Part shown: in pieces, positions 1 to 64,000 of the stretch
Position numbering within the stretch: the stretch's first letter is position 1
How the letters are laid out: the number at the start of each line of letters is the position of its first letter
DNA from: Dysgonomonas sp. ZJ279
GTDB taxonomy: Bacteria > Bacteroidota > Bacteroidia > Bacteroidales > Dysgonomonadaceae
NCBI RefSeq assembly: GCF_011039205.1
Contig: NZ_JAAKEL010000016.1
Span: 1-64,000 of the forward strand
Direction of reading: 5' to 3'
Length of the DNA stretch: 64,000 nucleotides
Position numbers and translations under genes: made by a program
Notes under the pieces: generated by a model
The model's input: the letters and a program-made list of their open reading frames with translations, nothing else
Told to the model about the DNA's origin: nothing
Database searches by the model: none

Positions 1-126
1 ACTCTTACGACCACTTAAATAGTCCTGAATAATCTCTTGTTTTAATAATCGAGGCAAGCTACCTCTTCTTTTTTGTCCTGTCATTGGTTTACATGTTTTA
101 TTGTCAACCTATTTTAGGACAAGACA
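1..126 (-). mobile_element. End of an IS3-like insertion sequence with 5' end of its OrfA (partial)
   Basis: Reading leftwards from 84, the minus strand encodes MTGQKRRGSLPRLLKQ and then EIIQDYLSGRKS before running off the window edge. This resembles the N-terminal helix-turn-helix of IS3-family OrfA transposases. Just outside it, the minus strand starts TGTCTTGTCC at 126 and reaches GGTTGACA near 102; TG-starting imperfect inverted termini are typical of IS3 elements. I infer that 126 is the element tip. Only one end is visible, so target duplication and intactness cannot be judged. Confidence 0.5.
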
Positions 127-149
127 AAAGTTGTGTCATTCTGTAATTG

Positions 150-400
150 AAAAAGTATCGGATTGCAGAATGGCAAAATTGAGAGATCAGGTAATTGCCT
201 GACCATGCGATTCTAAAGTTGAAAAATAATAATACCAAGTAGTTGCCGGATTATAAAGTTATCGGATTGTATAATACTAAAATAAGGTAGTTGTTCCATT
301 ATAGGATTGTAAAGTTATCAGACCAGGCAGTTATTAAGTTGTACAGTTACCGGATTGAAAAATGATAAGATTGTGTAGTTGTTCGGTTATAGAATTAATC
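150..400. repeat. Degenerate AT-rich direct repeats upstream of the mobilisation gene
   Basis: The stretch carries many imperfect copies of two short words, TATCGGATTG-like (about 154, 260, 302, 350) and GTAGTTGTTCGG-like (about 238, 288, 376), often joined by TAAAGTTA. No convincing coding frame crosses it. The role is unknown; position upstream of a DUF3408 gene would suit an origin-of-transfer or regulatory region, but that is inference. The rest of the 127-676 gap shows nothing else I can name. Confidence 0.45.
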
Positions 401-676
401 AAAAGTAAAACATTATGAGAGAAGAAACATTATTCAGGACGATCAGTCATCAAGAAAACAGAGTTGAAAAATCTGTTATTACGATTTTGATTTCAAGTGA
501 TCCACTCCTTATAAAAAAGAAGAATACAGGGAACTTCAACTGTGCTTTCGGGTAATACTCCCAATTTAACAGGAAGAAGAAACCATCGAATTTAGGAGAT
601 ACCTGTAAGAAACAACAGCCAGAATACACAGAATACATTAATAAAACGAGTAATTAACAGCATAAAATTATAAGCT

Positions 677-1177
677 ATGGCTAAAAGAAAGAGATTTGAA
701 GTTGATGAGGAAAAGCTAAAAAGGATGATAGCAGGAGAAATCCCTATAAAGGCAGACCCCGAGAAAGATATAATTTTCTTAGATGATGAACCCGAAGATC
801 AAGATAGCGGACCTGCTGCGAATAAACCGGTTGAAAAACCGGGCGATACGATTCCACAAACAGTAAAAGCTAAGCCTGAGACAGCAGGTAATGAAAAAGA
901 AGATATTGTGGAATCTGCAAGGAACAGTAAACGTAAGAAGAATAAGCAGTCATACACTGAACTCTTCTTGTGTAAATCGGTTATGGGTGCCCGCAGACAA
1001 ACATCGATCCACATGAATGAACAGAATTATATGAATATCTCAAAATTATTGAAAACAACGGATGGTATCAGTATGTCCAACTTCATCAATAACCTGCTGG
1101 CAAACCATTTTGAAATCTATACAGAAGAAATTGAGGAAGCCTTACGGGATTTTATAGAAAGCCTAAGTAAAAAGTAG
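677..1177 (+). CDS. DUF3408 (TraB/MobB-like) mobilisation-associated protein
   Basis: The 166-residue product has a lysine-rich start (MAKRKRFEVDEEKLKRM), an acidic, low-complexity middle with KRKK runs near residue 85, and a C-terminal alpha/beta DNA-binding-like part beginning around residue 100 (QTSIHMNEQNYMNISKLL, then SNFINNLLANHFE). That C-terminal pattern is the DUF3408 family, found in Bacteroidetes conjugative and mobilisable elements next to mob genes. It probably acts as a ribbon-helix-helix-like accessory DNA-binding protein. No relaxase gene follows it here, so mobilisation would need a gene outside the window or the element has lost it. Confidence 0.65.
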   Translation: MAKRKRFEVDEEKLKRMIAGEIPIKADPEKDIIFLDDEPEDQDSGPAANKPVEKPGDTIPQTVKAKPETAGNEKEDIVESARNSKRKKNKQSYTELFLCKSVMGARRQTSIHMNEQNYMNISKLLKTTDGISMSNFINNLLANHFEIYTEEIEEALRDFIESLSKK

Positions 1178-1299
1178 CAGCAGGACATTTGCGGACTAAT
1201 GCGGACTTACATACTCAGGCAAACACAGGTGTTATCACTTATCATTTTATTTGCTGACAATAAATCAATTCTAAAATATAAACTAAAAAAAACAGTAGC

Positions 1300-1584
1300 A
1301 TGGATATTGTGATTATAGAAGGAGACAGTTTCGAACAACTCCGTAAAAAACTCGAAGCAATCAGGAACAGGTTAAAACAAATCTGCAAAAAAGGTAACGG
1401 TTCAGAAAAATGGCTGGATAATCAAGACGTATGTAATCTCCTGGGTATATCCAAGCGTACCCTCCAAAGCTACAGAGATAAAGGCATACTCTCATTTACA
1501 CAGATCAGGCACAAATGTTACTATAAACAAACCGATATCCAGCAGTTTATAGAGAAAACGAAACAAATAACCCGTAAACCCTAA
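1300..1584 (+). CDS. Small helix-turn-helix (excisionase-type) protein 1
   Basis: This 94-residue protein has an N-terminal helix (residues 8-30) and then a winged-helix HTH of the MerR/excisionase type: WLDNQDVCNLLGISKRTLQ, then YRDKGILSFTQI, then a beta-wing ending in YYKQTDIQQFI. In Bacteroidetes integrative elements such proteins occur in pairs near the mobilisation region and take part in excision or its regulation. Here the second copy begins 14 bp downstream of the stop, so the two are probably co-transcribed. The specific role is inferred from family and place. Confidence 0.75.
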   Translation: MDIVIIEGDSFEQLRKKLEAIRNRLKQICKKGNGSEKWLDNQDVCNLLGISKRTLQSYRDKGILSFTQIRHKCYYKQTDIQQFIEKTKQITRKP

Positions 1585-1597
1585 AAAAATAAATAAG

Positions 1598-1891
1598 ATG
1601 GATATTTTAAATAAAAACTCTCCCGAAGTAAAAGACTTAATCGGTATCCTTGAAGATATAGCCGATTGTGTAGAGTATAGCGTGAAAAACCATGTTCCCC
1701 ATTTGACCGGAGAACGTCTCTTAGACAACAAGGAGGTATGCAGATTCTTAAATATAAAAGACCGCACCTTACAGGAATACCGCAGTAAGGGTATTGTATC
1801 CTTTTATAAAGTCGAAGGTAAAATCTTCTACAAAGAGTCCGATATACGGAAGATGCTCGAAAGCAATTATTATAAAGCGTACGATCAGTAA
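1598..1891 (+). CDS. Small helix-turn-helix (excisionase-type) protein 2
   Basis: The 97-residue product is a paralogue of the preceding gene with the same plan: an N-terminal helix, then LLDNKEVCRFLNIKDRTLQ, YRSKGIVSFYKV and KIFYKESDIRKML. The pairing and the near-contiguous arrangement with the first copy match the excisionase-like gene pairs of Bacteroidetes mobile elements. It likely binds DNA as a winged helix; whether it promotes excision or only regulates it cannot be told from sequence. Confidence 0.75.
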   Translation: MDILNKNSPEVKDLIGILEDIADCVEYSVKNHVPHLTGERLLDNKEVCRFLNIKDRTLQEYRSKGIVSFYKVEGKIFYKESDIRKMLESNYYKAYDQ

Positions 1892-1929
1892 AAGAAAGCG
1901 GAATCAGATACACAATCAGACACACAGTT

Positions 1930-2220
1930 TATATGCAGAAGAGGAGGCGTGCAGCTTTTGTCCCCCTAAAATACTATTTATACCCTATTTATTATGACTA
2001 TAAAATCAGCGTTTCACTTTTATATGCGTCGGAATCGGCTCCGCATGCTATGTCCCTTTGGCTGCCATTAATGCAGTGTGCGAAACGTCAAATTTTTAGC
2101 GAAAAATACGACCCGAAGGCAAAGCGAAGGGTGGAGATTTTTCAGCTAAACCGTCAGGCTTGAATTTGACCAGTGAGCCACACAAATATAGATTTGCCAA
2201 AGGGACATAGTGCGAGCTGA
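1930..2220. other. Structured non-coding block bounded by a long-range inverted repeat
   Basis: No gene is supported here although weak open frames exist. A perfect 15-bp inverted repeat (core TATGTCCCTTTGGC at 2049-2062 against GCCAAAGGGACATA at 2196-2209, plus one more pair outside) encloses about 133 bases that contain a second foldable part (TTTTTAGCGAAAAAT near 2092, and GACCCGAAGGC to GCGAAGGGT around 2110-2131). My memory is that very similar text recurs in Bacteroides mobile elements, which would point to an RNA or a transfer-related site. I cannot check this here. Confidence 0.4.
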
Positions 2221-2383
2221 TGGTTATAAGTGATATGCTGATGGAATGGATAAACGACTTTTTTTCTATTACAGGAGAGAAGATAAAACAAAACGACATT
2301 AATTCCGACTCTCCATATTTTAAGATAAGATTGGGGCAATTGTGTCCATTGATATATAATATACTCGTATCAATTAAAATAAA

Positions 2384-2409
2384 CAGGCAAGACCCTAAAG
2401 TCTTGCCTG
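2384..2409 (-). terminator. Intrinsic terminator of the minus-strand gene to its right
   Basis: A perfect 10-bp stem, CAGGCAAGAC at 2384-2393 with GTCTTGCCTG at 2400-2409 and a 6-base loop. On the minus strand it is followed by TTTATTTTAAT, so it best serves the gene ending at 2433. Confidence 0.75.
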
Positions 2410-2432
2410 AATTATAGTAGTAAGCCCGATTA

Positions 2433-2837
2433 TCAATAAAAAGATTTAAAGTAAATATCGTCTTTCGTCCTTTCTATGGAGATGAAAGAATTGGGTAATG
2501 TCCAATAGCTTCGAATATAGTCATAAGCGTAAGTCTTATTGAGATAACTGATATAGTTGCTCAACTCGTCTAAGTCATCAAAGAATATATGGGAAGCATT
2601 GCAGCTATTGTTCTTGTCAAAGGTGCATGACAGGGTTGCTTTTTGGTCTTCGAAGAGAAGGTCTATTATGTTCTCTTTGATTTCATTTTCAATGTACTCG
2701 GCTACATACATGGGATTGTCTGAGTAGCTTTCTTTGATTTCATCATGGGAGAGCTTTAATACCAGAGAAGAACAATTTATCAGTATTGCACAATATTCGG
2801 TTGAGATTGTTTGTTGTGTTGTCATATATATGTCCAT
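2433..2837 (-). CDS. Hypothetical protein of a mobile-element cargo zone
   Basis: The reading frame opens at a TTG further upstream, but the first ATG gives 134 residues (MDIYMTTQQ...), with a second ATG four codons later. The protein is acidic, soluble and has no signal peptide or membrane segment. It has a patch SHDEIKESYSDNPMYVAEYI near residue 32 and a tyrosine-rich region SNYISYLNKTYAYDYIRSYW near residue 95. I do not recognise the family. It stands alone on the minus strand with its own terminator, between the HTH pair and the HEPN gene. Confidence 0.5.
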   Translation of the reverse strand: MDIYMTTQQTISTEYCAILINCSSLVLKLSHDEIKESYSDNPMYVAEYIENEIKENIIDLLFEDQKATLSCTFDKNNSCNASHIFFDDLDELSNYISYLNKTYAYDYIRSYWTLPNSFISIERTKDDIYFKSFY

Positions 2838-3013
2838 TTTTAAGCCTGATTGGTTAATCAAGCCGATATAAATACTAAAATAAATAGTTTATATCGCTGC
2901 GTTATCTTTTGTCGGTTTGAACGGGATGACTAAACCCACAATAACAGGACATGAATACAAATATACAATTTAGAGTGAAATGTTAACTGCTATTTTTCTT
3001 TTTTCCATATCTT

Positions 3014-3021
3014 TATGTTCG
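3014..3021 (+). promoter_or_regulatory. Candidate -7 box for the nucleotidyltransferase-HEPN gene
   Basis: TATGTTCG lies 28 bp before the ATG at 3050 and matches the Bacteroidetes -7 consensus TAnnTTTG except for one base. No clear -33 TTTG was found at the expected spacing. Confidence 0.35.
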
Positions 3022-3049
3022 TAACTTTGAGGTTTAAGAATTAAAACAG

Positions 3050-3940
3050 ATGAAAAAGTCAATAGCCTATTTACCCCCTGCCAATCAACAAGATTTGAAC
3101 TTTATTGTTGAAACCATACTTAAACGGCTAAAGCAAACCGAAATGATTATTCTATTCGGCAGCTATGCCCGTAATGACTTTGTGGTTTACGATGAGAAAT
3201 ACGAATTCGGTAAAGTGCAATTTTATGTGAGTGATTATGATATACTGGTTGTTACAAGTGGTATATCGGACGGCATTGCAGGGAAAGCTACGGACAATGT
3301 GGAAGATGCTTATTACAGGCTTGCCAAAGATCCAGACAGACAACCGCCTGTACAGTTTATCAATGAGGACATAAAACATCTGAATAAAAACCTGAATGAA
3401 GGGCGTTATTTTTATACTCAAATCAAACAGGAAGGCGTTGTTCTATACGATAGCGGAAAACATAAGTTAGCTCGCAGACGTAAACTTAACTTTGACGAGA
3501 TTAAGCAACAGGCTCAGGAGTATTTTGATAAAAAGCTTGAGTACGCTAATGAGTTTGTAAATTTAGCAAATGATTCATACAATAGAAATAATTATCAAAT
3601 GGCTTCTTTTTTACTTCATCAAGCCTGCGAAAATTATATTTATGCTATTCGTTTAGTTTTTACATTGCAGAATCCTAAGCAGCATAATCTATCCAAACTT
3701 TTAAATTCGGTAAAGAAGTATTCAGATGATTTTATTAAGGTATTTCCTTGCGACACTGTGGAGGAAAAACGACTTTTCAATCTTATCAAAGCGGCTTATG
3801 TTGAAGGGCGTTATAATCCTGATTTTTTAGTAACGAAGGAGGATATTGATGCTCTTTTGCCGAAAGTGGAGTTGCTGAGGGATATTACTAAACGTATCTG
3901 TGAAGTGAAGATTGGGGAGTATGGGCAAATGAATAAATAA
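3050..3940 (+). CDS. Nucleotidyltransferase (MNT) - HEPN fusion protein
   Basis: The 296-residue protein joins two domains. Residues 15-130 are a minimal nucleotidyltransferase with the GS motif FGSYARND (about residue 36) and the metal-binding SDYDILVV (about 61). Residues 145-290 are a HEPN domain: an all-helical part with SFLLHQACENYIYAIRL near residue 183 and AAYVEGRYNPDF near residue 249. Separate HEPN and MNT proteins form toxin-antitoxin pairs in which the MNT modifies the HEPN RNase; fused forms are frequent cargo in Bacteroidetes elements. A second, decayed HEPN half of the same type lies at 43726-44145. Substrate and role here are unproven. Confidence 0.8.
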   Translation: MKKSIAYLPPANQQDLNFIVETILKRLKQTEMIILFGSYARNDFVVYDEKYEFGKVQFYVSDYDILVVTSGISDGIAGKATDNVEDAYYRLAKDPDRQPPVQFINEDIKHLNKNLNEGRYFYTQIKQEGVVLYDSGKHKLARRRKLNFDEIKQQAQEYFDKKLEYANEFVNLANDSYNRNNYQMASFLLHQACENYIYAIRLVFTLQNPKQHNLSKLLNSVKKYSDDFIKVFPCDTVEEKRLFNLIKAAYVEGRYNPDFLVTKEDIDALLPKVELLRDITKRICEVKIGEYGQMNK

Positions 3941-3959
3941 TATCATAAAAAATATAATT

Positions 3960-6279
3960 ATGGCAAAAGCATTCTTATCTCATAGCAGTAATGATAAATC
4001 ATTAGTGCGAAAAATAGCCAAGGATCTAGACAAGCAATTGTATATTAGATGAAATAACATTTGAGGCTGGCAGAAAGACTTTAGATCAAATTTTTTCAGA
4101 ACTTGATAAAACAGACTTATTTGTCCTATTTATTTCAGATAAATCTTTAGATTCTAAATGGGTTCAAGATGAAATAAATAAAGCTAAAGAAAATATTTCC
4201 AATGAAATCATTGATAGAATTTTGCCAATAATTATTGATGAAAATATAACTTATTCAGATAAACGAATTCCTAAATGGATTGGCAAACCATATAATTTAA
4301 AATATATTGAAAATGAAGTTATTGTTTTAAAGAAAATAAAACAAGCTTTAAGAGAGATAAATTTTAAGAGAAATAAATTTAATACTGAAATAGAGAAAAA
4401 TTTTGTTGGTAGGAATGAGCAGATTGAGAAATTTGAAAACGAAATAAATAATCTTGATAATTGGGTCCCAACTTATATAATTGCTTATAACTATTTTGAA
4501 GGTATTGGTAGAAGAACGTTCTTGAAAAATGTGTTAAGAAAATCAAATTTAATAGATTATACATATGATCCTGTTATAATAACTGTTGATTCAAAAGAAA
4601 GCATAGAGAATTTCATCTACAAACTTAATTCGATAAGCAAAATTGATGAAATAAGTGAATATGATTTTTCAGAAGAGAGTTTAGAATCCAAAATTGAGAT
4701 TGCAAAAAAAATTGTTAAAGAGTTTATTTCCTTTAAGGAGCTACTCTTTATAATTGATGATGGTGGCATTGTTTTACCTAACAATGAGATTGTAGAATGG
4801 TATCAGAAAATAGTAAATGATTCAGATTTTACGAATCAATTAACATTTTGTCTAATTTCTAAGTATCGGCCTAATGAAATCAAACTGAAGAAAGAAAAGA
4901 AATCCTTAACTTACAGGCTACCTGAGCTTTCCTCTTTGGAAACAAAGAATTTATTTTTGAAGTTACTTAATATTTATCAATTGAACAATATAACTAAAGA
5001 GAATAAACAATTTTTCATTGATAAGTTAAATGGAATACCTTCTCAAATAATATTTGCAGTAAATCAGATAGAAATTGATCTAATGTCTGCAAAAAAAAAT
5101 ATTAATGAAATTATTGAATTTACCGATAATTTTAGTAGCACAGTACTAAATCATATAAAACTCAATAATCCAATTGCATACCAGATCATAATTTTACTTT
5201 CAAAAGAAGAGATTATTAGTTTCGACATCTTAAATAAGGTGTTTGGTGATAATGATGTGACATATTCTTCCATACAATTGCTATATGACTTATCCGTTTT
5301 CAATTTTGTTTTATCAGGTTATGAATATCTTAAATTAAATCCAATTCTATCCGATTACATAAATAGATCTAAACTAACTCTTGATTCAAAATACCAATCT
5401 GAATTTAGTAAAGTATCAAAAGAGTTACTTGAACAAGATTTGGATGATGTGTTGAAAAATGATTATTCTGAATTTATGCTAACTATCCAGAATATGTTAG
5501 AAGATGGGAGAAAAATACCAAAAAAATACTTTATACCATCTTTAATCATAAAAAATATTATAAAAAAGTATGATAAAGGAGAATATGATGATGTTATTAG
5601 AATTTGTCTTGAGTTATTGGCAAAAACAAACTATGATGAGCAAATAATTTGGGAAACAACTTATCGCCTTACATTAGCATATGCACGAACTAAAAATGAT
5701 AAATTCTTTGATTATATTTCATACTTTAGGAACGAGTCTAATAATTTAGATTATTATTTTTTATTAGGATTCTATCATCGTCATGCAAATAAGAAAGACA
5801 GGGCACTTGAATATTATTACAAAGCGTTAGGAGTTTACCCTGAACATTCAAGATCGAAAAGAGAAATTGTAAATATATTATTATCACAAGGAAAATATGA
5901 AGAGGCTTTAAACTTAGCTAAGGCTAATTACGAAAAAAAGCGTACAAATATTTTTCATATACATTCCTATTTTATTAGTATTATTAGAAGACGTAAAAAA
6001 ATTACATCTGAAGAAAAGACTATTCTAACAGAATTAATTGAATCGATAAAAAGGAGTAGTGATATTAAGGCTGAAGATATTACCCGATGTATGGAGGGCG
6101 AATTTGAATATTATGTGAAAAATAATTTGACTAGAGCCATAGATATTTTAGAGGAAGCTTTTAAATTAAACGATAACAAAATATATCCACAGAAATCTCT
6201 TTTAGAAATTTATAAGCGTAGAGGTATGAAAGATGCTTATGACAAGCTTAAAAAAAATAAAGATATTGATGAAGATTAA
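3960..6279 (+). pseudogene. TIR - STAND-like NTPase - TPR protein, frameshifted in the TIR domain
   Basis: The ATG at 3960 opens MAKAFLSHSSNDKSLVRK, the first strand and helix of a TIR domain, but hits TGA at 4050. The next frame continues the same domain at once (LDEITFEAGRKTLDQI, FVLFISDKSLDSKW, VQDEINKAK), so a one-base gain or two-base loss near 4044 splits it. The glutamate of WVQDE sits where TIR NADases keep their catalytic residue. The NTPase part follows with a degenerate P-loop (GIGRRT, lysine replaced by arginine) and a Walker B LLFIIDDGG; the C-terminal third is TPR-like (DRALEYYYKALGVYPE). The layout is that of NLR-like antiphage proteins. It is markedly AT-rich. If the shift is real, an internal start could still make the NTPase-TPR part. 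Confidence 0.7.
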
Positions 6280-6473
6280 ATTATTGGATACAAATCCTCT
6301 CTTCCTCTTTTAATAGAAAATAATATCTCTAGTTGACTAGTTTTGTCAAAAGATGTGTAAAGGTAATAAAATTATAATAATTTATGTTTTAGTTTTCAGC
6401 GTTTTAATTGACAGATTTAATCATTTCATCAAAGAGGACCTTAGGGAAAGAACATTATAGTATAAAGCAAGAA

Positions 6474-6493
6474 AGCGAGTTTTTAGGCTCGCT
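6474..6493 (+). terminator. Possible terminator after the TIR-NTPase gene
   Basis: AGCGAG (6474-6479) pairs with CTCGCT (6488-6493) across an 8-base loop, followed by ATTCTTATTT. It stands between the convergent TIR gene and the first integrase. The remaining bases of 6280-6528 hold nothing else I can name. Confidence 0.45.
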
Positions 6494-6528
6494 ATTCTTA
6501 TTTAGTCTTCTAACCATCCAAGGAATTA

Positions 6529-7839
6529 TTACTTCACCTTATTATCTATCAGATAAAACTGATTCCGTTTAAAATCCTCAGGAATATCCTCCTTCGGCAT
6601 CATATACCTGTTCTCAATACGCTCCGACAACAACCTCATATCCTCCGCCACCTTCTTATTGGTAATATGTGCATAAATCTGCGTAGTCCTGACCGACTTA
6701 TGCCCCATCATCCGACAGACCGTTTCGATAGGCACCCCCTCATTGAGCGTAACACGGGTCGCAAAATTATGCCTGCTCATGTGGAAAGTAAGATTCCGTT
6801 CTATCTGACAGGCTTTAGCTATCCTTTTCAGGTTAATATCCGAACATCCGACAGTAATTACATTAAAGACCTTATCGCTCTTCCGTTCGTTTTTGTATTT
6901 ATCTATAATAGCCAGCGGAATATCCAATAAACGGATGGTGCTCTCCCCGCCTGTCTTTTTTCGGTTAATCTTTATCCACCAGGTACCGTCCGCCTTTTGT
7001 GTCAGGTCTTTCTCCGACAGGCGTTTTAAATCGGCATGAGCGAGTCCTGTAAAGGACGAGAATACAAACATGTCACGGGTAAAGGACAATGTTCTTGAAA
7101 TAAGAGGAGTGGTTATTATCCGTTCAAATTCTTCAGCCGTCAGGTGCCTGTGTTGTTTTAAGGGCTTTTTGGCTACATAATTAACAAAAGGGTCTTTACG
7201 CAGTAAGCTCTGATTTATTGCCCGTCTGATGATCTTTTTCAGTATTATGATATGCCCTAAGAGGGTATTGAGCTTCATGGCCTTGTCAACCCTCAGGTAG
7301 AAGTCATAGGCATTGATAAAATTGCTGTCTATCCGGCTAAAGGTAATATCATCGCATCCATAGCGTTGTTCTATAAAGCTTTTCAGGTGTTTCTTAGATA
7401 ACAGATACATTTCGTAGGTTTCCTGTACTCTGTTTATGCCTACACGCAGTTTAAACTCTTTGTTATGCTCATCAAAGAGTGCCAGCAGTGTATTGGCTTT
7501 TGCTCCTACACCCAAGATGGCGTTCTTGACTGATTCGGCGGTCACATAGCCGTGCTTGTCTACCAGATTCCTGTAAATTGTATTGATATTATTTTGCAGA
7601 TGGTCCAAGTAGCGGTTGGTATCGGTTGCCTGTTTTCCTTTACCGGTCATTCGTGCTGTCTTGGCATCCCATGCTTTAGGGTTTATATCGAGTTTACAGC
7701 TGAACTGGGCGACTTTGGCATCAATGGTGATTCTTCCCATCAGCGGACATTCTCCGTTCTTCTTTTTCTTGGAACGGTTCAGATAGAATAAGACAGCAAA
7801 GGTGCTTCTTAAGGTAGGTGTATGTTTGATTGATTTCAT
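6529..7839 (-). CDS. Tyrosine recombinase (integrase) 1 of a tandem pair
   Basis: The 436-residue enzyme has the Bacteroidetes integrase plan: an N-terminal arm-binding domain (residues 10-90, FAVLFYLNRSKKKK), a SAM-like core-binding domain (about 120-220), and a catalytic domain. The catalytic part shows TGLAHADLKRL where the first arginine is absent (normal for the IntDOT-like group), the lysine in NRKKTGG, HMSRH (HxxR), the histidine of MMGHKS and the tyrosine nucleophile in TTQIYAHI. The last 30 residues form a tail beyond the usual end. It is 63 bp downstream of integrase 2 on the same strand. It probably catalyses integration and excision of this element. Confidence 0.9.
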   Translation of the reverse strand: MKSIKHTPTLRSTFAVLFYLNRSKKKKNGECPLMGRITIDAKVAQFSCKLDINPKAWDAKTARMTGKGKQATDTNRYLDHLQNNINTIYRNLVDKHGYVTAESVKNAILGVGAKANTLLALFDEHNKEFKLRVGINRVQETYEMYLLSKKHLKSFIEQRYGCDDITFSRIDSNFINAYDFYLRVDKAMKLNTLLGHIIILKKIIRRAINQSLLRKDPFVNYVAKKPLKQHRHLTAEEFERIITTPLISRTLSFTRDMFVFSSFTGLAHADLKRLSEKDLTQKADGTWWIKINRKKTGGESTIRLLDIPLAIIDKYKNERKSDKVFNVITVGCSDINLKRIAKACQIERNLTFHMSRHNFATRVTLNEGVPIETVCRMMGHKSVRTTQIYAHITNKKVAEDMRLLSERIENRYMMPKEDIPEDFKRNQFYLIDNKVK

Positions 7840-7902
7840 ATTCTTTGTTTTAATAATAACTCATAATTAACAACTCATCATTTTCACTTTACAACTAAGC
7901 AA

Positions 7903-9144
7903 TCAGATCGCCGGGTTGTATTTTCCTTTGAGCCTTGTTTCGAGATTTTGCATATCTTCTGCTATCTTGTCATCTGTTATCTTAGCATAGATCTGTGTAG
8001 AGCGTAAATCACGGTGTCCCAGCATACGGGATACGGATTCGATAGGTACGCCTTGCGACAGGCAAATTTCACTGGCATATGTATGCCTTCCCATATGGAA
8101 GATAAGTCGTCTTTCAATGTTGCATAGTTTACCGATTACTTTCAGGTTCTTGTTCAGCCTGCCGCAACTAAGCATCGGCAGTAGCTTATTGTCTTCGGCT
8201 ATTCCTCTATATTTCTCCAGTATCTGCAAAGGGATGGGTAATAAGGGTATATGGGCGGGTGTTCCTGTTTTCTGCCGAAAGGTCTTTATCCAGAGTTTTC
8301 CGTCCTGTTCCTTAACCAGTTCCTTGTCTGTCAGGTTGCACATATCCCGGAATGCGATACCGGTAAAACAGGAGAAGAGAAACATATCACGTGTCAGATA
8401 CCTGCATGGATGATCGAGCTGCGTATTGATAATACGGTCCAGTTCTTCACGTGTCAGGTATTTTTGCCTGGCTTTGGGTCTTTCGGGTGTATAGGCTTCG
8501 AAAGGGTCTGAGGTAATTATATCTTCAGCGATAGCCAGCTTTATCATTTTACGCAGGTGGCGTGTAATACCCAGTATCGTATTGGACATACGCTTTAACT
8601 CAATGCGTAAGTAGAAGTCAAAGGCTTCGATAAAGGACAGGTCTAACTGTGAGAAGGGGATATCGGATAGTTTATACTTTAACCGGATAAAACGGGTTAA
8701 GTGTTTTAATGATATTTCGTATTGCTGTACGGTGGAGGCTTGCCTGTTGATACCGATGCATTTTTGAAATTCCTGGTTATGGTTATCAAAGAATTTAAGG
8801 AGGGTCTGCTGTACACCGGCGATTCCCTGAAAGGCATTTTTTATCTCATGGGCGGTAATAGTAATATCGGGACCTTTGTGTTCACATAAAATACGGTAAT
8901 GGTTATTGATGGAAATGCGTATTTTGTCGAGCTTGTTGTTCAGTTCAAGGGCGGATTTGCTTTTACCGGATGCTTTTCCGTTCCTGGTATCCCACAGGTT
9001 CGAACTGAAGTTGCATTTGAGACTGAACTGTACCATTGATTGACCGATGGTAATGCGTCCCATCAGGGGACAGTTACCAAGAGTATCTGCTTCGTTCTTT
9101 TTGAGGTAGAACTGTACTTTTAGGACATTGTTTTTTGTTTTCAT
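7903..9144 (-). CDS. Tyrosine recombinase (integrase) 2 of a tandem pair
   Basis: At 413 residues this is the usual length for the family. It shares its whole plan with the neighbouring integrase: arm-binding start (VQFYLKKNEADTLG), SAM-like middle, and catalytic motifs FTGIAFRDMCNL (first arginine again missing), RQKTGT, HMGRH, MLGHRD and the tyrosine in TQIYAKI. It is the promoter-proximal gene of the pair, so both are likely co-transcribed. Tandem, diverged integrases are common at one end of Bacteroidetes conjugative and mobilisable transposons, which places an element end in or beyond 9145-9630. Confidence 0.9.
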   Translation of the reverse strand: MKTKNNVLKVQFYLKKNEADTLGNCPLMGRITIGQSMVQFSLKCNFSSNLWDTRNGKASGKSKSALELNNKLDKIRISINNHYRILCEHKGPDITITAHEIKNAFQGIAGVQQTLLKFFDNHNQEFQKCIGINRQASTVQQYEISLKHLTRFIRLKYKLSDIPFSQLDLSFIEAFDFYLRIELKRMSNTILGITRHLRKMIKLAIAEDIITSDPFEAYTPERPKARQKYLTREELDRIINTQLDHPCRYLTRDMFLFSCFTGIAFRDMCNLTDKELVKEQDGKLWIKTFRQKTGTPAHIPLLPIPLQILEKYRGIAEDNKLLPMLSCGRLNKNLKVIGKLCNIERRLIFHMGRHTYASEICLSQGVPIESVSRMLGHRDLRSTQIYAKITDDKIAEDMQNLETRLKGKYNPAI

Positions 9145-9452
9145 AAAACTCTATTTTACAGTGAATAAATTTACCGGTTTAGAGTTATTGTGGGATGTGC
9201 AAATTGCAGTGTCGGAGGGTATGAAAACCTTGGCTTTCGACTATTGACAGACTAGTCCCAAATAGTTGTTTCCAAAGCGGAATACTATACTAACATCCAA
9301 TGAAAACGGGTTACGGATAAGTAATGCAACTCGTGCTTGAATGCTCCGGATTCTGCGTTTTTGCTGTGATGTAGATTAAAGCGGATTAGTGTATATGAGT
9401 GCTGATTGTCTAATGGTTACCGATAGATTCCATTATTTGCGTAAAGGGGTAT

Positions 9453-9629
9453 TCTTTTGCAACAACCGTTACTCTGGCTAACGGAGTACCTATTGAAAGT
9501 GTTTCGAAGATGTTGGGACACAGCAGCATTAAAACAACTGAAATATATGCTAAAGTACTAAACATGAAGGTTAGTAATGATATGAACGATCTAGCCTTTA
9601 AGTTGAATAGAAAAAGGAAAAGCAGTTAA
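9453..9629 (+). pseudogene. 3' relic of a third tyrosine recombinase
   Basis: The plus strand reads SFATTVTLANGVPIESVSKM, LGHSSIKTTEIYAKVL and ends at TAA 9629. These are the last two catalytic landmarks of an integrase (GH and IY); everything before the HxxR region is gone and the preceding in-frame bases (back to 9423) do not resemble the family. It faces the opposite way to the intact pair. It marks an older insertion at this place. The gap 9145-9452 shows no other feature. Confidence 0.8.
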
Positions 9630-9671
9630 TAGCATAAAGTTCTCCAAAATATTTTGGAGAACTTTATGCTA
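9630..9671. repeat. Perfect 42-bp palindrome
   Basis: AGCATAAAGTTCTCCAAAAT (9631-9650) is followed directly by its exact reverse complement (9651-9670), and the flanking T/A pair extends it to 42 bp with no spacer. It begins one base after the integrase relic stop. It could fold into a cruciform or act as a two-way terminator, though no T-run follows. The bases 9672-9840 hold nothing else clear. Confidence 0.9.
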
Positions 9672-9840
9672 GAATAAGAAACTGTATATCAGTGTTAATT
9701 CCAATAGCAAACTTTTTAAACAGCTCAATAAGGGGTCTAATATCCTATAAAATGTATAAAATGACTATATCTTTCCGAGGGGAAAATATGGTCATTTAAA
9801 GCCTCAAGCCAACGATTATAAATGTAATAAATTATATAAT

Positions 9841-10401
9841 TTAAAGGCTTTCGAGATTCATAAGAACTTTATCCTTCTGCAAACGGAAAGAAGACGGTGT
9901 TATTCCTGTCTCTTTTTTGAACTGATTGGATAAATGTGCAGGGCTGCTATAATCCAATTTAAAAGCGATTTCAGCAATATTCAGTTCATCATACGTTATG
10001 AGTTCTTTAATGCGTTCTATTTTATTTCTAATTATAAAACGCTCAATTGTACTCCCTTCCGATTCGGTAAATAGATTAGACAGGTAAGTGTAATTGCGTT
10101 TTAGCTTAAGACTCAAATAAGTCGAGAAATTTACTTTTAATGGTTCGTGCGGATAATGAATTAATGCAATAATTATTGTTCTGATTTTTTCTATTAAAAT
10201 AGTCTTTTTATCTGTTATAATTTCTAATCCTGATTCAAAAAGGCTTAATCTGATTTCTTCAAATTTACGAGCTGTTATATTTCGATCTGTTTCTATTATC
10301 CCTAATTCAATTGATATACAATGTATTCCATATCTTTTTAGAATATCCTCTACCCGCATCTCGCACCGATGACTTACCATATATTTAATATGTAATTTCA
10401 T
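9841..10401 (-). CDS. AraC-type regulator, stress-block paralogue A
   Basis: The ATG at 10401 is preferred; a TTG two codons earlier also opens the frame. The 186-residue product has an N-terminal domain (about 1-90) starting KLHIKYMVSHRCEM that I cannot assign to a ligand-binding family, and a C-terminal AraC/XylS HTH (LNIAEIAFKLDYSSPAHLSNQF, then KKETGITPSSFR). It matches the regulator at 24782-25348 closely along its full length. It sits downstream of a Dps-like gene on the same strand, separated by a hairpin. The signal sensed is unknown. Confidence 0.85.
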   Translation of the reverse strand: MKLHIKYMVSHRCEMRVEDILKRYGIHCISIELGIIETDRNITARKFEEIRLSLFESGLEIITDKKTILIEKIRTIIIALIHYPHEPLKVNFSTYLSLKLKRNYTYLSNLFTESEGSTIERFIIRNKIERIKELITYDELNIAEIAFKLDYSSPAHLSNQFKKETGITPSSFRLQKDKVLMNLESL

Positions 10402-10443
10402 GAGCAATACGTTTTTATTGTTATTAACTATAACTAAGAAGAT

Positions 10444-10503
10444 AATAATACAGAAATTATTTTTATAAGCAATTTCTGTATTATTATTATTATTATTATT
10501 ATT
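10444..10503. terminator. Hairpin terminator running into a (TAT)n microsatellite
   Basis: AATAATACAGAAATT (10444-10458) pairs perfectly with AATTTCTGTATTATT (10471-10485), and two further pairs extend it. The right arm merges with a TAT-repeat tract covering 10479-10503 (eight units). It lies just downstream of the Dps-like stop at 10516 on the minus strand. Confidence 0.65.
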
Positions 10504-10515
10504 TAAGTAAAACCT

Positions 10516-10917
10516 TTATTGCAGTCTTTTAAGACGAAATAATAATTGCTGTATTGCTTCCTGATAATCATCAATAATGGATTGAGTGAACAGTGCAGGG
10601 AAGAGTTCACGATTAGATTCTACTGTATCATAAAAATTTTCAGCGTGCTTTACGATATCTGATGGCGTTGATGTCGATGGGATACTTATATCCAGATTCC
10701 CTAACAGGGAATAGCAAGTCTCTGTAATCAGATCTGTTTCATCCGATAAGGAAGCTATAGCCTGATCCAAGGCAATATGCTGAGCATAACTACTATTACC
10801 TGTTACATGCCAATGATAAAGTTTCAAACTGTTATTAAACGAAAATAAATTTCCGATAAATTTTGCTATTTCTGTATTAGCAAATACTTTTGGTTCTTTT
10901 ACTGTCAATGTACTCAT
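10516..10917 (-). CDS. Dps/ferritin-like protein
   Basis: The frame is open further upstream, but the ATG at 10917 (MSTLTVKEPKVF) follows an A-rich leader (AAAAATAAACACT) and fits the family. The 133-residue product shows NNSLKLYHWHVTGNSSYAQH near residue 29, the Dps-like HW motif in the first helix of a four-helix bundle, followed by ALDQAIASLSDETD with the acidic ferroxidase-type residues. It is shorter than classical Dps (about 160), and might be a diverged Dps-like family. Such proteins store iron or shield DNA under oxidative stress, which suits neighbours such as Ohr and glutathione peroxidase. Confidence 0.65.
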   Translation of the reverse strand: MSTLTVKEPKVFANTEIAKFIGNLFSFNNSLKLYHWHVTGNSSYAQHIALDQAIASLSDETDLITETCYSLLGNLDISIPSTSTPSDIVKHAENFYDTVESNRELFPALFTQSIIDDYQEAIQQLLFRLKRLQ

Positions 10918-11137
10918 AGTGTTTATTTTTAGTTGATATAAGAATAGGAATTGTGTCATCCGTATTTTACGATTGATCTTTTATTTATATTTCCAAAAAC
11001 ATCAGATTCTGCGAAAAGTGGTGTATATGGATGGTATAAGACAGGTTACTTTATATAAACAATCTGCGATAACTATTTGTTTTTAAATTGTTTAAATATT
11101 AGTCATTTATTCGGTGCTTGTGATTACCTGTGGCTTA

Positions 11138-11875
11138 TTAAAGTACTTGTGTCGCATGTAAAACGAATATATCTTGTACCTTAACATGGGCTGGCTGAGA
11201 TAAAGCATAGCTTATTGCATTTGCTATATCTTCCACTTTTAAAGAGGTATATATTTCATATATATTTTTTGCTTGTTCCGTATCGCCTTTGTAACTGACA
11301 AGGGCAAAGTCGGCTTCTACTCTGCCGGGACATATCTGTGTAACTCGTATACCATACTGTTGTAAGTCTAAACGCATACCTTTGCTCAATCCATCTACCG
11401 CAAATTTTGTAGCACAATGTACATTTCCATTCTGGAAAGTCTCCCTTTCCACGGTAGAGCCAATGTTGATAATATGTCCTGATCTTCGCAAAACCATACC
11501 AGGTGTTATTGCACGTGTTGCATATAATAACCCCTTTATATTTGTATCTATCATATCATTCCAATCTTGGGTATCCCATTCGTGAATAGGTGAAAAACTA
11601 CCTAAGCCTGCATTATTGACCAGAACGTCAATTTTACTCCACTCTTTTGGTATGTTCTTCAAAAGTGCGTCTTCAACTTCTGTATATACTCTGATATCAA
11701 AGCTAAGAAGTAAAACTTTTGACTTATATTTCGATTCTATTTCCTTTTGCAGTTCAGCCAATCGGTCTGAACGTGGTCCTGCAAGGATTAGGTTATAGCC
11801 TTCTTTGGCCAGTTTTAAGGCTGTAACACGACCTATACCTGAGGTTGTTCCTGTTATTAATGCTATTTTTTTCAT
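11138..11875 (-). CDS. Short-chain dehydrogenase/reductase with an altered catalytic tyrosine
   Basis: The 245-residue enzyme is a classical SDR: TGTTSGIG cofactor loop at 9-16, NNAG at 87-90, and serine 140 in IINIGS. It most resembles the NADP-dependent YdfG-type group acting on 3-hydroxy acids or serine. The catalytic YxxxK reads HCATK (153-157): the codon at 11415-11417 on the minus strand is CAT, histidine, one transition away from tyrosine TAT. That would be expected to cripple the normal proton transfer. The gene stands alone, divergent from ohr. Activity is therefore in doubt although the frame is intact. Confidence 0.85.
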   Translation of the reverse strand: MKKIALITGTTSGIGRVTALKLAKEGYNLILAGPRSDRLAELQKEIESKYKSKVLLLSFDIRVYTEVEDALLKNIPKEWSKIDVLVNNAGLGSFSPIHEWDTQDWNDMIDTNIKGLLYATRAITPGMVLRRSGHIINIGSTVERETFQNGNVHCATKFAVDGLSKGMRLDLQQYGIRVTQICPGRVEADFALVSYKGDTEQAKNIYEIYTSLKVEDIANAISYALSQPAHVKVQDIFVLHATQVL

Positions 11876-12113
11876 AATAGTACCAATTTTTAATTTATAC
11901 TATAAAATTTCTCAGCTATCCTATCTCTAAAATTTACATTTAGAATGGATACAGCGGGCATTTTACATTAAAATTAAAGGTAAAAATATCTCTGCAGTTT
12001 TACTTATAGAATTATAAAAATAACTTACATAATTTACAGTATATCAAATAACAAGCCAAATAAATGTATTAATTTGCTGCTATTCGAAGTATAAATCAAA
12101 ATATATAAATGGT

Positions 12114-12536
12114 ATGAAAGTAATGTATACAGCCGTTGCAACTTCTGTAGGCGGAAGAGACGGCAAAGTTAAATCATCGGATGGAGTATTGGACTTTGAA
12201 GTAAAACCACCAAAAGAAATAGGTGGTCCGGATGGTTCATATACTAATCCTGAACAATTATTCGCAGTAGGCTATTCAGCCTGTTTCGGGAGTGCCTTAA
12301 ATCATGTGGCATTATTGAAAAAGAAAGAAGTCATCCCAACGGTAACGGCAAAGGTTAGCATTGGTAAGAAAGACGATGGTGGCTACCAATTAGCAGTAGA
12401 GATGGATGTGAACATTCCCGGAATGGATCAAAAAGAGGCGGAAGAATTAGTTGAAGAAGCCCATCAGGTTTGCCCTTATTCCAATGCTACACGAAATAAT
12501 ATCGAAGTGATTTTGACCGTTACTACTACAGCTTAA
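12114..12536 (+). CDS. ohr: Organic hydroperoxide resistance protein
   Basis: The 140-residue product is a full-length Ohr of the OsmC superfamily. It reduces organic peroxides through two cysteines, seen in GYSACFGSAL (about residue 54) and EEAHQVCPYSNATRNN (about residue 119). An alternative ATG lies three codons in (MYTAVATSVGG), and that version would match the common start of the family better. No OhrR-type repressor is adjacent; the gene is divergent from the SDR and followed by a strong two-way terminator. Confidence 0.93.
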   Translation: MKVMYTAVATSVGGRDGKVKSSDGVLDFEVKPPKEIGGPDGSYTNPEQLFAVGYSACFGSALNHVALLKKKEVIPTVTAKVSIGKKDDGGYQLAVEMDVNIPGMDQKEAEELVEEAHQVCPYSNATRNNIEVILTVTTTA

Positions 12537-12551
12537 GTGATAATGACAAAA

Positions 12552-12591
12552 GAAGTTCCTATGGCTTTATTTCAAAAGTAATAGGAACTTC
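12552..12591. terminator. Two-way terminator between ohr and the P-type ATPase
   Basis: GAAGTTCCTAT (12552-12562) pairs perfectly with ATAGGAACTTC (12581-12591) with an 18-base loop; ATTTTTAT follows on the plus strand. It separates two convergent genes. Confidence 0.8.
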
Positions 12592-12612
12592 ATTTTTATC
12601 CGGCAAATTCAA

Positions 12613-15309
12613 TTAAATTATTCCCCTACGTTTATCCATACGTCTCATGATAGCCTTTTCAATTTCTATAATGAAAAATATACCTAGACCAAACAGAATG
12701 GGATACAACCAATCAAATGCAGGTAAAGGTTGTGTAGCAAACAATCTGTTCATAAAAGGCAAATAGGTGATGCTTAATTGCAGGATAATAAGTATAGTCG
12801 ATACTACATAAATTGCTTTATTATTAAAGAAATTTTTATTAAAAGCAAATCCGCGGATGCTCCGGCAATTAAATAAGTGAAACAACTGAGAAAAAACAAT
12901 AACCTGTAAGGTAATCGTTCTTACGATATCGGCATCATATCCACGACTGAGCAATATCATATTGAGAATTAAAGTACCCCCGCCAATAAGTACCGATATA
13001 AATAATATTCGCCATATAAAATATCCGCTTAATAAAGGTGTATTTGGCAACCTAGGCGGACGTTCCATCGTTCCGGGTTCGATATTCTCAAATGCTAAAG
13101 CCAAAGAAACAGTAATGGATGTTATCATATTGATCCATAATATCTGCACAGGGGTAATCGGTATCATTGTTCCGAATAATATACTGGCAATAATCAGAAA
13201 ACTTTCCGCTCCATTTGTGGGAAGAATAAACAAAATTGTTTTCTTCAAATTGGAGTAAACACGCCTGCCTTCTTCAACCGCCGAAACTATGGTTCTGAAA
13301 TTGTCATCTACCAATATCATTTCTGCTGCGTCTTTAGCAACCTCTGTTCCTTTTATTCCCATTGCAATACCTACATCTGCTTTCTTCAAAGCGGGGGCAT
13401 CATTTACGCCATCGCCGGTCATTGCACAAATAGAGCCATCTAATTGCTGCACATTTACCAATCTGAGTTTTTGTTTAGGAGTCGTACGTGCAAATATATC
13501 GTATTCATGCACAGCTATCTCCAGTTCATCATCAGTCATTTTCTCTATATCCTTTCCCTGAATGGCTCTTTTCCCATCACCAATACCCATCTCCAGTCCA
13601 ATTGCTTTTGCAGTATTTACGAGGTCACCTGTAATCATTTTTACACGTATTCTCGCTTTAGCACATTCCTTGATAGCTTCGATAGCGCCACTGTGTGGAG
13701 GGTCGATTATTCCTGCCATACCCAGAAAAATCAAGTCTTCATATATATCTTCATGTTTAATATCGCTCTTTCCTGAATCAACAACTTTATAGGCTGCTCC
13801 AATTATACGTTGTCCTCTGTTAGCCAGATCAGTAACCTTATCATTCCAATAAGTAATATCTAAATCTTTAACACCATGGAGTGACTGCTCTTTGGAGACC
13901 ATCTCGAAAAGACGGTCGGGAGCACCTTTCACAAAAATGATATTTTCACCACCGATATGAGTCAAAGCTGCCATATATTTATACTCCGAATCGAAGGGTA
14001 TGGTAGCAATGCGTTCTGATTGGTTAACTTCAAAATTGGCCTTCCGATACAATGTAATCAATGCTCCCTCTGTAGGGTCACCTTGTACTGTCCACAATCC
14101 ACCCGCATCCTCGCTTATTGCCGCATCGTTGCATATCTCCATACAACAAATCAATCTTGTCAGGACTGATTGTTGATTAAAATCAACAGGTTCTTCGTTT
14201 TTCAAAATAACACCTTCAGGTATATATCCTATTCCTGTTACCTTAAACTCATCGTCTGCGGTTTGCAATGTTTTGACAGTCATCTCATTTTTAGTGAGAG
14301 TACCGGTTTTGTCGGTAAATATTACTGAAACAGCCCCTAGCGTTTCTACCGAAGGAAGATGGCGTATGATGGCGTTTCGTCGAGCCATATTCCTAACTCC
14401 TATAGCCAGTATAATCGAAAGAATAGCAGGCATACCTTCGGGTATAGCTGCTACTGCAAGGCCAATAACAGACAATAACAGTACTTCGGTCTGATAATCG
14501 CGAAAAAAATAACCGAACACGAAAACAAATAATGATATAACGACTATAACTATTGATACCATTTTGCCGAAGTAAGCCGTTTGTTTTATTAATGGTGTAG
14601 TTATAGCAGGCACTTCATCCAGAAGTTTGTTAATCATACCTATCTCTGTATTCTCACCCGTGGCAACGACTGCACCTATTCCTGTACCTGTACTTATTGC
14701 AGTACCCGAAAAAGCCATATTTGTTTTATCAGCCAATATAGTATCAGGGTCAAGTGTGCTGACTACCTTTTCGGCAGGAACAGATTCGCCTGTTAGAGTA
14801 GACTCATCTATCTTGAGATTATCAGCTGTTATTAACCTTAAATCGGCAGGCACCTTATCACCGGGAGCTAATAAAACAATATCACCGATAGTGAGATCGG
14901 TAGTATCAATCTCTTTTCGTATTCTATCTCTTATAACCTGAGCTTTGGACGATAGCATCTTCTTTATTTTATCCAGTGCTTTTCCCGCTTTATTTTCCTG
15001 AACAAATCCAATAGATGCATTGATCAAAGTGACAAGTAGTATAAATATTGTTTCGAAATATTGTCCAAGTACTGCTGTTACGATGGCTGCGACAAATAGC
15101 ACATAAATTAAGATACTGTCAAATTGTTTCAAGAAGCGAATGAATTTATTCTCTTTCTTTTTTTCAGGAAGATCATTCTTGCCAAATTCGTCAAGTCTGT
15201 CTTTAGCTTCTTTTTCCGATAGTCCATTTACGACATTTGTATGTAGTATATCAATGACAGCATTAGCATCTATTGCACTCCAATTATTATTATCATATTT
15301 TTTTTTCAT
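12613..15309 (-). CDS. Cation-transporting P-type ATPase (P2-like)
   Basis: The 898-residue pump has all landmark motifs: LTGESVPAEK in the actuator domain, PEGMPA in the fourth membrane segment, phosphorylation site DKTGTLTKNEMT, KGAPD in the nucleotide domain, MITGD and GDGVNDAPALKKADVG. The N-terminal cation-ATPase domain (LHTNVVNGLSEKEAKDRL) and four C-terminal membrane segments are present. Its sixth segment reads INMITSITVSLALAFE, unlike SERCA (NLVTDG), so the ion is uncertain; Ca2+ or Na+/K+-type export are both possible. It lies between ohr and a glutathione peroxidase gene; no dedicated regulator is visible. Confidence 0.9.
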   Translation of the reverse strand: MKKKYDNNNWSAIDANAVIDILHTNVVNGLSEKEAKDRLDEFGKNDLPEKKKENKFIRFLKQFDSILIYVLFVAAIVTAVLGQYFETIFILLVTLINASIGFVQENKAGKALDKIKKMLSSKAQVIRDRIRKEIDTTDLTIGDIVLLAPGDKVPADLRLITADNLKIDESTLTGESVPAEKVVSTLDPDTILADKTNMAFSGTAISTGTGIGAVVATGENTEIGMINKLLDEVPAITTPLIKQTAYFGKMVSIVIVVISLFVFVFGYFFRDYQTEVLLLSVIGLAVAAIPEGMPAILSIILAIGVRNMARRNAIIRHLPSVETLGAVSVIFTDKTGTLTKNEMTVKTLQTADDEFKVTGIGYIPEGVILKNEEPVDFNQQSVLTRLICCMEICNDAAISEDAGGLWTVQGDPTEGALITLYRKANFEVNQSERIATIPFDSEYKYMAALTHIGGENIIFVKGAPDRLFEMVSKEQSLHGVKDLDITYWNDKVTDLANRGQRIIGAAYKVVDSGKSDIKHEDIYEDLIFLGMAGIIDPPHSGAIEAIKECAKARIRVKMITGDLVNTAKAIGLEMGIGDGKRAIQGKDIEKMTDDELEIAVHEYDIFARTTPKQKLRLVNVQQLDGSICAMTGDGVNDAPALKKADVGIAMGIKGTEVAKDAAEMILVDDNFRTIVSAVEEGRRVYSNLKKTILFILPTNGAESFLIIASILFGTMIPITPVQILWINMITSITVSLALAFENIEPGTMERPPRLPNTPLLSGYFIWRILFISVLIGGGTLILNMILLSRGYDADIVRTITLQVIVFSQLFHLFNCRSIRGFAFNKNFFNNKAIYVVSTILIILQLSITYLPFMNRLFATQPLPAFDWLYPILFGLGIFFIIEIEKAIMRRMDKRRGII

Positions 15310-15340
15310 AAAATCCGATTTGATAATTTATGTATATAAG

Positions 15341-15374
15341 TAAAGCGAGCCAAGTAATATACCAGCTCACTTTA
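15341..15374. terminator. Hairpin with T-run between peroxidase and ATPase genes
   Basis: TAAAGCGAGC (15341-15350) pairs with GCTCACTTTA (15365-15374) with one G-T wobble, followed on the plus strand by ATTTTTTTTTT. It lies between two minus-strand genes and may end the peroxidase transcript. Confidence 0.5.
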
Positions 15375-15399
15375 GATTTTTTTTTTTCAATTTGTTGAA

Positions 15400-15888
15400 T
15401 TATGATTGATCGATCCACTTGACAATGCTATCAGATAACGGACTTGCAGTAGGAGCAATAAAGTTTACCAACTGCCCATTTTCCGAAATCATAAATTTTT
15501 GGAAATTCCAATCAATTACAGCATCAAATTTTCCGTTTTCGCTTTCTCTTGTCAGCCACTTATAAATTGGCGCAATGTCAGGCCCGTTTACCGAAACTTT
15601 GGCCATTATGGGAAAAGTTATATTGTAATCTTCGCAAAACTGTTTAATTTCGGCGTTTGTTCCGGGTTCCTGCCCTCTGAAATCATTGGATGGAAAGCCT
15701 ATGACAATAAAGCCTTTATGCCTATTTTTCACATACAAGTCTTCCAATTCCTTGTATTGAGGTGTCAGACCACATTCTGAGGCTACATTTACTATCAAGA
15801 CTTTTTTCCCTTCAAGGATAGCCATATTAAATTCCATATTGTCAATATCCTGTACTTTAAAGTCATATAACGTTTTTATTTTAGACAT
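15400..15888 (-). CDS. Thioredoxin-type glutathione peroxidase
   Basis: The 162-residue product is a cysteine glutathione peroxidase of the BtuE/Gpx group. The peroxidatic cysteine is at 39 in VASECGLTPQY, the glutamine-bearing loop reads GFPSNDFRGQEPG (usual form GFPxNQFxxQEP, so the Q before F is D here), and the tryptophan box is WNFQKFMI. It has no signal peptide and probably reduces peroxides in the cytoplasm with thioredoxin. An inverted repeat lies upstream at 15915-15986. Confidence 0.92.
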   Translation of the reverse strand: MSKIKTLYDFKVQDIDNMEFNMAILEGKKVLIVNVASECGLTPQYKELEDLYVKNRHKGFIVIGFPSNDFRGQEPGTNAEIKQFCEDYNITFPIMAKVSVNGPDIAPIYKWLTRESENGKFDAVIDWNFQKFMISENGQLVNFIAPTASPLSDSIVKWIDQS

Positions 15889-15914
15889 AATATTTTATTT
15901 TTTAGTTATAATTA

Positions 15915-15986
15915 GATTGGTCATAAGCGTTATGTCTGTTTATTCTATTATTCATCGAACAAGAGCAGCATAACGCTTAACCAATC
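15915..15986. repeat. Long imperfect inverted repeat upstream of the peroxidase gene
   Basis: GATTGGT (15915-15921) plus AAGCGTTATG (15925-15934) on the left match CATAACGCTT (15969-15978) plus ACCAATC (15980-15986) on the right, giving 17 paired bases with a small bulge around a 34-base loop. It is 27 bp from the start codon, so it could be a leader structure or operator. Confidence 0.7.
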
Positions 15987-16003
15987 AATCTTATAAAGTT
16001 TCT

Positions 16004-16041
16004 AAAACGAATAAATTAAAAGATTTATCTTTATTCGTTTT
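16004..16041. terminator. Two-way hairpin upstream of the peroxidase unit
   Basis: AAAACGAATAAA (16004-16015) pairs perfectly with TTTATTCGTTTT (16030-16041). It stands between the dehydrogenase stop at 16138 and the peroxidase start at 15888 and probably ends the dehydrogenase transcript. Confidence 0.65.
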
Positions 16042-16137
16042 TTATTAAGTAATGTGAAATAGTTATTACTATATTCTCTGATCATAAAACAGTATTTGGT
16101 TGTTATACTTGACAAAGCAATAAAAAGGTCTGAGACT

Positions 16138-17187
16138 TTAATCTGCAATTTTCACTACCGATTTCACTATATTTTCTTTGTCCTGCACACTACTATCCAT
16201 CGCATTCTGAATATCGTCAAATTCAAATATATTTGTTACCACATTTTTTAAATTAATTTTCCCATTTGCTACCGCCTCAATAGCCATTGGATAAATATGA
16301 CGGTAGCGGAATATAGTGGAAATCGATAATTCTTTATCCATTGCCAGACTCATAGGCATATTTACGAAACCCGATTTGGTATAACCTACAAAAACGATGG
16401 TAGCCCCCTTTTTAGTTATATTGAGAGCTTGCTGAGCTGTTATCTCGGTTCCTGCTGTTTCTATAACCAAATCGCAGCCCCTGCCATCTGTTAATCTATT
16501 TATTTCTTCCACCACGTTTTGCTCTCCTGCGTTAATCACACTAGTGGCTCCCAGTTCCAGAGCTTTGCCCAGTCGTTTTTGCACCACATCTATCATATAA
16601 ACCGTGGATACTCCTTCGGCTTTAAGTGCCAGCATACACATTAGTCCGATACAACCCGACCCGAAAACGGCAGCTGTTTGTCCGGCATGTGCCCCGCCTT
16701 GGTTAGCTGCATGAAATCCAACCGCCAAAGGCTCTATCAATGCTCCTTCTAAAGTGCTTACATTATCCGGCAATTTGAAACAGAGTCCGGCTTCATGTGC
16801 TACATATTCGAGAAATACGCCGTCAATGGGCGGGGTAGCAAAGAAGATTACATCAGGACATAAATTGTATTTCCCTGTTTTGCAGAACTCGCAATGCCCG
16901 CACGTTTTCCCCGGTTCTAATGCAACTCTGTCTCCTATTTTCAGATGTTTTACATCTGTACCTACTTTTACTACTGTACCTCCGGCTTCATGCCCTAATA
17001 CAAAAGGAGGTTCTACAATATAATTTCCGATTGCCCCATGTTCATAATAATGCAGGTCTGATCCACAAATGCCTACGTACTCCAGTTTGATCAATGCTTC
17101 TCCAGCTTTCGGAACGGGTATATTTCTTTCTTCAAACCCCATTATTCCGATGCCGTTCATAACAGCTACTTTCATTTTTGTTTCCAT
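16138..17187 (-). CDS. Zinc-dependent polyol dehydrogenase (sorbitol/xylitol dehydrogenase type)
   Basis: The 349-residue enzyme is a medium-chain dehydrogenase that oxidises a sugar alcohol to a ketose with NAD+. Catalytic zinc ligands are in ICGSDLHYYEHG (cysteine about 41) and LGHEAGG; the structural zinc loop is CGHCEFCKTGKYNLC; the Rossmann segment is AVFGSGCIGLM. The GSDLHYYEHG and PFVLGHEAGG wording is that of the L-iditol/xylitol group. It is 33 bp downstream of a PTS IIC permease gene on the same strand, so the pair may handle one substrate. The exact polyol is not determined. Confidence 0.85.
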   Translation of the reverse strand: METKMKVAVMNGIGIMGFEERNIPVPKAGEALIKLEYVGICGSDLHYYEHGAIGNYIVEPPFVLGHEAGGTVVKVGTDVKHLKIGDRVALEPGKTCGHCEFCKTGKYNLCPDVIFFATPPIDGVFLEYVAHEAGLCFKLPDNVSTLEGALIEPLAVGFHAANQGGAHAGQTAAVFGSGCIGLMCMLALKAEGVSTVYMIDVVQKRLGKALELGATSVINAGEQNVVEEINRLTDGRGCDLVIETAGTEITAQQALNITKKGATIVFVGYTKSGFVNMPMSLAMDKELSISTIFRYRHIYPMAIEAVANGKINLKNVVTNIFEFDDIQNAMDSSVQDKENIVKSVVKIAD

Positions 17188-17220
17188 TGTTTTTGTTTTT
17201 ATATAATTCTGACTGCGATT

Positions 17221-18360
17221 CTATTTATTGGACAATATTTTATCCATCGCCCGTTCATCGAATTTGATTAAATACGTAAGAATAAAACTTATTGTAAAGC
17301 CCAGTGCACAGGCGATCAGAAATCCGAGGAAGCCTTGCCCCAAAAAAACGGGTATAGTGGCTAAACCGGGGAATGCAAAGGACATAGCTGTTGCTCCACT
17401 TGCTCCGGCAACCCCTCCGGCTATTGCTCCGGCTATACATACTATAATTAGCGGACGCTTTAATGGCAGTGTTACCCCAAATAGTGCGGGTTCTGTTATT
17501 CCAAACAAAGAAGATATTCCGGCAGAGAATGATATTGTTTTTAGCTTTTTGTTCTTTGTTTTTAAGCATACGGCAAAGGAAGCTCCTGCCTGAGCAAAAG
17601 CGGCTCCTGCAAAAAGAGGAAGTATAGTATCAGAGCCATATAAAACGATATTATTAAGAGCCATAGGTACCAAGCTCCAGTGGAAACCAAATATGACCAT
17701 AAGCTGAATTAACCCACCTATAACTATACCTGCCAGAATAGGGCTCCAGTTATATACCGACGAGTAACCGTTGGCCATTACATCACCAACTACTGCTCCG
17801 ATCGGACCAAATAAAAAGAGTGTAGCAGGAACTATAATGAGGATAGATAAGAGTGGGGTAAATAGCTCCCGTATAACTTCAGGCAATATTTTGATAAGCA
17901 GGGTTTCTGTGTATTTTAGAAGAAATATTGATAAGATTATGGGTATTACACTCGAAAAATAGGTTACAGGAATGATTGGTATTCCTAATAATGCAATCTC
18001 ATCTTTCGACTGCATTAGTTGAATCATCCCCGGAGAAAGTAAAATAAGGGCTATCAATACAGCGGTGAAAACATTTGTCCCGAATTTTTTAGCTGCCGTT
18101 ATTGCTAAAAAAACGGGTAGAAAATAAAAGCAAGCGTCGGCTATCGCATAGAAAATATGGAAAGTGCCTGTAGCTTCCATTACAACACCTGTTGTTAATA
18201 GAATTGCTAAAATACCTTTCATTATACCTGCCGCACTAAGGATATTGACTATTGGCAAAAATAGTCCGGCAATCACGTCTATTGCACTATCCAGTAATCT
18301 CTTGGGATTTAACTTACTTCTTAGCAATATTATCCCGCTTGTATTTTCATGTTTATTCAT
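17221..18360 (-). CDS. Orphan PTS IIC sugar permease (glucose superfamily, Bgl-like)
   Basis: The 379-residue integral membrane protein has about ten hydrophobic segments and the signature GITEPALFGVTLPLKRP near residue 290, which identifies the IIC domain of the beta-glucoside/sucrose PTS family. It contains no IIB cysteine domain and no IIA domain, and none is encoded elsewhere in the window; full-length relatives carry IIB in front. It either borrows IIB/IIA from elsewhere or works without phosphorylation. PTS permeases are rare in this phylum. It precedes a polyol dehydrogenase gene by 33 bp. Confidence 0.85.
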   Translation of the reverse strand: MNKHENTSGIILLRSKLNPKRLLDSAIDVIAGLFLPIVNILSAAGIMKGILAILLTTGVVMEATGTFHIFYAIADACFYFLPVFLAITAAKKFGTNVFTAVLIALILLSPGMIQLMQSKDEIALLGIPIIPVTYFSSVIPIILSIFLLKYTETLLIKILPEVIRELFTPLLSILIIVPATLFLFGPIGAVVGDVMANGYSSVYNWSPILAGIVIGGLIQLMVIFGFHWSLVPMALNNIVLYGSDTILPLFAGAAFAQAGASFAVCLKTKNKKLKTISFSAGISSLFGITEPALFGVTLPLKRPLIIVCIAGAIAGGVAGASGATAMSFAFPGLATIPVFLGQGFLGFLIACALGFTISFILTYLIKFDERAMDKILSNK

Positions 18361-18463
18361 AAATTCAGAATTTATTATAAAGAAGAGATAACTGACAGGG
18401 TAATACTACTCTAGCATATTGCAATATCAATCTGATAATTATAAAATTGCTTGATATTGTTTG

Positions 18464-19642
18464 TTAAGTTATCTGTATTACTCTTTCCTGATGGTTTTTG
18501 CTATAAGACACAATATATTCATTCAACAAATAATGTGGTATAATATGATTTGCCTTTAACTTATCAAACATACGCTTAAAAGACTCAAAACTATCCGGTT
18601 CTATTTCTTTAAAACCTAATTTGCGCAGTTTTCCCGAATCGAAAAAGATATCATATACATCACTGAATATAAAGTCACTATAAGACCATTGCAGGATTCG
18701 TGTTATATTGTCATTCGTAAGTTGATGTTTCTCACATGTTTCTTTCCATAGCGTGTTTTTATCTTTCATATAAACTGCCAGAGAGAAATCATGCGGTTCG
18801 CCAACTGCTACTCCAAAATATTCGCAGATTTTTACCCATAATTCTTTCCACCGTAAACTATCTCCATTCGTAATATTGAATATTTCTCCTTTACATGAAT
18901 CTTCCAGCGATACATATTCCATACTTTTTGCCAGCAATTCTATGTCTGTTACATGAACCGTTGTTTCATAGTTTCTTATATTGCCCGGAAAAGACATTGG
19001 TATATTAAGCTCCCTGCAAAGTGTAGCATAAACTGCTATCTGAGTTGCAATATTCGTTGGGTTATCAATGGCTGAACCTATTAATATATTGGGACGGAGA
19101 GATGTCCAACTCCATTTTTTTCCGATAGATTGCTTTCTCAAAAAATCTTCTTGAAGTGAATAAAAATTATAAAAAAAACTGGGCGAGAAATATTGATATT
19201 CTTTGTTACTCACTATTTGTTTGATTCTCCCGAAATGCAGATCATATGCTTTATCTTTTTGGATAAATGTAATATGTTCAAACAAAGGAGCTATTTTTTC
19301 GATTCCTAATACGAGATTTTCAAACAATTGGAGATTAAATTCCGGTTTATCTGTTAAAGCCTGTTTCTGATTATAGGATCCGAAAAAAACATGCGTTACT
19401 TTTTGTAATTTTTCCTGCTGCATCTTTATTGCATCAGGCTTATTGAGATCCATTTGAATATATTCACAACGGCTTGTATATTGCCAATAGTTAAGAGGTG
19501 TATTAGATACAATAATTATATCCCAATTTCCCTTAGCTTCGAGGCAGTTGATTATATTACGTCCCAGAATATTGTTTCCTTCTATAACCAATGCCGTTTT
19601 TCTTAATGTTCTCTGAGAACCTATTCTTTTTCTTTTTTCCAT
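18464..19642 (-). CDS. SDR-fold NAD(P)-dependent protein of the PRISE (5-beta-reductase-like) type
   Basis: The 392-residue product is an extended SDR. The N-terminal dinucleotide motif is degenerate (VIEGNNILGRNI instead of GxxGxxG). NFYSLQEDFL near residue 185 and WSWTSLRPNILIGSA near 200 match the PRISE family (progesterone 5-beta-reductase and iridoid synthase relatives), which reduces activated enones. A C-terminal lobe continues to residue 380. The substrate in bacteria is not known. It is divergent from the broken UvrA-like gene. Confidence 0.65.
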   Translation of the reverse strand: MEKRKRIGSQRTLRKTALVIEGNNILGRNIINCLEAKGNWDIIIVSNTPLNYWQYTSRCEYIQMDLNKPDAIKMQQEKLQKVTHVFFGSYNQKQALTDKPEFNLQLFENLVLGIEKIAPLFEHITFIQKDKAYDLHFGRIKQIVSNKEYQYFSPSFFYNFYSLQEDFLRKQSIGKKWSWTSLRPNILIGSAIDNPTNIATQIAVYATLCRELNIPMSFPGNIRNYETTVHVTDIELLAKSMEYVSLEDSCKGEIFNITNGDSLRWKELWVKICEYFGVAVGEPHDFSLAVYMKDKNTLWKETCEKHQLTNDNITRILQWSYSDFIFSDVYDIFFDSGKLRKLGFKEIEPDSFESFKRMFDKLKANHIIPHYLLNEYIVSYSKNHQERVIQIT

Positions 19643-19792
19643 AATTTTATAGACTTGATTTACAAGATAGCTATCAATTGAAAGCTAGTTATTACATAAT
19701 CAGAGTATAAAATTGCATAATTCACAGGTTTCTAATATTAGCTTGCTTAAGGTCTCTTATATTCGTAACTTTATTCATTAAGAATATAGAAT

Positions 19793-20427
19793 ATGAAAGA
19801 CCAGTTTATTATTATAAAAGGAGCCAGAGAAAACAATCTGAAAAACATATCGGTCTCTATACCCAAAAAGAAAATAACAGTTTTCACAGGCGTTTCAGGT
19901 TCCGGTAAGACATCGTTAGTATTTGACACTATTGCAGCCGAATCACAAAGGCTATTAAATGAAACTTACAATAGTTTTATCCGCCACCGTTTACAACATT
20001 CTTTGCTGAACACGAAATATACTCAATATTAGACCGACTGTGTAATGTGGGATTAGGTTATTTAACTATAGGTCAATCTTTAAATACCCTATCGGGTGGG
20101 GAGCGTCAACGTTTAAAACTGGCAAACGAATTAGGAAAAAAAGGTCAAATTTATGTATTAGATGAACCAACAACAGGTTTACATGGCTCCGATATATCAA
20201 AACTGCTAAAACTTCTTGACGAATTAACGAATGAGGGTAATACAGTTATTATTGTTGAGCATAATCTGGATGTTATCAGTCAAGCAGATTGGATTATTGA
20301 TATGGGGCTCGGTGCAGGGCGTAATGGTGGTAAGATTATATTTGAAGGTTATCCTGATGATCTAATAGAAAGTATGATTTCGCTGACCGGTAGATATTTG
20401 AAAAGATATATGATAGGTACTAGGTAA
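19793..20427 (+). pseudogene. Collapsed UvrA-like ABC ATPase (UvrA2/DrrC type)
   Basis: The first part (19793-19980) reads [18 protein letters not shown] and [18 protein letters not shown], the Walker A region of a UvrA-type protein. After NSFIRHR the frame changes, and from about 19982 another frame continues with [20 protein letters not shown], then LSGGERQRLKLA, VLDEPTTGLH and VEHNLD, the second signature and Walker B, to a normal end. Full relatives are about 750 residues, so roughly 500 residues are missing and the two ends are out of frame. The product cannot be functional as a damage-recognition or drug-resistance ATPase. Confidence 0.88.
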
Positions 20428-20450
20428 AGAAAATGGAATGAAAAATTAGA

Positions 20451-20534
20451 ATGAAATATGTAATATATTTTTATCAATGGTATAATCCACTAGAAGATCA
20501 ACGCAGAGCCATAAAAGGTGTAAGCTTTTTTTAA
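20451..20534 (+). pseudogene. Possible IS3-type transposase 3' relic
   Basis: A 27-codon frame ends in YFYQWYNPLEDQRRAIKGV, which loosely resembles the WYNxxRxHxAI segment near the end of IS3 rve transposases. It lies right after the collapsed UvrA-like gene, so an insertion there is plausible. The match is short and weak. The following bases to 20686 contain only a weak hairpin (AACACT at 20581 with AGTGTT at 20607). Confidence 0.2.
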
Positions 20535-20686
20535 TTAAAAGTACTTGAACTAGTGGATCGAAAACATAATAGAGGACGAAAAAAACACTCACCAGCTAAT
20601 TGCTGATAAGTGTTTAAATATTATATAGAAGGAGTCACCTGAAATAGTCACGATTTAATCTGACACTTACTTGAATAAATTATTAT

Positions 20687-20896
20687 TTATTTTAGTAATT
20701 TGTCTTCTACACGGTCTTTCAAATACTCGGCTTCATTTTTGGCAATGTCGCCTATATTTTTTACATTTTTCTTTGACTTGCTAAAAAGTTTTTGTGCACT
20801 GTCGCAAACACAATCAAATTGACCATCGTCCTGCATTTTTCTGATACAATACCCAATAGCAGACCCGATAACTAAACTTACTATTATTTTTTTCAT
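20687..20896 (-). CDS. Small membrane-anchored YtxH-like protein
   Basis: The 69-residue product starts with a short hydrophobic segment (IIVSLVIGSAIGYCIRKM) that could be an anchor, followed by a charged amphipathic helix rich in lysine (KLFSKSKKNVKNIGDIAK) and ending EYLKDRVEDKLLK. This glycine-containing anchor plus helix is typical of YtxH-like envelope stress proteins of Bacteroidetes. Function is unknown; it leads a run of envelope and stress genes. Confidence 0.6.
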   Translation of the reverse strand: MKKIIVSLVIGSAIGYCIRKMQDDGQFDCVCDSAQKLFSKSKKNVKNIGDIAKNEAEYLKDRVEDKLLK

Positions 20897-21014
20897 AATT
20901 ATTTTTTATTAATTCATTTGAGATAATATGTATGTAAACAATACGAATAAAAAGAATAAATGCGAACTATAAATATCGGTTCGCATTTACCCATTTTTTC
21001 TACTAAAGAGTTAC

Positions 21015-21422
21015 TTAGATCGGAATTATAAGATCTATATTTTTCTCATCATTTCTTTTTATGGTAACTGATTGGTCACCTGCCTTAAAGACAACATTAT
21101 CCCCAATTCTGTAATAAACTGCAAAATACAGATTAGTCTTGGATTCGGTAATGTTTAATTGTGTCAGGTTCAACTTAAAATAAGCAGCTCCGTCCTGATT
21201 AGTAAGTTCCTTCTTAGATGCCGAACCCGGATCTGTCGATTCTTCCGGCTTAAGGTCTTTGAACATATAGACCTCAACATCTTTCTGGACTATTCCTGCA
21301 AGATTCTTTACTGTTACTTTTACATTAGCACCCAATATCGGGGCATCACCGTCGTCATTTCCACATGACATAAATCCAATCGAAGTCATAGCTATTATAC
21401 TATAAAATATTAACTTTTTCAT
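21015..21422 (-). CDS. Lipoprotein with a carboxypeptidase-regulatory-like fold (hypothetical)
   Basis: The ATG at 21422 (MKKLIFYSII) is chosen over one six codons upstream because it gives a proper signal peptide. The lipobox is GFMSC with cysteine about 20, followed by GNDDGD. The mature part, VKVTVKNLAGIVQKDVEVYMF and then TNQDGAAYFKLN, looks like a beta-sandwich with a T-DG-A-F segment seen in carboxypeptidase-regulatory-like domains. It is likely anchored in the outer membrane. No enzymatic role is apparent. Confidence 0.65.
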   Translation of the reverse strand: MKKLIFYSIIAMTSIGFMSCGNDDGDAPILGANVKVTVKNLAGIVQKDVEVYMFKDLKPEESTDPGSASKKELTNQDGAAYFKLNLTQLNITESKTNLYFAVYYRIGDNVVFKAGDQSVTIKRNDEKNIDLIIPI

Positions 21423-21501
21423 ATTCTTTTTTTTGATCAAAATAGACTAACCATTTTATTTATTGTGGTTATTGGTTAGCATTTCCCACATGGTTCAGAT
21501 A

Positions 21502-21783
21502 TCAGTCTGTTTTTTTCTTAATATCTTTTTTCACCTGCTTGACATCCTTTTTCACGTCGGCTTTTATACTATCGGTTTTTTTATCAACAGCCTTTTTCGA
21601 ATCGTCCAATGCATCCTTTACATCTTCAGCACCTTCTTTTGTCTTATCTTTTACTTTATCAGCCGACTCTTCTATCAGATGTTTTGCATCTTTAGCATCT
21701 TTTTCAGCACCGTTTTTAGTATTACAGGATGTGAAAATTAATACACTTGCCAAAATAAATAATATGCTTAAAAACTTTTTCAT
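21502..21783 (-). CDS. Small lysine-rich amphipathic lipoprotein
   Basis: The 93-residue product has a lipoprotein signal peptide (MKKFLSILFILASVLIFTSC; lipobox cysteine 20). The rest is an almost uninterrupted lysine- and aspartate-rich helix with 11-residue-like periodicity (DKVKDKTKEGAEDVKDAL, then KKAVDKKTDSIKADVKKD), resembling LEA- or CsbD-type stress proteins. It has no cysteine beyond the lipobox and no known catalytic motif. It lies between another small lipoprotein and ompA on the same strand. Confidence 0.65.
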   Translation of the reverse strand: MKKFLSILFILASVLIFTSCNTKNGAEKDAKDAKHLIEESADKVKDKTKEGAEDVKDALDDSKKAVDKKTDSIKADVKKDVKQVKKDIKKKTD

Positions 21784-21800
21784 TATTTCTGTTTGTTAAA

Positions 21801-22973
21801 TTATTCAATATATAAGATCACAGCGCGATTCCATTCCTTTACATCGAAAGGAGGATTAGCCTGTCCTTCCCATTCTACGATGACACGGCTTTGATCTATT
21901 CCGTATCTGCCGGTCATAATATCTGCTACGTTCTGAGCTCTCTGTCTTGATATTCTTTCATTTATAACTGCAGTTCCTGTTTCTTTATCCGTGTAGCCAA
22001 TAACTCTGACTTTCTTCCCCGGATTTTCTTTCAGATATTTGGCGACATTATATACATTGACTTCTTGATTGGATTCGACTTTAACTTTGTTTATACCAAA
22101 TAATACAACATTATTGACCGGTTCTTCATTGACTTTAACTTCTCTGATGACTTCTTTTATTACTACAGTAGGTTCAGCCTGTTCAACAGGGCGCTGAGCT
22201 AACCTAGCTATATCAGCTCGTTGCATATTTATTGTATTATTCATATTATCAATCTCACGCTGATCCCTTAATACAGCTTCGGTAAATACAGCTTTCTTCC
22301 CGATGTTGAAAACAAGGCTTGCAGATGCTGTACCTAAAAGGTCATAACCTCGTTTGCCTCCTGTCCGCTGATCGAAATTATCTTTAAGCATTTTTCCGGA
22401 CAATTCAATGTCCAAAGACACTCTTTCAGAAAATCTGAAGCGATTGATAATACCTGCGTCAAAAGTGATACTGTTGACATGATGGCTGTTGCTCGCATAT
22501 TCAGGCAGGTCTTTATAATCCCAGCCGTAAGCCCAACCTGCACCGATGTAGGGTATGAAACTATAAACCCTGTTTGCATTATAGTTCATCAGATAATCAG
22601 TCATGTTCCACATGTAATTAAGTTCGGCACTGACATAACGATTACGGGTCATCAGTGATGCTTCGTTATTGAACGTATGGATGTTGGTACCTCCCGATAA
22701 TTTTACTCTGGCACCTGAATATGGATTAAACCATTTTCCGAATTGAAAATTAGGAGTTACAGTCATTCGTCTCCAAAAAGAAGCATCGACATCCTTATCT
22801 CCAAAGTAGATATTAGAACCGGCACCTGCTCCGATAAACCAGTTATCCCAGAAACCGTTATCTATAAACGTTGTATTCCGACCGGCACCAACACTGGTAC
22901 CATCTTTCTCCTGAGCAAATGCTACAGTAGCTGCTGAGAGAATAAATACGAATAAGAGTATACTTTTTTTCAT
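21801..22973 (-). CDS. OmpA-family outer-membrane protein
   Basis: The 390-residue protein has a Sec signal ending at AFAQ (about residue 20), an N-terminal beta-barrel (about 25-230, ending in the aromatic LVFNIG strand), a linker with QRPVEQAEPTVVIKEV, and a C-terminal peptidoglycan-binding OmpA domain (about 285-390: NPGKKVRVIGYTDKETGT, then ISRQRAQNVADIM). It links the outer membrane to the cell wall. It is 11 bp downstream of a small beta-barrel gene, so the two are probably co-transcribed. Confidence 0.9.
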   Translation of the reverse strand: MKKSILLFVFILSAATVAFAQEKDGTSVGAGRNTTFIDNGFWDNWFIGAGAGSNIYFGDKDVDASFWRRMTVTPNFQFGKWFNPYSGARVKLSGGTNIHTFNNEASLMTRNRYVSAELNYMWNMTDYLMNYNANRVYSFIPYIGAGWAYGWDYKDLPEYASNSHHVNSITFDAGIINRFRFSERVSLDIELSGKMLKDNFDQRTGGKRGYDLLGTASASLVFNIGKKAVFTEAVLRDQREIDNMNNTINMQRADIARLAQRPVEQAEPTVVIKEVIREVKVNEEPVNNVVLFGINKVKVESNQEVNVYNVAKYLKENPGKKVRVIGYTDKETGTAVINERISRQRAQNVADIMTGRYGIDQSRVIVEWEGQANPPFDVKEWNRAVILYIE

Positions 22974-22984
22974 AATCTAATTTT

Positions 22985-23488
22985 TTAAAATTTATAACCG
23001 TAACCAATCATAACCACAGCACAATCATTGTCTCCTAATATGAATTTCACTTCCGCATTCAAAAAGGTTTTAGCTCCTATCAGATAACTAATACCTCCGC
23101 CGAGATTGAATGCTAAATCCGTTTTGCTATGGGAATCTGTTTTCTGTTCAATTCCACCGATTACAATGTTTTGTTTGCCATAAAAGTTATTCTGGATACC
23201 TATACCTGCTAAGGGGTAGACAGAGAACTTATCCTGCGGAAAACGAAACACATAGTGGGCATTTATCATTACATCCACCCCTGTAACTTTATCCTTAGGA
23301 AAGTAAAATGTAATATCGGGAGCAATACGCACATTGTCCAGAATATGGTATCTTCCCTGTGCCCCGATGGCAAATCGTTTGTAGTCGGTTTGATACCCTA
23401 AGCCGACAATGGCAGATGTCTCTCCCTTCTGAGCCGACATGCTTAAGGTCATTGCTAATAAAGCAGCTAATAATAAAATCTTTTTCAT
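22985..23488 (-). CDS. Outer-membrane beta-barrel protein
   Basis: The 167-residue product starts with a signal peptide (MKKILLLAALLAMTLSMSAQ) and continues as alternating beta strands with glycine-rich turns, ending in the C-terminal aromatic strand VVMIGYGYKF typical of outer-membrane barrels. An eight-stranded barrel fits its size. No ligand can be assigned. It is the first gene before ompA on the same strand. Confidence 0.75.
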   Translation of the reverse strand: MKKILLLAALLAMTLSMSAQKGETSAIVGLGYQTDYKRFAIGAQGRYHILDNVRIAPDITFYFPKDKVTGVDVMINAHYVFRFPQDKFSVYPLAGIGIQNNFYGKQNIVIGGIEQKTDSHSKTDLAFNLGGGISYLIGAKTFLNAEVKFILGDNDCAVVMIGYGYKF

Positions 23489-23569
23489 AGAATCTTTTTG
23501 TTTTTATTAAAACTAACGCGGCCTATTCATCACGTAACTCTCACTACTTTGTTAGCATAGTGCGATGTG

Positions 23570-23842
23570 TTACCCTGAATGAATTTTAGCCTTTTTTGTT
23601 GGGGCAAACAGAAACAGTATCCATAAGAAAATTATTGCGCCAACTACGGACATTATTAAATATCCAAATACTCCCATAACTTCCGCTCCTATAAGATGAA
23701 AGAGGAAGCCGCCGAATACGGCTCCGATTAAACCTACAATAAGATTCACGATTAAGCCGAATCCTTTTCCTTTCATTATCCTGCCAGCAATAAAGCCTGC
23801 CAGAATTCCAATAATAATTGAACCAATAATACCTAATTCCAT
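23570..23842 (-). CDS. GlsB/YeaQ/YmgE-family stress membrane protein
   Basis: The 90-residue protein has three hydrophobic helices and the family wording GIIGSIIIGILAGFIAGRIM, GFGLIVNLIVGLIGAVFGGF. Members are small inner-membrane proteins (transglycosylase-associated by old annotation) induced under stress; the molecular function is unsettled. It fits the local set of Dps-like, Ohr and small lipoprotein genes. The gap 23843-24120 to the sigma factor contains nothing I can name. Confidence 0.85.
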   Translation of the reverse strand: MELGIIGSIIIGILAGFIAGRIMKGKGFGLIVNLIVGLIGAVFGGFLFHLIGAEVMGVFGYLIMSVVGAIIFLWILFLFAPTKKAKIHSG

Positions 23843-24120
23843 TTTTTATTTTTTTAAATTTATTTGTTAATTTACTGAATGATATATAAGGCCGGATTTA
23901 CCGACTAAAGCAAATAGTTCATAAAGGAGGGTGGAACGAGTCTTTGTCTTCTCGTTACTATTAAAACATCTAAGAAATAGATGTGGCCTGATTATCGATG
24001 AATTATGTAAATACTAATTAAAATTGTATAATAATTAATTAGGTGAACAGTGCATTACTAATAAATGGAATCAATGGGGTGGAGATATTAGTAGCCAAGG
24101 GTAGGAAGGTTTAATAAATT

Positions 24121-24675
24121 CTACTTATAATCAATAAGTATTTCTTGTAATCGTTTTCTAGCAAAGAATATACGGCTTTTGACTGTTCCTACAGGAAGTT
24201 CCATCATTTCAGCTATTTCAAGATATCTGTATCCTGAGAAGTGCATGGAAAAAGGTGTTTTGTATTGTTCATCCAAACTATGGATAGCTTCTATTATCTC
24301 TGAATAAGCATAATCGCTTTCAGAGTTATTGAACGCTGAGTTTTGAGGCAAATTCAACAGGAGTAAATTATCCGTATGATCCAAAATCGTTTTTTGACGT
24401 AAGGCCTGACGATAATTATTCACAAATATATTGTGCATAATCGTAAATACCCATCCTTTAAAATTAACATTGTCGTAATATTTATCAAAATTGCCCAATG
24501 CTTTCAGAATAGTTTCCTGACAAAGATCTCTGGCGCTATCTTTATTTGCGGTAAGCATTAAAGCATAATTCTGCATATTATTCTGTAAACCGACTAAACT
24601 ATCTTCCATCTTTTTTGAAGACAGGCTATGAACAATCAAAATAGTTTCTTTTTCGGAAATATTGAGTATTTGCAT
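24121..24675 (-). CDS. ECF-type RNA polymerase sigma factor
   Basis: The 184-residue product has region 2 (NKDSARDLCQETILKALGNF, then VNFKGWVFTIMHNIFVNNYR) and region 4 (YLEIAEMMELPVGTVKSRIFFARKRL), the two domains of an extracytoplasmic-function sigma factor. No anti-sigma gene is adjacent on either side. Its position at the head of the envelope/stress genes on the same strand suggests it controls some of them, which is inference only. Confidence 0.9.
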   Translation of the reverse strand: MQILNISEKETILIVHSLSSKKMEDSLVGLQNNMQNYALMLTANKDSARDLCQETILKALGNFDKYYDNVNFKGWVFTIMHNIFVNNYRQALRQKTILDHTDNLLLLNLPQNSAFNNSESDYAYSEIIEAIHSLDEQYKTPFSMHFSGYRYLEIAEMMELPVGTVKSRIFFARKRLQEILIDYK

Positions 24676-24781
24676 AAACTTGTAACTTTTAAATAAGAGT
24701 ATTTCTAAGATGCAAATTTACATGCTCTATTGCTTAATATTTTACACAATTAAATTATAAAATTATATAATTCATAGATTA

Positions 24782-25348
24782 TCAAAGACTTTCAATATTT
24801 GCCCTGCGTTTTCGTTTAAGATTTTTAAAAAAAGTAGGGGTTAATCCGGTTATCTTTTTAAATTGGTGGGATAGATGGGCGACACTGCTGTAATGTAATT
24901 TAAAAGCTATTTCGGTCAGATTCAGCTCGTCATATATGATTAGCTCTTTGACTTTCTCTATTTTGTGTATTATCATAAAGTGCTCAATAGTACAACCTTC
25001 CGCTTCTGAAAAAAGAGTGGCGAGATAGGTATAGTTATAACCTAATTTATCACTCAGGTAATCAGACAAATTTGTTTTTATCTCTTCATCGGAATAATGT
25101 ACCAGATTAATAATTATAGTTTTGATATGTTCTATAAGGATTGCTTTCTTATCATCTATCAGCTCTAATCCGGCTTTACTTAAAGCAACTTTTATCTGCT
25201 CATGTTGTTGTGCTGATATATTCTCTAAAATATCTATTTCACCTAAGTTCACTGAGATATAATGAAGTCCTAACTTTTTCAGTTCATCTATTACATACAT
25301 TTTACATCGGCGGCTGACCATGTATTTTACATATAACTTTTCTCCCAT
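24782..25348 (-). CDS. AraC-type regulator, stress-block paralogue B
   Basis: The 188-residue protein is a paralogue of the regulator at 9841-10401, identical at about half its positions by eye. It shares the N-terminal part KYMVSRRCKMYVIDELKKLG and the AraC HTH LNLTEIAFKLHYSSVAHLSH. The two copies bracket a 14-kb block of stress and envelope genes and are on the same strand. The N-terminal domain carries a conserved RC pair near residue 14 that might sense redox or metal, but this is speculation. Confidence 0.85.
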   Translation of the reverse strand: MGEKLYVKYMVSRRCKMYVIDELKKLGLHYISVNLGEIDILENISAQQHEQIKVALSKAGLELIDDKKAILIEHIKTIIINLVHYSDEEIKTNLSDYLSDKLGYNYTYLATLFSEAEGCTIEHFMIIHKIEKVKELIIYDELNLTEIAFKLHYSSVAHLSHQFKKITGLTPTFFKNLKRKRRANIESL

Positions 25349-25663
25349 ATACTGAAATATTGAATTAGTCTTTTAACCCTAAGTAAAGATAGGGAATACT
25401 ATCCGGAAATCCCTGCAACTATTGTTCTTATTGAAAACTGCTAATGAAATTTAGGTATATTCGGGTTAGATCCGTATGCTGTTACTTCGATTTGATTAGT
25501 TCTCATAGGAATTTAAACACTCTCTAACTAAATACTGATGAGGATTTACTATTGAGTTGGGTTTTACAACCGAGGGTCATTTGTATAAGTTCTTTAAAAA
25601 GCAAAAAGGTATATAACCGAGCGAATTTAGGAAAAATAATATTGAAAGTATTTTATAATAGGG

Positions 25664-25753
25664 TCAAACATAAATTATTATAATAAGATCACCCTTTTCC
25701 CTCTGCCGACGATAAAGTTCATTAATCACATCTCTATTAGCTTCGAGATGCTC
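25664..25753 (-). pseudogene. Possible 3' relic of a DUF3408-type mobilisation gene
   Basis: The minus strand reads EHLEANRDVINELYRRQREK and GDLIIIIYV before TGA at 25664. This resembles the C-terminal helix of DUF3408 proteins (compare NHFEIYTEEIEEAL in the copy at 677-1177). It is only 29 codons long and lies next to an arsM relic, so it fits a mobile-element scar. Confidence 0.3.
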
Positions 25754-25768
25754 TCATAAAACAGTATC

Positions 25769-25918
25769 AACATAGTGGAAAGGGCAAAAACGGTTGTTAT
25801 TCCTGATGATGTTTTACAGGAACATTTGGATAAGGTAATCATCGCTCAATACAAAGCGGGGAATGTGGGTATTTATTCTATTACGGTGACAGGGAGTAAA
25901 ATATCAAAATGTTTCTAA
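25769..25918 (+). pseudogene. 3' relic of an arsenite methyltransferase gene
   Basis: Forty-nine codons match the end of the intact arsM at 46683-47492 at about 88 percent of bases by eye: RAKTVVIPDDVLQEHLD, YKAGNVGIYSITVTG. Nothing upstream belongs to arsM. The intact ars operon is 21 kb away, so this is a leftover of an older copy or of a rearrangement. Apart from the neighbouring relics, the terminator and the operators, the gap 25349-26220 is empty. Confidence 0.88.
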
Positions 25919-25952
25919 AATTTTAACACAAGAAAAGGAGCATCACTGCCAC

Positions 25953-25981
25953 AAGTGATCGGAAGAAAAATCCGATCACTT
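25953..25981 (+). terminator. Intrinsic terminator after the arsM relic
   Basis: AAGTGATCGGA (25953-25963) pairs with TCCGATCACTT (25971-25981), 7-base loop, followed by TTTGTTTCT. It ends transcription before the sucC leader. Confidence 0.8.
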
Positions 25982-26080
25982 TTTGTTTCTACATTTTAAA
26001 GAAAATAGCAGGATCTCCTCCACACCTTACAACAATCATATATATAATCAGATTCCTCATTTGTCTGAAAAATATATATT

Positions 26081-26123
26081 GGGAACGGTTGCACAAAATG
26101 GGAACGGTTGCGGGAACGATTGC
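26081..26123. promoter_or_regulatory. Three tandem 12-bp operator repeats upstream of sucC (LacI-type)
   Basis: GGGAACGGTTGC occurs at 26081-26092 and 26100-26111, and GGGAACGATTGC directly after at 26112-26123. The same 12-mer is repeated four times at 32704-32758 beside the lacI-type gene. Each copy contains the central CG and the GAACG-TTGC layout of LacI-family sites. They lie about 100 bp before the sucC start codon. Confidence 0.75.
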
Positions 26124-26220
26124 TTTAAACATTTACTTTAGATATTTAGTTTATAATATTATATAGTTGTAAATTTAGATACATAAAGCCTAAGCTAGTT
26201 ATTAAATAAAATGATTAAAG

Positions 26221-27357
26221 ATGAAAACACACGAATATCAGGCGAAGCAGTTATTCATGGATTATGGGATTCCTATTCAGCCCTTTATCCTATGTCAAAC
26301 TACACAAGATGCAGTTGAGGCATACAGAGTATTAAATGCACCACTAGTGGTTGTAAAAGCACAAGTACTGACAGGGGGAAGGGGAAAAGCCGGAGGAATT
26401 AAACTGGCAAAAGATGAACACGAAGTTCTTGAATATTCACAAAAAATACTTAACCTGATGATCAAAGATTTTCATGTTGAGAAACTTATCGTAAATCCGG
26501 CTGTCAATATACAATCCGAATATTATGTGAGTTTTACCATAGACCGGAACACAAAATCAGTAAAACTGATTATGAGTGCCGAAGGAGGAATAGATATTGA
26601 AGATGTAGCCCAAAACACTCCCGGAAAAATACACCAATTTGTCATAGATCCATTTATTGGCATACCCGACTATTTAGCTCGTAAATTTGCATTTCTCTTT
26701 TTTAGCGATATTCTACTAGTTAACCAAATGGTCAGCATCATTCAACATCTATATCGTTTATTTATCGAAAAAGATGCTTCCCTGGCAGAGATCAACCCAC
26801 TGGTTGTTACTAAAGAAAATGAATTGATAGCTGTGGATGCCAAAATGGTTTTTGATGACAATGCTTTATATCGCCAACCTGAAATAAATAATTTGTATGA
26901 CCCTACTGAAGAGGAAAAGACAGAACTCTATGCCAAAGAGAAAGGATTTAGTTTTGTGCATTTAGACGGCGAAATAGGTTGTATGGTAAATGGAGCCGGA
27001 TTAGCAATGGCTACAATGGATCTCATAAAACTTTATGGCGGAAACCCTGCCAATTTTCTGGACATAGGAGGTAGCTCCAATCCTCAAAAAGTAATCGATG
27101 CCCTAAATTTACTTCTAAAAGACACACAAGTCAAAGTTGTCCTTATCAATATATTCGGAGGTATAACCCGATGTGACGATGTGGCTAACGGTTTACTTAA
27201 AGCATTTGAAAAGATAGAAACTAAAATACCTATTATTGTGCGTCTGACAGGTACAAACGAATTGGAAGGGCGTAATTTATTACAAGGCTCAAAGTTCAAG
27301 GTTGCTCAAACGATGAGCGAGGCTACTCGTATGGCTGTCAAAATTAGTAAACAGTAA
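26221..27357 (+). CDS. sucC: Succinyl-CoA synthetase beta subunit
   Basis: The 378-residue product is the ADP/GDP-forming acyl-CoA ligase beta chain: [20 protein letters not shown] at the start, the ATP-grasp loop [12 protein letters not shown] near residue 57, and the C-terminal CoA-ligase part [15 protein letters not shown] with [16 protein letters not shown]. It makes ATP from succinyl-CoA, or the reverse. It leads a unit with sucD and adhE directly under LacI-type repeats, which is unlike a housekeeping TCA location. It may thus be a catabolic, second copy that works on succinate or another acid. Confidence 0.92.
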
Positions 27358-27382
27358 ATTCAAAACTAAAAAATCAAACGCT

Positions 27383-28254
27383 ATGAGCATACTTATAAGT
27401 AAATCAACGCGACTAATAGTACAAGGAATAACAGGGCGTGATGGGAGTTTCCATACACAAAAAATGATAGACTACGGAACTAATATTGTGGGGGGAACAT
27501 CTCCGGGTAAAGGAGGAACCAGTGTACTTGGAGTTCCTGTTTTTAATACAGTGTACGATGCTGTAGAAAAAACCGAAGCGAATACATCCGTTATATTTGT
27601 TCCGGCTCGTTTAGCTGCCGATGCGATTATGGAAGCAGCTGATGCAGGGATAAAGCTGATTGTATGCATATCTGAAGGTATGCCAACTCTCGATGCAATA
27701 AAAGCATATCGTTATTCTCAACAGAAAGGATCTGTGCTTATTGGTCCTAATTGTCCCGGATTGATGTCGCCCGATGAATGTCTTGTTGGAATACTACCCG
27801 CACAAATATTCAAGAAAGGAAATATCGGTGTTATTAGCCGAAGCGGTACACTTACCTACGAAGTGGTTTATCAGCTTACTGCAAATGGCATGGGACAATC
27901 TTCTGCCGTGGGGATGGGAGGCGACCCTGTTGTAGGACTCTATTTCTGTGAATTGCTACAGATGTTTCAAGATGATCCCGAAACCGAAGGAATCGTGATG
28001 ATTGGCGAAATAGGAGGGAATGCAGAGGAGCTGGCCGCCGAATATATAAAAAACATATAACTAAACCTGTTGTTGGATTTATAGCCGGACAGGCAGCCCC
28101 GTCAGGGAAACAAATGGGGCATGCCGGAGCTATCATATCCAGCGGTGCAGGAACGGCTGCCGAAAAAATATCGGCTCTCGAATCGGCAGGTGTACCTGTT
28201 GCTAAAGAACCTGAGGAAATCCCTTCATTATTGAAATCAAAATTAAGTAAATAA
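27383..28254 (+). pseudogene. sucD: Succinyl-CoA synthetase alpha subunit, frameshifted near the 3' end
   Basis: From ATG 27383 the frame gives 225 residues ([42 protein letters not shown]) and stops at 28060. The rest of the family sequence follows in another frame to 28254: [20 protein letters not shown], then [21 protein letters not shown] run of six A at 28048-28053 is the break; seven A would restore one 290-residue chain. The phosphohistidine loop (GHAGA) lies after the break, so the short product could not carry out catalysis. A sequencing slip in the homopolymer is as likely as a true mutation. Confidence 0.88.
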
Positions 28255-28285
28255 CAGTTGTCTCACAGTAAACACATTCAAAATT

Positions 28286-30904
28286 ATGGTTGTTACCACT
28301 ATTGAGCAATTAGATGCTCTGATCAAAAAAGTAAAAAAGTCTCAACGAGAATATGCAACATATACTCAGGAGCAAGTAGACAAAATCTTCCATGCGGCAG
28401 CTATTGCAGCCTCTGCTATGAGAATCCCTTTAGCTAAAGCTGCTGTTGCAGAATCGGGCATGGGGATTGTAGAAGATAAAGTGATAAAGAATTTATTTGC
28501 ATCGGAGTATGTTTATAATAAATTCAAATCTGAAAGAACCTGTGGAGTTGTCGAAGAAAATGAAGAGATGGGAACAATTACAATTGCTGATCCTGTAGGA
28601 GTAATATGTGGGATAGTTCCTACAACAAACCCGACATCAACAGCAATTTTCAAAGCACTCATCAGCTTAAAAACCCGGAATGCAATTATCTTTTCGCCGC
28701 ATCCCAGAGCCAAAAAATCGACAAACGATGCAGCCAGAATTGTTTTGGAGGCTGCCGTTGCAGCCGGTGCGCCCCCCAATATAATCGGGTGGATCGATGA
28801 ACCATCTATCGAACTGTCAAATCAGTTGATGCACCATCCTGATGTAGATATTATTCTTGCCACAGGAGGGCCGGGAATGGTAAAGGCAGCTTATAGCTCG
28901 GGTAAGCCCGCATTGGGAGTTGGAGCCGGAAACACCCCTGTCGTTATAGATGAGACAGCAGATATCGATCGGGCTGTGGCATCTATCTTGATGTCCAAAA
29001 GCTTTGACAATGGTGTCATTTGTGCATCAGAGCAATCAGTAGTTATTGTTGAAAAGGTATATGATGCGGTTTTGAAACGTTTTGCCGAGTTGGGTGCATA
29101 CCTCCTTAAAGGAATAGAGCAACAAGCAATACGCGATATAATACTCGTAAAAGGAAACATAAATGCGGCAATAGTAGGTCAGTCAGCTTTCAGAATTGCT
29201 GAGCTGGCAGGATTCAAAGTGCCGAAAAAAAGTAAGGTGTTAATAGGGGAAGTATCGGAAATCAGTCAGAGTGAACCATTTGCTCATGAAAAGTTGTCTC
29301 CTGTTTTAGCAATTTATAGTGCCAAAAATTTTGGTGATGCAGTAAACAAAGCTCAACTATTGATAGAACTAGGAGGCCTGGGGCATACTTCGGTACTATA
29401 CACCGATCAGGACAATAATGCGGACAGAATTGCCGAATTCGGATTAAAATTGACAACAGGACGTATCCTGATTAATTCGCCTGCATCGCAAGGAGCAATT
29501 GGCGATTTGTACAATTTTAATATGTCACCTTCATTAACATTAGGTTGCGGATCATGGGGCGGAAATTCGATTTCCGAAAACGTTGGTCCTAAACACCTCC
29601 TGAATAAAAAAATAATTGCAAAAAGAGAAGAAAATATGTTATGGCTTAAATCACCGCAGTCAATCTATTTCCGTCGGGGTTCATTACAAACCGGATTAAA
29701 TCAGTTAGTAAAAAAAGGCGATATGAAAAGAGCCATTGTTATTACAGACAGCTTTCTCTATAACAATGGATACGTAAAACTGATCTCTGATATTCTTGTT
29801 CCACAAGGAATCAGCGTCGATGTTTTTTCAGGAGTTGAAGCCGATCCTACTCTGAGTGTAGTCAACAAGGGCGTTGAACAAATGAAAGCCTATAAACCTG
29901 ATACAATCATTGCTTTGGGGGGAGGTTCTCCCATGGATGCTGCCAAGTTGATGTGGCTGATGTATGAACATCCCGAGGTGAAATTTCAAGACTTGTCTAT
30001 GCGTTTTATGGATATCCTCAAACGTACATATCCTTATCCCGAATTAGGCGGAAAAGCGAAGCTTGTATGTATAACCACAACATCGGGCACAGGGTCGGAA
30101 GTAACACCATTTGCTGTAGTCACAGATGATGAGACAGGGAAGAAATATCCATTGGCAGACTACTCTCTTATGCCCCATACAGCTATTGTAGATGCCGATT
30201 TAGTAATGAATATGCCAAAATCTCTATGTGCATTCGGGGGTGTCGATGCAGTGACTCATGCTATCGAAGCATATGTGTCAGTTATGGCAAACGAATTTAC
30301 CGATGGTCAGGCATTACAGGCTCTCAAACTATTAAAAGACTATTTGCCTAGCAGTTATAAAGATGGAGCTAAAAATCCGATAGCTCGCGAACGTGTGCAT
30401 CATGCTGCTACATTAGCCGGAATAGCTTTTGGCAATGCTTTTCTAGGCGTTTGTCACTCGATGGCACACAAAATCGGAGCAGCATTTCATATCCCTCACG
30501 GATTGTCCAATGCACTTATGATCTCCAATGTGATTCGCTATAATGCAAATCCCAACCCGACCAAACAGGGTACGTTCAGCCAATATTCTCATCCTAAAGC
30601 GCATCTTCGCTATGCCGAAATAGCAGACCATCTACAATTAACTAGTGCTAAAGATGCTGTAGATGTAAAAGTTGAAAAACTTATTGCTTGGATTGAAAAT
30701 CTGAAAGAACAACTGAACATTCCGAAATCGATTAAGGAGTTTGGAGTAGACGAGAAACTTTTTATTGAAAAAATCGACTTATTAGCCGATGATGCATTCG
30801 ATGACCAATGTACAGGAACAAATCCCCGCTATCCACTCATTTCGGAGCTAAAGCAAATTTTGCTGGATACCTATTATGGTAGAGAATATAAAGAAGAAAA
30901 TTGA
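28286..30904 (+). CDS. adhE: Bifunctional aldehyde-alcohol dehydrogenase
   Basis: The 872-residue protein reduces acetyl-CoA (or another acyl-CoA) to the aldehyde and then the alcohol, consuming two NADH. Residues 1-450 are the acylating aldehyde dehydrogenase with the catalytic cysteine in FDNGVICASEQS (about residue 240); residues 460-870 are the iron alcohol dehydrogenase with GGGSPMDAAKLM, TTSGTGSEVTPFAV and the metal-binding HSMAHKIGAAFHIPHG. It is 31 bp after sucD in the LacI-flanked unit. In a sugar-alcohol regulon it would dispose of the extra NADH; succinyl-CoA made by SucCD is a possible alternative substrate. Confidence 0.95.
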   Translation: MVVTTIEQLDALIKKVKKSQREYATYTQEQVDKIFHAAAIAASAMRIPLAKAAVAESGMGIVEDKVIKNLFASEYVYNKFKSERTCGVVEENEEMGTITIADPVGVICGIVPTTNPTSTAIFKALISLKTRNAIIFSPHPRAKKSTNDAARIVLEAAVAAGAPPNIIGWIDEPSIELSNQLMHHPDVDIILATGGPGMVKAAYSSGKPALGVGAGNTPVVIDETADIDRAVASILMSKSFDNGVICASEQSVVIVEKVYDAVLKRFAELGAYLLKGIEQQAIRDIILVKGNINAAIVGQSAFRIAELAGFKVPKKSKVLIGEVSEISQSEPFAHEKLSPVLAIYSAKNFGDAVNKAQLLIELGGLGHTSVLYTDQDNNADRIAEFGLKLTTGRILINSPASQGAIGDLYNFNMSPSLTLGCGSWGGNSISENVGPKHLLNKKIIAKREENMLWLKSPQSIYFRRGSLQTGLNQLVKKGDMKRAIVITDSFLYNNGYVKLISDILVPQGISVDVFSGVEADPTLSVVNKGVEQMKAYKPDTIIALGGGSPMDAAKLMWLMYEHPEVKFQDLSMRFMDILKRTYPYPELGGKAKLVCITTTSGTGSEVTPFAVVTDDETGKKYPLADYSLMPHTAIVDADLVMNMPKSLCAFGGVDAVTHAIEAYVSVMANEFTDGQALQALKLLKDYLPSSYKDGAKNPIARERVHHAATLAGIAFGNAFLGVCHSMAHKIGAAFHIPHGLSNALMISNVIRYNANPNPTKQGTFSQYSHPKAHLRYAEIADHLQLTSAKDAVDVKVEKLIAWIENLKEQLNIPKSIKEFGVDEKLFIEKIDLLADDAFDDQCTGTNPRYPLISELKQILLDTYYGREYKEEN

Positions 30905-30928
30905 AAAACTTATTAAAAAAATAGACCT

Positions 30929-31585
30929 ATGAAATTTTTTATCGACACGGCTAACCTCGACCAAATTCGGGAGGCCAATGATCTGGGAGTACTCGATGGT
31001 GTAACTACCAATCCCTCATTGATGGCAAAGGAAGGAATAAAAGGAGCAGATAATCAGCAAAAACATTATCTCGAGATCTGCAAAATAGTAGAAGGAGATG
31101 TGAGTGCGGAAGTAATTGCAACCGATTATGAAGGAATTATTCGCGAAGGTGAAGTTTTGGCAAACCTTCATCCTAATATCGTAGTGAAAGTTCCTTGTAT
31201 CGAATCCGGCATAAAAGCAATCAAGTATTTTAGCCAAAAAGGCATCCGAACAAATTGTACGCTGATATTCTCGATAGGGCAGGCACTACTTGCAGCAAAA
31301 GCCGGTGCAACCTATGTTTCGCCTTTTGCGGGCAGGCTCGACGATATTGCCAGCGATGGTATAGGGCTGATTCGTAGCATTGTCAGCATGAATGCTACAT
31401 ATAGTTTCGAAACGCAGGTTCTGGCAGCCTCCATCCGAAGTGTACAGCATATAATCCAATGTGTCGAAGCAGGTGCAGATGTAGCTACTTGTCCATTGGC
31501 TCCTATTAAAGGGTTGCTTAAACATCCGTTGACCGATAGCGGACTCGCAACTTTTTTAGCCGATTACAAAAAAGTGAATGGATAA
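30929..31585 (+). CDS. Transaldolase / fructose-6-phosphate aldolase-type enzyme
   Basis: The 218-residue protein belongs to the short transaldolase group (TalC/FSA): MKFFIDTANLDQIREAND, DGVTTNPSLMAKEG, and the Schiff-base lysine 87 in NIVVKVPCIESGIKA. Fructose-6-phosphate aldolase has the same size; sequence alone does not separate the two activities. It is 24 bp after adhE. With the transketolase at 36276 it would move erythrose 4-phosphate into hexose phosphate, which fits the proposed polyol pathway. Confidence 0.88.
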   Translation: MKFFIDTANLDQIREANDLGVLDGVTTNPSLMAKEGIKGADNQQKHYLEICKIVEGDVSAEVIATDYEGIIREGEVLANLHPNIVVKVPCIESGIKAIKYFSQKGIRTNCTLIFSIGQALLAAKAGATYVSPFAGRLDDIASDGIGLIRSIVSMNATYSFETQVLAASIRSVQHIIQCVEAGADVATCPLAPIKGLLKHPLTDSGLATFLADYKKVNG

Positions 31586-31610
31586 ATAAACGCAAGCAGG
31601 GCTAATTACT

Positions 31611-31640
31611 AAAGAGGGTAAAATCAATTTTATCCTCTTT
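31611..31640. terminator. Two-way terminator between the transaldolase and lacI-type genes
   Basis: AAAGAGGGTAAAA (31611-31623) pairs with TTTTATCCTCTTT (31628-31640) with one G-T wobble and a 4-base loop, flanked by T-rich sequence on the plus strand. The two genes are convergent. Confidence 0.85.
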
Positions 31641-31645
31641 CTTTT

Positions 31646-32647
31646 TTAAGTAGACTGTCTGATAACTATTTCGGCATCTAAGATTATAGTTTCACAAGAC
31701 GACTCGGGGTCATTAATTTTCTTTATTATTTGTTCGGCAGACACCCGTCCCATTTTTTCGAAAGGTTGCTGTATAGCGGTTAGTTGTGGGGTTACGATAG
31801 TGCTTAAATAAGTTCCCGAAAATCCGCAGATCGCTATTTCTTCGGGCACCTTTATTCCTTGCGATTGTATATAACTCAGTGCTCCTATTGACAAAGTTTC
31901 TCCAAAACTGAAAATAGCATCGAAGGGTATTTTTTTTCTTAGAAAATCCCTTATTACACGTTCGCCTTCCGAACGTTCATTTTCACCTTCTATTAACAAT
32001 TCGGGATCGAAGGGTATTTTAAATTTAGCCAAAGAATCCTTATAAGCCTTTTTGCGTTCTTCGGTATTGGGGATTCTCGCTGGTCCTGCAAGATGAAGAA
32101 TACGTTTGCGTCCCGATCTGATCAAATGCTCCATCATAAGCATCGATTTGACGTAATCGTTTACAATAACCTTGCATGCATGTATCTTAGATGGTACACG
32201 ATCGAAAAAAACAATAGGAATACCCTCTTCCTGTAAACGGAAATACTCCTTCAGGTTTATATCACTATGACATACACTCATAATAATACCATCTACCCTA
32301 TAGTTCTCCATCAACTTCAGATTATACGATTCGGCTTGAGGGTCTTCGTGCGATTGTGTAATGATAACTTTAAACCCTTGCTCATCCAGTACCTTCTGCG
32401 CACTCATGATTACATACATGAAAAAGGGGGTAACCATTTCGGGAACAATAATTCCGACAGTCTTACTCTGTTGCATACGAAGGTTTGCAGCTATATCGTT
32501 ACGCTTATACCCCATTTTATTTGCTAATGCCACTACTTTTTCACGTGTCTCCTTACTCACATTACTATCGCCTGATAATGCTCTCGATACAGTAGATTTT
32601 GAAATATCGAGTTCTTTGGCAATATCTTTAATAGTAGTGTATTTCAT
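31646..32647 (-). CDS. LacI-family transcriptional regulator of the polyol regulon
   Basis: The 333-residue protein has an N-terminal LacI HTH (TIKDIAKELDISKSTVSRAL) and hinge helix (RNDIAANLRMQQSKTVGIIV), then a periplasmic-binding-like sensor domain (VIVNDYVKSMLMMEHLI, CGFSGTYLSTIVTPQLTAIQ). It lies between the two arms of the catabolic cluster and is divergent from the EltD-like gene. Tandem 12-bp repeats in the shared 208-bp intergenic region and again before sucC are its likely operators. The effector is probably the polyol, its ketose or a sugar phosphate. Confidence 0.9.
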   Translation of the reverse strand: MKYTTIKDIAKELDISKSTVSRALSGDSNVSKETREKVVALANKMGYKRNDIAANLRMQQSKTVGIIVPEMVTPFFMYVIMSAQKVLDEQGFKVIITQSHEDPQAESYNLKLMENYRVDGIIMSVCHSDINLKEYFRLQEEGIPIVFFDRVPSKIHACKVIVNDYVKSMLMMEHLIRSGRKRILHLAGPARIPNTEERKKAYKDSLAKFKIPFDPELLIEGENERSEGERVIRDFLRKKIPFDAIFSFGETLSIGALSYIQSQGIKVPEEIAICGFSGTYLSTIVTPQLTAIQQPFEKMGRVSAEQIIKKINDPESSCETIILDAEIVIRQST

Positions 32648-32703
32648 GATTTTCAGCTTTTTAGTTTCTTAAATATAAGCTTTTTTTTCCATATCTCAAA
32701 ATA

Positions 32704-32758
32704 GGGAACGATTGCGGGAACGATTGCATTAATTGGGAACGATTGCGGGAACGATTGA
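32704..32758. promoter_or_regulatory. Four tandem 12-bp operator repeats between lacI-type and dehydrogenase genes
   Basis: GGGAACGATTGC is repeated at 32704-32715 and 32716-32727, and after seven bases again at 32735-32746 and (last base changed to A) 32747-32758. The pairs are head-to-tail with a 12-bp period. The same word occurs three times upstream of sucC at 26081-26123. The site can control both divergent genes. Confidence 0.8.
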
Positions 32759-32855
32759 AATAACAAGATATGTTATATACACTGATTTCCAATTTTATAA
32801 GCCATATTTTAGTATTCGGATAATATATCCCAATTAATCTTTTAAAAAAAATATC

Positions 32856-33950
32856 ATGAATACAATTGAATTACCGAAAAAAATGAGAGCAGTGGTAGCC
32901 TACGCACCGGGTGATTATCGTTTCGAAGTGGTTGACACACCTCGGGCAGGGGAAGGCGAAATGATACTTAAAGTAGAGGCTTGTGGCGTATGTGCAGGCG
33001 ATACAAAAGCTTTTGGTGGTGCACCCAGCTTCTGGGGAGGCGACGGAAGCCCTTCTTATATCAAAGCACCCATGATACCCGGGCACGAATTTGTAGGGAC
33101 CGTAGTTGAAATGGGACCCAAAGTAAAGGGGAAATGGAAAATCGGCGACCGTATTTGTCCTGAACAAATAGTGCCATGCGAAGAGTGTATGTTTTGTAAG
33201 ACAGGACGTCATTGGATGTGTGAAAAGCATGACCTATACGGATTTCAGAATAATGTGAACGGGGGAATGGCTGAATATATCAGATTGACGAAAGAATCGT
33301 TAAATTACCTTGTTCCGAAAGAGCTTCCAATCGAAAAGGCGGTACTTATCGAACCTTACGGATGCTCATTCCATTGTGTAAAACGTGCAAACGTAGGTGT
33401 TACAGACGTTGTTGTGCTTTCCGGAGCCGGAACTCTTGGTCTGGGAATGGTTGGGGCAATCAAACAACATAATCCAAAATGTTTAGTTGTACTTGACATG
33501 AAAGACGAACGTCTCGAACTGGCTAAGAAATTTGGAGCCGATATTGTATTGAATCCGGCAAAAACCGATGTCGTAAAAGAAATTAAGGATATGACAGGAG
33601 GTTATGGCTGCGATATCTACATAGAGGCTACAGGACACCCATCCAGTGTTCGTCAGGGACTGGAAGCAATCCGTAAAATGGGGACTTTTGTTGAGTTCAG
33701 TGTATTCGGAGACTTAGTTACAGTAGATTGGAGTATTATCAGCGACCGTAAAGAGTTGAATCTTTTAGGTGCACATCTTAGCCCATACTGCTATGATACT
33801 GTGATAGAATGGCTAGGAAACGGGAAATTACCAAGTGAAGGTGTAGTGACTCACAAGTTTCCGCTTGAAAAATGGGAAGAGGCTTTCCATTTAGCTAAAA
33901 CAGGAGAAAACGGAGCATTGAAAATTATTCTTGTTCCCGATATGCAATAA
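32856..33950 (+). CDS. Zinc-dependent sugar-alcohol dehydrogenase (erythritol/L-threitol dehydrogenase-like)
   Basis: The 364-residue medium-chain dehydrogenase has catalytic zinc residues in CGVCAGDTKAFGG and IPGHEFVG, a structural zinc loop CEECMFCKTGRHWMC, and the nucleotide site VVLSGAGTLGLGMVG. The CAGD-K-GA--FWGG wording and length fit the EltD group that oxidises erythritol and L-threitol to L-erythrulose in Mycobacterium. It is the first gene of the right arm, next to dhaK and dhaL homologues, as in tetritol pathways. Other C4 or C5 polyols remain possible. Confidence 0.75.
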   Translation: MNTIELPKKMRAVVAYAPGDYRFEVVDTPRAGEGEMILKVEACGVCAGDTKAFGGAPSFWGGDGSPSYIKAPMIPGHEFVGTVVEMGPKVKGKWKIGDRICPEQIVPCEECMFCKTGRHWMCEKHDLYGFQNNVNGGMAEYIRLTKESLNYLVPKELPIEKAVLIEPYGCSFHCVKRANVGVTDVVVLSGAGTLGLGMVGAIKQHNPKCLVVLDMKDERLELAKKFGADIVLNPAKTDVVKEIKDMTGGYGCDIYIEATGHPSSVRQGLEAIRKMGTFVEFSVFGDLVTVDWSIISDRKELNLLGAHLSPYCYDTVIEWLGNGKLPSEGVVTHKFPLEKWEEAFHLAKTGENGALKIILVPDMQ

Positions 33951-34103
33951 ATACAAGCCGTACTATACTCAAGATATGGAGCCGGAATAAAACTGATTCT
34001 TTCTGCTAACAGTGCCGGCTCTTTTCATAAGTTTTATTAAAATATTTAGGTGTATCGAAAGATACGTCAGGGCATTCTATGCTTTTAAAAAACCAAAAAT
34101 ACC

Positions 34104-35102
34104 ATGCAAAGAATATTAAACGATCCGGACAATATAGTTGATGAAATGCTCTGCGGCTTTCTGAAAACTCATAACGATATAGTTGAGAAGACAACAAACT
34201 CACGAGTTGTAAAATCGGTCGAACCAGTTAAAGAACGTGTTGGCGTAGTTACAGGAGGCGGTTCAGGACACAAACCTGCATTTATAGGATATGTAGGAAA
34301 AAACATGTGTGATGCTGTTGCCGTTGGCGAAATTTGCTCTTCACCCACAGCTGTAGCATTTCTCGATGCTTGCAAAGCAGCCAATGGAGGTAAAGGTGTC
34401 GCATGCCTTTACGGAAACTACTCAGGCGATAATATGAATGTGAAGATGGCTGTAAAAATGGCGGCTAAGGAAGGTCTAGAGGTAAAAACAGTTGTTGCAA
34501 ACGATGATGTAGCCTCAGCTCCGAAAGACCAACGGGAAAAGCGTCGTGGAGTGGCCGGTGAGATTCTGATGTGGAAAGTGGGTGGTGCGAAAGCCAATAT
34601 GGACGGATCGCTCGACGAAGTAATTGTAGCAGTACAGAAAGCCATTGACAATACACGCAGCGTTGGTATTGGTCTTACACCATGTGTATTACCTGCTGTT
34701 GGACATGCGAATTTCGAAATCGAACCGGGAACAATGGAAGTGGGAATTGGTCATCACGGCGAACCGGGTATCGAAGTATGTGCTTTGGAGACGGCAAACG
34801 AAATGGCTAAACGTATGGTAGATGTAGTGCTTCCCGATTATCCATTTGTCGCAGGCGATGAGGTTGTGGTTTTGGTGTCAGGGCTTGGAGCTACTCCGGT
34901 TATGGAACTTTACGTTCTTTATAACGAAATCGAAAAACTGATCTCAGAAAAAGGAATCAAGATTCACCGATCGTATGTGGGAAATTATTTCACATCGCTC
35001 GAAATGATGGGAGCTACACTCACTGTAATGAAACTGGATGACGAATTGAAAACTCTGATCGATATGCCTGCCAACAGTGTAGGACTTAAACAATGCCGAT
35101 AG
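34104..35102 (+). CDS. dhaK: DhaK-type ketose kinase, substrate-binding subunit
   Basis: The 332-residue protein is the K subunit of the dihydroxyacetone kinase family. Residues known from E. coli DhaK are at the same positions: histidine 56 in GGGSGHKPA, aspartate 109 in NYSGDNMN and the covalent substrate-binding histidine 218 in GIGHHGEPG. With DhaL 22 bp downstream it would phosphorylate a short ketose. No DhaM or other PTS donor is nearby, so ATP is the probable donor. In context erythrulose is a better candidate substrate than dihydroxyacetone; relatives (LerK, DerK) do this in Mycobacterium. Confidence 0.88.
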   Translation: MQRILNDPDNIVDEMLCGFLKTHNDIVEKTTNSRVVKSVEPVKERVGVVTGGGSGHKPAFIGYVGKNMCDAVAVGEICSSPTAVAFLDACKAANGGKGVACLYGNYSGDNMNVKMAVKMAAKEGLEVKTVVANDDVASAPKDQREKRRGVAGEILMWKVGGAKANMDGSLDEVIVAVQKAIDNTRSVGIGLTPCVLPAVGHANFEIEPGTMEVGIGHHGEPGIEVCALETANEMAKRMVDVVLPDYPFVAGDEVVVLVSGLGATPVMELYVLYNEIEKLISEKGIKIHRSYVGNYFTSLEMMGATLTVMKLDDELKTLIDMPANSVGLKQCR

Positions 35103-35124
35103 TTTACAAATACAACGAAACAAT

Positions 35125-35784
35125 ATGAGAACATTTAATAATAACGAAGGTAAACCCATTCTGATGGCTATGGTAAAAGCCATTCAGGAAAATAAAGGAT
35201 ATTTGAGCGAGGTAGACGGACTGATTGGAGACGGCGACCATGGCATGAATATGAACAAAGGCTTTACTGTTTTCGAGACCCGTATTAAGGATAAAGACAT
35301 TTCTTTCACTGAAGGTTTGGACGAACTCGGTACAATTCTTTTAACTGAAATCGGAGGATCAATGGGACCTATTTACGGGACAATATTAATCGATATGTCG
35401 GATGTAGGTAAAACGTTTGAGAAAATAGGGTTGAAAGAATTCAGCACTATGCTTGCCGCAGGATTGGAAGGGCTAACCGGAATTGTTGAGGCTAAAGTCG
35501 GCGATAAAACCTTGGTTGATACACTTGCTCCTGCTGTTGACTCTTTGAGCAATGCAGTGGCGGAGGGTAAATCGTTCTCAGTAGCATTGGCAGAGATGAA
35601 AATAGCAGCCGAACAAGGCAAAGAATCTACAAAAGAGTTAGTCGCAAAGTTTGGTCGTTCAAGCCGCTTAGGCGAACGATCAAGAGGTGTTATAGATGCA
35701 GGGGCAACATCCTGTTGTATTATCCTCACGGCGATAGCTGATGCTATAGATATACTGTTGTCTGAAAAACATGAACTTGCATAA
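35125..35784 (+). CDS. dhaL: DhaL-type ketose kinase, nucleotide-binding subunit
   Basis: The 219-residue all-helical subunit has the metal/nucleotide loop DGLIGDGDHGMNMNKGF (about residue 30), GGSMGPIYGT (about 77) and the C-terminal KFGRSSRLGERSRGVIDAGA (about 175). These are the ADP-binding features of DhaL. In PTS-dependent systems DhaL keeps ADP as a cofactor; in ATP-dependent kinases it exchanges ATP. The absence of DhaM points to the second mode. It is translationally close to dhaK and rpiB. Confidence 0.88.
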   Translation: MRTFNNNEGKPILMAMVKAIQENKGYLSEVDGLIGDGDHGMNMNKGFTVFETRIKDKDISFTEGLDELGTILLTEIGGSMGPIYGTILIDMSDVGKTFEKIGLKEFSTMLAAGLEGLTGIVEAKVGDKTLVDTLAPAVDSLSNAVAEGKSFSVALAEMKIAAEQGKESTKELVAKFGRSSRLGERSRGVIDAGATSCCIILTAIADAIDILLSEKHELA

Positions 35785-35805
35785 TAATCCTAAAAACAAA
35801 AAGCG

Positions 35806-36267
35806 ATGAAAATAGCAATCGGTTGCGATGAAGCAGCATACAGCCTAAAGGTTGAGCTGATTAAACATTTAGATAGTAAAGGTATCGAAGTCAAAGATTT
35901 CGGAGCCAATGCCGGAGAGGTAGTTTTATACCCCGATGTGGCAGTAGCAGTAGCTCGGTCTGTTGCAAATGGCGAATTCGAGCGGGCAGTTTTGGTCTGT
36001 GGCACAGGAATAGGCATGGCTATTACAGCCAATAAAGTTCCGGGAGTAAGAGCTGCTGTTTGTCACGATCCATTTTCAGCTCAGCGTGCCCGTAAGAGCA
36101 ACGATGCACAGATTATTTGCTTCGGAGAGAGAGTTATCGGTGTAGAACTGGCTAAAAATCTGCTTGATATTTGGTTAGAATCCGAATTCGGTGGTGGAGG
36201 TTCGACATCTAAAGTAGAGCTAATCGCTCAATATGAACACGAGTTTATGAAAGAAATAGCAAAGTAA
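35806..36267 (+). CDS. RpiB/LacAB-type sugar-phosphate isomerase 1
   Basis: The 153-residue protein belongs to the RpiB family: MKIAIGCDEAAYSLK, active-site cysteine 65 in VLVCGTGIGMAI, and SNDAQIICFGERVIG. The start reads CDEAAY where ribose-5-phosphate isomerases read DHAG(Y/F), a change seen in the erythrulose-4-phosphate/erythrose-4-phosphate isomerase branch (DerI/EryI). It is 21 bp after dhaL and 8 bp before the transketolase gene. I infer D-erythrulose 4-phosphate to D-erythrose 4-phosphate as its reaction; a pentose phosphate is the alternative. Confidence 0.8.
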   Translation: MKIAIGCDEAAYSLKVELIKHLDSKGIEVKDFGANAGEVVLYPDVAVAVARSVANGEFERAVLVCGTGIGMAITANKVPGVRAAVCHDPFSAQRARKSNDAQIICFGERVIGVELAKNLLDIWLESEFGGGGSTSKVELIAQYEHEFMKEIAK

Positions 36268-36275
36268 GAAAAAGT

Positions 36276-38303
36276 ATGAATGATATAAACACAATAAGTA
36301 AGGCAGCCGATAATATCCGCTTGTTATCGGCCGCAATGGTTGAAAAGGCCAAATCGGGACATCCTGGAGGAGCAATGGGAGGTGCCGATTTTATCAACGT
36401 CCTTTTTTCCGAATATATCGAATACGATCCTCTAAATCCGGAGTGGGAAAATCGTGACCGCTTCTTTCTCGACCCCGGACACATGTCGCCCATGTTGTAC
36501 TCTACACTGGCGTTGACCGGCAAATTCAGCATTGATGATCTTAAACAGTTTCGTCAGTGGGGAAGCGTAACACCCGGGCATCCCGAGAGGGATTTGTCAA
36601 GAGGGATCGAAAATACATCGGGTCCTCTGGGGCAGGGGCATACATTTGCTGTTGGAGCTTCAATAGCTGCAAAATTTTTACAACATCGCTTCGGAGAAAT
36701 AATGAGTCATAAAATTTATACTTTTATTTCAGACGGAGGAGTTCAGGAAGAAATTTCGCAAGGAGCAGGCAGAATTGCCGGGCATTTAGGGTTAAACAAC
36801 CTGATTATGTTTTATGATTCGAACGGTATACAATTATCTACCGAAACCAGCGAAGTTACCCAAGAAGATGTAGCCGCAAAATATAAAGCCTGGGGATGGC
36901 GTGTAATAGAGATCGACGGACATAATATTGCTCAGATAAGAGCTGCATTAGACGGTGCTAAATCCGAAAAAGAAAAACCGACTCTTATCATCGGGAAAAC
37001 AATTATGGGTAAAGGAGCATGCAAGTTCGATGGATCGAGCATGGAAGGTACAACAGCTACTCACGGGCAACCGTTGAGTGCAGCAGGTGCATGTTTCGAT
37101 TCCACTATCAAAAATTTGGGAGGTGACCCTTCCGATCCTTTTGCTATTTTTCCCGAAACAGAAATGCTTTATGCCAAGCGTACGTCAGAACTGAATACAA
37201 TAGTTGCCCGCAAAAAAGTTGAAAAATCAGTTTGGGCAAAAGCCAATCCCGAGTTGAAAGTTAAACTCACATCTTGGTTTGCAGGAGAGTTGCCTGTTAT
37301 CGATTGGGGAAATATCGAACAAAAGGCCGATCAGGCAACACGTACAGCTTCGTCCACCGTTTTAGGAGTACTGGCAAAGGGGATAGAAAACATGATCGTT
37401 TCGTCCGCCGATCTTTCTAATTCTGACAAGACAGATGGTTTCTTGAAATGTACGCGCAGTATACAAAAAAACGATTTTGGGGGAAAATTTCTTCAAGCAG
37501 GTGTTTGCGAACTTACAATGGCTTGTCTTTGTATCGGTATGACTCTGCATGGAGGTGTAGTAACGGCTTGCGGAACATTCTTTGTGTTCTCGGATTATAT
37601 GAAACCTGCTGTCCGCATGGCGGCACTAATGGAAATACCTATTAAGTTTATTTGGACACACGATGCTTTTCGTGTAGGTGAAGACGGACCGACACACGAA
37701 CCCGTTGAGCACGAAGCCCAGATACGTTTAATGGAAAAACTTCAGAATCACAGTGGACAAAACTCGATGCTTGTTCTCCGTCCGGCAGATGTAACTGAAA
37801 CAACCATGGCGTGGAAAATGGCAATGGAGAACAAAAAAACACCTTCGGCATTAATCCTTTCGCGTCAAAACATCAACGATCTGCCACCACACGCAAACCG
37901 CTATAAAGAGGCATTGGAGGCTCAAAAAGGAGCGTATATTGTTTGTGAAAATGACAGATACGACGTAATTCTTCTAGCCTCGGGTTCAGAGGTGTCTACC
38001 TTGGTAGATGCTGCCAATATTTTGAAAGATAAAGGTATTAAATCGAGGATTGTATCTGTCCCATCCGAAGGCTTATTTCGTTCTCAAAGCAAAGAATATC
38101 AAGAATCTGTAATCCCGGCAGATAAAAAAATATTCGGGCTTACAGCAGGCTTATCTGTCACCCTCGAAGGCTTAGTAGGAAACAATGGTAAGGTATGGGG
38201 ATTGAATTCTTTCGGTTTTTCTGCACCATATACTGTCCTTGATGAAAAGCTTGGTTTCACAGCTATTCAGGTGGCGAGACAAATTGAAAATCTCTTGAAT
38301 TAA
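36276..38303 (+). CDS. tkt: Transketolase
   Basis: The 675-residue single-chain enzyme transfers two-carbon units between sugar phosphates. It shows KSGHPGGAMGGADF near residue 27, the thiamine-diphosphate motif SDGGVQEEISQGA ending in NNLIMFYDSNG, the pyrimidine domain HDAFRVGEDGPTHEPVEH and LRPADVTET. The motif GDGCLMEG of common transketolases is replaced by SDGGVQEE, which suggests a specialised second copy. The gene follows rpiB directly. It would use erythrose 4-phosphate as acceptor in the proposed pathway. Confidence 0.93.
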   Translation: MNDINTISKAADNIRLLSAAMVEKAKSGHPGGAMGGADFINVLFSEYIEYDPLNPEWENRDRFFLDPGHMSPMLYSTLALTGKFSIDDLKQFRQWGSVTPGHPERDLSRGIENTSGPLGQGHTFAVGASIAAKFLQHRFGEIMSHKIYTFISDGGVQEEISQGAGRIAGHLGLNNLIMFYDSNGIQLSTETSEVTQEDVAAKYKAWGWRVIEIDGHNIAQIRAALDGAKSEKEKPTLIIGKTIMGKGACKFDGSSMEGTTATHGQPLSAAGACFDSTIKNLGGDPSDPFAIFPETEMLYAKRTSELNTIVARKKVEKSVWAKANPELKVKLTSWFAGELPVIDWGNIEQKADQATRTASSTVLGVLAKGIENMIVSSADLSNSDKTDGFLKCTRSIQKNDFGGKFLQAGVCELTMACLCIGMTLHGGVVTACGTFFVFSDYMKPAVRMAALMEIPIKFIWTHDAFRVGEDGPTHEPVEHEAQIRLMEKLQNHSGQNSMLVLRPADVTETTMAWKMAMENKKTPSALILSRQNINDLPPHANRYKEALEAQKGAYIVCENDRYDVILLASGSEVSTLVDAANILKDKGIKSRIVSVPSEGLFRSQSKEYQESVIPADKKIFGLTAGLSVTLEGLVGNNGKVWGLNSFGFSAPYTVLDEKLGFTAIQVARQIENLLN

Positions 38304-38344
38304 TTTGAATATACTCCGGTATTAACCTATATCTAATAAAGACC

Positions 38345-39142
38345 ATGAAATATTTAAAATCCATACTAGTGCATATTGCTATAATAGCAAGTATGTGTTC
38401 GGTGTACGCCCAAGATATGGACGAGGAAAACCTATCGCTCACCAGTAGTAATAATATAGGAGGTAGTATTCAATTAAAAACAATGCATCTTTGGCGTGGA
38501 ATTGAGGTTTCGGATGAAGTTTCGGTCACCTCAGACATTTATCTCAAAACCAAGAATGATGCCTTCAGGTTTGGTATATGGAATGGTATGGGCATAAATG
38601 GTAATTTTAAAGAATTTAATTACTATGGAAGCTTCAAGCGATCGGGTTTTGAGGTTTCCCTTTGGGATATCTATAATTTTTCTCCGGGTGCTACTTACAA
38701 TAATGAGGAAGCATTCAATTACAAAGCCAGAGAAACCGGACATTTTTTCGATTTGAGATTATCGTATCATTTTCAAAAGAACTTTCCCTTAAGGCTTTTC
38801 TGGGCTACCATACTATATGGACGAGATCGTGATATTCTGAACGAAAGAAACAGATATTCATCCTATTTCGAAATAGAATATCCTGTATACTTTCACGATG
38901 GGTATACTCTCGATGCAGGTATAGGGGGAGCGTTTGCTTTGGTGAAAGGTAACGATATAAATGGCGAAAAGACAAAGGCACATTTTTATGGTGAAAAACC
39001 TAATGTGGTAAATATTCATTTACGCCTCTCCAAAATCTTTAAATTAGGGAATTATAGCTTACCGGTTATTCTTATGCCCATGTGGAATCCCGAAAAAAAC
39101 TACATGAATATGGAGGTATCATTGCAATTGCTTTCTTTTTAA
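38345..39142 (+). CDS. Outer-membrane beta-barrel protein of the polyol cluster
   Basis: The 265-residue protein has a signal peptide ending VYAQ (about residue 23) and a mature part of amphipathic beta strands with aromatic girdles (FRFGIWNGMGINGNF, then RLFWATILYGRDRD) and a closing strand NMEVSLQLLSF. I do not recognise a named family. Between the transketolase and permease genes, it is a reasonable candidate for the outer-membrane pore of the substrate; this rests on position alone. Confidence 0.65.
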   Translation: MKYLKSILVHIAIIASMCSVYAQDMDEENLSLTSSNNIGGSIQLKTMHLWRGIEVSDEVSVTSDIYLKTKNDAFRFGIWNGMGINGNFKEFNYYGSFKRSGFEVSLWDIYNFSPGATYNNEEAFNYKARETGHFFDLRLSYHFQKNFPLRLFWATILYGRDRDILNERNRYSSYFEIEYPVYFHDGYTLDAGIGGAFALVKGNDINGEKTKAHFYGEKPNVVNIHLRLSKIFKLGNYSLPVILMPMWNPEKNYMNMEVSLQLLSF

Positions 39143-39233
39143 ATTATAATTAACGCCAGTCAATAGTTGAATTGTCTGTAACAAACATTTCAACTATTGA
39201 TTCGCATAAATATCTTTTTAATATAATAATACC

Positions 39234-40535
39234 ATGGAAAAATACAAAGAGAATATTTTAGATAGAATTGGTATTCCACATGCTTTGGCATGGGGATACC
39301 TGGGGATACTCATTTTTATGATGGGAGACGGAGTTGAACAGGGTTGGTTGAGTAAATATTTGATAGATGGTGGACTGACCGAAGCCGAATCGGCTCTTGT
39401 ATTTACAGTATATGGAGTTACTATTGGCATATCTTCTTGGCTTTCGGGCGTTCTGTCTGATATGTGGGGTGTAAGAAGGACAATGTTCTACGGACTGATA
39501 ATTTATCTGCTCGGAGTCATCGGTTTTGTAAGTATTGGTTTGGGAGGGTTCAATTTTGCTCTTATGCTGATTATGTACGGAATCAAAGGCTTTGGCTATC
39601 CTCTGTTTGCCTATACCTTCCTTGTATGGATCGCTAAAAAATCTCCCGGTTCGATGCTCGGAAAAGCCGTAGGTTGGTTTTGGTTTGTATTTACCGGAGG
39701 ATTAAGCGTATTAGGAGCAATATATGCAAGTTGGGCGACAACGGCGATCGGTTATATTCCAACCCTGTGGTCGGCTGTTATATGGGCATTGATAGGTGCA
39801 TTGTTTGCACTGGTTTTTATGAAATTCAAAACAAAAAATGAGACTGAAAAAGCCCCCTCTGAGAAGGCTACTATGAATGGTTTGTTCAATGGATTTACAA
39901 TTATAAAAAAAGAACCTAAAGTTGGTATTGCCGGTATTATACGGTTAATCAATACTATAACTCTATTTGGTTTCCCTGTTTTTATGCCCTTGTATATGGA
40001 GGGAGTGGGATTTACAGAGTCGGAATGGCTTCATATATGGGCTGTAGCTGTTGGAGGTAACATTATTTTTAACCTAATATTCGGCTTTGTCGGCGATATG
40101 ATCGGTTGGAGAAAAACTATTATGTGGTTCGGATGTGTAGGATGTACAATTACAACGCTGTTGTTTTATTATTCTGCTCAGATTTTCCCCAATAATATAA
40201 TTTTTGTAATGATCTGCGGATTCCTTTGGGGAATGACTCTTGCCGGATATGTACCATTATCTGCACTTGTACCTTCGCTAGTGAAGGAAGAAAAAGGAGC
40301 GGCAATGTCGATTCTTAATCTCGGTGCAGGTCTGTCGGCCTTTTTAGGTCCGGCAATCATTGGTATCGTCTATTGGCTTGGAGGTAGCGGTACAGTTATT
40401 ATCTGGACATTTGCTGCCTTATATATCATTACAGCTTTTTTGAGCCGCTTTATTGCTCTCCCCGAAGAAAAGTTAGGAACCCCAAGACAAATACGTAAAT
40501 TGGAATTGGCACAGTTAAAATTGACAGAAAAATGA
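39234..40535 (+). CDS. MFS permease of the polyol (RbtT/DalT) type
   Basis: The 433-residue protein has twelve membrane segments. The N-terminal run ALAWGYLGILIFMMGDGVEQ, the loop SGVLSDMWGVRRTMFYG and GDMIGWRKTIMWFG in the second half are characteristic of the ribitol/arabitol transporter group of the major facilitator superfamily. It would import the sugar alcohol across the inner membrane by proton symport. The stop overlaps the start of the second rpiB gene (ATGA), showing tight coupling. Confidence 0.85.
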   Translation: MEKYKENILDRIGIPHALAWGYLGILIFMMGDGVEQGWLSKYLIDGGLTEAESALVFTVYGVTIGISSWLSGVLSDMWGVRRTMFYGLIIYLLGVIGFVSIGLGGFNFALMLIMYGIKGFGYPLFAYTFLVWIAKKSPGSMLGKAVGWFWFVFTGGLSVLGAIYASWATTAIGYIPTLWSAVIWALIGALFALVFMKFKTKNETEKAPSEKATMNGLFNGFTIIKKEPKVGIAGIIRLINTITLFGFPVFMPLYMEGVGFTESEWLHIWAVAVGGNIIFNLIFGFVGDMIGWRKTIMWFGCVGCTITTLLFYYSAQIFPNNIIFVMICGFLWGMTLAGYVPLSALVPSLVKEEKGAAMSILNLGAGLSAFLGPAIIGIVYWLGGSGTVIIWTFAALYIITAFLSRFIALPEEKLGTPRQIRKLELAQLKLTEK

Positions 40536-40972
40536 GTAGTCTTGTAGGTTTGGCATCTGATCATGCCGGTTTCGGATTAAAACAATATGTGAAATCTTTT
40601 TTACTTGAAAACAGTTTCGAGTGTGAAGACTTCGGTACTGATGACGAATCTAGTTGCGATTACCCCGATTTTGCACATAAGTTAGCTTTCGCTATTGAGA
40701 AAGGGCATTGCAATTGGGGTATTGCGATATGTGGTAGTGGTAACGGAATCAATATTACTTTAAATAAGCATCAATCAATTCGTTCGGCACTATGTTGGCT
40801 ACCCGAAATTGCATTACTTGCACGACAACACAATGATGCTAATGTTTTGGTTTTACCCGCTCGTTTCATTTCAGAAGAAGATTCAGTGCCGATAATAAGG
40901 AGTTTCATGGAAGGTTGTTTCGAGGGAGAAAGACATCAAACGAGAATAGATAAAATAAAGCTTAATACATAG
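40532..40972 (+). CDS. rpiB: Ribose-5-phosphate isomerase B-type protein 2
   Basis: The 146-residue protein is closer to true RpiB than the first copy: LASDHAGFGLKQYV, active-site cysteine in ICGSGNGINI (about 70), and ARQHNDANVLVLPARFIS. It interconverts ribose and ribulose 5-phosphate in known relatives. Having two RpiB-family enzymes in one unit suggests one for the pathway-specific tetrose or ketose phosphate and one for the pentose pool. It overlaps the permease gene by 4 bp and is followed by a terminator. Confidence 0.88.
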   Translation: MSSLVGLASDHAGFGLKQYVKSFLLENSFECEDFGTDDESSCDYPDFAHKLAFAIEKGHCNWGIAICGSGNGINITLNKHQSIRSALCWLPEIALLARQHNDANVLVLPARFISEEDSVPIIRSFMEGCFEGERHQTRIDKIKLNT

Positions 40973-41000
40973 TTTCGTTGATATTTATAAATATTTTGTT

Positions 41001-41036
41001 AGTATAGTGGTTGACTAGTAGATCAACCACTATACT
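41001..41036 (+). terminator. Strong intrinsic terminator of the polyol operon
   Basis: AGTATAGTGGTTGA (41001-41014) pairs perfectly with TCAACCACTATACT (41023-41036), 8-base loop, then GTTTATTTTTAAT. It ends the unit 29 bp after the second rpiB and only 23 bp before ribB. Confidence 0.88.
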
Positions 41037-41059
41037 GTTTATTTTTAATATAAAATAAT

Positions 41060-41680
41060 ATGATAAGTAAGATTGAAGAGGTTCTGGAAGATTTGTGTGC
41101 AGGAAAGATAATAATTGTGGTAGACGACGAAGATAGAGAAAACGAGGGAGACTTTGTTGTTGCTGCCGAGATGATAACGCCGGAAACGGTAAATTTCATG
41201 CTGCATAAAGGCAGAGGGATTTTATGCGTTTCTCTTCCTGAAGAAAGGTGTGTGAAATTAGAATTACCCATGATGGAAAGGAATAATACATCATTACTTG
41301 GCACACCTTTTACTGTTTCTGTGGATTTACTTGGAGAGGGATTTTCTACAGGGGTATCCTCTAGTGAAAGATCTGCTACAATAAAAGCTTTAGTAGATTC
41401 AGATACTAAACCCTCGGATCTAGGACGCCCGGGACATATATTTCCTTTAAAAGCACGAACGGGTGGGGTGTTGGAACGCCAAGGCCATACCGAAGCTGTT
41501 GGCGATTTGATGCGTTTCGCAGGACTGGAACCAGTTGGGGCTCTGATTGAAATTATGAACAATGATGGAAGTATGGCACGAATGCCTGAATTAATAAAGC
41601 TTGCCAAAGAATACAATTTGAAGATTGTAACTATTGCTGATATTATTGAATATCGGCATAAATATTCAAGCTCTAATTAA
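41060..41680 (+). CDS. ribB: 3,4-dihydroxy-2-butanone 4-phosphate synthase, stand-alone
   Basis: The 206-residue protein is RibB alone, without the GTP cyclohydrolase II half that many Bacteroidetes carry (RibBA). Active-site features are DDEDRENEGDFVVAAE, STGVSSSERSATI, DLGRPGHIFPLKAR, RQGHTEAVGDLM and GALIEIMNNDGSMAR. It turns ribulose 5-phosphate into the four-carbon riboflavin precursor and formate. No FMN riboswitch is visible in front of it. The upstream terminator leaves little room for its own promoter, so read-through from the polyol operon is possible. Confidence 0.92.
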   Translation: MISKIEEVLEDLCAGKIIIVVDDEDRENEGDFVVAAEMITPETVNFMLHKGRGILCVSLPEERCVKLELPMMERNNTSLLGTPFTVSVDLLGEGFSTGVSSSERSATIKALVDSDTKPSDLGRPGHIFPLKARTGGVLERQGHTEAVGDLMRFAGLEPVGALIEIMNNDGSMARMPELIKLAKEYNLKIVTIADIIEYRHKYSSSN

Positions 41681-41689
41681 CTATGCCAA

Positions 41690-42000
41690 TCAGTAGTTGA
41701 ATTATACCACACGTTCTGTTTTTCTGCTGTACCTCTGCCGAAGTTTGTTTTTCATTTTGCCTTGATGCAAAACGAAAAAAAATAAAGACTGTGCCTCTTC
41801 GCACAACCAATATGTGTTTGAAAGCGAAAACAAAAAAACTGCGTTTGACACAGCTATCTTTTTGTTTTTTTTACGCTTTCTTCCCATACCGAGTCCCCCG
41901 TGTAACCGGCAAGGTCGGCAAACCTGACGGGCGAAAGCAAAGCCGACATTTATTTCGGGGGTAAGCCATCCATTCAACGATGCGGTCGTTAAGATTAAAA
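41690..42000. other. Structured non-coding block at the edge of the second mobile region
   Basis: No gene is supported. A nested stem pair stands out: CCCCCG (41895-41900) with CGGGGG (41956-41961) enclosing GTCGGC (41914-41919) with GCCGAC (41942-41947). The wording GTAACCGGCAAGGTCGGC and GGGCGAAAGCAAAGCCGAC is, from memory, recurrent in Bacteroidetes conjugative elements. A weak minus-strand frame of 91 codons crosses it, with a low-complexity product I reject. Confidence 0.4.
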
Positions 42001-42096
42001 TGTAAAGAGTCCGATAGGACGACTTATTTTATTCCGACTGCAAGTTGTGGCTAGGAACAAATTTTATCTCGTAATAGGTGAGTGGTTAATTCGACT

Positions 42097-42228
42097 ATGT
42101 TACTTACAACCACTACGAGTTCTTTCCTGAAAACTAAGGCTCAAAACGAAATACAATGGATTAGCAAGGTTAAGGATATATCGGAAAACAACTTTGTCGT
42201 TATTCCATGGAATGAAGTTGTAGAGTAA
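42097..42228 (+). pseudogene. 3' fragment of a gene, possibly an ArsA-like ATPase
   Basis: A 43-codon frame ends AQNEIQWISKVKDISENNFV and VIPWNEVVE. It begins with a low-complexity MLLTTTTSS and looks like the tail of a larger protein. The EIxWIxKVxxIS-NxFxVIPW pattern reminds me of the C-terminus of bacterial arsenical pump ATPases, which would fit the nearby ars genes; I am not certain. Its last codons (P-N-VVE-stop) are repeated at 47598-47624 as part of the flanking direct repeat. Confidence 0.35.
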
Positions 42229-42414
42229 AGATGATTTTTCATTACTTATATAGAACTAATTATAAGTACGCCGTATCAATATTTCGGTAATGAATGGTAA
42301 GTTTTGTTTCAAAAATAGCTTTGACCCGATTAGGAGCCAACCTTAATAAGTCATTTGATCTTTTATGTTAATTGCCTCCACTTTTTAGTGGAGGTATATT
42401 TATTGTCATTTTTT
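42203..42414. repeat. Direct repeat, left copy, flanking the ars segment
   Basis: About 210 bp starting TTCC and AAGTTGT and running through CATTACTTATAT, AACTAATTATAAGTA, GAATGGTAAGTTTTGTTTC and TAGCTTTGACCCGAT is present again at 47597-47810 with roughly 85-90 percent identity by eye. It includes a terminator-like hairpin, CCTCCAC (42375-42381) with GTGGAGG (42388-42394). The two copies enclose the truncated integrase, HEPN relic and ars operon. Confidence 0.88.
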
Positions 42415-42705
42415 TATTTACTAGTGAGATTTTCTGACAGCAAGTTTATCTGAAATCAATTCAGATTGTCTTTCTTCTTATCTTTCAATAGTTGGTTTAA
42501 AATTTTAGGACAAAATGTTTGCTTGTAAAATAAAAAATGATTATTCTTACCATATAATTATCTGTATAACAAATAGATGGATTGATCGAAAACAGTGGAT
42601 GAAAAATCGTTACCAATTCGTTACCATCAATTATTTTGCTGCTTATATTTTACTGATTATCATGCAATTATAAAGGTTTACATCCGACCCTAGACAAAGT
42701 AAGAC

Positions 42706-42738
42706 AAACTCCTGTAAATGATTCATTTGCGGGAGTTT
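42706..42738 (+). terminator. Hairpin with T-run upstream of the truncated integrase
   Basis: AAACTCCTGTAAATG (42706-42720) pairs with CATTTGCGGGAGTTT (42724-42738) with mismatches only in the middle, then TTTGTTT. Such hairpins often precede Bacteroidetes integrase genes near attachment sites. Bases 42415-42705 and 42739-42941 contain nothing else clear. Confidence 0.6.
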
Positions 42739-42941
42739 TTTGTTTCCACCCAAGACATCCCTAAGACATTAAAATACCAGATTCGGACAAAGATTCGTTG
42801 CCAAATCGTACCCAAAAACAGCCCTTTTGATTATGGGTACGATTTAGAGTTTAAGTCCTTGATTTGTAGCATATTGTCTATGTTTTGTACACCCTGATTA
42901 TACAAGTAATTAGTAGTTTTACAAACAAAAAAGTAAATAGT

Positions 42942-43739
42942 ATGAAGGCAACTTTCAGAACACTTTTCTTTCTGAGAAAAGACCGTCCGAACAGTAACGG
43001 GCTTGTACCGATTTTAGTCAGGATAACTGTAAACGGCGATACAGCCCAGTTCAATACAAAACTGGAAGTAAATCCTGATATGTGGGATATAAAACTCGGT
43101 AAGGCAAAAGGCAGAACCGCAGAAGCAATCAACCTGAACTTAGTAATAGACAATTTACGTGCAAAGATGTTTTCCATTTATAATAAATTATTGGAAACAA
43201 AAGGCTATGCTTTGCCTGAAAGTATAAAAAACATCTTAAAAGGTATAGATCCCGAAAGAAAAACACTTCTTCAGTATTTCACCATACATAATGAGCAATA
43301 CAAACTCAAAGTCGGAAATACAACCAGCCGGATAACTTATTCAAGATACGAACTGACCAAAGAACGTATTGAGAAGTTTATTAAAAAGGAATATAAGCTA
43401 TCTGATATTCCACTTCCTGAAATAGATTTCCTATTTGTGGAGAAATTTTACCTCTTACTGCGTAACGATCATGATTGCAGTAATAATACTGCCATGAAAT
43501 TTATTCAGCGGTTCAGGTCTGTATTTACTTTCAGTATTAACTTAGGAGCTGAAGTGAAAATAAATCCTTTCGCAAATTTTAAATTCCATAATGAGAAGGT
43601 TCATCGGGAAGTTTTGACGCAGGAAGAAATTGATACCATATATAGAAAAGAGTTCCTGACAGAAAGATTAAGTCAGATAAGAGATGTCTTTATTTTTATG
43701 TGTTATACGGGATTATCATACATAGATGTACTTCGATGA
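42942..43739 (+). pseudogene. Tyrosine recombinase truncated in its catalytic domain
   Basis: From the ATG at 42942 (MKATFRTLFFLRKDRP) the frame gives 265 residues: arm-binding domain, SAM-like domain (about 110-200) and the start of the catalytic domain up to FMCYTGLSYIDVLR, then stop. The catalytic lysine, HxxR, GH and tyrosine are all missing; full relatives are about 410 residues. The cut coincides with the start of a HEPN relic in another frame, so a deletion joined the two genes. It cannot recombine DNA. Confidence 0.9.
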
Positions 43740-44145
43740 CAAATTTGATAAAGCAAATGATTTTTTCAGAAGTGCCCGTCATGATATCGCAGATGAAAAA
43801 TACCAAATGTGTTCTTTTCATATCCACCAAGCCTGTGAAAACTATTACTATTCTATCCGTTTGGCTTTTACGCTGAGAAGTAGTACACAACAGAACCTGA
43901 CTAAACTGGCTGCGTCTATTAAAGGTCATTAGCCTGATCTGGCTAATGTTTTTCCTAATAATTCGGTGGAAGAAAAACGACTTTTCAATCTGGTAAAGGA
44001 TGCTTCTATAGAGGCGAGATATAATCCGAAATTTATAGTTACTAAAGAGGATATTGATGCTCTTATTCCGAAAGTCGAGTTACTGAGGGATATTACTAAA
44101 CGTATTTGTGAATTGAAGATCGGGGAGTATGGGGAGATGGAGTAG
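43726..44145 (+). pseudogene. HEPN-domain relic fused behind the truncated integrase
   Basis: The frame reads YFDDKFDKANDFFRSARHDI, SFHIHQACENYYYSIRLAFT and stops at TAG 43930; it continues in the same frame with VEEKRLFNLVKDASIEARYN, then VTKEDIDALIPKVELLRDIT to TAG 44143-44145. It matches the HEPN half (about residues 160-296) of the intact fusion at 3050-3940. The nucleotidyltransferase half is absent. Two lesions (5' deletion, internal stop) make it non-functional. Confidence 0.9.
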
Positions 44146-44278
44146 AGGAAGTAATATATTAATTATCAAAATATTATCATATTAAACTTTAACCTATCTT
44201 TAGCCTGCATCTGACTATCTCTTTTATTTCCGTTTGTTTGTCTCATTGAGAAACTTCAAATAATTACTATAATTTTTA

Positions 44279-44314
44279 TTTTGCAATTTGAATATTGTTC
44301 GTATATTTGCGAAC
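44279..44314 (+). promoter_or_regulatory. arsR promoter with overlapping operator
   Basis: A textbook Bacteroidetes promoter: TTTTG at 44279-44283 and -7 box TATATTTG at 44302-44309. The -7 box lies inside an inverted repeat, GTTCG (44297-44301) and CGAAC (44310-44314). A repressor bound there would cover the -7 element directly. Confidence 0.7.
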
Positions 44315-44333
44315 TACAAATAATAAATATCTT

Positions 44334-44657
44334 ATGTCAAAGAAAGACTTAACAAAAGAACAAGAACAACTAGCACGCTTTGCTAAAGCAATGGGGCATC
44401 CTGTCCGCATAGCCATCCTTCAACTACTGGCAAGCCAAACGTGTTGTTATCATGGTGATATGTCTGAAATACTACCCGTAGCCAAAAGCACCCTTTCGCA
44501 ACATTTGAATGAACTGAAAGATGCCGGACTTATACAGGGAACAATTACGCTTCCCACCGTAAAGTACTGCATTCACAGAGGCAATTGGGAAACAGCACAA
44601 AGATTATTCTCTGCTTTTTTCAAAGACATTCAGTTCGATTCGGATTGCGAATCATAA
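44334..44657 (+). CDS. arsR: ArsR-family metalloregulator of the ars operon
   Basis: The 107-residue product (start ATG 44334; the frame opens earlier only at a TTG) is a winged-helix repressor: GHPVRIAILQLLASQTCCYH, then VAKSTLSQHLNELKDAGLIQ. The adjacent cysteines in TCCYHGD are a plausible As(III) site, though they differ from the ELCVCDL motif of E. coli ArsR. It lies at the head of arsC, acr3 and arsM and probably represses them through the inverted repeats at 44297-44314 and 44674-44698. Confidence 0.9.
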   Translation: MSKKDLTKEQEQLARFAKAMGHPVRIAILQLLASQTCCYHGDMSEILPVAKSTLSQHLNELKDAGLIQGTITLPTVKYCIHRGNWETAQRLFSAFFKDIQFDSDCES

Positions 44658-44673
44658 AAAATTTGCATTTATC

Positions 44674-44698
44674 ATTCGTAGTTCCACGAATAGCGAAC
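44674..44698 (+). promoter_or_regulatory. Second ArsR-type operator, before the GNAT gene
   Basis: ATTCGT (44674-44679) pairs with ACGAAT (44686-44691), and overlapping AGTTC (44680-44684) pairs with GAACT (44694-44698). The half-sites resemble the operator in front of arsR. Confidence 0.5.
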
Positions 44699-44739
44699 TA
44701 TAAAAGGAATAGAAATAAGAATAAAAGATCAATAAATAT

Positions 44740-45207
44740 ATGAATACAATCCGACTGGCAAAAGAAACAGATATAGAGCCAATAAAGAAACTCTATCAAG
44801 AAACAATCCTATCCGTAAACATCAAAGATTATACATTCGAACAGGTTGACCTGTGGGCGAAGCGTGGAGTGGATAATAACGTTTGGTTGCACCGTATCAA
44901 TGAAGAATATTTCATCGTCTGTGAAATTGAAAATCAACTAGTAGGCTTCTGCTCTCTCAAACCTGGTGGTTATTTAAATACTCTCTTTGTACACAAAAAA
45001 TTTCAAGGGCAGGGTATTGCAAAGGCTTTGTTATTGAATATAGAGCAACACGCCCAAGAAGTCGGAAGCGAAGAAATAAGCGCGGATGTATCTCTTACTG
45101 CTAACGGTTTCTTTTTGAAAAACGGCTATATTGACTTAGGGCAACAAACTGTCTGTATAGGCATACCGATGATTAATAGTAAAATGATTAAACAACTAAA
45201 GAAATAA
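44740..45207 (+). CDS. GNAT-family acetyltransferase in the ars operon
   Basis: The 155-residue enzyme has a GNAT fold with the acetyl-CoA loop VHKKFQGQGIAKALL near residue 88 and a C-terminal ANGFFLKNGY segment. Acetyltransferases (some called ArsN) recur in arsenic operons, where certain members detoxify organo-arsenicals such as phosphinothricin-like arsinothricin. This copy is related only loosely to those by size, so the substrate is open. It is 5 bp upstream of arsC. Confidence 0.8.
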   Translation: MNTIRLAKETDIEPIKKLYQETILSVNIKDYTFEQVDLWAKRGVDNNVWLHRINEEYFIVCEIENQLVGFCSLKPGGYLNTLFVHKKFQGQGIAKALLLNIEQHAQEVGSEEISADVSLTANGFFLKNGYIDLGQQTVCIGIPMINSKMIKQLKK

Positions 45208-45212
45208 TATAA

Positions 45213-45635
45213 ATGAAAGTACTTATTCTTTGCACAGGCAATAGCTGCCGCAGCCAGATGGCTCATGGTTTCCTTCAATCGTTCGATCCTTCCCTTATCG
45301 TCTGCTCGGCAGGAACAAAGGCAAGCGGAAAACTAAATCCCAAAGCGGTTGAAGTAATGAAAGAAGCAGGGATAGATATTTCACATCACACCTCTGACAG
45401 CGTTGATAAATACCTGAATGACGAATGGGATTATGTAATTACTGTTTGTGGTGGTGCGAATGAAAGCTGCCCCACATTTACAGGTAAAGTAAAACACCGT
45501 TTACATATCGGCTTTGATGATCCTTCTGATGCTGTGGGTACACCTGAGTTTATACAATCGGAGTATATCCGTGTGCGTGACGAAATTAAAAAAGGATTTT
45601 ATGAGTTTTACCTTAAAGAGATAAAAGGAAAATGA
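45213..45635 (+). CDS. arsC: Arsenate reductase, low-molecular-weight phosphatase type
   Basis: The 140-residue protein carries the phosphatase loop [12 protein letters not shown] (nucleophilic cysteine 7, also cysteine 12) and the resolving region [10 protein letters not shown] near residue 80. It reduces arsenate to arsenite with thioredoxin as electron donor. Its stop overlaps the start of acr3 by 4 bp (ATGA), so the arsenite produced is handed to the co-expressed efflux pump. Confidence 0.95.
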
Positions 45636-46678
45636 GTTTTTTAGATAAAAACTTAACCCTCTGGATATTCTTGGCTATGGCTATTGGGGTGGGATTAGGT
45701 TATTTCTTTCCTTCGGTATCTGCAACGGTAGATTCCATGTCTAGCGGAACTACAAATATTCCTTTGGCTGTCGGGCTTATTCTGATGATGTACCCGCCAC
45801 TGGCTAAAGTTGATTATAAACTCTTACCAAAGGTCTTTACGAATGTAAAGATATTGGGTACGTCCTTATTCTTAAACTGGATTGTCAGCCCTGTATTGAT
45901 GTTTATATTGGCTATTACATTTTTACAGGACTATCCTGAATACATGGTTGGGGTTATTCTGATCGGCTTGGCTCGCTGTATAGCGATGGTATTGGTCTGG
46001 AACGATCTGGCGGAAGGCAATACGGAATACGGTGCAGGCTTGGTTGCCCTCAATAGTATTTTTCAAGTGTTCTTTTACAGTTTTTACGCTTGGTTATTTA
46101 TAACAATACTGCCTCCCTATTTCGGTTTCGAGGGTGCTATTGTCTATATATCTATTGGTACGATTGCCGAAACGGTAGCTATCTATTTGGGTATTCCTTT
46201 CCTGATGGGTATGCTTAGTCGTCTGATATTGGTAAAAGTGAAAGGGGAACTATGGTATAAGGAGAAATTTATTCCTGCTATATCGCCTATAACTTTAATT
46301 GCTTTACTGCTTACCATTGTTTTAATGTTCAGCCTTAAGGGCGAATTGATTGTACAAATCCCAATGGATGTGGTACGCATTGCTATTCCTTTGCTGATCT
46401 ATTTTGTGGTGATGTTCTTTATCAGCTTTTTTGTGAGTAAGGCGATGGGGGCTAGTTATGATAAGAATGCTTCTATTTCGTTTACTGCCACAGGCAATAA
46501 TTTTGAACTGGCTATTGCGGTTGCTATCGGTGTTTTCGGTATTCACAGCGGACAGGCGTTTGCAGGAGTTGTGGGTCCATTGGTCGAAGTGCCTGTTCTG
46601 ATTGCTCTGGTAAATGTGGCTTTTTGGTTGAAAAAAAAATATTACAAAAATGAATTATCAAATAATATAAAACGCTGA
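45632..46678 (+). CDS. acr3: ACR3-type arsenite efflux permease
   Basis: The 348-residue inner-membrane protein has ten predicted segments. The conserved cysteine of the fourth segment appears in [19 protein letters not shown], and the C-terminal glutamate region in [16 protein letters not shown]. Both are hallmarks of ACR3 carriers, which export arsenite using the proton gradient. It lies between arsC and arsM with nearly no spacing. Confidence 0.95.
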
Positions 46679-46682
46679 ACTG

Positions 46683-47492
46683 ATGAAAACAAACAAGGAA
46701 AAAAAAGAGATGGTAAAGCAACAATATAGCGAATTGGCTTTGAATAGTGATCTGCTTAAATCGGGTTGCTGCTGCGGCACGAACCCCAATACGCCATCAA
46801 AAAAGGTATTTACTATAATGAGTGAAGATTACAGTGAATTGAAAGGATACGAAGCTGATGCGGACTTGGGTGTAGGTTGCGGATTACCGACAGAATATGC
46901 AGGGATTAAAGAGGGTGATACTGTTATTGATTTAGGATCGGGAGCTGGCAACGATTGTTTTATTGCACGAGCGGAAGCAGGCGAAAGCGGCAAAGTGATA
47001 GGCATAGACTTTTCTCCTCAAATGATAGAGAAAGCTCGCAAGAATGCATCCAAACGTGGATACACCAATGTTGAATTTATGGAAGGGGATATTGAAGAAA
47101 TGCCTGTAGCCGACAATACTGCCGATGTGGTTGTAAGTAATTGTGTTCTAAATTTACTACCTGAAAAGGATAAGATTTTTAAAGAGATTTACCGTGTTCT
47201 CAAAAAGGGCAGCCATTTCTGTATTTCGGATGTGGTACTGAATGGTGTGTTTCCTAAAGAGTTTACCGATAATGCTTCGATGTATGCAGGGTGTATAGCC
47301 AGTGCCATTCAAAAAGAGGATTATTTAAAGGAAATAGAAAAAGCAAACTTCACTAATATTAAAGTGGAAAGAACAAAAACAGTTGTTATTCCTGATGATG
47401 TTTTACAGGAACATTTGGATGAGGCAACTATCGCTAAGTATAAAGCGGGTAATGTGGGGATTTATTCTATTACGGTGACCGGGAGAAAGTGA
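46683..47492 (+). CDS. arsM: Arsenite S-adenosylmethionine methyltransferase
   Basis: The 269-residue enzyme methylates trivalent arsenic. It has the SAM-binding VIDLGSGAGNDCFIAR, and cysteines matching the arsenic site: GCCCG near residue 29, LGVGCGLPT (about 63), VVSNCVLNLLP (about 150) and MYAGCIASA (about 205). It ends the operon and is followed by a terminator and the right copy of the flanking direct repeat. A 3' relic of a near-identical gene is at 25769-25918. Confidence 0.93.
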   Translation: MKTNKEKKEMVKQQYSELALNSDLLKSGCCCGTNPNTPSKKVFTIMSEDYSELKGYEADADLGVGCGLPTEYAGIKEGDTVIDLGSGAGNDCFIARAEAGESGKVIGIDFSPQMIEKARKNASKRGYTNVEFMEGDIEEMPVADNTADVVVSNCVLNLLPEKDKIFKEIYRVLKKGSHFCISDVVLNGVFPKEFTDNASMYAGCIASAIQKEDYLKEIEKANFTNIKVERTKTVVIPDDVLQEHLDEATIAKYKAGNVGIYSITVTGRK

Positions 47493-47534
47493 GAAATCCA
47501 CAAACTCAATAAAAGGATCAAATTTTATTTACGT

Positions 47535-47569
47535 TAAAAGCCTGTCAGATTATTACCGACAGGCTTTTA
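47535..47569 (+). terminator. Terminator of the ars operon
   Basis: TAAAAGCCTGTC (47535-47546) pairs perfectly with GACAGGCTTTTA (47558-47569) across an 11-base loop. It is 43 bp after the arsM stop. Confidence 0.8.
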
Positions 47570-47596
47570 CTATGCTAAATGTTCAGCTTATCAGAT

Positions 47597-47810
47597 TTCC
47601 GAAGAATAAAGTTGTGGAGTAAAGATCATTTTTCATTACTTATATCGAACTAATTATAAGTATGTCGTATCAATATTTCGGCAATGAATGGTAAGTTTTG
47701 TTTCAAAAAATAGCTTTGACCCGATCAGGAGCTAACCTCAATAAGTCATTTCGACTTTCTTTTTAATTACCTCAACTTTTTAAGTGGCGGTATATTTATT
47801 ATCATTTTTT
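47597..47810. repeat. Direct repeat, right copy, flanking the ars segment
   Basis: Counterpart of 42203-42414 in the same orientation. It begins inside what would be the last codons of the same truncated frame (P-KNKVVE-stop) and ends at TTATCATTTTTT. The hairpin of the left copy is damaged here (CTCAACTTTTTAAGTGGCGG). The rest of the gap to 48008 holds nothing I can name. Confidence 0.88.
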
Positions 47811-48008
47811 AAGATAATTTATCAAAAACAGCAATACCTTTGTAACTGAAACACTCAATTAGTCAGAACACTTTAAGCCATAGTATTGCATAATCATTGT
47901 TACTATTCACTAATTGGATATCCCGATTAAATAGGCAAACTCCATAGGTATATTCAATATTTTATATCTATTTTTGTTCAATACTGAAATATCTATTAAT
48001 TATTTTTT

Positions 48009-49025
48009 ATGCCAAGAATTTACTATAACAAAGAAGAACTAAGTGGAAATAGCATTAATACAAATCTAATTAATTTAGATATTTTTCAATATATAAAAGA
48101 CAATACAAATAAGAACCTAATAGAGATTCCTCAGGTCAATAAATCTTTTTTTGGAATACTTAGAAAGCCAATTCTAATGTTTAGTTATGTTCTTATAAGT
48201 CGAGACGATTTTGAATACAAAACTTCCGAAGGGACTTTCTATCTGCCAGATGCTCTTATTTTCTATGATATAAATGATGCTCCTTTTCCTTCAAAATTCT
48301 ACTTTATTGCGCGAATCAAGGATAAAATAGAACTGCGAGAATGTTATGCAGGCGAAGGGGTAAAATGGTTCCAAATCCCGAATCTACACACAGAAATTAG
48401 CGACAAATCAATTGTAACCAAGATAGAGAACACCTTGAAACAAACTCAAAAGCTTGTGGCTACGATTTACAATATTGAAACCGAAAAAAATAAAAAAAAG
48501 AAACTAGAAGAAGAGCATTTAGAAAAAGAAAGACAGAAACCTTACATCAGTCTGGAAGAGAAAGGTGCTTATCAAAAAATAGGTGAGATATGCTTAGCTG
48601 ATAAGAGGATGAAATCGGAGTTCAATGATTTTCTTGATGGGCTGAAGAGTTATGACAAATACGAAACTTTAGATTCAGTGATAACATATCTAAATGATAG
48701 AAATATGTGGTTAATAATGAATCTTGATTGGAAAGCAGGAGTTGAAGATTTAGAATGGAGCATACAATCTACTCTAAAACAAAATTTCACTCAATCCATT
48801 CCTTTACCTCAGGCAGAGGATATGGATGATAATATTACCATTTCACACAATGGCGTATTTGCTAAGTTTGACAATACTCTAAGAGAAAATGGTCTGCAAA
48901 TAAGTTTAATAGATACTGAATCTGATGAATATCTATTAATGATACATACTATAGAGAGGAAGCTGGAAGTGAAAGAAGCTGTTAATAAAACAGGATACAA
49001 GTATCAAGAGGTAGCAAATTTGTAG
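48009..49025 (+). CDS. DUF6630-domain protein with an unknown N-terminal half
   Basis: The 338-residue soluble protein has three parts: an N-terminal half (1-150) with beta-rich wording PILMFSYVLISRDDF that I do not recognise, a charged helix (EKNKKKKLEEEHLEKERQK, about 157-176), and a C-terminal DUF6630-like domain with WLIMNLDWKAGVEDLEWSIQ, ITISHNGVFAKFDNTLRENG and LIDTESDEYLLMIH. DUF6630 proteins are of unknown function. The gene is AT-rich and lies just outside the ars-flanking repeat, so it may be cargo of the same mobile region. Confidence 0.65.
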   Translation: MPRIYYNKEELSGNSINTNLINLDIFQYIKDNTNKNLIEIPQVNKSFFGILRKPILMFSYVLISRDDFEYKTSEGTFYLPDALIFYDINDAPFPSKFYFIARIKDKIELRECYAGEGVKWFQIPNLHTEISDKSIVTKIENTLKQTQKLVATIYNIETEKNKKKKLEEEHLEKERQKPYISLEEKGAYQKIGEICLADKRMKSEFNDFLDGLKSYDKYETLDSVITYLNDRNMWLIMNLDWKAGVEDLEWSIQSTLKQNFTQSIPLPQAEDMDDNITISHNGVFAKFDNTLRENGLQISLIDTESDEYLLMIHTIERKLEVKEAVNKTGYKYQEVANL

Positions 49026-49173
49026 TGGAAGTATAAAGCGAGACAAACTATCCTAATTCAGTTTGATGAAAATGAATCAAGATAATTTGACTTCGCGACA
49101 GTTTTGAACATTCCGTCTTTTAGTAAATAAGGATTATTTTCCCAATCTACTTGTTTCAAAATGCGTTTAAGAG

Positions 49174-49314
49174 GATGCGTATAATAAAGCAGCAGAACCC
49201 AAAGAACTGTTTGTTGTTCCCGGAGCTTCACACGTCGATCTGTACGACAGACCTGAGTATATGGCGGTATCACTACCCAAAATGGATTCATTCTTTAAAC
49301 AATATCTTAAATAA
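49174..49314 (+). pseudogene. 3' relic of an alpha/beta hydrolase
   Basis: The frame reads AAEPKELFVVPGASHVDLYD then RPEYMAVSLPKMDSFFKQYL to TAA 49314. The G-A-S-H-V-D-L-Y-D segment is the end of a dienelactone-hydrolase-like alpha/beta hydrolase and includes the catalytic-histidine region. Nothing upstream in this frame belongs to the family, so most of the gene is deleted. It directly precedes the cupin gene, its usual partner type in Bacteroidetes. Confidence 0.8.
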
Positions 49315-49319
49315 CAATC

Positions 49320-49823
49320 ATGAAAAAAATTAGCATAGCATTAGTAGCTGTTATAGCATTTGGATTCACTGCATGCTGCAATAATCAAAAAAACACAAAT
49401 GAAATGGAAACAGCAAATAACAAAGAAACAACTCTGATTTTTCCAAAAGGAGATGTAATCAATAATGATTATTTCAGTGGAAAAGCATGGCTGAAAATGT
49501 TGGTTACCGATAAAGAAAACTTTGATGCAACTGTCGGAAACGTGATATTCGAGTCCGGAGTCAGAAACAATTGGCATTCGTATCCGGGCGGTCAAATATT
49601 ACTCTGCACAAGAGGAACAGGCTACTATCAGGAAAAAGGGAAACCGATTCAACTGCTCACTGTAGGCGATGTTGTTGAAATTTTACCCGATATCATCCAT
49701 TGGCATGGTGCAACACCCGATAGTGAATTTGAGCATATAGCAATCGGCACACAGTCAAGTAAAGGTGCTGTTGTATGGCTAGAACCTGTAACTGATGAAG
49801 AATATAATAGTTATAAGAAATAA
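49320..49823 (+). CDS. Cupin-domain lipoprotein
   Basis: The 167-residue protein has a lipoprotein signal (MKKISIALVAVIAFGFTACC; lipobox cysteine 19 or 20) and a single cupin fold. Metal-site candidates are RNNWHSYPGGQ in the first motif and GDVVEILPDIIHWHGATPD in the second. It is likely periplasmic and lipid-anchored. Small cupins of this sort accompany carboxymuconolactone decarboxylases and alpha/beta hydrolases; the hydrolase relic just upstream fits. The reaction is unknown. Confidence 0.85.
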   Translation: MKKISIALVAVIAFGFTACCNNQKNTNEMETANNKETTLIFPKGDVINNDYFSGKAWLKMLVTDKENFDATVGNVIFESGVRNNWHSYPGGQILLCTRGTGYYQEKGKPIQLLTVGDVVEILPDIIHWHGATPDSEFEHIAIGTQSSKGAVVWLEPVTDEEYNSYKK

Positions 49824-49910
49824 ACAGACAGCCTAAAACATAAGTAAAATTAAATAATAGTGTAAAAACATCAATTTTAGGCTTTGGAGTATATTAAATA
49901 AAATCTAAGG

Positions 49911-49945
49911 AAACCTCTATAAATTAATTATCTCTATAGAGGTTT
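49911..49945 (+). terminator. Terminator downstream of the cupin gene
   Basis: AAACCTCTATA (49911-49921) pairs perfectly with TATAGAGGTTT (49935-49945), 13-base loop, then TTTTA. Confidence 0.85.
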
Positions 49946-50066
49946 TTTTACAAAAACACCTCTTATGACAGTAGAATATCAAATTAGGACAACAAATCGA
50001 AACCAAATATATCGGTAAAAAATGATAACTATTCGTCAAATAATTCCATGATTCGTCTATGATATT

Positions 50067-50262
50067 TATAAAATAACTTTTAGAAACATTTTCTACCTTA
50101 GAAAAAATTGTCCGAATATTAACGAGCTTGTACCTTTAAAACACTCTATTTGATCTTGATCCTGAAAGGAAAATACTCCTTCAATATTCTAGCTTACATA
50201 ATGAACAATACATACTCAAAGTCGGTAAAATTATCAGCTAGATAACTTACTCAAAAGAACAT
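50067..50262 (+). pseudogene. Heavily decayed 5' relic of a tyrosine recombinase
   Basis: Pieces in shifting frames match the truncated integrase at 42942-43739: KITFRNIFYLRKNCPNINEL (from 50070), then LDPERKILLQYSSLHNEQYI and LKVGK before a stop. The order matches, but the segment between the pieces is deleted and stops occur. It is therefore a fourth integrase remnant of the same family in this window. The remaining bases 50263-50458 form an AT-rich leader of the next gene. Confidence 0.8.
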
Positions 50263-50458
50263 GTTTAGTGGCTAAAAAAATAAGATAAATAAACTTGATA
50301 AAAATATATTAAGTAGTACATTTACACCTGATTTTTAATTTATTTCATTGTTCTATTATTCCTTTAACGGATAAAGTATAAAGACAAATGAAATCATAAA
50401 AATTGAAAAATTACAAAACTAATCAATTTGAACTTACAAATTAAAATGTACATCAACA

Positions 50459-51691
50459 ATGAGAACAATACATTTAAAAAAATTAACATTTCTCATTTTC
50501 GGACTACTGGTGTTGCATGCACAGGGTCAAGTAACAATAGGCAGTAACAACGCACCCAACAAAGGGGCTTTGCTTGATCTGAAAGAAACTGTGGATGGAA
50601 ATTCTAATAAAGGATTAATTTTGCCTCGCGTTGCTCTAAATTCATTAACTACTACGGTTACAGATCTTAAAGTCACAATAAATGGATCTGTAGGTAGTAT
50701 TCCATGGGACATCAACGAGCATATAGGTTTAATGGTGTATAACACGAATGAAGATCGTTGCGCAGCTACCCCTATCTATAAGGGTTTATATGTTTGGAAC
50801 GGACAAACCTGGCAATATTTGGGACAAACCAACCAACCTTCTCCCAGTGTTTATGAGGTATCTGATCCACGGGATAGTGAAGTGTATCTGGCACGTAGCT
50901 TCGGAGCAGCTGGTGATTGGATGCTTGAAAATATACGTTACGATCCAATTATCCATCCTTATACCGGTTTTACTGGTTTCACGCATACCGCAAATTCTGC
51001 GGTATCCCCTTATACCAACAAATATTTTGCTTATGCTGAAGGAGATACAAATCCTTATATTCCTGCTAACCATCCATCTTCTGACTGGAGGCTAAAGATA
51101 AAAAACGGCTTGTTATACAACTGGGCAGCTGCTACCAACGGAGAAAACCCTTCCGTAGCTAATCAAGGACAAACACCTACAGGTACCGATCCGGTAGCTT
51201 CTGTTCAAGGTATTTGTCCTAATGGATGGCATGTGCCAAGTGATAAAGAATGGAATGACTTGGAACGCCACATTTATAATAATGCTCATTTGTACAGCAG
51301 CTATAGCGAATCGGAAAAAAATACATGGGTTCCTTGGGAAACTGTTTGGGAATACGGTACATCATTTCCTGGATATGGATGGCGTCCATCATCGACCGCA
51401 ACCAATGCCCAAGGAGCGGCTATAAAATCGGTATGTCCACCAAATGGTAACAGCACGGTCACCAATGGCAAAAGTTTCTCTGCGTTATTAGGTGGATTTA
51501 ATGCTCTTCTTGCCGGTTATGCTTCCGGTGGCTCCACTGGCAATTACGGTTACGGTTGTTTCTTTTGGTCGTCAAGTAGCAGTGGTAATAGCAACGCATG
51601 GTTCCGGAATCTGACTGATAGTAATGCATCGGTGTACAGATTTGAGAATTCTCGCTCCTTTATGTTTTTTGTTCGTTGCAAGAAAAATTAG
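50459..51691 (+). CDS. FISUMP-domain secreted protein 1
   Basis: The 410-residue protein has a signal peptide ending HAQG (about residue 23), a common Bacteroidetes N-terminal module (QVTIGSNNAPNKGALLDLKE, then KGLILPRV) and a C-terminal FISUMP (Fib_succ_major) domain (about 210-410: LLYNWAAATNGE, GICPNGWHVPSDKEWNDLE, GYGCFFWSSSSSGNSNAWFR, SFMFFVRCKKN). Such proteins are exported and probably surface-exposed; a lectin- or adhesin-like role is suggested for the family but unproven. A paralogue follows downstream. Confidence 0.8.
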   Translation: MRTIHLKKLTFLIFGLLVLHAQGQVTIGSNNAPNKGALLDLKETVDGNSNKGLILPRVALNSLTTTVTDLKVTINGSVGSIPWDINEHIGLMVYNTNEDRCAATPIYKGLYVWNGQTWQYLGQTNQPSPSVYEVSDPRDSEVYLARSFGAAGDWMLENIRYDPIIHPYTGFTGFTHTANSAVSPYTNKYFAYAEGDTNPYIPANHPSSDWRLKIKNGLLYNWAAATNGENPSVANQGQTPTGTDPVASVQGICPNGWHVPSDKEWNDLERHIYNNAHLYSSYSESEKNTWVPWETVWEYGTSFPGYGWRPSSTATNAQGAAIKSVCPPNGNSTVTNGKSFSALLGGFNALLAGYASGGSTGNYGYGCFFWSSSSSGNSNAWFRNLTDSNASVYRFENSRSFMFFVRCKKN

Positions 51692-52100
51692 TAATTTAAA
51701 TATTGGTTTTGATTCTGTGAATAGCAACCAAAAATTAATATTAACATAAAAAAACTTGCATAAACTAAATAAATGTTATCTTAGCACCATAATAATTATA
51801 AAAATAAGTTTGTTAAGGAACTTAATATATTTATAATACTAAAGAATTAAATGCTCAATTTCGGTCAAAATTAAATGACTTCCCACGTCATTGTTATTTC
51901 TGAATATTTTATAGTTAATCCTATTTTAAAAAAATGGGAAACTAGTTTTAGCCAACCCCTTCCAAAGAGAGGTTTAAATAGTTTATACATATCGTGCAAA
52001 TTTGCGCACAGTCTACCCAATTTTTTTTTTATCTTTATAGAAATAACATATACACCTCTATGCCATCCTTATCAACAATTAATTCAAATACTTTATCAAA
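51692..52100. other. Long AT-rich intergenic region between the FISUMP genes
   Basis: No gene or RNA is recognised in these 409 bases. A small palindrome, GCAAATTTGC, lies at about 51998-52007 within a GTGC/GCAC frame. A weak open frame from 51875 is rejected. A promoter for the second FISUMP gene must lie here, but I could not pick one with confidence. Confidence 0.5.
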
Positions 52101-54077
52101 ATGAAAATCAAAAACTTTACATTGCCCATACTTTGTACAATGCTATTTCTCATTCCTGCCACTTTGGTCGGACAAGTAACGATTGGCTCTGGTACTGCTC
52201 CTCGCAAAGGCGCATTGCTAGACCTAAAAGACAGCGACTCCCACGCCAATCCACAAGTGACGGCCAATAAAGGTTTTGCAATGCCTCGGGTAAAACTCAC
52301 TGATATGGATAACCTCTATCCTATGTTTACGGGAGACGAATCAGATTATGCAACTCAAAAAATGAGTCATGTCGGCTTAATCGTTTATAACATATCGGGA
52401 GAATCCATACCCAGATGTGCCCCTATACCCGATGGCTTATATTCGTGGGATGGCGAAAAATGGCGAAGTATATGGAGTCCTGATGAACCTGTCTCCATCG
52501 CCTTGGGCACCAAACGATATTATGACCTACCCAGTGGGCACGATGCTCGCGGAGCTATCAACATGCAAAGTTTTGATGTAACATGGTCTCCTGCCGGATT
52601 GCTGACTTATACTGAAAAAGCAATAACAGGTGCTAGTTTACAAGAAGGCGGTGTACTTTTTAGCAATGTAAATAGAACCGCTAGCCCTCTGAAAGCAAGC
52701 CCGGCAATCTTTAGCATGATACCCGATGCGATGACTATTAGTAATCCTGATTCGCCCTGGCAATCGAGAGAGACTGCATTGACTTTTACTATAAAGGACG
52801 AATGTGGCGAAACTGCAACCGAAACCATAACCCTCAATCAAACCAATTATGCTCTCAAAGTCAATAATCAGTTTAGCAGCAGTCAAAGTATCTATACCAC
52901 TGCCGGAAACGTTAAGTTGCCTGTAGAAGGAAATGTGGCATGGACAACCGTCAAAACCGACCCGAGTAATATTCTCTCAAGCACCAGCCCGACAGTTGGC
53001 AGTACTCAGGGGAGTGACAGAAAAGACGGTACTACAGTCAATTCTAACTTCCAGTATACCGTTGCGGCAGGAAATAAATACCAGACTGCAGATATCACTT
53101 TTAAAGACACCTAAGCTATCAAACGCTTCGACGATATTAAGGTATCGATACTAAATTGCACCACCGAGCCTAATATGGGAGAATGGAAAATCCGCGCCGA
53201 CCTCTCCGGATTTGCGAAAGATGTCCCACACCCTATCACCAAAATTGCCTGGCACACCGACCAAAATGATAATATTTTCTTCTCGGGGAACTTCGGCTAC
53301 GAAGATGCACCCACTAACACCAAAGAACGTCGTTGGATGATTACCAACCTTGCCGCCACCAGTTTTGCTGATACAGATCGTACCGGGACCGATGATACCG
53401 TACTACAAAATTTGGGCACTAGCCCATCTGCAACCAACAATTCTCTAAATCCACTTTGGTGTTATCCTAACGGAGGCACCGATGGTGCCACAGCCACCAC
53501 ATTCAACAACAATCCTCGCATAGGTCGCTTATACAATTGGGCAGCTGCAACCAACTCTAAAGGAAATACTACTACCGGCGAAGAAGGTATCAATGAGGGT
53601 GAAGAACTACATAAAACCACTATTAAGCGCCAAGGCATCTGTCCTAATGGCTGGCATCTCCCGTCCGATGCAGAATATACAGAATTGGAACAGGAAATCA
53701 ACCTCCATACCAGCCAATATAGCGGAATCGCTGATGCTAACGGAACAATTACCGTAGGTGATAATGAACGTGGCACTACTCACGGTCAGGGCATGAAAGA
53801 CTCATGCCCTGCTCCTGATGAAACAATCGTCCCCAACGGTTCATCCAACATTATTTCTTCCACGCTTCGCGGTGGCTTCGGAGTATTATTAGTCGGTTAT
53901 GCCAACGGCTCCAAAGCCAAGGAATACGGAGAAACAGGCATCTTCTGGAGTGCCAGCGGTAGTCCTCTTCCTTCCGGAGCGTGGTCTCGAAAGATACCTA
54001 AAAACTTAATGAATGTTACCCGTTATGCGTCAGTTCGGCACAGTTTGTTTTCCGTACGTTGCAAGAAGGATAATTAA
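52101..54077 (+). pseudogene. FISUMP-domain secreted protein 2, interrupted by an in-frame stop
   Basis: One reading frame spans 52101-54077 with a single TAA at 53112-53114; a C instead of the first T would give glutamine and a 658-residue chain. Part one has a signal peptide (LFLIPATLVGQ), the module QVTIGSGTAPRKGALLDLKD and beta-rich repeats. Part two holds the FISUMP domain (RLYNWAAATNSKG, GICPNGWHLPSDAEYTELEQ, GIFWSASGSPLPSGAWSRK, SLFSVRCKKDN). No frameshift occurs. Both halves remain well conserved, so the stop is recent, a sequencing error, or part of on/off switching. Confidence 0.82.
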
Positions 54078-54127
54078 AGTGCGTTTTTAATATATACATG
54101 CTAAAATTGTAATCAATTCATAAGATT

Positions 54128-54177
54128 AAAAATATTAGAGCCACAGAGGCTTATTTTCCTGTGGCTCTAATATTTTT
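54128..54177 (+). terminator. Strong terminator after the second FISUMP gene
   Basis: A perfect 19-bp stem: AAAAATATTAGAGCCACAG (54128-54146) with its reverse complement at 54159-54177, 12-base loop. The right arm ends in its own T-run. Confidence 0.9.
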
Positions 54178-54267
54178 ACATAAATTATATTATCAGCACT
54201 CTAAATATCCAAATTAAAATAATCGTAAAAAATATATTCAAGTACCTATTTTATTTAAAATTTCCAT

Positions 54268-54275
54268 TACATTTG
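54268..54275 (+). promoter_or_regulatory. Candidate -7 box of the thi operon
   Basis: TACATTTG matches TAnnTTTG exactly and would start transcription a few bases before the riboswitch. A convincing -33 element was not seen. Confidence 0.45.
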
Positions 54276-54283
54276 TCACACAA

Positions 54284-54357
54284 CAATCAAGGGGTGCTTT
54301 AAAAAGCTGAGATTATACCCTTAAAACCTGATGCGGGTAATGCCGCCGTAGGAATGA
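54284..54357 (+). promoter_or_regulatory. TPP riboswitch (THI element)
   Basis: The leader contains the conserved aptamer blocks in order: GGGGTGC (54291), GCTGAGATTATACCC (54306), ACCTGATGCGGGTAATGCCG (54326) and CGTAGGAA (54347). It senses thiamine pyrophosphate and lowers expression of the thi operon whose first start codon is 65 bp downstream. Confidence 0.97.
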
Positions 54358-54421
54358 CAAAAGAATACTTCTCCTTTAGCTAGGATATCTCTTGATTGGT
54401 TTTATTATCTAAATAACCAAT

Positions 54422-55261
54422 ATGAATAACAAGAAGAGATATCTGTCAGCATTAACAATTGCAGGTTCTGATAGTGGTGGCGGTGCAGGGATACAAGCCG
54501 ACCTAAAGACATTCTCAGCAATAGGTGTCTTTGGGATATCAGTCATTACCGCTATTACTGCCCAAAACACACAAGAAGTAAGGGCTATAGAAACTCTCTC
54601 CCCTTCAATCATACATCAACAACTTGAAACCGTACTAGACGACATGCTAATAGATGCTGTCAAAACAGGTATGCTTCCTAATTCCGATACAGTAGAAATA
54701 GTTGCCTCGATTATAGATAGATATAATCTTCAAACGGTGATTATGGATCCGGTAATGATTTCTACTACTGGAAGTAAGCTCGTATCAGCATCAACAATTC
54801 ATTCTTTCAGAGAAGAATTATACAAACGAATAACACTTATCACACCCAATATACCTGAGGCTGAAATACTTTCCGGAATTAAAATTACTCAGGAATCAGA
54901 TATGCAAAAAGCTGCTGATGTGTTACTTAATCAAGGTTGTAATGCCGTCTTAATAAAAGGAGGACATTTGCCAAAGGCTAATGTTGTCGATATCCTTTTC
55001 TGTCAGAATAAAGCTTCAGTTTCCTTCTCTTCCGAAAATATCCGAACAAGTAATTTGCATGGTACAGGCTGTACCCTGTCATCCGCTATCGCAGCCTACA
55101 TGGCTTTAGGTATGGATATTGAAATGGCTGTCAGAGCTGCAAAGCAGTACATTACCAATGCCATATATTACGGAAAAGATATTATCACAGGAAAAGGCTA
55201 CGGTCCACTTAATCATTTTTTCAAACCAGAACCATTAAATACTAAACAATATGATTATTAA
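54422..55261 (+). CDS. thiD: Hydroxymethylpyrimidine / phosphomethylpyrimidine kinase
   Basis: The 279-residue ribokinase-fold enzyme phosphorylates HMP and HMP-P in the pyrimidine branch of thiamine synthesis. It shows [20 protein letters not shown] at the start, [14 protein letters not shown] in the middle and the nucleotide/anion hole [16 protein letters not shown] near residue 213. It is the first gene behind the TPP riboswitch. Its 3' end overlaps thiS by 11 bp. Confidence 0.96.
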
Positions 55262-55451
55262 GTTAAATGACCAAAATCATGAAATAAAAGAGGGGGCAAC
55301 TATAGCTTCTTTTATTGAAGATCTTGGGCTAAAATCGCAAGGTATTGCCATTGCTATCGATAATGAAGTTATTCCTAAGAATGAATGGGCAAAAACTATA
55401 TTATTGGAGAATGACGAATTAATGTTGATACAAGCCGTATCGGGAGGATAA
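55251..55451 (+). CDS. thiS: Sulfur carrier protein ThiS
   Basis: The 66-residue ubiquitin-like protein ends in the required glycine pair (QAVSGG), which ThiF adenylates and which then carries sulfur as a thiocarboxylate to ThiG. It starts within the end of thiD and is followed after 2 bp by a thiE-like gene. Confidence 0.95.
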   Translation: MIIKLNDQNHEIKEGATIASFIEDLGLKSQGIAIAIDNEVIPKNEWAKTILLENDELMLIQAVSGG

Positions 55452-55453
55452 CT

Positions 55454-56059
55454 ATGACGAGTTTAATAGCAATCACCCTTGAAGAGATAATTGAAAATGA
55501 AGCCCAAATTCTCAATAAACTTTTCAAAAACGGCTTATTGACATTGCATCTGCGTAAACCTTTATCCTCCGAACAGGATGTATATTTTTTGCTATCTCAG
55601 ATAGCTTCGAAATATCACGATAGGATTGTGCTACATGATCATTTCTCATTAGTTAATTATTTCGATCTGAAAGGAGTACATCTGAACAGCAGAAATACAA
55701 TTCGACCAAATAAAGTATTGCTTTCTGTTAGTCGTTCTTGTCACTCTCTTGATTGTTTAGAAACTTCGGATGATTTTAATTATGTATTCTTGAGTCCTAT
55801 TTTCGATAGTATATCAAAGTCAGGGTATAGCCGTGCTTTTACGCATGAAGAATTAATAGAAGCTACGAATCTGAATATAATAACAGAGAAGGTTATTGCT
55901 CTGGGTGGGATTGATTCAGATACTATTCCAATTGCTGTATCCTATGGGTTTGGCGGAGTAGCCGTTTTAGGCGGACTATGGAAAAACTTCAAAGAGAATA
56001 GAGATGAGAATGCTCTGTTAGAACGATTTAATAAACTTAAATCCATATGCAATCAATAA
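55454..56059 (+). CDS. ThiE/TenI-like protein
   Basis: The 201-residue TIM-barrel protein resembles thiamine phosphate synthase but is diverged: LTLHLRKPLSSEQDVYFLL, RIVLHDHFSLVNYF, KGVHLNSRN, VFLSPIFDSISKSGY and IALGGI. The pyrophosphate and HMP residues are only partly recognisable, as in TenI, which aromatises the thiazole product of ThiG. Because a more typical thiE follows, I infer a TenI-type role for this copy. Its stop overlaps the next start (TAATG). Confidence 0.75.
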   Translation: MTSLIAITLEEIIENEAQILNKLFKNGLLTLHLRKPLSSEQDVYFLLSQIASKYHDRIVLHDHFSLVNYFDLKGVHLNSRNTIRPNKVLLSVSRSCHSLDCLETSDDFNYVFLSPIFDSISKSGYSRAFTHEELIEATNLNIITEKVIALGGIDSDTIPIAVSYGFGGVAVLGGLWKNFKENRDENALLERFNKLKSICNQ

Positions 56060-56687
56060 TGAAAGGACTCTTATTTATAACACATCGAACACAACAATTC
56101 GATTACCTGCAATCGATAGAAATTGCATTAAAAGGGGGATGCCAACAGATACAATTACGAATGAAGGATACTCCCATAGATGATATAATAAGAACAGCTT
56201 TAGCTGCAAAAGACTTATGCAACGAATACGATGCACTGCTTTATATCGACGATCATGTGGTAGTCTGCCAAAAGGTGCAAGCTAAAGGTGTGCATCTCGG
56301 AAAGTTAGATATGCTCCCCAGTGAAGCACGAAAAATACTGGGGAAAGACTTCATTATTGGAGGTACAGCCAACACGTTCGATGATATAAAACGGCTCTAT
56401 GACGAGGGAGTGAATTACATCGGCTTGGGTCCTTTCCGTTTTACAACAACGAAGAAAAATCTAAGTCCTATTCTTGGACTGAATGGTTATCAATTCATTA
56501 TAAGGCAATGCAAAGAAAACAACATAAATCTGCCTATACTCGCTATCGGAGGAGTAACAATCAATGACATTCCCGACATTATGCGTGCAGGAGTATCTGG
56601 AATCGCCCTGTCTTCTACCATTCTATCCGCAGATAATCCGATAGAAGAAACACGAAAAATTATCAACTTAATCAATAAATATCAGCT

Positions 56688-56691
<4 letters not shown>
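56059..56691 (+). CDS. thiE: Thiamine phosphate synthase
   Basis: I start at the ATG overlapping the previous stop ([10 protein letters not shown]); an ATG four codons earlier also exists. The 210-residue enzyme couples HMP-PP to the thiazole phosphate. Family features are [63 protein letters not shown] and [11 protein letters not shown]. It overlaps thiG by 4 bp. Confidence 0.9.
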
Positions 56692-59169
<2,478 letters not shown>

Positions 59170-59171
59170 CG

Positions 59172-60287
59172 ATGGAATTTACAGAATTAATAAATGAGTA
59201 TGATTGGGATGATATTAAATCCCGAATCTATACCCGTACAGCAAAAGATGTAGAGATTGCTTTGAACAAAAGCCGACTTAACACGGATGATTTTATGGCA
59301 TTAATCTCTCCCGCTGCTCAACCCTATTTAGAACAGATGGCTGTATTGAGCCGAAAATATACACAGCAGCGCTTTGGTAAAACTATACAGTTTTATGTCC
59401 CGCTATATCTTACCAATTCGTGTGTTAATCACTGCGTATATTGCGGATTCAATCGTAATAATGATATCAAACGTATAATTCTTAACGACGAACAGATTAT
59501 GCGTGAAGTAGAAGCTATTAAAAAGATTGGAGATTTCCAGCATATTCTGTTAGTTACAGGAGAAAACCCACGAGACGCAGGGGTCGATTATATGGAGAAT
59601 GCAATCCGCTTGGTAAAACCCTACTTCTCGTCGATATCAATAGAAGTACAACCGCTTAAAGAAACAGAATATAAGACACTTACTGATGCCGGACTTAATG
59701 CAGTATATTGTTATCAGGAAACATACTACAAAGCCAGGTATAAGGTCTACCATCCTAAAGGAATGAAATCAAAATTCGATTGGCGTCTCGATGGTTTTGA
59801 TCGGATGGGGAAGGCAGGAGTACATAAAATCGGATTAGGTGTACTGATAGGCTTGGAAGACTGGCGAACTGATGCTACAATGATGGCTCTACATCTAAGA
59901 TACTTGCAAAAAACGTATTGGCAAACGAAATATTCAATTTCATTTCCACGTATGCGCCCACACGAAGGAGAAGAGTTTCAGCCGAATGTAGTTATGTCTG
60001 ACAAAGAACTGGCTCAGATTATCTTTGCTTACCGCATTTTTGATCATGATATAGAGATAGCCTTATCTACTCGTGAAGATAAATTGTTCAGGGATAATAT
60101 GACTACACTAGGAATTACGTCGCTAAGCACAGGTTCAAAAACCGATCCGGGTGGATATGCGGTCTATAAAGACGAATTAGAACAATTTGCTGTAAATGAC
60201 GACCGTTGTCCTGATCTCGTATTATCAGCAGTTAAGAATCAAGGATATGACGTTGTATGGAAAGATTGGGATTTAAGTCTTCAATAA
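59172..60287 (+). CDS. thiH: 2-iminoacetate synthase (tyrosine lyase)
   Basis: I prefer the ATG at 59172 (MEFTELINEYDWDDI), which fits the family start; an ATG nine bases earlier overlaps the thiC stop. The 371-residue radical-SAM enzyme cleaves tyrosine to dehydroglycine. The cluster motif is CVNHCVYCGFNRNN (about residue 85), followed by VTGENPRDAGVDYM and SFPRMRPHEGE. It releases 5'-deoxyadenosine, relevant to the nucleosidase-like gene at the operon end. Confidence 0.95.
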   Translation: MEFTELINEYDWDDIKSRIYTRTAKDVEIALNKSRLNTDDFMALISPAAQPYLEQMAVLSRKYTQQRFGKTIQFYVPLYLTNSCVNHCVYCGFNRNNDIKRIILNDEQIMREVEAIKKIGDFQHILLVTGENPRDAGVDYMENAIRLVKPYFSSISIEVQPLKETEYKTLTDAGLNAVYCYQETYYKARYKVYHPKGMKSKFDWRLDGFDRMGKAGVHKIGLGVLIGLEDWRTDATMMALHLRYLQKTYWQTKYSISFPRMRPHEGEEFQPNVVMSDKELAQIIFAYRIFDHDIEIALSTREDKLFRDNMTTLGITSLSTGSKTDPGGYAVYKDELEQFAVNDDRCPDLVLSAVKNQGYDVVWKDWDLSLQ

Positions 60288-60300
60288 GGTCTCAGACCTT
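60286..60300 (+). terminator. Small palindrome with T-run between thiH and thiF
   Basis: AAGGTCTCAGACCTT is a perfect odd palindrome directly after the thiH stop, followed by TTTATTT. The loop would be very short; it may be a weak attenuator within the operon. Confidence 0.4.
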
Positions 60301-60318
60301 TTTATTTAAAAGAAAAAT

Positions 60319-61017
60319 ATGGATAGATATACAAGAAATATATTGATAGAAGGCTTTGGAGAGGACGGTCAACAAAAACTTAAACAATCAAAAGTCTTAG
60401 TAGTTGGAGCCGGAGGATTGGGATCACCTGTTTTATTTTATCTGGCTGCCGCAGGTGTGGGCACACTAGGTATCATTGATTATGATGTAGTGGATATTTC
60501 AAACCTCCAACGACAAATACTTCATCAGACTACTGATTTAGGAAAAAATAAAATCGAATCGGCTAAGGAAAAACTGACGGCTCTCAATCCCGAAGTTAAG
60601 GTCAATACTTATGGTTTCAAATTTACAACAGATAATGCAGCGGAGATCATAAAAGAGTACGACTTTGTTGTTGATTGCTGTGATAATTATACCACTAAAT
60701 TTTTGATTAACGATGTCTGCGTAAAAGAACAAAAGCCATATTCTCATGGGGCTGTTTTAGCTCTGCGGGGCGAAATAATGACTTATATTCCGGGGTATGC
60801 CGATTACAGGTCTGTTTTTGATAATCCGCCTGAAGAAGGAACTGTTCCGACTTCGGCACAGGTAGGAATACTTGGTTCTATTGCCGGGGTTATAGGCAGC
60901 ATACAGGCTACTGAAGCTATAAAGTATCTAACGGGGATTGGAGATTTGATCTTGAAGCGCATCCTTATATTTGATGGGAAAACGATGAATTTTCATTCTC
61001 TGAAAATTAAGACCTGA
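60319..61017 (+). CDS. thiF: ThiS adenylyltransferase (HesA/MoeB/ThiF family)
   Basis: The 232-residue E1-like enzyme activates the ThiS C-terminus with ATP. It has the nucleotide loop VVGAGGLGSPVLFYLAAAGV, DYDVVDISNLQRQILH, the VDCCDNYTTKF segment and the crossover region. The zinc-binding CxxC pairs of E. coli ThiF/MoeB and the cysteine before the AGVLG segment are absent (DYRSVF, then VPTSAQVGILG). The first change occurs in Bacteroidetes relatives as far as I recall; the second is noted as odd. Confidence 0.93.
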   Translation: MDRYTRNILIEGFGEDGQQKLKQSKVLVVGAGGLGSPVLFYLAAAGVGTLGIIDYDVVDISNLQRQILHQTTDLGKNKIESAKEKLTALNPEVKVNTYGFKFTTDNAAEIIKEYDFVVDCCDNYTTKFLINDVCVKEQKPYSHGAVLALRGEIMTYIPGYADYRSVFDNPPEEGTVPTSAQVGILGSIAGVIGSIQATEAIKYLTGIGDLILKRILIFDGKTMNFHSLKIKT

Positions 61018-61035
61018 TCTGATATATAATTATAT

Positions 61036-61043
61036 TATTTTTG
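61036..61043 (+). promoter_or_regulatory. Candidate -7 box before the nucleosidase-like gene
   Basis: TATTTTTG matches TAnnTTTG and is 18 bp from the ATG at 61062. It would give the last gene its own short-leader transcript; no -33 box was found. Confidence 0.35.
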
Positions 61044-61061
61044 TACAAAAAATATAATCTG

Positions 61062-61628
61062 ATGAATAAGATATTAGTTACTTACGCTGTTAAAGAAGAA
61101 TTTGTCCCTATTACAATCAATGGATGCAAGATAGAATATCTTCATACAGGTATTGGCAAAATACGATCTGCAATGATGCTTACAAAAGCTCTATGCGAAA
61201 ACCGTCCCGACTTAGTTCTAAATATGGGGACAGCCGGGACACATAATCATAGAATTGGAAACATATTTGTTTGCCGCCGTTTTATCGATCGGGATTATGA
61301 AATGGTAAAACTTCCGGGAGTCGAATTCGAAGTCGATTTAACTCCTATACATAAAGAAAAGAAAATATTAGAGGACTGGACTTCAACAAACGGTAGAGTG
61401 GGAACATGTAACACAGGCGACAGCTTCGTTACGGAGATTACATCGATGGACGGAGATGTTGTAGATATGGAAGCGTTTGCTCAAGCTATTGTCTGCCGAG
61501 AATTTGATATACCTTTTTTAGCTGTTAAATATGTTACAGATATTATAGGGGAAAATTCGGTAAAACATTGGGAGGACAAACTGTCCGATGCCCGTAAAGG
61601 ATTTGAGGATTGGTTTAAAGACAAATAA
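61062..61628 (+). CDS. Nucleoside phosphorylase/MTA-SAH nucleosidase-like protein
   Basis: The start is the ATG at 61062; the frame is open further only from a TTG. The 188-residue product has the PNP/UDP fold: YLHTGIGKIRSAMMLTKAL, LVLNMGTAGTH, and the catalytic end GDVVDMEAFAQAIVCREF with AVKYVTDII. It is shorter than MTA/SAH nucleosidases (about 230). ThiC and ThiH both release 5'-deoxyadenosine, so cleaving that inhibitor would be a sensible job next to them; this is inference from position. Confidence 0.75.
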   Translation: MNKILVTYAVKEEFVPITINGCKIEYLHTGIGKIRSAMMLTKALCENRPDLVLNMGTAGTHNHRIGNIFVCRRFIDRDYEMVKLPGVEFEVDLTPIHKEKKILEDWTSTNGRVGTCNTGDSFVTEITSMDGDVVDMEAFAQAIVCREFDIPFLAVKYVTDIIGENSVKHWEDKLSDARKGFEDWFKDK

Positions 61629-61648
61629 ATTTGAATTTTCATTCCTTG

Positions 61649-61692
61649 ATATCCTAAGAGATTTTTCTTTAAAATAAAGCCTCTTAGGATAT
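61649..61692 (+). terminator. Terminator at the end of the thi operon
   Basis: ATATCCTAAGAG (61649-61660) pairs perfectly with CTCTTAGGATAT (61681-61692). The loop is 20 bases and AT-rich. It is 20 bp after the last stop. Confidence 0.75.
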
Positions 61693-61699
61693 TAATTTT

Positions 61700-61849
61700 G
61701 AAGTCGTCTTGACTTTTCTAAAGATTTTCTTTTTGTTTGTTTTTTACTCTTTTTGTCATGCTGAACGATAGTGAAGCATCTCCTAACTGAGATCCTTCGT
61801 TCCTCAGGATGACAAAATAATACGAAAAACAAAAAGTCAAGACGACTTC
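61700..61849. repeat. 150-bp MITE-like element with 18-bp perfect terminal inverted repeats
   Basis: GAAGTCGTCTTGACTTTT (61700-61717) is mirrored exactly by AAAAGTCAAGACGACTTC (61832-61849). Inside, TGTCATGCTGAACGATAGTG and ATCCTTCGTTCCTCAGGATG with ACA form a second imperfect hairpin (61757-61814). The inner wording is one I recall as a dispersed repeat of several Bacteroidetes genomes. No protein is encoded. It lies between convergent thi and dnaB transcripts. Confidence 0.75.
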
Positions 61850-61869
61850 TTTATTTGTAATTTAAAACA

Positions 61870-63390
61870 TCAGAATGGAACAAAATCACTTCCACCCGCC
61901 ATTGGTTGAAAATCAGTAGGGCTAGGTGCTGCATTTCCATTCATATTGATTTTAGATGTAAATTGACCTCCTCCAATATTATAATCGTCGTCTATATTTT
62001 GGAAACGGGCAAACTCACTTTTGAATCGGAGCAATACGTCTGCTGTAGCACCATTACGATGCTTGGCAATAATAATTTCCGCAAGACCTATCAACGAATT
62101 ACCCTTCTCATCTTCGAGTATTTTATAATATTCAGGACGGTGAATAAAGCAAACCATATCGGCATCCTGCTCGATTGCACCCGATTCACGAAGGTCTGAT
62201 AATTGTGGTCGTTTACCTTCCGCTCCTGCACGTCCTTCTACTCCACGATTCAACTGCGACAAAGCAATGATAGGAATATTAAGTTCTTTCGCTAATCCTT
62301 TTAACGAACGGGAAATCATACTTACCTCTTGCTCACGGCTACCATACTGCATACCACTGGCGTTCATCAATTGGAGATAGTCGATAATAATCATTCTTAC
62401 TCCATGTTCACGAACCAAGCGACGTGCCTTTGTACGTAATTCGAATACCGATAAACTGGGTGTATCGTCAATATATAGCGGGGCATCGTACAGCTCTTTT
62501 ATCTTAAAATCGAGTTGTTCCCATTCATAAGGCTCTAGTCTACCGTTCTTTATTTTCTCTCCGGGAATCTCGCAAGTGTTAACAATCAGACGATTTACAA
62601 GCTGTACATTCGCCATCTCGAGTGAGAACAAAGCAACAGGGTAATTGTAAGTAACAGCCATATTCTTAGCCATCGAAAGTACGAAAGCTGTTTTCCCCAT
62701 CGCAGGACGTGCTGCGATAATAACAAGGTCAGAATTCTGCCACCCTGATGTTATTTTATCCAGTGCATCGAATCCGGTTTGTAGACCACTTAATCCATCA
62801 TCACGATTGGCTGCAATCTCGAGCAAGTTCAGGGCTTCTTTGATAACAGGATTAATCTGTGTAACATCTTTCTTCACATTACCTTGCGATATTTCGAAAA
62901 GCTTACCTTCGGCTTCCTGCATCAAATCGTCTACATCTGATGTTTCGTCAAAAGCTTTGTTTGTAACTGAAGAAGAAAAAGCTATCAATTCCCGAGCCAG
63001 ATATTTTTGTGCAATGATACGGGCATGAAATTCGATATGTGCTGCCGAACCTACTTTTTCTGTAAGCTGGGCAACATATACAGGACCGCCTACTGTCTCT
63101 AGTTCTCCGTCTTTTTTAAGTTGTTCTACAACTGTCAACATATCGATAGGAGCCTGACGAACAGCTAAGTCTACAATGGCTCTGTAGACTATCTGATGAA
63201 TAGGGTCGTAAAAACTATCGGGTTTAAGTATATCACTCACAAGTGAATAAGCATCTTTCTCTAACATCAATGCTCCTAGTACAGCTTCTTCCAACTCTCT
63301 GGCTTGAGGTTGTACTCTGCCTATATCAGACATCTGTTGCATTTCTTTCGGTTTTCCTTTCCGCTGATTCTTATAATTATTGTCGGCCAT
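61870..63390 (-). CDS. dnaB: Replicative DNA helicase
   Basis: The ATG at 63390 (MADNNYKNQRKG) fits the family start; the frame is open eight codons further only to a TTG. The 506-residue protein unwinds DNA at the fork. N-terminal domain: LEEAVLGALMLEKDAYSLVS. C-terminal RecA-like domain: Walker A AARPAMGKTAFVLS, MIIIDYLQLM, LSQLNRGVEGR and SDLRESGAIEQDADMV. No intein or insertion is visible. The last 30 residues form a glycine- and asparagine-rich tail. Confidence 0.97.
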   Translation of the reverse strand: MADNNYKNQRKGKPKEMQQMSDIGRVQPQARELEEAVLGALMLEKDAYSLVSDILKPDSFYDPIHQIVYRAIVDLAVRQAPIDMLTVVEQLKKDGELETVGGPVYVAQLTEKVGSAAHIEFHARIIAQKYLARELIAFSSSVTNKAFDETSDVDDLMQEAEGKLFEISQGNVKKDVTQINPVIKEALNLLEIAANRDDGLSGLQTGFDALDKITSGWQNSDLVIIAARPAMGKTAFVLSMAKNMAVTYNYPVALFSLEMANVQLVNRLIVNTCEIPGEKIKNGRLEPYEWEQLDFKIKELYDAPLYIDDTPSLSVFELRTKARRLVREHGVRMIIIDYLQLMNASGMQYGSREQEVSMISRSLKGLAKELNIPIIALSQLNRGVEGRAGAEGKRPQLSDLRESGAIEQDADMVCFIHRPEYYKILEDEKGNSLIGLAEIIIAKHRNGATADVLLRFKSEFARFQNIDDDYNIGGGQFTSKINMNGNAAPSPTDFQPMAGGSDFVPF

Positions 63391-63482
63391 GTATATTTTT
63401 GATTTTATACTCAAAGATAATAGTTTTTACGCTGAATAAATAGTTAAGTTATAAACAGGCTGTTAATAACTTTTTAAATACA

Positions 63483-63514
63483 AAAAATGCAGCCTTAAAT
63501 TAAGACTGCATTTT
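63483..63514 (-). terminator. Terminator between the gldB-like gene and dnaB
   Basis: AAAATGCAG (63484-63492) pairs with CTGCATTTT (63506-63514), and inside it CTTAA (63494-63498) with TTAAG (63500-63504). It ends the gldB-like transcript before dnaB. Confidence 0.75.
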
Positions 63515-63535
63515 AACTATTTCGATAATATCTGA

Positions 63536-64000
63536 TCAAGGGTTATACTTCGATCCTTTCAATATTTCTTGAGGATCAAGAGTTATAATATCTTGTATTG
63601 ACGCATTAGTTTTTTTTGCATATTGGGACACGATTTGCCAGCCAACCCACGCACCTACACGCCCCGGAGATTGGAGAGAAAGAGTAGAAGTATAAGGAGC
63701 ATCATTGACATATCTTGTTATAATCATATGATCGCTTGTGTATATATTACTCTGCTTGATCATTGTCTGCCAAACAGACTTCTCATTTTCTACACACCAT
63801 TTAGTTTGGTCAGCGGTGTAACCAATTAAATCGTTCGCATTATAATCGGGTAGGAGAACAGATAATATATAAAGGATTTTTCCTTCTTCGACCATAGCTG
63901 ATAAAAGTGTTTCCTGATCATCATTGTCCGATTTAATAATATCACTCATTATCCAGGCTTTCAGATAATCTCTGACAACCATTTTGGGTGTCATTTGCTG
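63536..64000 (-). CDS. gldB: GldB-like gliding-motility lipoprotein homologue (partial, 3' part)
   Basis: The frame stays open to the window edge, so only the C-terminal half (about 154 codons) is seen. It shows MVEEGKILYILSVLLPDYNA, IGYTADQTKWCVENEKSVWQ and SPGRVGAWVGWQIVSQYAKK, the pattern of GldB lipoproteins, with histidine-free zincin-like remnants. GldB is needed for gliding in Flavobacterium but homologues occur in non-gliding Bacteroidales, where the role is unclear. Confidence 0.8.
   Translation of the reverse strand, partial: QQMTPKMVVRDYLKAWIMSDIIKSDNDDQETLLSAMVEEGKILYILSVLLPDYNANDLIGYTADQTKWCVENEKSVWQTMIKQSNIYTSDHMIITRYVNDAPYTSTLSLQSPGRVGAWVGWQIVSQYAKKTNASIQDIITLDPQEILKGSKYNP

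Follow-up and report, generated by a model that had tools for sequence, protein, structure and literature searches.

Transcription factors of the LacI family are mostly repressors. In E. coli, the LacI-family dimer GalR, bound upstream at gal OE, activates transcription through contact with RNA polymerase and represses one promoter as well; its sites are a single operator and a distant looping operator, unlike an array of three to four sites. For CcpA, cre sites upstream of the -35 region activate in a helix-face-dependent manner (ackA, pta, ilvB). CcpA is, however, a global regulator acting with HPr-Ser-P, and one cre site is used instead of a multi-site array. Class I CRP promoters likewise carry the activator upstream of the core promoter, with the site at -61.5, but CRP belongs to an unrelated protein family, and the housekeeping sigma factor and promoter elements of Bacteroidota differ. 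Within this phylum, UxaR, UxuR, KdgR and UxmR of Bacteroides are LacI-family sugar regulators with predicted sites; they control sugar-acid pathways, and the consulted parts of their description mention neither 12/19 arrays nor phasing.

The closest precedent was given by Ravcheev et al. 2014 (PMC4052901), who found overlapping LacI-family sites that are conserved and hard to square with known structures. Intersite distances peaked at 13, 22 and 32 bp, Bacteroides contributed approximately 1-2% of the regulons, and the GntR sites at E. coli gntKU were cited as an overlapping tandem case. The sites described here resemble them in lying too close for side-by-side dimers, in being kept in orthologous groups and in forming groups of three to four at preferred distances. 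They differ in combining 12, 19 and 31 bp in one array and in being phased to promoters. The structural puzzle of LacI sites overlapping at about 13 bp is already in the literature, whereas our searches found no published report of the 12/19/31 grammar or of the promoter phasing.

Here, we describe operator arrays whose geometry is conserved, which are phased to promoters in relatives and which are linked to a clade of LacI proteins. Overlapping LacI sites recur across this whole clade as a stereotyped, often promoter-phased array.

Results and Discussion

Genes of the two arms

The window, i.e. the whole stretch of 64 kb analysed from Dysgonomonas sp. ZJ279, harbors two groups of catabolic genes around a LacI-type gene:

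24782-25348, AraC-type gene near the sucC array
26221..27357, + strand, sucC, ADP-forming succinate-CoA ligase beta subunit (NF001913, 485 bits, cut-off 370)
27383..28060, + strand, sucD alpha subunit, frame broken near the 3′ end (NF004230 and the DNA)
28286..30904, + strand, adhE, bifunctional acetaldehyde-CoA/alcohol dehydrogenase (NF010378, 1412.7 bits, cut-off 951)
30929..31585, + strand, transaldolase / fructose-6-phosphate aldolase type, talC/fsa (TIGR00875, 258 bits, cut-off 246)
31646..32647, - strand, LacI-family regulator (PF00356, 54.6 bits, cut-off 27; periplasmic-binding-protein domains)
32856..33950, + strand, zinc-dependent polyol dehydrogenase, EltD-like (PF08240, PF00107)
34104..35102, + strand, DhaK-type kinase subunit (PF02733, 365 bits)
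35125..35784, + strand, DhaL-type kinase subunit (TIGR02365, 169 bits, cut-off 138)
35806..36267, + strand, RpiB-type sugar-phosphate isomerase (TIGR01120, 158.6 bits, cut-off 138.65)
36276..38303, + strand, transketolase-like (TIGR00232, 596 bits, below the cut-off of 682)
39234..40535, + strand, MFS transporter (PF07690)
40532..40972, + strand, second RpiB-type isomerase (PF02502)

In the sucD piece, residues 1-224 align with positions 1-224 of the 291 of NF004230. The regulator combines the helix-turn-helix with the periplasmic-binding-protein core (PF00532, 99 bits, cut-off 22.2) that defines the LacI/GalR family; 18 NCBIfam models matched it, none at its own cut-off. A gene set of the kind expected for erythritol/threitol catabolism (polyol dehydrogenase, kinase, erythrulose-phosphate isomerase) is present and may serve such a pathway, but the D-erythrulose-4-phosphate isomerase model NF051858 scores 159, below its cut-off of 240. 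The eltD arm would then supply the dehydrogenase, kinase, isomerase and transketolase steps. In the sucC arm, the transaldolase may feed erythrose-4-phosphate onward and AdhE may dispose of excess NADH. The switch is predicted to respond to a polyol of four carbons or to the corresponding ketose or phosphate.

Operator 12-mers in the window

An earlier note on this DNA had reported seven tandem 12-mers in two groups, and a scan of the window located all of them at these positions:

26081..26092, + strand, operator 12-mer, sucC arm site 1 (GGGAACGGTTGC), centre 19 bp from the next
26100..26111, + strand, operator 12-mer, sucC arm site 2 (GGGAACGGTTGC), 12 bp to the next
26112..26123, + strand, operator 12-mer, sucC arm site 3 (GGGAACGATTGC), promoter-proximal, G 26118 being 52 bp from a -7-like element
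32704..32715, + strand, operator 12-mer, lacI/eltD arm site 1 (GGGAACGATTGC), sequence match
32716..32727, + strand, operator 12-mer, lacI/eltD arm site 2 (GGGAACGATTGC), sequence match
32735..32746, + strand, operator 12-mer, lacI/eltD arm site 3 (GGGAACGATTGC), sequence match
32747..32758, + strand, operator 12-mer, lacI/eltD arm site 4 (GGGAACGATTGA, one mismatch), eltD-promoter-proximal, sequence match

With up to one mismatch these are the sole matches in the window, as had been claimed. With up to two mismatches there are 15 matches against 3.25 expected, a number reached in none of 100 shuffles, and chance repeats as the source of the seven 12-mers were ruled out by this comparison. In the whole genome, GGGAACGRTTGC occurs exactly eight times, six times in the arrays and twice as a single copy within a long ORF.

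The uniform 12-bp head-to-tail series assumed at first requires revision. Centre spacings are 19 and 12 bp before sucC and 12, 19 and 12 bp between lacI and the eltD-like gene. The common orientation is deceptive: around its central CG, the pseudo-palindromic 12-mer has two unlike half-sites, GGGAAC and GCAATC, and either half-site is present in either orientation in relatives (judged by eye). All seven copies carry CG at positions 6-7, as expected of LacI/GalR operators, and the palindrome is imperfect, with three of six complementary pairs in GGGAACGATTGC. The window spacing is exactly 12 bp and thereby differs from the 13-bp class of overlapping sites. Nor would adjacent dimers sit on scattered faces, as had been supposed. 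At 10.5 bp per turn, calculated by hand, the four lacI/eltD sites lie at 0, +51, -17 and +34 degrees, and thus on a nearly common face, since 12 and 19 bp add up to 31 bp, close to three turns.

We take the 12-mers as putative operators of the LacI-family protein encoded at 31646-32647. That another protein (an AraC-type or hybrid two-component regulator, or a global factor) binds them as direct repeats, with the LacI gene a bystander, appears very improbable. Direct repeats with a spacing of about 21 bp do serve hybrid two-component regulators in Bacteroides, and the AraC-type gene lies near the sucC array. However, CG-centred palindromes are a signature of the LacI family (PMC4052901), array labels cluster on the LacI tree (see below), and the ORF lists of two congeners, G004 and G010, show by eye no AraC-like ORF beside the array.

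Spacing grammar in related LacI loci

The 12-bp spacing, regarded in the earlier note as unusual, is a rule of a LacI clade in Bacteroidota, in which the CpG centres lie 12, 19, 31 and sometimes 43 bp apart. In 80 related loci, 12 bp was counted 42 times, 19 bp 49 times and 31 bp 37 times; every other distance from 4 to 60 bp reached at most 5, except 20 bp (n=13). A distance of 13 bp was absent from these loci and is not listed for any of 79 lacI upstream regions. With GC, TA or AT cores the signal was absent, the largest single counts being 5, 9 and 10, respectively. Upstream of lacI alone (79 loci), 12 bp was found in 26, 19 bp in 27 and 31 bp in 17, against 2, 4 and 11 in the GC-core control. 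Clustering at 50% identity (n=74) left 12 bp in 17, 19 bp in 9, 31 bp in 8 and 43 bp in 5, with all others at three or fewer. Six of the 42 12-bp pairs fall in coding DNA, all within a single conserved segment of an ORF for a dehydrogenase (L067, L070, L073, L077, L080, L087). They raise the 12-bp count by six. As none has a box at the phased distances treated below, they can only lower the phased fraction.

Hold-out loci, whose proteins were recruited by LacI queries and not by arrays, repeat the 12/19/31 spacing; of 30 matches, five were excluded as the window or as already sampled (L006, L256, L257, L258, L262). For the LacI tree, 204 loci were searched, of which 11 yielded no LacI protein, and 186 of the remaining 193 were used. 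Array labels cluster on this tree, and 62 of the 83 clade rows carry 12, 19, 20 or 31 bp. In two of the nearest relatives examined, L067 and L069, the array adjoins genes for a mannitol-type or zinc polyol dehydrogenase, an MFS transporter and a PfkB kinase; Bacteroides xylanisolvens (L075) also carries a related array. Diagnostic residues of the clade's LacI proteins pointed to no mechanism.

None of the thirty best-scoring LacI loci of the order showed 12, 19 or 31 bp with strict cores. In the full order sample (110 loci, 99 upstream regions), 12 bp occurred in 9 and any other distance in at most two, and the GC-core control gave 12 bp three times and 10 bp six times; the 12-bp rule outside the clade is therefore a minority trait on a noisier background. 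Across the phylum, a loosely defined motif that combined two AACGNTT cores with TAnnTTTG, in one orientation only, matched in 73 of 392 genomes. Without the LacI anchor, this search showed by eye no excess over reversed-pattern controls, whose columns looked at least as full.

Natural variants comprise 12-19-12, 12-19, 19-12, 12 or 19 alone, 12-12 and 20. With such variants across a whole clade, the sharing of DNA by LacI dimers becomes directly testable. Several close-packed dimers may occupy one array together, on roughly one face of the DNA. It is rather unlikely that 12-bp neighbours are instead mutually exclusive alternatives, with one dimer per abutting pair; the array would then offer two same-face pairs, each spanning 31 bp and interleaved with the other (sites 1 and 3, or 2 and 4). 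Strong overlap of contact zones is reported for dimers at a distance of 13 bp (PMC4052901), and 31 bp is a preferred distance in the related loci, which both suit such alternation. Loose alternatives, however, would have no need of such exact spacings (12 and 19 bp), and arrays with nothing but a 19-bp pair are common. Alternation would yield a higher effective occupancy or a two-state switch and is compatible with either sign of regulation.

Promoter phasing

In 37 of 70 distinct arrays, the nearest operator is separated from an exact TAnnTTTG -7 box by 51-53 or 62-64 bp, compared with a mean of 0.43 and a maximum of 3 in shuffled flanks. Such arrays stand at a fixed distance upstream and outside the core promoter, as class I activators do, and the window arrays share this placement through five-of-six elements at 52 bp. 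The box at 51-53 bp is found in 19 of 25 12-19 rows versus none of five 12-19-12 rows, two of which are the same locus. Phasing was seen in none of the 12 CGGAAA-type arrays and is missing from 21 of the 58 others. At the two window arrays the exact box is absent, and the candidates match five of six positions:

26170..26177, + strand, sucC promoter, candidate -7 element (TAAATTTA, 5/6 to TAnnTTTG)
32670..32677, - strand, weak candidate -7-like element of lacI (TATATTTA), 32 bp from the nearest operator
32805..32812, + strand, eltD-like promoter, candidate -7 element (TATTTTAG, 5/6), at 52 bp from G 32753

For TAAATTTA, the chance of so good a match at 51-53 bp in a shuffled flank is 0.025, and equally good matches stand at distances 16 and 44; TATTTTAG is the sole five-of-six match at distances 9-100 (chance at 51-53, 0.0325). 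The congeners G004 and G010 carry five-of-six elements, TAAATTAG and TAATTTAG, at 52 bp. The -33 box, whose weakness would point to dependence on an activator, did not set these promoters apart, with TTG at 21-25 in 7 of 34 versus 42 of 200.

On balance, we lean slightly towards a LacI-family protein that governs the use of four-carbon polyols and, bound upstream as a close-packed array, acts on RNA polymerase, with activation likelier than repression. With centre spacings of 12 and 19 bp, the slots would precede the -7 box by 51, 63, 82 and 94 bp, and from there the array could contact the polymerase in a class I-like manner. This reading is favoured because the array is phased to the catabolic -7 box and clear of the promoter, beginning about 63 bp upstream of transcription. 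Binding of the array by LacI, joint binding of dimers, the sign of regulation and the inducer are predictions from sequence.

An ordinary repressor of both arms and of lacI, acting by polymerase contact, activator blocking or looping and released by the polyol, is a real possibility, if a doubtful one. Repression is the default mode of the family. GalR at OE inhibits P1 through contact, and CcpA at lev represses from upstream by activator blocking. The two window arrays lie 6.6 kb apart. Ten relatives have an exact -7 box facing lacI at 35-36 bp from the opposite end of the array, near enough to interfere. Against repression, the region between about -50 and the start would stay clear of the nearest operator in phased arrays, and the spacing to the catabolic promoter is constant whereas that to the lacI promoter is more variable.

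The phasing suggests that supposed LacI repressors with such arrays may be activators. Extended to the Bacteroidota clade as a whole, class I-like activation by a cooperative close-packed oligomer on a stereotyped array is held tentatively, at somewhat less than even confidence. If true, both the binding mode and the sign would be unforeseen by the LacI paradigm. Should the arrays activate, it would be a mistake, within this clade, to take the LacI gene next to a Bacteroidota sugar operon for that of its repressor, as is commonly done; this bears on regulon prediction and on the building of switches in gut bacteria.

Conservation in Dysgonomonas and relation of the arms

The array geometry is common to three Dysgonomonas species including that of the window. 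In G004 and G010, which have a close lacI orthologue, the 12-19-12 order is kept at the lacI/eltD pair with diverged spacers. The array before sucC was found in this genome only; GGGAACGNTT was absent from the sucC locus in all 16 other genomes of the genus with a sucC homologue. A direct-tandem search of the genome detected tandem GGGAACGRTTGC only in the two arms, and among the first 100 of 139 one-mismatch matches no further close group was seen by eye.

The earlier proposal that both arms form one regulon is probably correct for this genome, as judged from the tandem unique to them, the association of the array with lacI and eltD that persists in G004 and G010, and the -7-like element at 52 bp in both. 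The finding of the sucC array in one genome only speaks against a general two-arm regulon. This restriction to one species would also suit an operator array that was copied recently to the front of sucC and has no function, as would the array's spacer, which by eye resembles that of the G004 lacI/eltD array. Such a copy is nevertheless improbable: the -7-like element lies at 52 bp, the distance also seen at the eltD arm and in relatives, though two matches compete with it, and the flanks outside the array differ.

Putative operator arrays in the window

Gene names in the window were assigned from Pfam and NCBIfam scans. All seven 12-mers reported in the earlier note as putative LacI operators are present at their positions, while the uniform 12-bp spacing claimed for them is replaced by steps of 12 and 19 bp, measured between CpG centres.

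Putative operators and candidate -7 elements
26081, 26100, 26112: sucC-arm array before sucC, steps 19 and 12 bp
26170-26177: candidate -7 element of sucC, TAAATTTA, at 52 bp; 5-of-6 match, with equal matches at 16 and 44
32704, 32716, 32735, 32747: lacI/eltD array, flanked by lacI (minus strand) and the eltD-like gene, steps 12, 19 and 12 bp
32805-32812: candidate -7 element of eltD, TATTTTAG, at 52 bp; the sole 5-of-6 match in its flank

The 4.1-Mb genome contains two LacI-domain genes (E up to 0.001). A genome-wide search for the 12-mer returned eight exact copies of GGGAACGRTTGC, six of them in the arrays and the other two within ORFs of 1081 and 485 codons.

The tandem word was found in three of 25 Dysgonomonas genomes, namely this one and the congeners G004 and G010, whose lacI orthologues show 73% identity and 81-84% identity (across two fragments), respectively. 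Each array is located between the lacI orthologue and the eltD-like gene and has the 12-19-12 arrangement, and the 7-bp spacers differ in sequence among the three genomes. Among 393 genomes sampled from the order, a set outside which G004 and G010 fall, the tandem pattern matched in this genome alone. In G010 and G004, a short-chain dehydrogenase gene, identified by Pfam on the G010 copy, lies between the eltD-like gene and dhaK (loci L030 1860-2627 and L029 4451-5218); it is absent from the corresponding stretch of the window (33950-34104).

Operator spacing in related LacI loci

In 80 related loci retrieved with a LacI alignment, LacI-like cores were compared by the distances that separate their CpG centres. 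Based on consensus operator calls, 12, 19 and 31 bp occurred 26, 27 and 32 times, and any other distance from 3 to 60 bp at most five times; control cores in the same loci reached largest single counts of 5 (GC), 9 (TA) and 10 (AT), at other distances. Including the AACGTT core raised the counts to 42, 49 and 37 and added 13 pairs at 20 bp, mostly from Chryseobacterium. In these Chryseobacterium relatives, perfect GGGAACGTTCCC pairs are spaced by 20 instead of 19 bp (L083, L084, L086, L088-L092, L094 near 5931). Six of the 42 12-bp pairs fall in one conserved stretch of a mannitol-dehydrogenase-type ORF (L067 4708, L070 4667, L073 1964, L077 4738, L080 4739, L087 4739); they are likely caused by protein conservation, an internal operator being the lesser alternative.

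A motif-free count limited to the 400 bp upstream of lacI gave 12, 19, 20 and 31 bp in 26, 27, 10 and 17 of 79 loci, and 2, 4, 0 and 11 for the GC-core control, the last value being taken as GC steps within the arrays themselves. After clustering at 50% protein identity, 12, 19, 31 and 43 bp were found in 17, 9, 8 and 5 of 74 (all others at most 3), and at 40% in 6, 5, 4 and 5 of 30 clusters (all others at most 2); clustering and removal of near-copies correct only in part for the kinship of these loci. From the order, 110 LacI loci were sampled via Pfam, and 12 bp was found in 9 of 99 upstream regions (GC-core control, 3 at this distance) and any other distance in at most two. By eye, two of these loci (L195 near 1768, L206 near 1301) carry three abutting 12-12 operators with GTTTGC-type half-sites.

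Of 30 further relatives, fetched as a hold-out, five were dropped as already included and 25, two of them near-copies of earlier loci, were subjected to a fixed test. Distances of 12, 19, 31 and 43 bp were found in 14, 11, 9 and 2 loci, distances of 7, 18 and 30 bp in one each, and no distance at all in eight.

In a FastTree phylogeny of 186 LacI proteins, calculated with long-branch warnings, the window LacI falls into a clade of 83 entries (support 95), 62 of which carry 12, 19, 20 or 31 bp, compared with 10 of the 103 outside. The labels 12+19, 19/20/31 and none were clustered on the tree beyond all 500 shuffles; label 12 alone showed no clustering (39 of 500 shuffles equally low). A Bacteroidota-like LacI accompanied by a 19-bp pair is encoded on a contig labelled Thalassovita sp. 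MAG (alphaproteobacterium; L115); this label is probably a binning error.

Phasing between arrays and promoters

Bacteroidota promoters are described in PMC7366714 as having a -7 box, TAnnTTTG, together with a -33 element whose spacing varies. Of 25 entries with the 12-19 arrangement, 19 have an exact -7 box for the divergent gene that begins 51 or 52 bp away from the closest operator, and the distance on the lacI side varies from 29 to 130; none of five 12-19-12 entries has an exact box there. Over 74 arrays, distances peak at 51-53 and 62-64, with a smaller peak at 35-36. The second peak equals the first plus 12 and comes from arrays without the site closest to the promoter; counted upstream from the -7 box, the slots therefore lie at 51, 63, 82 and 94 bp.

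With near-copies removed and the hold-out relatives added, 37 of 70 arrays had, by consensus-based calls, an exact box at one of the two main peak distances (51-53 in 26, 62-64 in 12). These are mostly the arrays in which the effect was first noticed; 300 rounds of shuffled flanks averaged 0.43 and never exceeded 3. Among the 15 new array-bearing hold-out loci, five had the box at 51-53 bp (L266, L267, L270, L271, L273). By operator type, phasing was found in 37 of 58 GGGA/GCAA-type and in 0 of 12 CGGAAA-type arrays.

The CGGAAACGTTTCCG-type arrays (L123, L133, L135, L136, L144, L265, L276, L279) keep 12 and 19 bp without promoter phasing, and this group may therefore regulate differently. A second preferred distance, 35-36 bp, separates the far end of the array from an exact -7 box pointing at lacI (L069, L073, L077, L080, L082, L085, L087, L095, L096, L097).

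The candidate elements of G004 and G010 at 52 bp, TAAATTAG and TAATTTAG, are each the sole 5-of-6 match; the chance of such a match at 51-53 bp is 2-4% for each of these and of the two window elements. The window fits the phasing rule, with weaker boxes.

A possible mode of regulation

With the box taken as centred on -7 (following PMC7366714), the operators would lie near -63, -75, -94 and -106. At 10.5 bp per turn the sites point to 0, +51, -17 and +34 degrees and hence roughly to the same side of the DNA, which does not support the idea that adjacent dimers sit on rotated faces. The regulator would be bound upstream at the array, leaving the core promoter free. In PMC4693257, class I CRP sites are placed at -61.5, comparable to the nearest predicted operator near -63, and GalR bound at gal OE touches the polymerase from an upstream position; it activates one promoter and inhibits another. 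Another LacI-family member, CcpA, activates from sites upstream of -35, with lev as an exception (PMC3463425). Because of the upstream position and these precedents, activation by the LacI-type regulator is favoured, at modest odds. That the spacing is kept exactly across the clade speaks for contacts between neighbouring dimers, although a survey of the LacI family concluded that dimers spaced by about 13 bp cannot interact (PMC4052901). The spacing and phasing results cover Bacteroidota loci, and searches of the open-access literature, PMC3878776 included, yielded no recognisable account of 12/19/31 or promoter-phased LacI arrays in this phylum.

Two arms and a probable polyol theme

The array and phase shared by both arms are the best evidence for the single regulon proposed earlier. 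Homologues of sucC (E below 1e-80) occur in 17 of 25 genus genomes, but whole-locus scans of the fetched genus loci, with the upstream stretches of six re-read, revealed an operator core at the sucC locus of this genome only. Its sole sucC homologue at this threshold adjoins a broken sucD (27383-28250), in which a stop follows 225 codons and the remainder continues in another frame; judged by its reading frames, sucD is thus frameshifted or mis-assembled.

The array of two near relatives is accompanied by genes for mannitol-type or zinc polyol dehydrogenases, for transporters and for PfkB kinases, which makes the use of polyols the likely theme of these loci. The window gene set fits conversion of a four-carbon polyol to erythrose-4-phosphate, which would presumably be further metabolized via transketolase and transaldolase; in the NCBIfam scan, the window scored below the cut-off of the specific isomerase model.
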